Positions 1 to 28,784 of a stretch of DNA of 28,784 bases are shown piece by piece (position 1 is the first letter of the stretch; every line of letters begins with the position of its first letter). Source of the stretch: a virus; IMG/VR virus record IMGVR_UViG_3300025327_000125, positions 1 to 28,784 of that record; one strand, 5' to 3'. The notes beneath the pieces are model-generated. The model was not told the DNA's origin. It saw only the letters and a program-made list of their open reading frames with translations, and made no database searches. The translations under genes were made by a program, and so were the position numbers.

Positions 1-2
1 CA

Positions 3-614
3 CCCTTCCGGGCCTGGCTGGCGCCCGAGGGGGTGCCCACTGACGACGGCCGCTTCATGCTCCCGGGCTCGCTGGGCTGGCGCGATCCCCCCCTGCCCCT
101 CATGTTCTCCGACCGCACGCTGCCGGGTCACCTGCTGGCCCACTACGTGGGGTCGCTGGTGGACCTGGACCGCCGCGAGGTTGACGGCGTGTCGTGGGTG
201 ACCGCTGTGGCCGACTACGACACCGACCCCGAGGGCGTGGAGGCAGCCCGCAACGCCGCCGAGGGCCGGGTGACCGGGATCAGCATCGACCTCGCCATCG
301 TGCGGGCCCGGGCGCGCGAGGGCGACGCGCACATCGAGGAGGAGGCCGTACGGCTGGGCATCGAGGCCGGCCGCATCGCCCTGGTGGCGATCACCGCCGC
401 CGAGGAGGAGGACTGGCCCGAGGGCGTGTGGCTGGTGGTGGAGGAGGGGATCATCGTGGGCGCCACGCAGCTGCCTATGCCGGCCTTCGGCGAGGCCCGG
501 GTGGAGCCACGCCGTTCGTGGACCTGCCGCTGTCCGAGAGGGAGCGGGCCTGGGACGCCGACGCCGCCCTGGGCCGGGTGCGCACCTGGGCCAGGGGCGA
601 TGCCGAGGTCATGA
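3..614 (+). CDS. Capsid maturation protease, N-terminal part (5' end outside window)
   Basis: The reading frame is open from the first base of the window, so the true start lies upstream. The segment resembles the N-terminal domain of actinophage prohead proteases (S78-like serine protease fold): an EGVPTDDGRFMLPGSLGWRD stretch, then LPLMF, a His in PGH (codon near 129) and a Ser in GISID (codon at 282), ending in GATQLPMPAFGEARV near 503. These would be the His and Ser expected of the fold. Homology-like sequence stops at about 505. The remaining 36 or so codons to 614 are low-complexity Pro/Gly/Arg and look like an out-of-frame tail, while the expected continuation is in the -1 frame (see 518-1612). 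The enzyme would cleave scaffold and capsid N-termini inside the procapsid. A terminase and portal are expected to the left. Confidence 0.75.
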   Translation, partial: PFRAWLAPEGVPTDDGRFMLPGSLGWRDPPLPLMFSDRTLPGHLLAHYVGSLVDLDRREVDGVSWVTAVADYDTDPEGVEAARNAAEGRVTGISIDLAIVRARAREGDAHIEEEAVRLGIEAGRIALVAITAAEEEDWPEGVWLVVEEGIIVGATQLPMPAFGEARVEPRRSWTCRCPRGSGPGTPTPPWAGCAPGPGAMPRS

Positions 615-1612
615 ACTGGTCCCGCTACCGCCGGGCCTTCTTCTGGTACGACGCCGATGACCTCGAGACCTTCGGCGCCTACAAGCTGCCGTTCGCCGAC
701 GTCATTGACGGCACCCTGACCGCCGTGTTCCGCGGCGTCACCGCCGCCGCCGCCGTCCTGCGGGGTGGGCGGGGCGGGGTGGACATACCGGCCGGCGATC
801 GGGAAGGGGTGCACGCCCACGTGTGCCGCTACTACGCCAAGGCCCGACGGGTGTACGAGGACGACGGCATCGAGTGTCCCATGGAGGAGGGCATGGCGCT
901 CCTGGCGGCCGACAGCGGCTGGTTCGGCGACCCCGGCCTCACCGTGCCCACCCGGGCCAAGCGAGGCGCCGGCGGGCGCCTGGCGGGCCACGGAGCGGCC
1001 TGGGGCGCCTGCCTGGTTGGCCGGCACCCCTGCGTGCCGCCCCCGCGCAGCCGCACCGGCTACGCCCTGGCCGCCCGCGAGGCCGGTCCGGGGGGCCCGG
1101 CCGTGCCCATCTACTGGCGGGACGCCCCCGACCGACAGCGCCACGCCCCCCCGGCCCTGCACTGGTGGGAGGCCATCGACTGGTACGAGCGCAATTGCGA
1201 GGTGGCGGGGCTGGCGGCGGTGGGCGAGGACGAGCACGGCATCTGGTGCTCGGGCGGCTGCGGACCCCAGCTCGAGGGTCGGCACCTGTCGGGGGACTGG
1301 CGCCCCCACCCGGTGGGCCAGCGGGCGGGCTACGAACTGGTGGGGTGGTCGATCGTGGATCGGGCCGGCTTCCCGATCGCCGAGGCCATAGCGGCGGCCG
1401 ACGCCGGCCTGGCGATCCTGGGCGCCGGCGAGGTCTGCGACTGCGGCGAGGACGAGGAGGACCCGCTGCGGGTCGAGGTGCGGGCGCTGGCCGAGCGGCT
1501 AGAGGGGGCCATCGCCTACGCCACCGGCGAGTACGAGCGATTCGGGGCCCGTCAGCGGGCCGACGCTGCCCTCCGGCGTCTCACAGGAACAGTCGGAGTG
1601 GACGGGCAATAG
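518..1612 (+). CDS. Capsid maturation protease, C-terminal part in the -1 frame
   Basis: The frame contains two blocks normally found downstream of the protease domain in one long actinophage polypeptide. First comes an ERERAWDADAALGRV...YRRAFFWYD...YKLPFADVIDG helical module. Then comes WFGDPGLTVPT, CVPPPRSRTGYA, a His in RHAPPA (codon 1142), GEDEHGIW, a Ser in HLSGDWRP (codon 1289) and VDRAGFPIAEA. The tail has a CDCGEDEEDP acidic cysteine cluster. The His and LSGDW Ser look like a second protease-like site, but I cannot tell whether it is active. The start is uncertain: GTG 518 has GGAG at 503-506, 11 bases away, which is a poor spacing. Frame 2 is open far upstream, so the segment may be translated only as a fusion by frameshift, or the break may be a mutation or assembly error. 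No canonical slippery heptamer was found at the junction. Confidence 0.7.
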   Translation: MDLPLSERERAWDADAALGRVRTWARGDAEVMNWSRYRRAFFWYDADDLETFGAYKLPFADVIDGTLTAVFRGVTAAAAVLRGGRGGVDIPAGDREGVHAHVCRYYAKARRVYEDDGIECPMEEGMALLAADSGWFGDPGLTVPTRAKRGAGGRLAGHGAAWGACLVGRHPCVPPPRSRTGYALAAREAGPGGPAVPIYWRDAPDRQRHAPPALHWWEAIDWYERNCEVAGLAAVGEDEHGIWCSGGCGPQLEGRHLSGDWRPHPVGQRAGYELVGWSIVDRAGFPIAEAIAAADAGLAILGAGEVCDCGEDEEDPLRVEVRALAERLEGAIAYATGEYERFGARQRADAALRRLTGTVGVDGQ

Positions 1613-1969
1613 CACTCCCGTCGTCGAGAGTCGATTCCGCGAGTCGGCCATCGTCGGCCTCTCCTCAGTGAAGAACCAGCTTCCGTAGGGGGGGTCTAAC
1701 TGGGCCAGCCAACCGGGCCGGTGGCCCCTCCGCAGGGTCGCCAGGGCGGCGCCGGGGCGGGTGACGCCCAACTGGTTCAACCGCAGCGCGGCCACCACCA
1801 GCTCCTCATCATCCGCCGTGTATGCGCGGTGGAGCCCGCTGCCCGGCCTGTCGTCCAACAGCCGGCTCATTCGCACCGCCAGGGCCCCGGTGGTGAGGGG
1901 CCGGTCGACGCGGCGGGCCACCCGCCGCGCCAGCTGTCGGAGGGGAAACGCTTCTTGCGTGTCGTACAC
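1499..1969 (-). CDS. MerR-like winged-helix regulator (putative)
   Basis: This 156-residue protein is divergent from the LexA-like gene. Its N-terminal half has the rhythm of a MerR-type winged helix: FPLRQLARRVARRV, then LTTGALAVRMSRLLDD, GSGLHRAYTADDEELVVAALRLNQLGV and ALATLRR, where GLHRAYT resembles the usual R-x-Y wing followed by a helix. The C-terminal third (after FFTEERPTM) is not recognisable. GTG 1969 is preferred because a minus-strand TAGAAT box (1982-1977) sits 7 bases before it, suggesting a leaderless message; ATG 1999 would overlap the opposite gene and its promoter. The 3' end overlaps the protease gene by 114 bases tail to tail, which is more than usual and lowers confidence. 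Expected role: the partner in a two-gene transcription switch. Confidence 0.55.
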   Translation of the reverse strand: MYDTQEAFPLRQLARRVARRVDRPLTTGALAVRMSRLLDDRPGSGLHRAYTADDEELVVAALRLNQLGVTRPGAALATLRRGHRPGWLAQLDPPYGSWFFTEERPTMADSRNRLSTTGVLLPVHSDCSCETPEGSVGPLTGPESLVLAGGVGDGPL

Positions 1970-1981
1970 GTGTGCTATTCT
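1955..1981 (+). promoter_or_regulatory. Promoter of LexA-like gene (leaderless)
   Basis: TTGCGT (1955-1960), 15 bases, TATTCT (1976-1981), then 7 bases to GTG 1989. An alternative -10 is TTCTAT (1978-1983) with 17-base spacing. No Shine-Dalgarno sequence precedes the start, so the transcript probably begins at or next to the GTG. Confidence 0.5.
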
Positions 1982-1988
1982 ATAGCAC
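1972..1988. promoter_or_regulatory. Perfect palindrome between divergent regulators (operator candidate)
   Basis: GTGCTAT-TCT-ATAGCAC is a perfect 7-base inverted repeat with a 3-base centre. It fills almost the whole 19-base gap between GTG 1989 (plus) and GTG 1969 (minus) and contains the -10 boxes of both directions. A dimer of either neighbouring winged-helix protein bound here would block both promoters. Confidence 0.65.
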
Positions 1989-2004
1989 GTGCGTACCATC
2001 GCAA
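1977..2004 (-). promoter_or_regulatory. Promoter of MerR-like gene (leaderless)
   Basis: On the minus strand: TTGCGA (2004-1999), 16 bases, TAGAAT (1982-1977), then 7 bases to GTG 1969. The -35 lies inside the 5' coding part of the LexA-like gene, so the two promoters overlap face to face. Confidence 0.5.
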
Positions 2005-2240
2005 CGCCGGCCGACCGGGCCGCCCTCCGCATCGTGGAGGCGTGGGTCAAGGTGCACGGCTGGGCGCCGTCCTACCGGCAGCTGCTGACCCTGTTCGGGG
2101 TGCGGTCGGTGACGACGGTGGCCTGGCGGTTGCGCCGGCTGGAGACGCTGGGATGGATCGAGCGCAGCCCGGGCCAGCCCCGGGCGCTGCGGGTAACGGG
2201 GAACGACGGAGGAGGTCGTGATGGTCAATTGGACGGTTAG
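1989..2240 (+). CDS. LexA-type winged-helix DNA-binding protein, 83 aa
   Basis: The sequence follows the LexA N-terminal DNA-binding domain closely: ALRIVEAWVKVHGWAPSYRQ, LLTLFGVRSVTTVAWRLRRL, ETLGWIERSPGQPRALRV. This is helix 1, the P-S-Y-R turn, the recognition helix with VRSVTTV, and the wing ending in PRALRV. It is only the DNA-binding half: there is no dimerisation or Ser/Lys self-cleavage domain, so it should not respond to RecA as LexA does. It starts at GTG directly after the palindrome at 1972-1988 and its 3' end overlaps the next gene by 20 bases. A phage repressor or early-gene regulator, probably autoregulated and opposed by the divergent MerR-like protein, is the best reading. 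Confidence 0.8.
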   Translation: MRTIATPADRAALRIVEAWVKVHGWAPSYRQLLTLFGVRSVTTVAWRLRRLETLGWIERSPGQPRALRVTGNDGGGRDGQLDG

Positions 2241-2526
2241 CACCCTGTTGCGACGGCTGCTGGAGGTGGTGGCCGACGAGTATGGGGTGGACAAGGGGGA
2301 GGTGCTGCGCAACCCCCGGATGCTGGACGCCCTGCCGGTGCCGGGCATCCAGGGCGTCCAGGGCGAGAAGTTCAGCATCACCGCCGCCGACCTGATCGGG
2401 CGGCTGCGGGATCGGGTGGTGCAGGAGACGATGCAGGGCTACCCGGCCAACCCGAAGGTGTCGATCAAGCCTAAACCGCGGCCCGTGTCGAAGAAGGACA
2501 AGCCCGAGTCGGAGGCGGTGACGTGA
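2221..2526 (+). CDS. Hypothetical protein, 101 aa
   Basis: This is a real gene by position and ribosome site: GGAGG at 2211-2215 is 5 bases before ATG 2221 (the GTG at 2218 is too close). I do not recognise a family. The N-terminal half is amphipathic (TLLRRLLEVVADEYGVDKGEVL) and a long Lys/Pro-rich tail (KVSIKPKPRPVSKKDKPESE) looks disordered and could bind nucleic acid. It overlaps the LexA-like gene upstream and the Rad52-like gene downstream (GTGA), so it is translated with the recombination block and may assist it. Confidence 0.75.
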   Translation: MVNWTVSTLLRRLLEVVADEYGVDKGEVLRNPRMLDALPVPGIQGVQGEKFSITAADLIGRLRDRVVQETMQGYPANPKVSIKPKPRPVSKKDKPESEAVT

Positions 2527-3359
2527 CCACTGACGTGAGCGTTGCGGATCGAGTGCAGGGGTACCTGCGGGCAGGCGGGGAACTAGCCCGAGTCGAGGGC
2601 GAAGTTGGTGGTGGTATGCCTTGGCTGGCGTCGGCCCCGGCGGTGGCTCTGGACCGGGTGCGGTGGCGCATCGACTCCAAGGCGTTCAAGGGTCGGGACG
2701 GGTTCCGGGCCCGGTATGTGCCCTACCTGGACGCCGCCCTGGTCGCCGGGCTCATGGACGCCTGGGTGGGGCCGGGCAACTGGCGGGACCTGTACGAGGA
2801 CGGGGTGCTGGCGGGCAAGCCCGTGCTGTGGTGCCACGTCGAGGTCCGGGTGTCCCCGGGCGAATGGGTGCGCAAGACCGACGTGGGCGTGACCCCGTCC
2901 GGCGAGGGCCGGCGAGGTCGGGGCGAGGGGCTGCGCGAGAAGGGAACGGTGAGCGATGCCTTCAAGCGGGCGGCGTGCCTGAAATGGGGGGCGGGGCGCA
3001 ACGTCTACGACCTGCCCACGTTGTGGGGACCGGCAGAGGTGGCCGATAATGACCTGGACAAGCCCCGTGCGCCCGAGGGCGTGGCGACGGTACTGGTCCG
3101 ACTGTTGAAAGAACGGGGGTTCGACACCACCGGCGTGCAGGTGGACGACGAGCCCGAGGAGCAGGAGACGGTGACCGACGCCGAGGCCGCCATGCGAGAG
3201 GTCAACGCCGCCAAGGCCCGGGTGCTGGAGGCCGCCCAGGGCGATACGGCACTCGCCAGGTCCGCTTGGGAGCGGGCGTCTGAGGACCCGTCCACCTCCA
3301 CCTTTCGGGAAGTCGAGTTTCTGGCGCTCCAGCTGGTGGTGGCCGAGGTGCCGTTGTGA
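2523..3359 (+). CDS. Rad52-like single-strand annealing protein
   Basis: Residues about 60-165 carry the phage Rad52/DdrA-type core: ARYVPYLDAALVAGLMDAWVGPGNW, a strand-rich middle (WCHVEVRVSPGEWVRKTDVG), a GEGLREKGTVSDAFKRAACLKWG helix and GRNVYDLPTLW. The K-G-x-x-S-D-A-x-K-R-A motif is the most telling part. The C-terminal 100 residues are acidic and helical. Such proteins form rings that anneal complementary strands in phage recombination and replication. The start GTG 2523 overlaps the previous stop by four bases, and the end overlaps the next gene the same way. A putative nuclease (4647) in the same gene string could be its partner. Confidence 0.75.
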   Translation: MTTDVSVADRVQGYLRAGGELARVEGEVGGGMPWLASAPAVALDRVRWRIDSKAFKGRDGFRARYVPYLDAALVAGLMDAWVGPGNWRDLYEDGVLAGKPVLWCHVEVRVSPGEWVRKTDVGVTPSGEGRRGRGEGLREKGTVSDAFKRAACLKWGAGRNVYDLPTLWGPAEVADNDLDKPRAPEGVATVLVRLLKERGFDTTGVQVDDEPEEQETVTDAEAAMREVNAAKARVLEAAQGDTALARSAWERASEDPSTSTFREVEFLALQLVVAEVPL

Positions 3360-4066
3360 TGATGCCTGCGGTCCCGGGCGGCGGCCCGGAAGTCCGAGAC
3401 CGCCTGAGGCCCGGCCTGCTGCCCATCTTCGAGGCTATCGACGCCTCAATGCGGGTGGCGCCCGAGCCGCCCAGCCTGCCCGATCTGGACGGGGGAGAGC
3501 CCCGTTGGGCCGAGCTGGTGCGGGTCCGGGAGGCGCTGGCGGCGGTGATCCGCACGGCCACCGAGATGCGCCGGTTGGCCGACCGGGAGTTGGCCGCCGA
3601 GCTGGGGCCCGGCGGAGCGGCGCGTTACGGCGAGTTCGTATATCGCCCCCAGCCCCGTCGCAGCCTGCGGGCGGTGGACGAGCGGGCCTGGTGGGCGTTC
3701 CTGGTCGAGTTGCTGGGGGTGGTGCGCGCTCGTCGGGAGCGCACCGCGGGGCTGCTGTCCCGGCTGTATCGGGCGGCCGACGTGCGGCTGACGCCCCTGG
3801 CCGAGGTGGCGGAGCTGGCGGGCCAGCAGGAGCAAACGGTGCGGGATACCTTTTTCTACTGGGAAGAAGGGCCGCTCGAGGCGACGCCGGTGCCGCTGGA
3901 CCGGGCCCCGAAATACCTGCAGAAATTGGCCGAGGGCGAGGCGCTGATCCGGCGCCTGGCCTGGCCGTCAAGCGTCGAGGGGGTCGGCCCCCGGGAAGCC
4001 GTCGGGGAAGTCGGCGACTCGGATGGTCCGCGCAGCGCAGCGGACTCCGACCCCCCCGGCGGCTAG
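3356..4066 (+). CDS. Hypothetical protein of the recombination block, 236 aa
   Basis: I do not recognise the family. The protein starts at GTG/ATG/ATG 3356-3364, overlapping the Rad52-like stop. It has a helical middle (residues about 55-90, REALAAVIRTATEMRRLADRELAAELG), then GEFVYRPQPRRSLRAVDERAWWAFLVELLG, a possible small folded domain, then LAGQQEQTVRDTFFYWEEGP and DRAPKYLQKLAEGE. Proteins with a similar layout (a cofactor- or product-sensing FVYRP strand followed by a DTF motif) occur near recombination genes of actinophages, but no activity can be assigned. The Pro/Ser/Asp-rich C-terminus looks disordered. Its TAG stop forms the first half of the next promoter box. Confidence 0.75.
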   Translation: MMMPAVPGGGPEVRDRLRPGLLPIFEAIDASMRVAPEPPSLPDLDGGEPRWAELVRVREALAAVIRTATEMRRLADRELAAELGPGGAARYGEFVYRPQPRRSLRAVDERAWWAFLVELLGVVRARRERTAGLLSRLYRAADVRLTPLAEVAELAGQQEQTVRDTFFYWEEGPLEATPVPLDRAPKYLQKLAEGEALIRRLAWPSSVEGVGPREAVGEVGDSDGPRSAADSDPPGG

Positions 4067-4069
4067 GGT
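4064..4069 (+). promoter_or_regulatory. -10 box TAGGGT, leaderless start 6 bases downstream
   Basis: TAGGGT, 6 bases, GTG 4076, with no Shine-Dalgarno sequence. The TAG is also the stop codon of the preceding gene. The same arrangement is seen at 9109 and 23194. Confidence 0.45.
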
Positions 4070-4075
4070 CGACCC

Positions 4076-4318
4076 GTGTCCGGCATCGCCAACCCCCGCT
4101 GGCTGAACCGCGGCGGCCGTTTCGCCCCGCGGCCCCCGGCGGTGCCCGACCCCCTGGCCGGACAGCGGGCCGACGCCATGCGGGTGGTGGCCGCGCTGGG
4201 CCACACCTGGGGGGCGCCCCACGACCGCCACGAGTGGCGAGCGGGGAGCGGTTGGCATTGCAGCTGCGGGGTCAAGGTGCGGCGGAACGGGGACGGCTAC
4301 GAGGAGGTCCCGGGATGA
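4076..4318 (+). CDS. Small hypothetical protein with a Cys motif, 80 aa
   Basis: Begins at GTG 4076 behind a leaderless-type promoter. The N-terminal 30 residues are basic and Pro-rich; the centre has LGHTWGAPHDRHEWRAGSG followed by WHCSCGVKVRRNGDGY. The two Cys and several His could bind zinc, but there are only two cysteines, so a complete finger is not evident. It overlaps the next gene by four bases. Function unknown. Confidence 0.65.
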   Translation: MSGIANPRWLNRGGRFAPRPPAVPDPLAGQRADAMRVVAALGHTWGAPHDRHEWRAGSGWHCSCGVKVRRNGDGYEEVPG

Positions 4319-4650
4319 TGAACCTGCGCATCGGCGTGTACGGGCGGGCGGGCGGCGGCTATGCCGCCAGCGCGAGGGAGATCACGGTCGCCCGCGGCCT
4401 GGCCTGGCTCGAGTGGCGGGGCCACCGCTATCCGGCCCGCTCGGTCGAGGTGCGGGCGGGCGGCGGATACCTGCTGCCCCGCCTGCGCGGCGCGCCCGGC
4501 CTGTTCGCCGACCTGGACCCACACGACTACGCCGAGGGCTCCACGCCGGCCCTGATTGAACTCATCGCCTTGCCGGTTTTCGTGCTGGTGGGCCACGACG
4601 GCGAGCCGCTGGTGGACACCCCGGTCACCGTCGAGGAGTTCCCGCCGTGA
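4315..4650 (+). CDS. Hypothetical protein, 111 aa
   Basis: ATG 4315 has GAGGAGG at 4301-4307, 7 bases away, which fixes the start. The protein is mostly short beta strands with glycine turns (IGVYGRAGGGY, WLEWRGHRYPARSVEVRAGGGYLLP), an acidic middle and a hydrophobic LIELIALPVFVLVGHDG stretch that is too short and charged at its edges to be a clear membrane helix. No family is recognised. It sits between a Cys-containing small protein and the putative nuclease and is translationally coupled to the latter (GTGA overlap). Confidence 0.75.
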   Translation: MMNLRIGVYGRAGGGYAASAREITVARGLAWLEWRGHRYPARSVEVRAGGGYLLPRLRGAPGLFADLDPHDYAEGSTPALIELIALPVFVLVGHDGEPLVDTPVTVEEFPP

Positions 4651-5099
4651 CCGTGGACGACCTGCCGTTCTCGAAGGCTCGCCAGATCGAGCGCTCCACC
4701 TCGGCCAGCCGTTGCCCGCGCACCGGCGAAGCCCTGCGCGCCTGCCGGTGCCCCAGCTGTACCGGACGCCGCAGCCGGGCCAAGGGCAAGGCCGCCCAGC
4801 GCACCGCTCGCAAGGCCGCCGGGGTACCGGTCGCCAGGTGGGCCGGGCGGATGGCGAATGAGGAGACCTGGCCGGGCCCGTTCCGGGCCGAAGTGAAGTC
4901 CGGCGCCCAGGTGCGGCCGGCCTGGACCGCCTACCTGCGGGCCGAGGCCCAGGCGGAGGCGGCCAAGGCCGAGGGGGACCCGCGGCCATTCGTGGCGGTG
5001 CTGATGCCGGAGGGCTACGGGACGGAGGGGTTGGTGCTGCTGCGCCTGTCCGCCTGGCGCGCGCTGGACCTGGGACGATTGCCCGATGCGAATAGTTGA
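4647..5099 (+). CDS. Putative PD-(D/E)XK-type nuclease or resolvase, 150 aa
   Basis: The N-terminus carries a Cys-rich zinc-like segment (CPRTGEALRACRCPSC). A basic region follows, then residues about 70-150 read EETWPGPFRAEVKSGAQVRPAWTAYLRAEAQAEAAK, GDPRPFVAVLMPEGYGTEGLVLLRL. The E...EVK spacing and the following helix with conserved-looking E, Q and E fit the compact PD-(D/E)XK nuclease core of phage resolvase-like proteins; the nuclease assignment is an inference from this motif. The GTG start overlaps the previous stop and the 3' end overlaps the ParB-like gene by 14 bases. It lies in the same gene string as the Rad52-like annealing protein, so a role in recombination or branch resolution is plausible. 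Confidence 0.5.
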   Translation: MTVDDLPFSKARQIERSTSASRCPRTGEALRACRCPSCTGRRSRAKGKAAQRTARKAAGVPVARWAGRMANEETWPGPFRAEVKSGAQVRPAWTAYLRAEAQAEAAKAEGDPRPFVAVLMPEGYGTEGLVLLRLSAWRALDLGRLPDANS

Positions 5100-5643
5100 A
5101 CCGGCTTACGAGCGGGTGCCGATAGAACGGTTGGCGCCCCACCCTCGGAACCCGCGCCGGGGCGACGTGGCGGCCATCGCCGCATCTCTGAAGGCGCATG
5201 GGCAGTACCGGCCGTTGGTCGTGCAGCGGTCCACCGGCTACGTGCTGGCCGGCAACCACACGCTGGCCGCCCTCCGGTCCCTGGGCGCGGCCGAGGCCGA
5301 GGTCGGGTGGGTGGACGTGGACGACGACCAGGCCCTGCGCATCATGCTAGCGGACAACCGGACCGCCGATCTGGCGACCTACGATCAGGACACCCTGGTG
5401 GACCTACTGCGGGAGCTCGACGTGCTCGATGGGCAGAAGGGTACGGGCTACGAAGCGTGGGACCTCGCCGCTCTCGTTACCGCGGCAGAATGGATCGACC
5501 GGGTCGAGCCGAATCAGCCCGCCGATCAATCCCGTCTGGACATCAACCTCGGCACCACTCGCATCATCTGCCCCGCCTGTGGGCATTCCTTTGCCTGGAA
5601 CGAGAGGGGGAAGATTGCCCCGATTCCACCTGCGACCGATTGA
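5086..5643 (+). CDS. ParB-like nuclease-domain protein with C-terminal half zinc finger
   Basis: Residues 1-100 match the ParB/Srx N-terminal domain: VPIERLAPHPRNPRRGDVAAIAASLKAHGQYRPLVVQ, then GYVLAGNHTLAALRSLG and ALRIMLADNRTADLATYD. The G-N-H-x-x-x-A-A-L motif is the phosphoryl-transfer or CTP-binding region of the fold. No helix-turn-helix DNA-binding domain of partition ParB follows; instead the protein ends in IICPACGHSFAWNERGK, a single CxxCGH zinc motif. There is no ParA gene nearby, so plasmid-type partition is unlikely. Phage ParB-like proteins of this kind are often adjacent to DNA-modification enzymes, and the next gene is Mom-like and begins inside this one. A helper in DNA modification or a small nuclease is the likely role. 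Confidence 0.8.
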   Translation: MRIVEPAYERVPIERLAPHPRNPRRGDVAAIAASLKAHGQYRPLVVQRSTGYVLAGNHTLAALRSLGAAEAEVGWVDVDDDQALRIMLADNRTADLATYDQDTLVDLLRELDVLDGQKGTGYEAWDLAALVTAAEWIDRVEPNQPADQSRLDINLGTTRIICPACGHSFAWNERGKIAPIPPATD

Positions 5644-6721
5644 CGGTCGCACCGCCCGCCTGGCCGTGGTCCGCTGGCACTATTCGGGAACGATCCCGGT
5701 GGGCAAGATGGTCAAGTTCGGGCTCTGGGAGGAGGAGCGGTTCATCGGCGCCGTGGTCTTCTCGACCGGCACCCTCGGGGTTCGCCTGGTCGGTCGGTGG
5801 TTCGAGGTTCTACCGGACCACACCGCCGAACTGAGCCGCGTCGCCCTCGGGCATCACACCGTCCCGGTGTCCCAGATCGTGCCCGAGGCCCTCAGGCTCC
5901 TACGGGTGATCAACCCGAGCCTGCGGTTGATCATCTCTTATGCCGATCCTTCCCAGGGTCATATCGGGCGAATCTATCAGGCAATGAATTGGGCTTACTT
6001 GGGCCGCTCGGCGATCAATAACTTCTATTTTGACCCGGCCCGGGCCCGTTGGATTCACAATCGGCTCTACCACGGCGATATCCAGCCACGGCCCGGCACG
6101 CACAAGGGGGCTTGGGTCCGCAACCGGACGCTGTCCGGTTTTGGGCTCCCGATCGAGTCCCGACGGAACCAGCTTCCCGTGAAACCGGATCGGGCGAAGT
6201 TCCGCTATGCCTGGGCCTGGGACAAGCCACTGATGAGGCGCCTCCGCCGGGCTGCCTTGCCGTATCCTGGACCCGCCGAACTTGCGGAGGAGGTCTCGAA
6301 GGTGAGACGCCGGGCTACCCGCCCGGAGGGCCGGGTCCGATCCCCGGGCTCCGCTCTGATCGAACACGACGCGCTGACCCTGGCGATTCGCGCCGTGCTC
6401 ACTCCGGACCTCTTGCGGCCCGAACATCACCAAGTGGCTGGGAAGCCCCCGACGTTCGGGCACTCTTACGTGGCGGCCGAGGCCTATTACCACCTGGCCG
6501 GTGGCGCGGAATTAGGGTTGACCGTCTACCACGTCCGGCACGAGGGGACCGTCCATTGGTGGTTGCAGCTAGACGGGGTGATCATCGACCCGACCGGAGA
6601 CCAGTTCACGACGCGGGTGCCCTACGAGGCCGGCGGCCGGGCCCACTTTCTGCCGCCCTCACCTTCGGCGCGGGCCAGGACACTGATGGCTCGGATAGCG
6701 GCGGGGTCGGAATCGGTGTGA
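5615..6721 (+). CDS. Mom-like DNA-modification protein with extra C-terminal domain
   Basis: Residues about 10-160 resemble the Mom family (GNAT-like adenine modification enzyme of phage Mu): VVRWHYSGTIPVGKMVKFGL, a FIGAVVFSTGT strand, ELSRVALGHH and SYADPSQGHIGRIYQAMNW (D at residue 111). Mom adds a carbamoylmethyl group to adenine and blocks restriction; the exact modification here is unknown. From residue about 278 a separate domain begins: PTFGHSYVAAEAYYHLAGG, HWWLQLDGVIIDPTGDQF, a cysteine-free version of a small domain often seen alone in phages. TTG 5615 is chosen because AGGGGG at 5604-5609 is 5 bases away and the fold starts there; it lies inside the ParB-like gene, implying coupled translation. 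Base composition is a little less GC-rich than the neighbours, hinting at separate acquisition. Confidence 0.75.
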   Translation: MPRFHLRPIDGRTARLAVVRWHYSGTIPVGKMVKFGLWEEERFIGAVVFSTGTLGVRLVGRWFEVLPDHTAELSRVALGHHTVPVSQIVPEALRLLRVINPSLRLIISYADPSQGHIGRIYQAMNWAYLGRSAINNFYFDPARARWIHNRLYHGDIQPRPGTHKGAWVRNRTLSGFGLPIESRRNQLPVKPDRAKFRYAWAWDKPLMRRLRRAALPYPGPAELAEEVSKVRRRATRPEGRVRSPGSALIEHDALTLAIRAVLTPDLLRPEHHQVAGKPPTFGHSYVAAEAYYHLAGGAELGLTVYHVRHEGTVHWWLQLDGVIIDPTGDQFTTRVPYEAGGRAHFLPPSPSARARTLMARIAAGSESV

Positions 6722-6798
6722 CCCGACCCCCGACCCGCTATGTTGGCGGTGCTACTTTCGCCGGGATCACCCTACCACCCGGCGGCGGGAGGTGCGCG

Positions 6799-6960
6799 GT
6801 GGGCCCCACCGACGAGCAGCTGGACGAGCTGACCCGAGCGGTAATACCCCTGATGGAGTATTTCGCCCTGCTCGCCCGGCGAGACGATGACGACGAGAGC
6901 CGCTGGGTCGAACGGCAGCGCCAGTGGGACGAGCGGCTGGCGCATAGGCGGAACCCGTGA
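6799..6960 (+). CDS. Small acidic protein, 53 aa
   Basis: GTG 6799 follows GGGAGG (6787-6792) by 6 bases and the gene ends in the GTGA overlap with the replication gene, so it is likely real. The product is helical and charged (DEQLDELTRAVIPLMEYFALLARRDDDDESRWVERQ), without a recognisable domain. A possible TATGTT -10 box lies at 6739-6744 but no matching -35 was found. It might be a small partner of the replication protein it is coupled to. Confidence 0.6.
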   Translation: MGPTDEQLDELTRAVIPLMEYFALLARRDDDDESRWVERQRQWDERLAHRRNP

Positions 6961-7850
6961 GCGTTCTGCTGATGGGCCGGGTATTCGCCCTGGCGATCCC
7001 CAAGGCCGAGAAGTTTCTGCTGCTGGCCATGGCGGACCACGCTCACGACGACGGCACCGAGGTCCGGCCCGGCATCAAGCGCCTGTCCGAGAAGACCTCC
7101 GACTCCGAGCGCAACGTGCGCCGGCTGCTCCGCTCGTTGGAGAGCATGGGCCTGCTAGCCCCCGTCGCCTACACGACCGGGGGGAGGGGGCGGGCGACCG
7201 AGTACCGGGTGCCTCTGGACCGGTTGGAGGAGGTGCTGGCAAACCCGGCCAATTTGGCCCCCTTTCCCGGAAACCCGGACACCACGGGACCGAAACCCGG
7301 ACACCACGGGACCGAAACCCGGACACGTAGCGCCCCCCAACCATCAAGAACCGTCATAGAACCGTCACTTGGGCGCGCGCGCCCCCGCGACGACCTGTGG
7401 GACCGCCTGGTGTTCTACTTCGGCAAACCGGCGAACGACGACGAGCGGGGGCTGCGCAACCGGGCGTTGAAGCTGCTGCGCCAGGCCGGCGCCACCCCCG
7501 ACGAGGTGGACCGGCGGGTGGCCGCCTGGCCGGGGCTCTACGACGGCGCCACCCTGACCCCTAAGGCCCTCGCCTCGCACTGGTCGGAGCTGGGTCGACC
7601 GCCGGCGCGGGGCGCGGCCCTGACCCGGGCCAACGCCGAGAGGGAGATCGGCGACCGGCAGGCGCGCATAGACGCGTGCCAGCTGTGCGGACCCGACGGA
7701 CTCCGGCACTTCGACGCGGCCGGCAAGTTGGTGGGCCGGGATAACCCTGAGGCCGTTCAGGCGGTGCGTTGTCGACACGGGGTGGGCCTCCCGACGTCTG
7801 CGCCCGTGCCGGGCGGAGAAACGGCCCTGCGGGGCCGTGAGGGGCCCTGA
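6957..7850 (+). CDS. Helix-turn-helix replication initiator-like protein
   Basis: Residues 1-90 form the winged-helix domain common to phage replication initiators: FALAIPKAEKFLLLAMADHA, DDGTEVRPGIKRLSEKT, SERNVRRLLRSLESMGLL, TEYRVPLDRL. A disordered linker (about 100-140) follows, encoded by DNA that contains tandem repeats (see 7270-7368). The C-terminal part (about 140-260) is helical (DLWDRLVFYFGKP, RNRALKLLRQAGATPDEVDRRVAAWP) and holds CQLC with a later CRHG, a probable zinc site. The layout, DNA-binding domain then origin repeats inside the gene then a C-terminal partner domain, recalls the lambda O arrangement. The protein would bind the origin and recruit a host or phage helicase. GTG 6957 overlaps the previous gene by four bases. 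Confidence 0.65.
   Translation: MSVLLMGRVFALAIPKAEKFLLLAMADHAHDDGTEVRPGIKRLSEKTSDSERNVRRLLRSLESMGLLAPVAYTTGGRGRATEYRVPLDRLEEVLANPANLAPFPGNPDTTGPKPGHHGTETRTRSAPQPSRTVIEPSLGRARPRDDLWDRLVFYFGKPANDDERGLRNRALKLLRQAGATPDEVDRRVAAWPGLYDGATLTPKALASHWSELGRPPARGAALTRANAEREIGDRQARIDACQLCGPDGLRHFDAAGKLVGRDNPEAVQAVRCRHGVGLPTSAPVPGGETALRGREGP
7270..7326. repeat. Tandem 22-bp iteron-like repeats (2.6 copies)
   Basis: Copy 1 is 7270-7291, copy 2 is 7292-7313, and a partial 13-base copy is 7314-7326, all matching exactly; each begins GAAACCCGGACACC and ends ACGGGACC. The 22-base unit is not a multiple of three, so each copy encodes a different peptide; the conservation is therefore at DNA level. About two helical turns per unit would put bound proteins on one face of the DNA. 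Confidence 0.7.
7347..7368. repeat. 11-bp direct repeat beside the iterons
   Basis: AGAACCGTCAT (7347-7357) is followed directly by AGAACCGTCAC (7358-7368). It lies 20 bases after the 22-bp repeats in a locally AT-richer patch, a possible unwinding region or second protein site of the same origin. Confidence 0.5.
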
Positions 7851-8017
7851 TGGCCCTCCTGCTGGCGTGGGCCGGGGCACAAGCAGCCTGGTCAATCGCC
7901 CTCGACTATGACTTCGCCCCGTACGCCGGCCGACCATGGTCGGGGTGGTCGGAACTGGCTGCCATCGGTGGGGCGGTGTTGGGGATGCTCGCCTACGGGG
8001 GACTGGGGACGATGTGA
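7850..8017 (+). CDS. Small membrane protein, 55 aa
   Basis: ATG 7850 overlaps the TGA of the replication gene by one base. The product begins MALLLAWAGAQAAWSIAL, has a polar middle (DYDFAPYAGRPWSGWS) and ends ELAAIGGAVLGMLAYGGLGTM: two hydrophobic segments of about 18-20 residues, fitting two membrane helices. There is no lytic or transport motif. A phage membrane protein of unknown role; a holin cannot be excluded but no lysin is nearby. Confidence 0.6.
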   Translation: MALLLAWAGAQAAWSIALDYDFAPYAGRPWSGWSELAAIGGAVLGMLAYGGLGTM

Positions 8018-8061
8018 GAGGCTGTCGTTGTCCCGATCCCGATTCGAGGGTTAGACGGGTC

Positions 8062-8090
8062 TTGACAATCGGCCCAGCGCGTGGTACGTT
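8062..8090 (+). promoter_or_regulatory. Sigma-70-type promoter TTGACA-N17-TACGTT
   Basis: A consensus TTGACA (8062-8067) with 17-base spacing to TACGTT (8085-8090). The spacer ends in GTGG and the message begins near 8097 with the 14-base element TGGGAACGACGAAC (8098-8111), shared with the promoter at 13642. One of the two most complete promoters in the window. Confidence 0.75.
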
Positions 8091-8097
8091 ATGTCCG

Positions 8098-8111
8098 TGG
8101 GAACGACGAAC
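8098..8111 (+). repeat. 14-base leader element, copy 1
   Basis: TGGGAACGACGAAC occurs here and at 13679-13692, in each case 13-14 bases after the start of the -10 box and ahead of a GAGGAGG ribosome site. Together with the preceding base it also reads RTG-GGA-ACG-ACG-AAC (Met-Gly-Thr-Thr-Asn) in frame with the gene. Confidence 0.65.
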
Positions 8112-8123
8112 GAGGAGGAACCC

Positions 8124-8552
8124 ATGAGCAAAGGCACCGTCTACTACACCCCCGGTGAGATCAGCCGCACGCTGCGAGCTGAGCTGCGGGAGCGCTTTCC
8201 CGGCCTCCGGTTCCGCCAGCGTCTGGACTCCTACTCGATGGGCGCCTCGATCAACGTGCACGTGCACCCCGATCAGGCCGACCGGCTGGAAGCGGTGCGG
8301 GAGGTGGCCCGGCGCTACCAGTGGGGCGGGTTCGACGGCACCATCGACCTCGGTTACTCGCTGTCCGCCTGGGTTGATGAGCGGGGTCGCCCGGTGGCCT
8401 TCGCCCGGTCGGCCGGCACGGTCGGCTCCCGGGGTATACACCCGGCCATCGACGATCCGGCCCCCGCCGAGGGGCTGGTGGAGGCCCGCGGGGGAGTCGA
8501 CTACGTGTTCGTGGACGCCGACCCCTGGCACTGGCGGGAGGGGGCAAAGTGA
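8124..8552 (+). CDS. LPD29-like domain protein, 142 aa
   Basis: The N-terminal 75 residues follow the pattern of the LPD29 domain of phage polyvalent proteins: GEISRTLRAELRERFPGLRF, SYSMGASINVHVH, RYQWGGFDGTIDLGYSL. The domain is non-enzymatic as far as known and is common on phages and plasmids. The C-terminal half is unrecognised (WVDERGRPVAFARSAG, VDYVFVDADPWHW). ATG 8124 has GAGGAGG at 8112-8118. An in-frame GTG at 8097, 6 bases after the -10 box, could give a leaderless form nine residues longer. It heads a three-gene unit under the strong promoter at 8062, so it is probably abundant early in infection. Confidence 0.65.
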   Translation: MSKGTVYYTPGEISRTLRAELRERFPGLRFRQRLDSYSMGASINVHVHPDQADRLEAVREVARRYQWGGFDGTIDLGYSLSAWVDERGRPVAFARSAGTVGSRGIHPAIDDPAPAEGLVEARGGVDYVFVDADPWHWREGAK

Positions 8553-8761
8553 GCGCCTTCAACCACCGGCTGCGCGTCATTCCCGACCGCTCGAGCTTGC
8601 AGGGCGTGTGCAGGACCGGCAAGTGCGGACGCCGGGCGGCGTTTCTGCACATGTACGACTACCTGACCGGCCGGGGGCGCGTTACCTGGGCCGCCCGGCC
8701 CGTGTGTGAAGTGCACGCCGCCGGCGTGGCGGCCAAGCACGAGCTGGAGCCACCAGCATGA
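8549..8761 (+). CDS. Small zinc-ribbon-like protein, 70 aa
   Basis: GTG 8549 overlaps the previous stop by four bases and the end overlaps the next gene by four. The sequence has GVCRTGKCGRRAAFLHMYDY, TWAARPVCEVHA: C-x4-C and a later C-x2-H, a plausible zinc site in a small treble-clef or ribbon fold. Basic overall. Function unknown; several proteins of this size with Cys/His pairs occur in the window (4076, 10311, 13860). Confidence 0.65.
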   Translation: MSAFNHRLRVIPDRSSLQGVCRTGKCGRRAAFLHMYDYLTGRGRVTWAARPVCEVHAAGVAAKHELEPPA

Positions 8762-9111
8762 CCGCCGACGAGCTGACCGAGGAGCTGCTGCGCCTGTCCA
8801 GGCTGCTCGACGACGCCTTGGCCTTCCTGCGGCGGGAGACGGGGGAGTACGCCGAGGCCGAGGACGCTTACCGCATGGCCTGGGCGCTGGCCTTCCTGGA
8901 GGCGGCGGGGCCGGTTCAGGAGCGCAAGGCCAAGGCGGACCGGGCGACCTCCGACCAGCGACGCCGGGCTCACCTGTCCGAGGGTATGCGCCAGGCCGGG
9001 TTGGAGGCCGTGCGGTCCCGCCGCGCTCAACTCTCCGCCCTGCAGACGGTCGCCAATGCCCACCGGACCGAGGCCGAGCTGGCCCGTTACGGGCCGGCGG
9101 TGGAGCCGTAG
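8758..9111 (+). CDS. Conserved phage-type helical protein, 117 aa
   Basis: ATG 8758 overlaps the preceding stop (ATGA). The product is almost entirely helical: LTEELLRLSRLLDDALAFLRRETGEYAEAEDAYRMAWALAFLEA, ERKAKADRATSDQRRR, GLEAVRSRRAQLSALQTVANAHR. The EYAEAEDAYRMAWA helix and ERKAKAD segment are reminiscent of small helical proteins found near recombination or single-strand-binding genes in actinophages, but I can give no activity. Its TAG stop is the first half of the next promoter box. Confidence 0.7.
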   Translation: MTADELTEELLRLSRLLDDALAFLRRETGEYAEAEDAYRMAWALAFLEAAGPVQERKAKADRATSDQRRRAHLSEGMRQAGLEAVRSRRAQLSALQTVANAHRTEAELARYGPAVEP

Positions 9112-9114
9112 GCT
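9109..9114 (+). promoter_or_regulatory. -10 box TAGGCT, leaderless start 6 bases downstream
   Basis: TAGGCT, 6 bases, GTG 9121, no ribosome site. The TAG is the stop of the preceding gene, as at 4064 and 23194. Confidence 0.45.
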
Positions 9115-9120
9115 CCGTCC

Positions 9121-10314
9121 GTGGTCGTCCTCTACATCGTCGGCGACGCCCTCGCCGAAATAGCAAAGCTGCCCGCGACGTCGGTCGATTTGGTGCTCAC
9201 CTCGCCTCCCTTCCTAGCACTCCGCTCCTATCTTCCTGCCGATCACCCCGACAAGGCGCTCGAGGGCGGATCGCAGGGCACGCCGGGGGAGTACATCGAC
9301 TGGCTGATCGATGTCGTGGAGGCGTGCGACCGGGTGCTAGCCCCGCATGGATCGTTGGTGTTCGAGTTGGGTGATACCTATTCGGGGAGTGGCGGGGCTG
9401 GGGGGGATTATGACAAGGACGGATGGCGAGATGGACAGCCGACATGGGCCGGGTCCGCTAATCGCGTCGGGTTCAATTCTGACCCGAACGGGTTTACCGG
9501 GCGCCGCGGTCATGGCGCAGGTGGTGGTGTCGGCTGGCCCCTGTCCAAATCCCTCTCCCTCATCCCTGAACTGTTCCGCTTCTCCCTGGTGTACGGCTTC
9601 AACCCGCTCACCGGGCGGCAGACCGAACGCTGGCGACTCCGCAACGTCATCCGCTGGGTGCGCCCGAATCCGCCGGTAGGTGCGTTGGGCGACAAGTTCC
9701 GCCCGGCCACCTCGGAGTTGATGGTGTTTTGCAAATCGGCCAAGAGGTACTTCGACCTGGATGCAACCCGTGAAACGGCGAGTCTTAACACGCACGAACG
9801 CTCGGCTGCTGACCGCTACGCGAACCCCGCTGGCTCTCCCCCCCTCGACTGGTGGGAGATTCCCCCCGGCGGGTATTCGGGCGCCCACTATGCCGTTTGG
9901 CCGCCCGAGCTTCTGATTAAGCCGATCAAGGCGATGTGCCCCGAGCGGGTGTGCCGGAAATGTGGAACGCCTTCGAGGCGGATCGTGGACATTTCCTACA
10001 CGCCCCATGGTGGCCCACATCAACACGCCGAGCCTAAGGCCAGCGCCGATTATGCCTTGCAGCAACGCGACGAGAATCCTCAAGCGATGACGTGGGGCCG
10101 CGCCACCAAGAACGTGGAAACCCTCGGCTGGACCGACTGCGGCCATGGTGAGGACCACTGGCGTCCCGGCCTGGTTCTCGATCCCTTCGTCGGCTCCGGC
10201 ACCACCCTCATGGTTGCCCACGGACATGGTCGGGATAGCATCGGAATCGACCTGGATGAGCGGAATGTCGAACTGGCGCGGGGGCGGCTAGGGATGTTCC
10301 TGGAGGGGCCGTGA
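9121..10314 (+). CDS. DNA methyltransferase (amino-methylating, permuted motif order)
   Basis: The catalytic motif TSPPF (motif IV, residues about 29-33) comes first and the AdoMet-binding motif DPFVGSGTT (motif I, about 358-366) last, followed by GIDLDERNVELARGRL. This order is that of beta-type N4-cytosine or N6-adenine methyltransferases. Between them lie a long variable region (about 75-230) likely to read the target, and CRKCG with a later CGHGEDH that may bind zinc. The site methylated cannot be read from sequence. There is no restriction gene beside it, so it is a solitary methylase, probably giving protection from host restriction or acting with the Mom-like protein. GTG start without a Shine-Dalgarno sequence; local base composition is less GC-rich than the capsid genes. 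Confidence 0.85.
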   Translation: MVVLYIVGDALAEIAKLPATSVDLVLTSPPFLALRSYLPADHPDKALEGGSQGTPGEYIDWLIDVVEACDRVLAPHGSLVFELGDTYSGSGGAGGDYDKDGWRDGQPTWAGSANRVGFNSDPNGFTGRRGHGAGGGVGWPLSKSLSLIPELFRFSLVYGFNPLTGRQTERWRLRNVIRWVRPNPPVGALGDKFRPATSELMVFCKSAKRYFDLDATRETASLNTHERSAADRYANPAGSPPLDWWEIPPGGYSGAHYAVWPPELLIKPIKAMCPERVCRKCGTPSRRIVDISYTPHGGPHQHAEPKASADYALQQRDENPQAMTWGRATKNVETLGWTDCGHGEDHWRPGLVLDPFVGSGTTLMVAHGHGRDSIGIDLDERNVELARGRLGMFLEGP

Positions 10315-10496
10315 CCTGGGACATTGCCGGTTGTCTCGACTGCGGGCACGCGCTGGTCGACCATCGGCCCTACCACGTCCACCCCGGGCCCCGCATTCCG
10401 CGGCTCGAACCGCCCGGGAAGACAGGGCATCGACTGACTGACAGGGTCGGGCGCCGCCGCCGGGGGGTATTGCTGCCTGAGCCCCGCCGCCGCTAA
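10311..10496 (+). CDS. Small Cys/His protein, 61 aa
   Basis: GTG 10311 overlaps the methyltransferase stop by four bases. The N-terminal half has GCLDCGHALVDHRPYHVHPG, with C-x2-C-x-H-x4-H, a good zinc-binding pattern. The C-terminal half is Arg/Pro-rich and may be unstructured. It may be a cofactor of the methyltransferase it is coupled to, but that is inferred from position only. Confidence 0.5.
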   Translation: MTWDIAGCLDCGHALVDHRPYHVHPGPRIPRLEPPGKTGHRLTDRVGRRRRGVLLPEPRRR

Positions 10497-10513
10497 CCTT
10501 CGATTCGTCGAAG
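10494..10513 (+). promoter_or_regulatory. Weak -10 box and UUCG hairpin before the capsid gene
   Basis: TAACCT (10494-10499) overlaps an inverted repeat CTTCGA-TTCG-TCGAAG (10498-10513), a 6-base stem with a TTCG tetraloop. The following 100 bases are a probable 5' leader of the capsid gene. The hairpin has no T-run, so it could be a regulatory stem or an mRNA-stabilising end rather than a terminator. Confidence 0.3.
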
Positions 10514-10614
10514 CGGCCCAGCCGGACGCGTAGCGCCGGGGCCGCGGCCGGAGGACGTGGTCCCCTCGGTCGGACACCAGCCACCTTGAACCGCGCAGCG
10601 GAGGGAGTCCGGCC

Positions 10615-12195
10615 GTGAACTTCGATGACCTACTGCAACAGGGCGCTGGAGCCATCGCCGACGCCGACTTGATCGCCACCCGCGACGCCGTGGCCGCCGA
10701 GGCCCGTCGATTGGGCGAGGAGTTCGATGCCGCCCCCGACCCGGTGGCCGCCGCCGGCCGCATCGAGGCCCTGGTGGCCCTGGTGGGCGCCATGGACGAG
10801 CGGCTGCGCGCCGCCGCCCAGGCCCGCCTGACCGTTGCCGCCGCCCTCGGCCGCATCGCTCCCCCGCCCCTGCCGGCCGAACCGCCCGCTGGGGCCACCT
10901 CCGCTCCCATGACCACCACCGATCCGCAGGCGGCCATCACCGCCGCGGTGTCCCGCCCCCGCCCGGCCGACCCTGAGCCCCCGGAGCCGTCCAGGGGCGG
11001 CCCGGCCATCGTCGCCGCCGCCGGGTCCTCCGTCGTCGAGGTCGGTGCCCCGTTCCGGGACCGCGTGGACCTGGGCCGGGAGATGAACGCCCGCTACGAG
11101 CGGCTGCACCCCGGCGACCGCGGCCGCGTGCAGGCCGTGGTGGCGGTGGTGGACCGGCCCGAGCGGGAGCTGAAGCTGGACCTGGACGCCCAGGCCAACG
11201 TGCTCGCCATCGAGGACATGCAGCGGCGCCTGCAGCGGGCGCCCAGCCCCGAGGCGATCACCGCCGCCGCCGGGCCCTATTGCGCCCCGGCCGAGCCGGT
11301 GTACGACTACTTCGATCTGACCCCGGGCGGCCTGCTGCGGCTGCCGTCGGCGGACGCCCCCCGCGGCAAGCGCATCTACCCGGTCAGCACCGACTTGGCG
11401 GACATCACCGGGGATTGGGCCTCCATGATCGGCTCGCAGACCAGCCCCAAGCCCTGCTACCTGGTGCCCTGCGGGGACACGGTGGAGGCGGCGGTCAACA
11501 GCTACCCGATCTGCCTCCGCTGGGACAACACCACCGGGCGGTTCTACCCCGAGCGGGTGGCGAAGATCACCGCCGACACCATCCGGTTCGGCGAGTTTGT
11601 GGTGCAGAACGCCCTGGTCGACATCATCGAATTGCCGGCCACCTCCGAGACGGTGAACGCGCAGAACAGCGGCGGCGGCTTCGTCGTCGGTCTGGTCCGG
11701 GCCATCCGCCACGGCGCCGCCTACTTCCGGCAGAAGCACTACCTGCCGCCCGACTTCCGGCTGGAGGGCATCCTGCCCGCCTGGGTCCCCAACGCCATCG
11801 CCACCGACATCGTCACCCGCGACGCCACCCTGGACTTCGCCAGGACGTTCGAGGCGACGGTGGCGGCGCTGTCGGCCGACAACATCACCTGGCAGTTCAT
11901 CAACGGCTGGCAGGTGGTGCCCAAGACCGGGTTCGAGAACGTCAACGCCGGGGCGGGCCTCCGGGCGATCCTGTTCGCCCCCGGCACGCTGGTGCGGCTG
12001 GACGGCGGGGCCATGAACCTGGGCGTGGTCCGGGACTCCAACCTGAACCCCGACAACCAGTTCGAGACGTTCGTGGAGACGTGGGAGGGCCTGGTGCGGA
12101 TCGGGCCGGCCCCGGTGCGCATCGTCAACATCGAGATATGCACCTCGGGCGGCACCGGCGACCGCGAGCTGGTCCTCTGCGGCTCCGGCTCCTAG
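10615..12195 (+). CDS. Major capsid protein with N-terminal scaffold-like region
   Basis: This 526-residue protein has two parts. Residues 1-150 are helical, rich in Ala, Glu and Pro (LIATRDAVAAEARRLGEEFD, AGRIEALVALVGAMDERLR), typical of a scaffolding delta domain cleaved by the protease. From about 215 the capsid part follows: YFDLTPGGLLRLPSADAPRG, PCGDTVEAAVNSYPICLRW, VAKITADTIRFGEFVVQNALVDIIELPATSETV, YFRQKHYLPPDFRLEGILPAWVPNAI, ending ETFVETWEGLVRIGPAPVRIVNIEI. The FETFVETWEGL ending is characteristic of actinophage HK97-fold capsids. It starts at GTG 10615 after GGAGGGAG (10600-10607). It is followed by a strong GC hairpin, as expected for a highly expressed gene. Its protease is about 9 kb upstream rather than adjacent. 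Confidence 0.85.
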   Translation: MNFDDLLQQGAGAIADADLIATRDAVAAEARRLGEEFDAAPDPVAAAGRIEALVALVGAMDERLRAAAQARLTVAAALGRIAPPPLPAEPPAGATSAPMTTTDPQAAITAAVSRPRPADPEPPEPSRGGPAIVAAAGSSVVEVGAPFRDRVDLGREMNARYERLHPGDRGRVQAVVAVVDRPERELKLDLDAQANVLAIEDMQRRLQRAPSPEAITAAAGPYCAPAEPVYDYFDLTPGGLLRLPSADAPRGKRIYPVSTDLADITGDWASMIGSQTSPKPCYLVPCGDTVEAAVNSYPICLRWDNTTGRFYPERVAKITADTIRFGEFVVQNALVDIIELPATSETVNAQNSGGGFVVGLVRAIRHGAAYFRQKHYLPPDFRLEGILPAWVPNAIATDIVTRDATLDFARTFEATVAALSADNITWQFINGWQVVPKTGFENVNAGAGLRAILFAPGTLVRLDGGAMNLGVVRDSNLNPDNQFETFVETWEGLVRIGPAPVRIVNIEICTSGGTGDRELVLCGSGS

Positions 12196-12219
12196 ACCAC
12201 AAGCTCACATGAGGCGGTA

Positions 12220-12242
12220 GGGCCCCCGGCGCTGGGGGGCCC
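12220..12242 (+). terminator. GC hairpin after the capsid gene
   Basis: GGGCCCCC (12220-12227) pairs with GGGGGCCC (12235-12242) around a 7-base loop. The stem is very stable but has no T-run. It may end or attenuate the capsid transcript, or protect its 3' end. Confidence 0.5.
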
Positions 12243-12331
12243 CGCCGCGCTAGGGTGGGAGGCGGACCCGGAAAAGCCCCCCGCCATCCCCCCATACCCC
12301 CCACTCCCCGGCGGGGGCCCGGGCCCCTAGT

Positions 12332-12337
12332 TATCCT
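12332..12337 (+). promoter_or_regulatory. -10 box TATCCT, leaderless start 8 bases downstream
   Basis: TATCCT, 8 bases, GTG 12346; the preceding 90 bases are C/G tracts with no ribosome site. Confidence 0.4.
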
Positions 12338-12345
12338 TCCGGGTC

Positions 12346-13356
12346 GTGCGGGTCCTGGCCTACGTGCACAAGTACCCGCCGGCCCACAACGCCGGCGCTG
12401 AGTTCACCCTGCACCACCTGCTGCGCCACCTGCAGGGGTTGGGGCATGAGGTGCGGGTCCTGAGCCGGGACCAGACCGGGGCCGACGGCTACCAGGGCGT
12501 GCCGGTGCGTTCGCGCGTGAACACCCGGGCCGTGCATGAGGCGTTCTCCTGGTGCACGGTGGCCGTGACCCACCTGGACGTCACCCGGTTTGCCGTGCAG
12601 CTAGCCCTGCGCCACCGCAAGCCGCTGGTGCACTTGACCCACAATCACCGCCAGTTGGCCTACCACCGGGTGACCCCGGTGCTGGGCCGGGCGGCCGCCC
12701 TGGTGGTGCACAACAGCCGTTGGCTGGCCGAGATGATCGCCTGGCCGGGCGCCTGGTGCGTGCTGCACCCGCCGGTGCCCCCCGAGGCCTACCGGGCCGA
12801 GGGGCCGCACGACCGGGTGCTGTTTTCCAACCTGACCGCGGCCAAGGGGGCGCCGCTGGTCTACGCCCTGGCCGCCGCCCTGCCCCGGGTGCCCTTCCTG
12901 TTGGTGCGGGGGGCCTACGGCTACCAGCTGGAGCCTCCCGAGCTTCCCAACGTCGAGGTCGTGGCCCACCGCCCCGACTTCGCCGCCCACCTGGCCCGGG
13001 CCTCGGTCGTGCTGATGCCGTCCGCGTACGAGTCCTGGGGGCGGGTGGCGGTGGAGGCCGGATGCGCCGGGGTGCCGGCGGTGCTGTCCACCGCCCCGGG
13101 TCTGGTCGAGTCGATGGGACCGGCGTCGGTGGTGGTGCCGGTGGTGTCAACCCCGGACGGCTCGGTGGTGGCCGGGCGCGAGGTGGAGGGGGTGTCGGGC
13201 GGCCCCGAATCGGTGGCGGCCTGGTCCAGGGCGCTGGTGTCGATGCTGGCGGATCGGGAGCGGGCCGGGGCCCGGGCGCGGCGTCGGGCCGAGGAGCTGT
13301 GGGGCGTGACCCAGGGCCAGCTGGTGGAGGTGGAGGCGCGGATGGCGGCGCTGTGA
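12346..13356 (+). CDS. GT-B fold glycosyltransferase (GT4-like)
   Basis: The N-terminal domain begins MRVLAYVHKYPPAHNAGAEF, the usual GT4 opening with the glycine-rich acceptor loop, then HHLLRHLQGLGHEVRVLSRD. The C-terminal domain contains VLFSNLTAAKGAPLVYALA (donor phosphate region) and ASVVLMPSAYESWGRVAVEAGCAGVPAVLSTAPGLVE with the E-x7-E motif (ESWGRVAVE) that binds the nucleotide-sugar. At 336 residues it is near normal length. The enzyme would transfer a sugar from an activated donor; the acceptor is unknown. Its place between the capsid and surface-protein genes suggests virion glycosylation, as known for some mycobacteriophages, rather than host wall synthesis. It overlaps the WhiB gene by four bases. 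Confidence 0.8.
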   Translation: MRVLAYVHKYPPAHNAGAEFTLHHLLRHLQGLGHEVRVLSRDQTGADGYQGVPVRSRVNTRAVHEAFSWCTVAVTHLDVTRFAVQLALRHRKPLVHLTHNHRQLAYHRVTPVLGRAAALVVHNSRWLAEMIAWPGAWCVLHPPVPPEAYRAEGPHDRVLFSNLTAAKGAPLVYALAAALPRVPFLLVRGAYGYQLEPPELPNVEVVAHRPDFAAHLARASVVLMPSAYESWGRVAVEAGCAGVPAVLSTAPGLVESMGPASVVVPVVSTPDGSVVAGREVEGVSGGPESVAAWSRALVSMLADRERAGARARRRAEELWGVTQGQLVEVEARMAAL

Positions 13357-13616
13357 GCCCCGAGTCGGAGGCGCTGCTGGAGGTGCTGGAGGAGGAGGAG
13401 TTCGGCTGGCGGTCCCGGGCCGCCTGCCGGGACAAGCCGCGGGACTGGTTCATAGCCCCGCCCCGGGGAGGCTACCGGGAGGGCCAGGCCGTGTGCCGGG
13501 GCTGCGAGGTGCGGACCGAGTGCCTGGGGTTCGCGCTGGAACGCCGGATCACCTGCGGGCTGTACGGGGGTCTGTCGCCGCGGGACCGGGAGCGGCTGGC
13601 GCGGGTGGCCTGCTGA
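13353..13616 (+). CDS. WhiB-family iron-sulfur transcription regulator
   Basis: The 87-residue protein has the WhiB signature: WRSRAACRD (C25), then AVCRGCEVRTECLGFAL (C48, C51, C57, spacing C-x2-C-x5-C) and the GLYGGLS turn (residues 69-75), close to the canonical G-[IVL]-W-G-G. The four cysteines would hold a 4Fe-4S cluster; WhiB proteins bind the primary sigma factor and redirect transcription. They are confined to actinobacteria and their phages, so this fixes the host group. GTG 13353 overlaps the glycosyltransferase stop. A probable target is host or phage promoter choice during infection. Confidence 0.9.
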   Translation: MSPESEALLEVLEEEEFGWRSRAACRDKPRDWFIAPPRGGYREGQAVCRGCEVRTECLGFALERRITCGLYGGLSPRDRERLARVAC

Positions 13617-13630
13617 GCCAAACCTTTTTT
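13604..13630 (+). terminator. Possible rho-independent terminator after WhiB
   Basis: GGTGGC (13604-13609) can pair with GCCA and CC (13617-13624, with an AA bulge), followed by TTTTTT (13625-13630). The T-run is exceptional in such GC-rich DNA and lies just before a new promoter. The stem overlaps the last codons of the WhiB gene. Confidence 0.4.
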
Positions 13631-13641
13631 AGAACTACGGC

Positions 13642-13670
13642 TTGACACCCGGCCCGGTCTGTGGTATCGT
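13642..13670 (+). promoter_or_regulatory. Sigma-70-type promoter TTGACA-N17-TATCGT
   Basis: TTGACA (13642-13647), a 17-base spacer ending GTGG, TATCGT (13665-13670). It is nearly a copy of the promoter at 8062, including CGGCCC in the spacer and the downstream 14-base leader element. Confidence 0.75.
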
Positions 13671-13678
13671 GTCGTGCA

Positions 13679-13692
13679 TGGGAACGACGAAC
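13679..13692 (+). repeat. 14-base leader element, copy 2
   Basis: TGGGAACGACGAAC, identical to 8098-8111. ATG 13678 with this sequence encodes Met-Gly-Thr-Thr-Asn in frame with the gene at 13717, 7 bases after the -10 box. Confidence 0.65.
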
Positions 13693-13716
13693 CACCACCG
13701 ATCCGAGGAGGTCACA

Positions 13717-13860
13717 ATGATCGCCGCCATCTTGACCGATTCACGATACACCCTTGCAACGGACCGACGCTCCGTGGGGGCGATGTCTCGCCAATCGTTG
13801 TCGGTGATCGAGCTTGGCACCAGAGCTTGGCTCGCACTCCACTACGGCAGGGGTGACTGA
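13717..13860 (+). CDS. Very small protein, 47 aa
   Basis: ATG 13717 has GAGGAGG at 13705-13711, and a promoter at 13642. The product (MIAAILTDSRYTLATDRRSV, then LSVIELGTRAWLALHYGRGD) has no recognisable domain. A leaderless start at ATG 13678 would add 13 residues beginning MGTTNHH. It is the first gene of a three-gene set of tiny proteins ending at 14164, each overlapping the next by one to four bases. The strong promoter suggests an abundant peptide. Confidence 0.6.
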   Translation: MIAAILTDSRYTLATDRRSVGAMSRQSLSVIELGTRAWLALHYGRGD

Positions 13861-13976
13861 TGGATGGAATCTGCAAGTGCGGCCACGCCTACGACGACCA
13901 CGACTGCTACTTCGGCGGTGAGGGTGGCGGGTTCTGTTTGATGCCCCGCTGTCCCTGCCAAGCGTTCGACGGATGA
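13860..13976 (+). CDS. Cys/His-rich mini-protein, 38 aa
   Basis: ATG 13860 shares a base with the preceding TGA. The 38 residues contain MDGICKCGHAYDDHDCYF and FCLMPRCPCQAF: six cysteines and two histidines in C-x-C-G-H, C, and C-x4-C-x-C spacing. This is dense enough to expect one zinc ion, or two, holding a tiny fold. A nearly identical layout (CxCGHxxxDH) is seen in short actinophage proteins of unknown role and in the small protein at 10311. Too short for most gene finders. Confidence 0.6.
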   Translation: MDGICKCGHAYDDHDCYFGGEGGGFCLMPRCPCQAFDG

Positions 13977-14164
13977 CGCTCGAGTTCGGCGTCCACGTCA
14001 ACGTCCAGCGGGTGAGCGGCAAGTTCGTCTCCCGCGACGACATCGCCGACGCCATCCTCGAGGCGCTGGACCAGGCCATCTCGGACTTGGACCTCGCAGG
14101 CCTGGGGGTCGACGGTGATAGCGAGTACGAGGTGGTGGAGTCCAATGTGGAGCCGGGGTCGTGA
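13973..14164 (+). CDS. Small acidic protein, 63 aa
   Basis: ATG 13973 overlaps the previous stop by four bases. The product starts with a beta strand (LEFGVHVNVQRV), has a helix SRDDIADAILEALDQAISDLDLAGL and ends EYEVVESNVEPGS. Strongly acidic; no family recognised. It is the last gene of the unit driven from 13642. Confidence 0.65.
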   Translation: MTLEFGVHVNVQRVSGKFVSRDDIADAILEALDQAISDLDLAGLGVDGDSEYEVVESNVEPGS

Positions 14165-14209
14165 CCCTGGAGCCGTGTGAGCGCCGCCCTGCGGCCCGCT
14201 GCGGCCCGG

Positions 14210-14215
14210 TAGCCT
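14210..14215 (+). promoter_or_regulatory. -10 box TAGCCT, leaderless start 9 bases downstream
   Basis: TAGCCT, 9 bases, GTG 14225. The 60-base gap before it holds no ribosome site near the start. Confidence 0.4.
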
Positions 14216-14224
14216 TCCACCCCG

Positions 14225-15166
14225 GTGTATGACGCCCACGCCTCCCGGGTCCAGTACGTGGACCACCTGGCGCCCGTGTGGCGGGCTCTGCCGGGCCGGG
14301 CCTTCACCGTCGCCGACTCTGCCCTGGTTCGACGGGCGTCGGCGCGCGGCGTCACCGCGCGGGTGGGCGCGCCGGCGGGCGACCTGCCGGTGCTGGTGGC
14401 CTCGCACCGGGACGAGCTGTTGGTGCCGGGGCCGATTCTTTTCCTCGAGCACGGGGCGGGCCAGCACTACGGCGGGGTCGATGCCAGCGGGGAGGGCGTC
14501 GGCCGGCCCCGGGTGGTGCTGTACCTGGCGCCGAACCCCGCGGTGGCCGCCCGCACCGGCGCGGTCATGCCCAACGCCTGCACGGCGGCGGTGGGCTGCC
14601 CCAAGCTGGACCGCTGGCTGGGCTGGGTGCCCAGCGGCCGGCCCGAGCCGGTGGTGGGCCTGGCCTGGCACTGGCCCAGCCGCAGCTGGCCGGAGGCCAT
14701 GTGGGCCTATCCCCACTACCGCGGCGTCCTCGCCCCCCTGGCGCGCCGGTATCGGGTGCTGGGGCACGGGCATCCCCGGGTCTTCGGGCATCTCATCTCG
14801 GATTACCGGCGGGCGGGGATCGAGGCGGTGGCGGACCCCGAGCAGCTGCTCACCAACATCGACCTGCTGGTGGCCGACAACACCTCGGTGCTGTTCGAGG
14901 CGGCCGCCGTCGGGCTTCCGGTGGTGGTGCTGGACGCCCCGTGGTACCGGCGGGGGGTCGAGCACGGGCTGCGGTTCTGGACCTGGGCGGACGTGGGGCC
15001 CCGCATAGGCCGGGCCGCCGACCTGGCGGGGGCGGTGGAACGGGCGTGGGCCGAGCGGGAGGCCTACCGGCCGGTCCGCGAGGCGATGCGGGCGGAGGTG
15101 TACGGGGCCTGGGACGGGCGGGCGGCCCAGCGGGCGGCCCAGGCCATCTCCGAGGCGATAGGCTGA
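14225..15166 (+). CDS. GT-B fold glycosyl/glycerophosphotransferase-like protein
   Basis: The C-terminal half has the TagB/TagF (CDP-glycerol glycerophosphotransferase) look: NIDLLVADNTSVLFEAAAVGLPVVVLDAPWYRRG, where D-N-T-S and the following helix bind the donor diphosphate. The N-terminal half has FLEHGAGQHYGG, a motif typical of this family, and NACTAAVGCPKLDRW. At 313 residues it is shorter than wall teichoic acid polymerases and lacks membrane segments. It would transfer a sugar or polyol phosphate to an acceptor. With the GT4-like enzyme at 12346 it makes a pair flanking the WhiB set and next to the surface-protein genes, consistent with decoration of virion proteins. Confidence 0.65.
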   Translation: MYDAHASRVQYVDHLAPVWRALPGRAFTVADSALVRRASARGVTARVGAPAGDLPVLVASHRDELLVPGPILFLEHGAGQHYGGVDASGEGVGRPRVVLYLAPNPAVAARTGAVMPNACTAAVGCPKLDRWLGWVPSGRPEPVVGLAWHWPSRSWPEAMWAYPHYRGVLAPLARRYRVLGHGHPRVFGHLISDYRRAGIEAVADPEQLLTNIDLLVADNTSVLFEAAAVGLPVVVLDAPWYRRGVEHGLRFWTWADVGPRIGRAADLAGAVERAWAEREAYRPVREAMRAEVYGAWDGRAAQRAAQAISEAIG

Positions 15167-15170
15167 GAGG

Positions 15171-15258
15171 GCCGGGCGGCGCGGCAGCACGGGGGAGGTG
15201 CGCCCCGACGCTCAATCGGGGAGGCCGTGGGTTCGGAATCCCGCCCGCGAGGCCCGGC
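15171..15258. other. GC-rich nested hairpins with a tRNA-like T-arm (not a confident tRNA)
   Basis: GCCGGGC (15171-15177) pairs with GCCCGGC (15252-15258). Inside are CCCCGA-CGCTCAA-TCGGGG (15203-15221) and GTGGG-TTCGGAAT-CCCGC (15227-15244), which resemble an anticodon arm and a T-arm. The T-loop has eight bases rather than seven, the anticodon loop lacks U33, and seven bases separate the T-arm from the outer stem, so a working tRNA is unlikely. Confidence 0.3.
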
Positions 15259-15287
15259 ACTGACCCCTCCGGCGCGGTGCGCCCCCC

Positions 15288-15293
15288 TACCAT
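15288..15293 (+). promoter_or_regulatory. -10 box TACCAT before the structural gene at 15303
   Basis: TACCAT, 9 bases, ATG 15303 (TTG 15297 is 3 bases away). No ribosome site. Same arrangement as at 14210. Confidence 0.35.
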
Positions 15294-15302
15294 CGGTTGT
15301 CG

Positions 15303-16184
15303 ATGGCTCGCCTTCGTGCTTTGGTCCGCCCCCCGTTGCCCGAGTCGCTGCGCGGCAACCTGGTCTCGGCCGTGGGTACCGTCGAGGTGCCGACCGAACG
15401 GTGGCGGGGCCAGGGCATCACCTACCGGCCCCACCGCTACGTCGCCGGCGCCGCCTACGCCGTGGACCCCGATTGCGGCCCCCACACCACCCCGACCGTC
15501 GCCCCGCCGGCCCTGGTGGAGTGGGACGACGTGGTGCTGACCTGGGAGGAGACCTGCGCGGCCTTCACGCCGGCTGACCTGGCCGACCTGCGCGAGCGGG
15601 TGCGGCAGGATTTCGAGGCGCAGTTCAGCCACAAGCTGGAGGGGGTGCTGTGGACCAACAAGGTGGGCGGGGTTGACCTGGCGACCAGCCACCCCAACGT
15701 CGGCCTCGCCTCCACCGGGGTATCAACCCTGGTCTTCGGGGACCCGGTGGGGGTGATGACGGCCTGGCGTGGCTTGCTGCGCCGTATGTCGACGTGCCTG
15801 GGTGGGGCCCGGGGCGTGATTCACGTTCCCCAGTGGTCCACCGGCTATCTGGACTATTACGGGTTGATCATCAAGGAGGGAACCCGGCTGGTGGGCACCA
15901 GCTCGGACCACATCGTGGTGGCCGGCACCGGCTACACCGGCTCGGGGCCGGGCGACGTGGCCCCGGCGGCCGGCAACGCCTGGTTCTACGCCACCAGCAT
16001 GGTGGAGGTGCGGCGCGGCGCGGTGGAGGTGCCGGCGCTGGACCCCGAGAACGTCGACCGGGTCGACAACTCCGTGGCCGTCTACGGAACGGCCCCCGCC
16101 CTGGCATCCTGGGACCGGGCTTGCCACCTGGCCGTCGAGGTCTGCTTGGAGGACCCGGGCCCGCTCTGCGCCGAAGGGTCCTGA
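15303..16184 (+). CDS. Virion structural protein (putative), 293 aa
   Basis: ATG 15303 gives MARLRALVRPPLPESLRGNL. The middle is a mixed fold (WEETCAAFTPADLADLRERVRQDFEAQFSHKLEGVLW), then GVSTLVFGDPVGVMTAWRGLLRRM, GGARGVIHVPQWSTGYLDYYGLI, GTRLVGTSSDHIVVAGTGYTG and WFYATSMVEVRRGAVEVPALDPENVDRVDNSVAVYG. Proteins with this pattern sit in actinophage head or neck operons and are annotated as structural, with no fixed function. The short distance to the next structural gene and absence of enzymatic motifs support a virion role. I cannot say whether it belongs to head or tail. Confidence 0.6.
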   Translation: MARLRALVRPPLPESLRGNLVSAVGTVEVPTERWRGQGITYRPHRYVAGAAYAVDPDCGPHTTPTVAPPALVEWDDVVLTWEETCAAFTPADLADLRERVRQDFEAQFSHKLEGVLWTNKVGGVDLATSHPNVGLASTGVSTLVFGDPVGVMTAWRGLLRRMSTCLGGARGVIHVPQWSTGYLDYYGLIIKEGTRLVGTSSDHIVVAGTGYTGSGPGDVAPAAGNAWFYATSMVEVRRGAVEVPALDPENVDRVDNSVAVYGTAPALASWDRACHLAVEVCLEDPGPLCAEGS

Positions 16185-16193
16185 GGTGGACTG

Positions 16194-17207
16194 ATGGCCG
16201 TCCTCCGCGTCTGTGGGTTCGACACCCTTCCGGCGGCACCCTATCCGTTCGCTGCTGGCGTCGGAGGGTCTATCGGCTCCGCTCTGCGGGTCGGTCATGG
16301 GGGCTCTTGGGCCTATAACGGCGAGGCCATCGTTCTCGGAGCGGCCGAGGAGGACGACTTCATCGTGCTCGGCTCAGATATTCAACCCAACGTGAGCACC
16401 CGCGGGTGGGCTTTTCGAGGTGACGATGGCGCGGTTACCCATCTCTCGGTGGTCTACGACAGCACGCTGAGTAGATGGCAGGTGTACCGAGGAACGATCG
16501 CTGGTACCCTCTTGGGTTCGAGCCCGGCCAACTCTCACGTTGGAGGATCGACGGTCAAATACCTTGAGGTCAGGTTCCGGATCGCAGATGCCGCGGCGGG
16601 GTTCGTGGGATTGTGGTTGGACAATGTTCAGGTGCTCGACCTGACGGGAATCGACACCAGGAACGGGGGGGTGGACGCCCTGATCGACAACATCGTCCCC
16701 GCCACTGTTGCCCTCCTGAACATCGACAACCTGATCGTCATCAACGAGCAGGCTGGCAACGGAGCAGTCGATCGGGTCGGATCAATCTTCGTGCCGGCCA
16801 AGCGTCCCAACGGCAACGGGGCCACCACGACCTGGGACGGCTCCGACGGCAACCAGATCGACAACTACCTCCTGGTCGACGACCCCGCCTCTAACAATGA
16901 CGGCGACACCACCTTCGTCGAGACCTCCGTTGCCGAGCTGGAGCAATATCTAATCGCCGACATTTCGGAGACCCCGGTGACGATCGTGGCGGTCGACGCC
17001 ATCTTGATCGCCAGGGATTCACTGGCGGGCGGCAACTCGGCGCGACCCGGGATGCGGGTCAACGGCACGAACTACCCCGGGGCCACCGCCGTTCTCACCG
17101 GCTCCTACGCGGCCTACGGGAAGGTGTGGGGCGTCTCGCCCGACACCGGGGTGGCCTGGACCCGGGCCGAATACAACGCCTCCGAGCTTATCAACGAATC
17201 GCTGTAG
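16194..17207 (+). CDS. Lectin-like (jelly-roll) virion surface protein, 337 aa
   Basis: The sequence has the strand pattern of the concanavalin-like domain found in phage fibres and decoration proteins: SALRVGHGGSWAYNGEAIVLG, FIVLGSDIQPNVSTRGWAFRGDDG, HLSVVYDSTLSRWQVYRG, KYLEVRFRIADAAAGFVGLWLDNVQVLDL. The second half carries WDGSDGNQIDNYLLVDDPASNNDGDTTFVET and IVAVDAILIARDSLAGGN, which recur in such proteins. GAGGTGGA (16184-16191) lies just before ATG 16194. It would bind host surface glycans or decorate the virion. It lies with other surface-type genes between the capsid and connector genes. Confidence 0.6.
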   Translation: MAVLRVCGFDTLPAAPYPFAAGVGGSIGSALRVGHGGSWAYNGEAIVLGAAEEDDFIVLGSDIQPNVSTRGWAFRGDDGAVTHLSVVYDSTLSRWQVYRGTIAGTLLGSSPANSHVGGSTVKYLEVRFRIADAAAGFVGLWLDNVQVLDLTGIDTRNGGVDALIDNIVPATVALLNIDNLIVINEQAGNGAVDRVGSIFVPAKRPNGNGATTTWDGSDGNQIDNYLLVDDPASNNDGDTTFVETSVAELEQYLIADISETPVTIVAVDAILIARDSLAGGNSARPGMRVNGTNYPGATAVLTGSYAAYGKVWGVSPDTGVAWTRAEYNASELINESL

Positions 17208-17216
17208 GCAGGCGGC

Positions 17217-18161
17217 ATGGCTCGCCGCACGACCCAAGAACTCGCCGAGGTAGCGCTTCAGTCGGCCCTGCGCCGCACCACGCAAGAACTTGCCGAAGTG
17301 GCGCTTCAATCGACCCTGCGCCGCACCACCCAGGAACTCAGCGAGGTCGCGCTTCAATCGACGCTGCGCCGGACCACTCAGATTCTCTCCGAGGTGGCGA
17401 TCCTGGTCGCCTCCCTGCCCCTTTCGGAGACCTTCACCGGCACCAACGGGGCAGCGTGGAATAACGACAACTGGGTCACCTCCGCAGCGAGCGGCGGCGG
17501 ATCGGTCACCATCCAGACCAACCGGGGTCGGGAATCCGGTACTGCCGGGGTCGCCAACTCGGGGGGTCGGGCAGTATCCCGTAAAGGCGGTCGGGTCAAC
17601 CAGGAGGTAACCGGCGACCTCCAATTGTGCGACACCACCGAGCCCTGTCGAATCGACCTCTGGCTCCGGGCTTCCGGGGATTGGACCGGGCTGGACACTC
17701 CCACCGACGGTTACGGAGTGCGGTTGCCCGCCGACTCCTCGACCGCCCAACTGATCAAATCGGTGGCAGGTGTCGAGACGGTCCTGGCCTCAGCCACCTG
17801 GCCACGCGATCTGGTCTTGAAGTCGTGGCGGTTCCAGACCTTGGGTGTGAATATCCGGTTTCGCATCTGGAACCAAGCCGACGCCGAACCAACCACCTGG
17901 CTATTCGACGTCCAGGATTCCAGCACCGGGGGGGTGGGCGTGTTCCAAGTCGCCTACGTCTGCCCGACCGCGCCCACTGGTGGAACCTGTGCCGATTATG
18001 ACAACATCGGCGGGAACGACCTTTACGCTGCTCTCGGTTCCGCCTCACCACGAGGAACGGCCTCGGGCACCGTTGTTGTGCCATCTGTGCCTCCGCCCTC
18101 GGGTGGGACCGGCGAGTCCCGGCCCGCTCGGGCCGTCCGCCGACGGCGGCGCCGGGGCTGA
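17217..18161 (+). CDS. Fibre-like protein with N-terminal 16-residue repeats and lectin-like domain
   Basis: Residues 3-66 are four tandem copies of a 16-residue unit, RRTTQELAEVALQSAL and variants; Leu/Val/Ala at regular positions make each unit amphipathic, suited to a coiled-coil or helical bundle stalk. From about 70 a jelly-roll-like domain begins: LSETFTGTNGAAWNNDNWVTS, RIDLWLRASGDWTGLDTPTDGYGVRL, LKSWRFQTLGVNIRFRIWNQA, TTWLFDVQDS. The C-terminus is Pro/Gly-rich and ends in a run of arginines. The layout, stalk then receptor-binding-like head, fits a trimeric tail or head fibre. The gene starts at ATG 17217 ten bases after the previous stop. Confidence 0.65.
   Translation: MARRTTQELAEVALQSALRRTTQELAEVALQSTLRRTTQELSEVALQSTLRRTTQILSEVAILVASLPLSETFTGTNGAAWNNDNWVTSAASGGGSVTIQTNRGRESGTAGVANSGGRAVSRKGGRVNQEVTGDLQLCDTTEPCRIDLWLRASGDWTGLDTPTDGYGVRLPADSSTAQLIKSVAGVETVLASATWPRDLVLKSWRFQTLGVNIRFRIWNQADAEPTTWLFDVQDSSTGGVGVFQVAYVCPTAPTGGTCADYDNIGGNDLYAALGSASPRGTASGTVVVPSVPPPSGGTGESRPARAVRRRRRRG
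17223..17408 (+). repeat. 48-bp tandem repeat (3 full copies plus a partial fourth)
   Basis: Copies at 17223-17270, 17271-17318 and 17319-17366, and a diverging fourth from 17367 to about 17408. The copies differ mainly at third codon positions, so protein sequence is what is kept; the array is in frame. Confidence 0.8.
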
Positions 18162-18185
18162 CCCTTTGCCGGGGACGTCCGGCAT

Positions 18186-18191
18186 TACGCT
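18186..18191 (+). promoter_or_regulatory. -10 box TACGCT, leaderless start 8 bases downstream
   Basis: TACGCT, 8 bases, GTG 18200, no Shine-Dalgarno sequence, in a 38-base gap. Confidence 0.4.
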
Positions 18192-18199
18192 TCGGCCCC

Positions 18200-18826
18200 G
18201 TGAGCGACTTCTCTGACTTTCTCGAGCTCGAGATTCTTGACCACATCCTCGGCACCACCGACTATCCGTTGCCGGTGCCCTTCTGGTCCCTCCACAACGG
18301 CCACCCGGCGGAGACCGGGGCCAACGAGCTGACCGGGGGTTCCTATGCCCGCCAAGCGATAGCCTTCGGGGCTGCCGCCGCCGGTGCTGCCGCCAATACC
18401 GCGGTCGAGGAGTGGGACCTCACCGGGGTCACCGGGTCGACCATCTTCTTCCTCGGGGAATGGGATGCCGTCAGCGGGGGCAACTTCATGTGGGCCGTAC
18501 CCCTTGGTGGCACCCCGGCCACCTTTGTCGCCACCAACGCCGGCGACGTCTTCACTTCTTACGCCCACGGGTACTCGAACGACGACCGCGTCTATCTCAA
18601 GCGGGCTTCGGGTTCGGCCCTCCCGGCCGGACCATCCGAAGACACGCTCTACTTCGTGATCTCGGTGACGGCCGATACCTTCCAAATCTCCACAACCCAA
18701 GGTGGCGGCGCCGTGGTCCTTACCACCGATGGGGAGGGGATCGCGGTCCGGGTCGTCGGCAAGGCGTTTAACCCCGGCGACCTGTTCCGGGTGGGAATTG
18801 GCGACCTCGACGTAGCGATCGACTGA
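18200..18826 (+). CDS. Phage tail-fibre family protein, 208 aa
   Basis: It opens with the signature of a small tail-fibre protein family: SDFSDFLELEILDHILGTT, VPFWSLHNGHPAETGANELTGGSYARQAIAFG, NTAVEEWDLTGVTGSTIFFLGEWDA, GGNFMWAVPL. A second domain of about 75 residues is inserted near the end: DRVYLKRASGSALPAGPSED, TLYFVISVTADTFQISTTQGG. This segment is common in phage fibres as a beta-rich module. In other phages such proteins are near receptor-binding genes. The gene ends with TGATG overlap with the next gene, so the two are co-translated. Confidence 0.75.
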   Translation: MSDFSDFLELEILDHILGTTDYPLPVPFWSLHNGHPAETGANELTGGSYARQAIAFGAAAAGAAANTAVEEWDLTGVTGSTIFFLGEWDAVSGGNFMWAVPLGGTPATFVATNAGDVFTSYAHGYSNDDRVYLKRASGSALPAGPSEDTLYFVISVTADTFQISTTQGGGAVVLTTDGEGIAVRVVGKAFNPGDLFRVGIGDLDVAID

Positions 18827-19302
18827 TGGCCCGCGGCATCTATACCGTCACGTTCTCGCAGGTGTCCTTCACCACAGCAGGGACTACCTGGGATTTCTTC
18901 GAGTTTGATGCCGCAGCCGACAAGCCCATCGAGCTTATGAGCGTGTTCATCGGCAACAAGACCGAGGTCGGTGACGCAGCGGAGGAGATGGTTGCTTACG
19001 CCATCATCCGTGGGCACACGACGACCGGTAGCGGCGGTGCGGCCGTAACGCCGAGACCGCTCGATCCCTCCGATGGTGCTGCGTCCTTTGCTGCCGAGGC
19101 CGCCAATGACACGATCGCCTCGGCAGGTACTGCACTGTTCCTCCACGAAGATACCTTCAACGTCCGAACTGGGCTTCAACTGATTCTGCCTCCGGACATG
19201 CGGTCCATCACCCGCGGTGCCGACCTGTTGGTCGTGAGGATGCTGTCCACGTTGACAGATGATGTGACTTTCTCTGGAACCGCTTACGTTCGAGAGTTGT
19301 AG
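18826..19302 (+). CDS. Virion-associated beta-rich protein, 158 aa
   Basis: ATG 18826 overlaps the previous stop by one base. The product is rich in strands: IYTVTFSQVSFTTAGTTWDF, KPIELMSVFIGNKTEVG, MVAYAIIRGHTTTGSGG, LQLILPPDMRSITRGADLLV, VTFSGTAYVREL. Similar proteins (a strand, FELxAPADKPIEL-like segment, and a closing SGTxYVREL) are regularly found beside tail-fibre genes and are taken as minor virion components. There is no signal peptide or enzyme motif. Confidence 0.6.
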   Translation: MARGIYTVTFSQVSFTTAGTTWDFFEFDAAADKPIELMSVFIGNKTEVGDAAEEMVAYAIIRGHTTTGSGGAAVTPRPLDPSDGAASFAAEAANDTIASAGTALFLHEDTFNVRTGLQLILPPDMRSITRGADLLVVRMLSTLTDDVTFSGTAYVREL

Positions 19303-19314
19303 GCGGGGTGGCCG

Positions 19315-20028
19315 ATGGCCTCCCCGGTGGTCGTCAGTCGCAGCACACCTTCGGCGGTAACCACCGCCGGAACCAGCCATACCGTCAACCTCCCCGGCTC
19401 GCTGGTAGCAGGGAACCGGCTCGAGATTCTCTTTGCGGTCATGGCCCCGACCGCCACCCCATCGGCGACCAACTGGACCCACGACACCGCCTTCGTCACC
19501 ACCGTCGGAACTGCTCAGGCGGTCCATCGCCTGTTCAAGATATCGAACGGGGCGGAGGGTGCCACGGTCACGGTCACCACTACCGCCAGTACCAAGAGCG
19601 CCCACACCGCCTATCAGATATCGGGGGGTGGTGAGGGGTACGGAGGCACCGGAGCGACCGGCACCTCCGGACCCAACACGGCCAATCCGCCCTCGGTGTC
19701 AGTGGTGGGCGGTCCGAAAGATGTGTTGTCGATCGCGGTGATGGCGATCGAGGGGGAAGTATTCACCGGGACCGGGGCGCCTGCCTCCTACACGAACCTA
19801 CTGACGGCCAACACCGGGACCGGCGGGGCGGTGACCGTCAACGGGATGATTCAGACCGCCGAGCGGGCCGAAACCGCGGTCTCGACGGTTGATCCGGCTG
19901 TGTTCTCGCACACCGCCAACGATGACTGGGTGGCCCAAACGCTGGTTATCCCCCAACAAGAGAGCATTGCTTTTCCTCGCAATGATCGAAAGACCGTCCC
20001 AATGAGGGTGCCCGAGGTGTCCTGGTGA
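19315..20028 (+). CDS. Virion-associated beta-sandwich protein, 237 aa
   Basis: ATG 19315 starts MASPVVVSRSTPSAVTTAGT. The sequence alternates Thr/Val strands and Gly-rich turns: HTVNLPGSLVAGNRLEILFAV, WTHDTAFVTTVGTAQAVHRLFKI, GATVTVTTTASTKSAHTAYQI, DVLSIAVMAIEGEVF. The segment SLVAGNRLEILFAV and the later KSAHTAYQI are typical of a phage surface-protein family of unknown function, found among fibre genes. It overlaps the repeat protein gene by four bases (GTGA), suggesting they act in the same structure. Confidence 0.6.
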   Translation: MASPVVVSRSTPSAVTTAGTSHTVNLPGSLVAGNRLEILFAVMAPTATPSATNWTHDTAFVTTVGTAQAVHRLFKISNGAEGATVTVTTTASTKSAHTAYQISGGGEGYGGTGATGTSGPNTANPPSVSVVGGPKDVLSIAVMAIEGEVFTGTGAPASYTNLLTANTGTGGAVTVNGMIQTAERAETAVSTVDPAVFSHTANDDWVAQTLVIPQQESIAFPRNDRKTVPMRVPEVSW

Positions 20029-20957
20029 GTTGGCAGGGCTATCGCCCGCCCATCCCCCGGAAACGGTGGATCGGCACGGCCTTCGTCCAGCCGGTCGTCA
20101 CCGGCGACGCTCTTGGCTTTGCTTCGCCGCAGGGGATCGCCGCCGGTGCCGTCGTGCGTTTGGCGTCGGCCCTGGGAACCGGGTCGCCGCAGGGGCTGGC
20201 GACCGGCGCCGTCATTCGGCTGGGTTCGGGTCTCGGCGCGGCCTCGCCGCAGGGGATCGCCACCGGCACAGTCGTCCATACGAGCATCGTCCTCGGTTCG
20301 GCTTCCCCCTCCGGCGTCGGGGCTGCCATCGTTGTCCATTCGGCAACGGCCTCGGGTACGGCCTCGCCACAGGGAGTATCGGGGGGCGGCTTCATCCTCA
20401 CCGCCTCGGCCCTCGGCTCGGCTTCGGCGAGCGGAGCGGCGAGCGGCGTCCGGGTCCTGGTTGCGGTCGCTCTCGGCACGGCCTCCCCCCAAGCAATCGG
20501 TTCGGCCGTGGTCGTCCTGGTCAGTTCGGCCCTTGGCGGCGCCTCTCCATTCGGGGCTGCCGCAGCCGTGGTCGTCCATACCGGGTCGGCCCTCGGCACC
20601 CTGTCTCCCTTCGCCGCCGGCTCGGGTGTCGTAGTCCACTCTGGCACCGCCGACGGGCGCGCCTCCTTGATCGGGGTCGGTCTTGCCATCGTCGTCCATC
20701 CGGCCTCCGCCGACGGTCGGGCCTCCCCCTTCGGAACGGCGACCGGAGTCATCGTCGGGGTGGTGGTCCATCTCGGCTCGGGTCTCGGCACCGCCTCGGC
20801 CTTCGGGTCGGCCGTCGGGTTGGCCATCCCGGCTGCGCCGCAGCTGCTGCTGCTGACCGTGACGCTGGGCGGGGCGACCCTGAACGCAGACCTCGTCGGG
20901 GCGACCCTGAACGCAGACCTCGTCTCCCCGACCCTGGCGGTTACCCTCCGGCCCTAG
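20025..20957 (+). CDS. Repetitive virion protein built of 20-residue repeats
   Basis: Residues about 22-268 consist of 12 consecutive units with the pattern x-V-V-H-x-x-S-A-L-G-x-A-S-P-x-G-x-A-x-G. Ten are exactly 20 residues, one is 24 (an extra VIVG), and the first is 18. Strand residues (VVV) alternate with a SALG turn and a small-residue SPQG turn, as expected for a beta-solenoid or a stacked-strand fibre. A positively charged N-terminus (YRPPIPRKRW) precedes it and a short C-terminal part has a 9-residue duplication (GATLNADLV twice) and ends VTLRP. It has no cysteine and no enzyme motif. It is the last gene of the surface group before the connector genes; a fibre, stalk or long decoration is likely. 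Confidence 0.7.
   Translation: MSWQGYRPPIPRKRWIGTAFVQPVVTGDALGFASPQGIAAGAVVRLASALGTGSPQGLATGAVIRLGSGLGAASPQGIATGTVVHTSIVLGSASPSGVGAAIVVHSATASGTASPQGVSGGGFILTASALGSASASGAASGVRVLVAVALGTASPQAIGSAVVVLVSSALGGASPFGAAAAVVVHTGSALGTLSPFAAGSGVVVHSGTADGRASLIGVGLAIVVHPASADGRASPFGTATGVIVGVVVHLGSGLGTASAFGSAVGLAIPAAPQLLLLTVTLGGATLNADLVGATLNADLVSPTLAVTLRP
20088..20826 (+). repeat. 60-bp tandem repeat region, 12 units
   Basis: In-frame 60-base units encode the 20-residue repeats of the protein at 20025. Units are diverged at DNA level, with recurring SALG and ASP codon blocks rather than recent identical copies. Confidence 0.75.
20871..20924 (+). repeat. Perfect 27-bp tandem duplication
   Basis: Bases 20871-20897 and 20898-20924 are identical. 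In frame they duplicate nine residues (GATLNADLV). Identity at every base suggests a recent event, unlike the diverged 60-bp units just upstream. Confidence 0.85.
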
Positions 20958-21257
20958 ATGGCCAACACCTACGCCTTCGGCCAGACGGTCATCCCGCGGC
21001 TGCGGTTCAGGGACCGCAACGAAGCGCTGGTGGACGTGACCGGCATCACCGTTGACATCGCCCCCCCGGTGTCCCCCCCCTACACCTACACCACGCCGTT
21101 CGACCACCCCAGCACCGGCATCTACGAGTTTCCCATCGACGGGAATGAGGCGGGCATCTGGCGGGGCGAGGCCTGCGGGGTAGTGGCCGGCGACGGCACG
21201 GCCTGCGACAAGTTCGTGTTCTGCGTCGAGTCCGAGTTCGTGGTGGTGGAGTCCTGA
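20958..21257 (+). CDS. Small Ig-like virion protein, 99 aa
   Basis: ATG 20958 directly follows the previous TAG. The sequence resembles a short Ig-like or BppU-type domain: FGQTVIPRLRFRDRNEALVDVTGITVDI, PFDHPSTGIYEFPIDGNEAGIWRGEA, FVFCVESEFVVVES. Proteins of this size and pattern commonly precede the head-to-tail adaptor in actinophages. Its end overlaps the adaptor gene (TGATG), which supports a head or neck role. Confidence 0.65.
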   Translation: MANTYAFGQTVIPRLRFRDRNEALVDVTGITVDIAPPVSPPYTYTTPFDHPSTGIYEFPIDGNEAGIWRGEACGVVAGDGTACDKFVFCVESEFVVVES

Positions 21258-22021
21258 TGCTCTGCGTCCCCTGGACCACCTACCAGGAGCTGGCGAACTG
21301 CGGGTGCGGGGCGGAGGAGTTGGACGTCGACAGGGTCGAGGAGCTGATAGACGCCGCCTCCGAGGCGCTGCACCTGCTGTCTAACTCCCAGTTCACCGGC
21401 CCCTGCACCACCGTCTACCGGCCCTGCCACTCGGCCTCCTCGTCGGCCTTGGACTGGTGGGGCAGCCCCACCGTGCCGGTGCGCCAGGACGGCGCCTGGC
21501 TGAACCTGGGGCCCTGCGGGTGCGGGGCCTGGGGCCCGGCCGGCTGCACCTGCGGCTGCGCCGCCCTCCACCTGCCGGTCGATTACCCCGTCGGCGTGGT
21601 GGTGCGCGAGGACGGGGTCGTTTTGGCCGCCAGCGCCTATCGGCTGGCCGGCCGGGAGCTGCACCGGGTCACGGGCGCCTGGCGGTGCTGCCAGGACCTG
21701 TCGCTGTCCGACACCGAGGTGGGGACTTGGTCGGTGACTATCACCCACGGCCTGGACCCCCCGGCGCTAGGCCGGCTGGCGGCCCGGGACCTGGCCGCCG
21801 AGCTGGTGAGGGCCTGCCGGGGAGTGGAATGCCGGCTGCCGGCGCGCACCACCGCGGTGGTGCGCCAGGGGATCAGCTATGAGTTGGACCCGGCCGGGCT
21901 GGCGGAGGGGGCGGTGGGAATCTACTCCGTGGACCTATTCCTGGCCGCCGTCAACCCCGAAGGTCGTCGGGCCGGCCGGTCCAGCTTCGCCTCGCCGTCG
22001 CTGCCCGAAACCTGGGGGTAG
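21257..22021 (+). CDS. Head-to-tail adaptor (connector) protein, Cys-rich
   Basis: The N-terminal 60 residues have the adaptor pattern: WTTYQELANCGCGAEELDVDRVEELIDAASEALHLLSNSQFTGPC, a helix followed by the L-S-x-x-Q-F-T-G-x-C turn seen in gp6-type connectors of actinophages. A Cys/Gly-rich insertion follows (LGPCGCGAWGPAGCTCGC). The C-terminus returns to an IYSVDLFLAAVNPEGR strand-helix end typical of the family. It would join the portal ring to the neck. ATG 21257 overlaps the preceding stop by one base. Confidence 0.75.
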   Translation: MLCVPWTTYQELANCGCGAEELDVDRVEELIDAASEALHLLSNSQFTGPCTTVYRPCHSASSSALDWWGSPTVPVRQDGAWLNLGPCGCGAWGPAGCTCGCAALHLPVDYPVGVVVREDGVVLAASAYRLAGRELHRVTGAWRCCQDLSLSDTEVGTWSVTITHGLDPPALGRLAARDLAAELVRACRGVECRLPARTTAVVRQGISYELDPAGLAEGAVGIYSVDLFLAAVNPEGRRAGRSSFASPSLPETWG

Positions 22022-22030
22022 GGCTGACCC

Positions 22031-22057
22031 TTGACGGCGGGGTCCCCGTCGTATAGT
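22031..22057 (+). promoter_or_regulatory. Promoter of the tail tube gene
   Basis: TTGACG (22031-22036), 15 bases, TATAGT (22052-22057). The start at 22086 has TTAGGAGT (22073-22080) 5 bases before it, so this is a normal led transcript. A dedicated promoter fits the high demand for tube protein. Confidence 0.5.
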
Positions 22058-22085
22058 GGCCCGGCCCGATCCTTAGGAGTCGTGA

Positions 22086-22781
22086 ATGCCACCGCAGGCC
22101 GGACCGTTCGTAGTCAAGGGGCTGCTCGCCGTCCGGGCCAGCCTGCTGGCCGAGGACGGGACGCCGCTCTGCGCCCTCGACGACGGGTCCGCCTGGACCC
22201 CCTGCCCGATCTCCCTCGCCACCGCCCGCCAGGCGACCGCCGACAGCACCACCGAGCTGAAGTGCGGCGACGGCACGGTGGCCGACCAGGAGACGATTCA
22301 GGGCGTGGTGACCGGCGACCAGATCACCCTGGTGATCGCCAAGCAGGACTTCGAGACGATCAGCCTCCTAACCGGGTCCGACCCTATCTTTGACCCCCTC
22401 GACCCCACCCGGGTCATCGGCTTCCAGGACCCCCAGGTTGACGAGCAGGCGCCGCCGGTGGAGTTCAACGCCTGGGCGCGCAACCGGTCCAACAATGCCC
22501 CGGCCGGTTCGCCCTATCAGTACCTGCGCCTCACCTGGCCGTTCGCGAAGTTCCGACTCGGCGACGACTCGGTGGGCGCCGACTACCTGCAGCAGACGCT
22601 GATCGGGCTCGCCACCCCCAACAACAACATCGGGGGCGGCGTTTGGGACGACTTCCCCGTGAACGCCAACGGCCGCTATCGGTTGCGCTGGGCGACCTCC
22701 TTCGTGCCCCTGGCGAGCGCCACGCCCTACAGCCTGTCGCCGTCCGGCGGCTACCTGGACACGCCGGCCTGCCTGTCGTAG
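22086..22781 (+). CDS. Major tail (tube) protein
   Basis: The 231-residue product has the size and beta-rich profile of siphophage tube proteins: FVVKGLLAVRASLLAEDGTPLCALDDGSAW, LATARQATADSTTELKCGDGTV, VVTGDQITLVIAKQDFETISLLTG, VIGFQDPQVDEQAPPVEFNAWARN, YLRLTWPFAKFRLGDDSVG, ending in a YRLRWATSFVPLAS strand. It lies one gene after the adaptor and before the tail completion, terminator, chaperone and tape measure genes, which supports the call. It has its own promoter and a good ribosome site, as expected for the most abundant tail protein. Confidence 0.7.
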   Translation: MPPQAGPFVVKGLLAVRASLLAEDGTPLCALDDGSAWTPCPISLATARQATADSTTELKCGDGTVADQETIQGVVTGDQITLVIAKQDFETISLLTGSDPIFDPLDPTRVIGFQDPQVDEQAPPVEFNAWARNRSNNAPAGSPYQYLRLTWPFAKFRLGDDSVGADYLQQTLIGLATPNNNIGGGVWDDFPVNANGRYRLRWATSFVPLASATPYSLSPSGGYLDTPACLS

Positions 22782-22785
22782 CGCC

Positions 22786-23196
22786 GTGGGCGTCCTGGCC
22801 GATGCCCTGGAGCGGCGGCTGCGCCTGGCGACCCCCCGCCTGCAGGGTCGGGTGCTGGTCGAGCTGCGGCGGGCTGCCCCGAAAAAAACCCGCCAGCTGC
22901 AGGACTCGATCCGCGTCAGGGCCCGCTACGCCGCCGGCCTGTTGACCGTGACGGCGGAGGCCCCGGTGGTGCAGGCGGCCACGACCGAGCGCGGGGCCCG
23001 GGCCCACGTCATCACCACCAGGCCGCCCAACCGTAAAGCCCGCAGCGGTCGGGGCCGGGGGGCGCTGCGATTCAAGGTCGGCGGCAAGACCCTATATCGG
23101 CGCCGGGTGAACCACCCGGGCAACCGACCCAAACCCTGGTTCTTCCCCACCCTTCGCCGGTGGGGGTCATTCCTGTCGGACGAGTTAGCCCGGTAG
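22786..23196 (+). CDS. Tail completion / neck protein (HK97 gp10-like)
   Basis: GTG 22786 starts a basic 136-residue protein: LADALERRLRLATPRLQGRVLVELRRAAPKKTRQLQDSIRV, then VTAEAPVVQAATTERGARAHVI, RRRVNHPGNRPKPWFFPTLRRW. The A-P-x-x-T-x-x-L-x-x-S-I and closing H-P-G-x-x-x-x-P-W-F-x-P motifs are characteristic of the gp10-like family that joins the tail to the connector. It ends with the TAG that forms the -10 box of the next gene. Confidence 0.8.
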   Translation: MGVLADALERRLRLATPRLQGRVLVELRRAAPKKTRQLQDSIRVRARYAAGLLTVTAEAPVVQAATTERGARAHVITTRPPNRKARSGRGRGALRFKVGGKTLYRRRVNHPGNRPKPWFFPTLRRWGSFLSDELAR

Positions 23197-23199
23197 GGT
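23194..23199 (+). promoter_or_regulatory. -10 box TAGGGT, leaderless start 6 bases downstream
   Basis: TAGGGT, 6 bases, ATG 23206, no ribosome site. TAG is the preceding stop. Identical box and spacing to 4064. Confidence 0.45.
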
Positions 23200-23205
23200 G
23201 TTGCC

Positions 23206-23637
23206 ATGCCCTGGCAGGACTTCGGGACCGGGCTGGTGACGGCGGTCTCCGACGCCGTGGCCGCCTCAGGCCTCACGGTGCTGCTGGGGGCGTTGACCGC
23301 CGGCGAGGTGGCGCTGGAATGCACGAACCGCTCAGACGAGGCCCTGGTGGCCGCCTGGCTGTCGGAGGTGACGCCGGAGGCGGTGACGGTGAAGGGCGCC
23401 CACACGCCCCTGCCCACCTGGACCCTGCGGGTGGCGCGGTGCGTGGTCGACCCGGTGGGGAGCGCGGCGGGGTGGCACGACCTGGTGGAGACGGCATGGT
23501 GCGCCGCCACCGCCTACCTGGCCGCCTGTGACCCCCCGGCCACGATGGGGGCCCTGACGGTCGCCGCGCCGTCGGGCGGGGTGGTCTACGCTGATCTGAC
23601 CGTCACGGTTGAGGACGGCTGCCTGGAGGAGGTCTGA
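23206..23637 (+). CDS. Tail terminator-like protein, 143 aa
   Basis: The 143-residue protein is alpha/beta without motifs: MPWQDFGTGLVTAVSDAVAASG, LLGALTAGEVALECTN, VKGAHTPLPTWTLRVARCVVDPVGSAAGWHDLVETAWCAATAYLAA, ending in a beta segment VVYADLTVTVEDGC. Its size and its place between the neck protein and the chaperone pair match the tail terminator (gpU-like) that caps the tube. The call is mostly from position. Confidence 0.55.
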   Translation: MPWQDFGTGLVTAVSDAVAASGLTVLLGALTAGEVALECTNRSDEALVAAWLSEVTPEAVTVKGAHTPLPTWTLRVARCVVDPVGSAAGWHDLVETAWCAATAYLAACDPPATMGALTVAAPSGGVVYADLTVTVEDGCLEEV

Positions 23638-23639
23638 GG

Positions 23640-24050
23640 GTGGATGAGAACGAGCGCCCCGAACCGATCACGTTTTGGCCCGACGGTGGGGTGACCCTGC
23701 GGTTGCGGACCCGGACGGTGGAGGTGCCGGCCCCCACCCTGGCCCACCTGGAGGCCATATTCGCCTACGAGGACCGGGTGGTGCAGCGGCTGACCGCCAC
23801 GCCCAACGGATCGAAGGGCAAGGGGAAGGTCAAGCCCGAGACGGTGCAGCTGCCCTGGACCTTCTTCGCCGAGAAGTTCGCCGAGGTCCTACGCATCGCG
23901 CTGGACGAGCCCGAGGGGGAGGGATCGGTGACGCCGCAGGAGCTGCCGGCCTGGGCGGTCAAGAAGCCGGCATACGACCGGCTCATCGACCACTGGCTGA
24001 CCGTCCCTTTCGACTATACGCCCCTCGAGGCGACGATCCCGACGACGTGA
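23640..24050 (+). CDS. Tail assembly chaperone, upstream frame (G-like)
   Basis: GTG 23640 follows GGAGGAGG-type sequence at 23624-23631. The 136-residue protein (PITFWPDGGVTLRLRTRTVEVPAPTLAHLEAIF, VQLPWTFFAEKFAEVLRIAL) lies just before the tape measure gene, as the first tail chaperone does. In frame near its 3' end is the heptamer C-CCT-TTC (24005-24011), at which ribosomes can slip -1 into the next gene. Without slipping it ends YTPLEATIPTT. Confidence 0.8.
   Translation: MDENERPEPITFWPDGGVTLRLRTRTVEVPAPTLAHLEAIFAYEDRVVQRLTATPNGSKGKGKVKPETVQLPWTFFAEKFAEVLRIALDEPEGEGSVTPQELPAWAVKKPAYDRLIDHWLTVPFDYTPLEATIPTT
24005..24011 (+). promoter_or_regulatory. -1 programmed frameshift heptamer CCCTTTC
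   Basis: Zero-frame codons are GTC-CCT-TTC; a one-base backward slip re-pairs both tRNAs on CCC and TTT, the X-XXY-YYZ form. A small hairpin CGCC-CCTCGA-GGCG (24019-24032) starts 8 bases downstream. Frame 2 from 24011 is open to 24292, giving a 217-residue fusion. Confidence 0.7.
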
Positions 24051-24292
24051 CCCCGCCCCGCCCCTGGCGGTCGGCGGTGGGCGACATCTACCGGGCCCTG
24101 TACCCGCTGTCCCCGGTGGAGGTGGACCGGCTGCGCCCCTGGCAGATAGGCGAGCTGCTGGTCCGGCCCGAGCAGCGGGATTACGAGGAGGTGCTGGAGA
24201 ACGAGGCGCGGCCGCAGCCCACCCCCGAGCAGATGGAGGAGCGGGTGGCCCGGTACCACGCCAGGAGGGCGGAGCGGGATGACCCGAGTTGA
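24047..24292 (+). CDS. Tail assembly chaperone, downstream frame (T-like extension)
   Basis: This segment is read mainly as the C-terminal part of the -1 frameshift product 23640-24292: after LTVPF the fusion continues RLYAPRGDDPDD and then TPPRPWRSAVGDIYRALYPLSPVEVDRLRPWQIGELLVRPEQRDYEEVLE. It may also start independently at GTG 24047 (GTGA overlap with the upstream stop). The helical C-terminus ends RVARYHARRAERDDPS. Long and short forms together coat the tape measure during tail assembly in most siphophages. Confidence 0.75.
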   Translation: MTPPRPWRSAVGDIYRALYPLSPVEVDRLRPWQIGELLVRPEQRDYEEVLENEARPQPTPEQMEERVARYHARRAERDDPS

Positions 24293-24358
24293 CGACCGGC
24301 CTGAGGCGTGACACCCTGGCTCATCGTCGGTTAGCCCTTCTCGATCATTCCTGACACC

Positions 24359-24364
24359 TAGCAT
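24359..24364 (+). promoter_or_regulatory. -10 box TAGCAT, leaderless start 6 bases downstream
   Basis: TAGCAT, 6 bases, GTG 24371. The 78-base gap before it has no ribosome site and no clear -35. This would give the tape measure gene its own leaderless message. Confidence 0.45.
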
Positions 24365-24370
24365 CGGGCC

Positions 24371-27300
24371 GTGCCCGAGGGCCTGCGCGCCGAGCTGATC
24401 CTGGACGCCCGCCGGGCGTTGGCGACGGCTGATGACGTGGAGCGACGGCTGCAGGCCGCCGTCTCCGACCTGCGGGTCAGTCTGGACGCCACCACCCTGT
24501 CCTCGGCGCAGCGGCAGCTGGCCGGCATCGAGGTGGGGGTGGTGGTGGACCGCGACGACGTGGCCCGGGTTCGCAACACCCTCGATCAGCTGGTGCTGGA
24601 CGTCGACGTGGACGAGGCCGGGGTGCGCCGGCTGTCGAGCGAGATTTCGGAGGCCGCCCGGTCGGCGGACACGCTCGAGGACCAGCTGGCGGGGGCCAAC
24701 CGCGAACTGCGGGAGGGCGCCACCCGGGCGGGGCGCCTGGACGAGCAGCTGGACCAGGCGGCCGCCGCCGCCGGGCTCACGGCCGCCTCGGTGGCCGGCA
24801 TCTCGGCCGCCGGAGCATCGGGCGCCGCCGGGCTGGCCGGGGTGACCGCCCAGACCGGGGGCCTGGTGGCCAACCTGGCCCTCCTCAAGGGCGCCTCACA
24901 ACAGGGGCTGGGCGCCGTGGTGCAACAGGGCTCATTGTCGGCCATCGAGCTGGAGAAGACGGCTCTAGCCGCCACCGTGGCCGGGCTGTCCCTCGGCTCC
25001 ATACGCCTGGACCCCGGGGCGGTGAGCCGGGTGGGCGAATTGACGGACGACGTGGCCCGCCTGCGGGCCACCGCCATTACCGCTCCCAACCTGGAGCGCC
25101 AATTGGGCATCAACGCCGCCGCCGCTGCTGCCCCAGCCGCCGCCTCCGGGTTGAAGGGGATCGGGGTGGGGCTGGCCGCGGTGGGGGCGGGCTTTGCCAT
25201 ATCGGCCGTCCGCAACCAGCTGCAGCTGGCGGTGGGGGCCGCCTCCGACCTGGCCGAGTCGACGTCGAAGTCGCAGGTGGTGTTCGGCCGCAACCTCCAA
25301 CTGGTGCGCCAGGGGTTGGGTGACACGACCCGGACCGTGCTGCTGTCCGAGCAGGCGGCGCTGGAGGCGACCGCCACGTTCGGCAACCTGTTTTCCGCCT
25401 TGGGGTTGGGCCAGGCCGAGGCCGCCAACCTGTCCCCGGCGGTGGTGCAGCTGGCTGCCGATCTGGCGTCCTTCAACAACCTGCGGGTGGAGGACACGCT
25501 GGTCGCCATCCGCGCCGGCCTGGTGGGCGAGGTGGAGCCGCTGCGCAGGTTGGGCGTGGCGATCAACGCCGCCAACGTGGAGCAGCGGGCCTACGAGCTG
25601 GGGCTGGGCCGGGTGGGAGAGGAGCTGTCGGAGGGCGCCAAGGTGCAGGCCCGTTGGAACCTGATCCTGGAGCAGACGGGCGCCGCCCAGGGGGACGTGG
25701 CACGCACCGCCGAGGGCTATGCCAACACCCAACGCCGGGTCAACGCCGAGATCGAGGACTTTCGAGCCCGGTTCGGCGAGGCCATCCTGCCCGCCTTTCA
25801 GGAACTGCTGGCGGTGGCGCCACAGGTGGTGGACCAGCTGGAGCAGCTGGTGCCCTCCCTGGTCGCCATCATCGACGTGGGAGCCAAGCTGGTGCCGGTG
25901 TTCGTGGAGGGGTTCAAGGCGATCGTGGAACCGCTGGAGGAGGTTGACAGATTCTTCGGGAGCGTCGGAGCGGCGGTGCGGTCGGCCTTCGGGGACCAGG
26001 CCCAGGGCCGCATCCTCGCCTTCAACAACGCCCTGGACCGCCTGGACGACGCCTTGGAGGCCGGAGAGGACCCGGCCGAGTCGCTGGGCGCCTCGCTGGG
26101 CAGCCTGGCCGACAAGGGCCTCCTGACCGCCGACGCGCTGGTGCGCCTCGGGTCCCGGGCCGGGTTCAGCAAGGACGAACTGTTGGACTTCGGGCGCGAG
26201 GTGGCGGCGTCTGGACAGGCGATGGGGCTGACGGAGGGCCAGGTCAGGGCCATCGCCGATGCCGTCTCGGTGCTGACCGGGCAGCTGGGGCCTGACATAG
26301 AGGCGGTGCGCCAGCAACGAATCGAGTTTGAGCTGCTGGGGAAGGTGCGGACGCCGCAGGTGTTCGTGGACCTGCCAGCCCTGCTGGAGGCGGTCCGGGT
26401 CAAGCAGGCGGAGTTCGTCGAGCGGTTCCGGGAGGGCATCGACGTGCTGGCGGAGGCGCCGGAGGTCTTGGACGTCTCGGCCAAGCAGATCGTGGCGAAC
26501 CTCACCGAGCAGGTGAACGCCGCCGCCGAGTTTCAGGCCAACCTGGTGCGCCTGGTGGCGGCCGGCCAGGACGACCTGGCCCGGGAGCTGAGGGAGAAGG
26601 GGCCCGGCGTGGCGGGGGCCCTGGTGGAGTTCCTAGAGGACCCGACGCTGGCGGCGGAGGCCGAGCGATTGGCCGAGGGGCGGGGGACCGCCATCAGCCG
26701 GGGCATCGCCACCGGACTGTCCAAGGAGCTGGTCAACCTCCCGGAGTCGGCGAAGGCCGGCCTGGACGCCCTGAGCCAATTCCTCTCCGATCCGGCGGTG
26801 TTCAGCGCCGTCGAAACGGCGGTGCGGGGCGGAGCGATCTCGGTGGGCGTCGGCTTCCGGGACCAGTTGGACGCCGAGTTTGGCCTGTTGACCCAGGGCT
26901 CCCCGGTGCTGCGCGCCCAGGTGGTGGCCCTGATCAGGGGGGCCGACCTGCCTCAGGCCGTCAAGGACTCGGTGCTGGCCGCCTTCGCCGCCACGGATGT
27001 GTTGGACATCGTCGAGGAGGCCGGGGAGACGCTGGCGTCTCGCTATATCAAGGGTCTGAAGGGACCGGGCGGCCTGGCGGTGTCCTCGCCCTCCAAGGTC
27101 ATGATCGCCCTGGCTAAGCAGGTGGCGAAGGACTTCGCCGGCGAGTTCGAGAAGTCCTTCGCCCTGGACGTGCCCGATTCCGCCACGGCCGGCATCGCCT
27201 CCGACCTCACCTCTGGTTCGGCCCGGTTCCGACTGCGCCAGGCGGGCGGCACGCTGGCGAACGCCGTGCTGGAGGGCATACGGTCGGCGCTGGACCAGGC

Positions 27301-27796
27301 GGCGCTGCAGCCGGAGGTGGAGGAGCTGGCGTCATCGTTCACCACCGCCGGGCCGGCCTTCGCCCAGGCCCTGGGGAGCGCCCTAGATTCCGCCGACCTG
27401 TCGAACGTGATCGTGGACTCGGTGCGCGACGCCTTCGGCGGGCTGACCGTGACGGCGGTGGCCGAGGACGCCGGGACCTCGGTGGCCCAGGCGTTCTTGA
27501 AGGGAATCAGGGGACCCGGGGGTCTGCAGATATCCTCGCCCTCCAAGGTGATGATCGAAATAGCCCGCCAGGCGGTCTCGGACTTCCGGGCCGCCGCCCA
27601 GCTCGAGCTGTCGTCGGGTCTCGCCGTTTCCCTGCCCGTGTCGGGGGGCCTGCGGGGCGTCACCCCGGCCGCCGCGGTCGGCGGCCCGGTGGTGAACCTG
27701 ACCGTCATCGGCTCCGGCGACCTGACCCGTGGCGCGGCCCGCGGGGCGGCCATAGCCGGCCAGCTGGTGTCGCTGATGCGGGTGGTGCGACGGTGA
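24371..27796 (+). CDS. Tape measure protein, 1141 aa
   Basis: The length, the position after the chaperone pair and the composition identify it. Residues 1-140 are helical with heptad-like repeats; about 130-290 are Ala/Gly-rich and hydrophobic (GVGLAAVGAGFAISAVRNQLQ); about 300-470 resemble the TMP core (VVFGRNLQLVRQGLGDTT, ALGLGQAEAANLSPAVVQLAADLASFNNL, RAGLVGEVEPLRRLGVAI). The C-terminal third has a duplicated module, KGLKGPGGLAVSSPSKVM (from 27049) and KGIRGPGGLQISSPSKVM (from 27496), a motif common in actinophage tape measures. At about 0.15 nm per residue the tail would be near 170 nm. GTG 24371 is the only start in a convincing place. It overlaps the distal tail gene by four bases. Confidence 0.9.
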   Translation: MPEGLRAELILDARRALATADDVERRLQAAVSDLRVSLDATTLSSAQRQLAGIEVGVVVDRDDVARVRNTLDQLVLDVDVDEAGVRRLSSEISEAARSADTLEDQLAGANRELREGATRAGRLDEQLDQAAAAAGLTAASVAGISAAGASGAAGLAGVTAQTGGLVANLALLKGASQQGLGAVVQQGSLSAIELEKTALAATVAGLSLGSIRLDPGAVSRVGELTDDVARLRATAITAPNLERQLGINAAAAAAPAAASGLKGIGVGLAAVGAGFAISAVRNQLQLAVGAASDLAESTSKSQVVFGRNLQLVRQGLGDTTRTVLLSEQAALEATATFGNLFSALGLGQAEAANLSPAVVQLAADLASFNNLRVEDTLVAIRAGLVGEVEPLRRLGVAINAANVEQRAYELGLGRVGEELSEGAKVQARWNLILEQTGAAQGDVARTAEGYANTQRRVNAEIEDFRARFGEAILPAFQELLAVAPQVVDQLEQLVPSLVAIIDVGAKLVPVFVEGFKAIVEPLEEVDRFFGSVGAAVRSAFGDQAQGRILAFNNALDRLDDALEAGEDPAESLGASLGSLADKGLLTADALVRLGSRAGFSKDELLDFGREVAASGQAMGLTEGQVRAIADAVSVLTGQLGPDIEAVRQQRIEFELLGKVRTPQVFVDLPALLEAVRVKQAEFVERFREGIDVLAEAPEVLDVSAKQIVANLTEQVNAAAEFQANLVRLVAAGQDDLARELREKGPGVAGALVEFLEDPTLAAEAERLAEGRGTAISRGIATGLSKELVNLPESAKAGLDALSQFLSDPAVFSAVETAVRGGAISVGVGFRDQLDAEFGLLTQGSPVLRAQVVALIRGADLPQAVKDSVLAAFAATDVLDIVEEAGETLASRYIKGLKGPGGLAVSSPSKVMIALAKQVAKDFAGEFEKSFALDVPDSATAGIASDLTSGSARFRLRQAGGTLANAVLEGIRSALDQAALQPEVEELASSFTTAGPAFAQALGSALDSADLSNVIVDSVRDAFGGLTVTAVAEDAGTSVAQAFLKGIRGPGGLQISSPSKVMIEIARQAVSDFRAAAQLELSSGLAVSLPVSGGLRGVTPAAAVGGPVVNLTVIGSGDLTRGAARGAAIAGQLVSLMRVVRR

Positions 27797-28572
27797 GCGG
27801 CTGCTCGCGCCTGCGCCTGGCGACCGAGACGCTGGACGGCGTCTACCACCTCCACCCGTACAGCTGGGACGGCCTGTGGGGGTTCCCCGGCCGCCGGGGC
27901 GTCAACGTCCCGGTCATCGGGCGGCCGGGCTCCTACCGGGTGGAGGGCAAGGAGACGGAGGAGCGGATCGCCACCCTGGGCATTCAGATACGCCGGCGCA
28001 GCTCGACGGGCACCATCACCCTGCCGGGGGGGGCGTGCGAGCATTTGGAGGCCAACCAGGACCTGATACTGGGGCTGATGGGGTCCGAGGACCTGCAGAC
28101 GCTGGAGTGGGATGGCTGCGACGGGGTGATGCGGTACCTGGAGGCGGAGTTCGTGGAACCGGCGCCCATAGCCCACGTGGGGTTGGAGCGCCAGCTGCCG
28201 GTAGTGCTGCGAGCGCCCTACCCCTATTGGCGGGAGGCCGACGTGTCAACCCCGATCACCGGGGGGCCGGTCAACCTGAACCCGGGCGGCAACGCCCCGG
28301 TGGAGGACTGTCTGCTGTCCTTCCCGGCGGCGGGGCGCATCACCAACGCGCTGGGGCCTGAGCACGTGGAGGTAAACCCGGCCCTGGGGGACAGCACCAC
28401 CGTCACCGTGGATTGCCTGACCGGGTCGGCCGTCCAGAGCGGGGTGGAGGCGGCCAAGACGATCGTCTCGATCGGGTCCGACCGGCTGTTCCGCCTGAAA
28501 CCGGCGGTCAACAATCCGTTGACGGTGACGGCCGGCACCGTGACCGTGACCCACCGGCCCACCTGGTGGTGA
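27793..28572 (+). CDS. Distal tail protein (Dit-like), 259 aa
   Basis: GTG 27793 overlaps the tape measure stop. The sequence shows a Dit-type N-terminal domain: VYHLHPYSWDGLWGFPGRRGVNVPVIGRPGSY, then RIATLGIQIRRRSSTGTITLPGGACEHLEANQDLILGLMGSEDL (circularising sheet and belt), and a beta-sandwich C-terminus (GPVNLNPGGNAPVEDCLLSFPAAGRI, NPALGDSTTVTVDCLTGSAV, DRLFRLKPAVNNPLTVTAGT). The G-x-N-P-G-G-N-A-P segment is common in these proteins. It forms the hub at the tail tip under the tube. The next gene (28604) is the tail tip protein expected after Dit. Confidence 0.75.
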   Translation: MSGCSRLRLATETLDGVYHLHPYSWDGLWGFPGRRGVNVPVIGRPGSYRVEGKETEERIATLGIQIRRRSSTGTITLPGGACEHLEANQDLILGLMGSEDLQTLEWDGCDGVMRYLEAEFVEPAPIAHVGLERQLPVVLRAPYPYWREADVSTPITGGPVNLNPGGNAPVEDCLLSFPAAGRITNALGPEHVEVNPALGDSTTVTVDCLTGSAVQSGVEAAKTIVSIGSDRLFRLKPAVNNPLTVTAGTVTVTHRPTWW

Positions 28573-28590
28573 TGCGCGGTATTCCGCGCA
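28573..28590 (+). other. Perfect hairpin after the Dit gene
   Basis: TGCGCGG-TATT-CCGCGCA, 7 base pairs with a 4-base loop, directly after the TGA at 28570-28572. No T-run follows, so it is more likely a processing, stability or attenuation stem than a terminator; the following gene is only 13 bases away. Confidence 0.45.
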
Positions 28591-28603
28591 GGGTTGGCGG
28601 CTG

Positions 28604-28784
28604 ATGGGCTGGCGCGTCGAGGTCTGGACCCACCCCTCCACCGGCACCTTCGAGAGGCGGATCGCCAAGTTGCCGGTGATCGAACAGTCGATCACCTACC
28701 GGCGCACGGCCGGGCCGGGCGAGGTCCGCCTGACCATCCCGCCTCGCTACCCCCAGGTGGGCCAGCTGCTGCGCCGGGACCCGA
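28604..28784 (+). CDS. Minor tail (tip) protein, N-terminal part, cut by window end
   Basis: ATG 28604 starts MGWRVEVWTHPSTGTFERRI, then IEQSITYRRTAGPGEVRLTIPPRYPQV; 60 residues are seen before the window ends. The opening strand pattern and G-P-G-E-V-R-L-T-I-P segment match the N-terminus of siphophage tail-tip (Tal-like) proteins, which follow Dit. The stem at 28573-28590 lies just before it. Length and C-terminal activity cannot be known. Confidence 0.65.
   Translation, partial: MGWRVEVWTHPSTGTFERRIAKLPVIEQSITYRRTAGPGEVRLTIPPRYPQVGQLLRRDP

Follow-up and report, generated by a model that had tools for sequence, protein, structure and literature searches.

A 20-residue-repeat protein that accompanies Gp80 in divergent phages, the likely strand of a neck fibre built as a chain of beads

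Proteins built from arrays of 20-residue units are paired with the fibre protein Gp80 across divergent phages, and this pairing is well supported by our results. The protein encoded at 20025–20957 (+ strand) of the window, by which we mean the whole stretch of 28,784 nucleotides analysed here (IMG/VR record IMGVR_UViG_3300025327_000125, positions 1 to 28,784), is a copy of this widespread Gp80-linked repeat protein and most likely forms the strand along which the beads of a neck fibre are arranged. Such an assignment gives a family of repetitive phage proteins, so far without annotation, a predicted and testable role in a known fibre, provides a candidate rope for fibre I of podophage GP4 and a candidate one-gene ruler for fibre length, and would aid the annotation of hundreds of Gp80-bearing phages and prophages.

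The repeat gene and its array

The repeat gene encodes 310 residues. Its GTG start overlaps the stop of the upstream gene by 4 bp (GTGA), the ATG at 20958 comes directly after its own stop, and its codon-position G+C (0.72/0.63/0.82) is in line with that of the other + strand genes. Translational coupling and codon-position G+C together rule out an alternative-frame or antisense origin of the ORF. Profile searches returned no Pfam, NCBIfam or significant PHROG match for the protein.

Twelve units with the consensus GxASPxGxAxGxVVHxxSAL occupy residues 22–265 (20088–20819, + strand). The spacing between consecutive units is exactly 20 residues in 10 of 11 cases and 24 in the remaining one, which contains an inserted VIVG. 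Measured against shuffles, the autocorrelation of the array reaches z=15.9 at lag 20, z=13.4 at lag 40 and z=13.1 at lag 60. The original prediction of twelve repeats that fill 250 of the 310 residues, ten of them exactly 20 residues long, is borne out by this parse, in which the array covers a closely similar 244 residues. Among the features by which we define Gp80-linked 20-residue-repeat proteins is a period of 20 over at least six units, which the window protein shows.

To judge from their DNA, the units have long diverged: their mean identity is 53% (maximum 67%), and identical residues share the same codon at a fraction of 0.44, compared to 0.41 expected. Given this low identity and near-chance codon sharing, the array is old and its period has outlived most of the unit sequence. 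The 20-residue units show no sign of recent duplication, and TRF run on the window did not pick them up as a DNA array.

The array is followed by a C-terminal segment with 9-residue repeats (20820–20954, + strand), a proposed anchor on the basis of its sequence and of similar tails in relatives; 9–10-residue repeats resembling it end the arrays of the loci L044, L035, L068, L115 and L117. Inside this segment TRF identifies a perfect 27-bp (9-codon) tandem duplication (20870–20924, + strand), which encodes the 9-residue repeat ATLNADLVG/ATLNADLVS and is separate from the 20-residue units. This duplication had been described as adjacent to the protein and taken to show that the gene grows or shrinks by tandem duplication. 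The duplication itself is real, but it is located within the ORF and not beside it, and it does not show the array growing now: it sits in the 9-residue module, and the 20-residue units are old.

Pairing of 20-residue arrays with Gp80

The window gene at 18200–18826 (+ strand) encodes Gp80 (PF23140), known from podophage GP4 as its fibre I protein, with a Pfam match above the curated cut-off (E=1.7e-20) and further matches to the PHROG240 head protein (E=3e-19) and to PDB 8jou_a (E=9e-5). The Gp80 domain match falls into two pieces, with about 75 inserted residues between them late in the fold; this insertion is missing from most Gp80 relatives and may be an added surface domain. The repeat gene lies 1.2 kb downstream on the same strand, inside the 5 kb that we used as the limit of proximity.

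We measured the pairing in both directions. Starting from the arrays, a degenerate DNA pattern for two tandem units, applied without reference to Gp80, led to 12 further phage contigs whose arrays are genuine. Gp80 is carried by 10 of these 12 contigs, compared to one of 22 control contigs that were fetched by DNA patterns and classed as lacking arrays (Fisher p=5e-6). The sole Gp80-positive control proved to have a 20-residue array too, between its Gp80 and Gp77 genes.

Starting from Gp80, an alignment search gave 80 loci, 77 of them new, in which we recorded repeat proteins within 5 kb at a threshold of z>6. A lag-20 protein is present in 38 of the 77 loci and a lag-40 protein in 30, while every other lag is found in at most 5; the Gp80 alignment contained array-locus sequences, so these counts are not wholly independent in clade, and the period was not used in choosing the loci. 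Regions more than 5 kb away from Gp80 contain a lag-20 protein in only one of 58 cases. About half of the Gp80 loci have no array at this threshold, which is partly explained by short contigs. Bacterial genomes present a similar profile: among 35 Gp80 loci from alpha-, beta- and gammaproteobacteria, Nitrospira, Chloroflexota and others, lag 20 appears in 9, lag 40 in 6 and any other lag in at most 2.

The 279 units pooled from the 12 contigs have the consensus GSASGTGAASGVGASTAAAx, and unconstrained MAFFT places the window motif GxASPxGxAxG on the family motif GxASGxGxAxG. The shared register GxASxxGxAxG is found at rotation 0 as the best rotation, with p=0.005 in a column-permutation test which preserves composition and periodicity. 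After bias correction, sequence homology can be detected for only one of these arrays, L038 (E=3e-4). Owing to the compositional bias, these comparisons fall short of strict proof of homology between arrays; common descent of all of them nevertheless appears likely from the sequences. A tblastn search of the repeat protein against phages gave no matches even at E=10, an absence which means little, as low-complexity masking is its likely cause.

Unit composition differs greatly between phage groups and the period stays constant at 20, with indels between units in some arrays. The number of units varies as predicted, from about 6 in the phages PBC5 and Atu_ph08 through 10–11 in BcepIL02 (parsed by hand from the sequence) and 12 in the window to 34 in L047, and BcepMigl lacks several units that are present in BcepIL02.

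The same arrangement is found in named phages. In Burkholderia lessieviruses, Gp80 (gp55) is followed by a repeat protein (gp56), by Gp77 (gp57, PF23148) and then by tail fibres. The gp56 protein has z=7.3 at lag 20, belongs to PHROG19041 and is annotated as virion-associated; together with the pairing to Gp80, this annotation upholds the earlier view of the window protein as a fibre-type virion protein. In the lessievirus BcepIL02 (gp55-gp56-gp57) this 20-residue-period protein comes directly after Gp80 (PHROG19041, 'virion structural protein'); its units are hydrophobic and contain Arg (GAGAADLVLNVSGNGTRRTF), as opposed to the GxASPxGxAxGxVVHxxSAL of the window, and Gp77 is present there, in contrast to the window.

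An array occupies the lessievirus position in Ochrobactrum phage POI1126 (lag 20, z=5.6), and a less pronounced one is present in Sinorhizobium phage PBC5 (z=3.8). Agrobacterium phage Atu_ph08 holds an unannotated array ORF between Gp80 and the next annotated + strand gene; the record annotates a short opposite-strand ORF (3392–3703) over part of this array ORF (L057, 3405–3900). Mycobacteriophage Hocus presents a different context, with lag-20 repeats (z=5.2) in its minor tail protein gp32, which precedes the Gp80-like gp33.

In L044, L035, L047, L068 and L089 the gene for the fibre–tail adaptor Gp77 (PF23148) closely follows the array, and Gp77 is missing from 27 of 33 array contigs. Neither the window nor its 50-kb sister contig gave a match to it.

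A proposed bead-chain fibre and competing readings

Fibre I of podophage GP4 combines Gp80 beads with the adaptor Gp77. In the GP4 study, five Gp80 dimers are reportedly linked by an elongated rope protein. The deposited entry (PDB 8JOU) contains ten Gp80 chains, a number near the 10–11 units of BcepIL02. A search of the PDB for a rope chain with a sequence found none.

Based on the pairing with Gp80, the reported GP4 rope and the lack of a rope sequence in the PDB, we propose that the repeat protein forms the strand in a virion fibre of the fibre I type, a bead chain in which Gp80-like subunits are docked along the 20-residue units of this strand, and we regard this as reasonably probable. 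Several copies of the protein encoded at 18200–18826 would dock along the regularly spaced units, each of which would form one or two beta strands, so that the repeat protein would physically string the Gp80 beads. The bead would then dictate the constant 20-residue period, which would act as a spacing rule, and fibre length would depend in part on how many units there are. We infer that the fibre is located on the neck, with the C-terminal segment probably anchoring it there through the product of the following gene and the head-tail adaptor.

A stoichiometry of one unit per Gp80 subunit is speculative: the numbers allow it, and it gains nothing from the search for a 40-residue super-repeat that would mirror Gp80 dimers, which was rejected with a signal in 10 of 42 arrays and a strong one in none. 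Natural Gp80-array fusions suitable for modelling were looked for and none was found.

The window resembles GP4 in the gene order of the neck region, having a Gp80 family gene in the same cluster, then the array, and then a small gene in the Gp77 slot. Unlike podophage GP4, the window phage is probably a relative of siphophage-type actinophages, its Gp80 has an inserted segment and Gp77 is not detectable. A further likeness to the proposed fibre is offered by Anabaena myophage A-1(L), which has five bead-chain-like neck fibres (gp82-gp81-gp80; PMC10966104). The A-1(L) beads link head to tail as trimers via N-terminal hairpins, and no repeat rope protein figures as a separate component in the published model (PMC10966104); the A-1(L) 'gp80' is a gene number only and carries no statement of kinship to PF23140.

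It had also been suggested that the window protein may be a long stalk or whisker. As a fibre-type protein this is partly right, but a free-standing form is less likely than a strand which carries Gp80 beads. According to this alternative, the 12 units would stack into a beta-solenoid rod and Gp80 would merely be a neighbouring head or neck protein. Beta-solenoids with about 20 residues per coil are common, which speaks for such a rod.

Using AF2 on the window repeat protein together with 17 array fragments, we obtained an all-beta, repetitive model with two strands per unit (mean pLDDT 60.5, pTM 0.60), whose regularity at residues 61–160 (pLDDT 73–84) also favours a solenoid. The repetitive fold expected in the original prediction is therefore seen in the model, with modest confidence and without a significant structural match: Foldseek against PDB and BFVD returned nothing significant, and the best PDB match was the beta-helical antifreeze protein 3p4g (E=0.31). 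AF2 is, moreover, inclined to build solenoids from any repeat. The model agrees with a repetitive beta protein and fits a self-standing solenoid or a partner-folded strand equally. A rod of 12 stacked coils would be only about 6 nm long by our reckoning, and a free-standing stalk leaves the strict coupling to Gp80 unexplained. We hence consider it rather unlikely.

It is more improbable still that the repeat protein is part of the tail or receptor-binding apparatus and not of a neck fibre. This assignment finds support in the Hocus minor tail protein gp32 ahead of its Gp80-like gene, and in L043, where a GTA/gpJ-like tail protein contains the array and is separated from a downstream Gp80 by 32 bp. 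Against it, the array of the window and of most relatives lies in the stretch from the capsid to the connector genes, ahead of the major tail protein. Least probable of all is a flexible Gly/Ala/Ser-rich linker, whose periodicity would be a structurally meaningless relic of an old tandem duplication and whose link to Gp80 would reflect shared modular cassettes: the biased composition, the loose sequence conservation of the arrays and their occasional indels fit it, but the period holds at 20 across very different compositions and, in the window, through units that have diverged to 53% DNA identity.

Returning to the strand that carries Gp80 beads, a bolder version would make the entire unnamed class a molecular ruler, in which each unit binds one Gp80 whatever its composition and the number of units sets both bead number and fibre length. 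We put this forward tentatively, as a possibility that falls well below the strand proposal itself. If true, the GP4 rope would be encoded by the gene that separates Gp80 from Gp77.

Among the 35 bacterial genome loci with Gp80, two contain arrays of 18-residue units (L155, 8455–8934; L175, 9502–11493), and the ruler may have a shorter, 18-residue form.

Source contig and gene neighbourhood

Between 15025 and 25954 the window, a fragment of a virus contig, coincides exactly with part of the 50-kb IMG/VR contig IMGVR_UViG_3300025325_000036, which contains an identical copy of the repeat gene and was the sole match in a viral-contig search with the whole repeat protein. At 480–620, within its first gene, the window lacks about 30 bp of the sister contig, split over two short stretches, with a shift of frame that is either a true variant or an assembly error.

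The head-tail adaptor (21257–22021, + strand; PHROG783, E=5e-46) shares 37–40% identity with actinophage head-to-tail adaptors. Both the adaptor and the major capsid protein have homologues in Gordonia and Mycobacterium phage loci and in Pseudanabaena phage Pam4, and the window encodes a WhiB protein. The source is likely a siphophage of an actinobacterium.

Several genes accompany the repeat gene. The conserved module gene at 18826–19302 (+ strand) has phmmer homologues in L134, between Gp80 and the array, and in L066, just upstream of the array (E=8e-23 and 2e-20 for the L134/L066 pair). The gene at 19315–20028 (+ strand), coupled to the repeat gene through the GTGA overlap, encodes a beta-rich companion, possibly the same domain that, in L032, L033, L039 and L044, is joined to the N-terminal side of the array. 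This fusion looks likely by eye and is below significance (E about 0.04–0.1), lower E-values being compositional artefacts obtained with bias correction off. The 99-residue protein at 20958–21257 (+ strand) is in the slot held by Gp77 in lessieviruses; Pfam gave no Gp77 match for it, and its AF2 model, with a pLDDT of 40, is uninformative.

Other features lie further upstream. The gene at 17217–18161 opens with four near-identical 16-residue repeats (RRTTQELAEVALQSTL) at 17223–17399, with a DNA period of 48 bp and 81% matches, a recent tandem duplication in what is probably a fibre or structural protein. Between the major capsid and fibre genes, the structural cluster is split at 12346–15166 by a glycosyltransferase, the WhiB regulator (13359–13616) and a CDP-glycerol glycerophosphotransferase-like gene.

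An N6/N4 methylase is encoded at 9121–10314, and a Mom-family DNA modification protein at 5429–6721 (PF25680, E=1.4e-34), which shows weak YunG-like similarity at its C-terminus, at a score short of the curated cut-off, and overlaps the end of a possible ParB-like gene (5086–5643) that has no Pfam match. Finally, the PHROG779 protein at 15297–16184 has a weak profile link (E=0.002) to the 'major capsid pentamer protein' of MakoManhole, and the window phage may have separate hexamer and pentamer capsid proteins.
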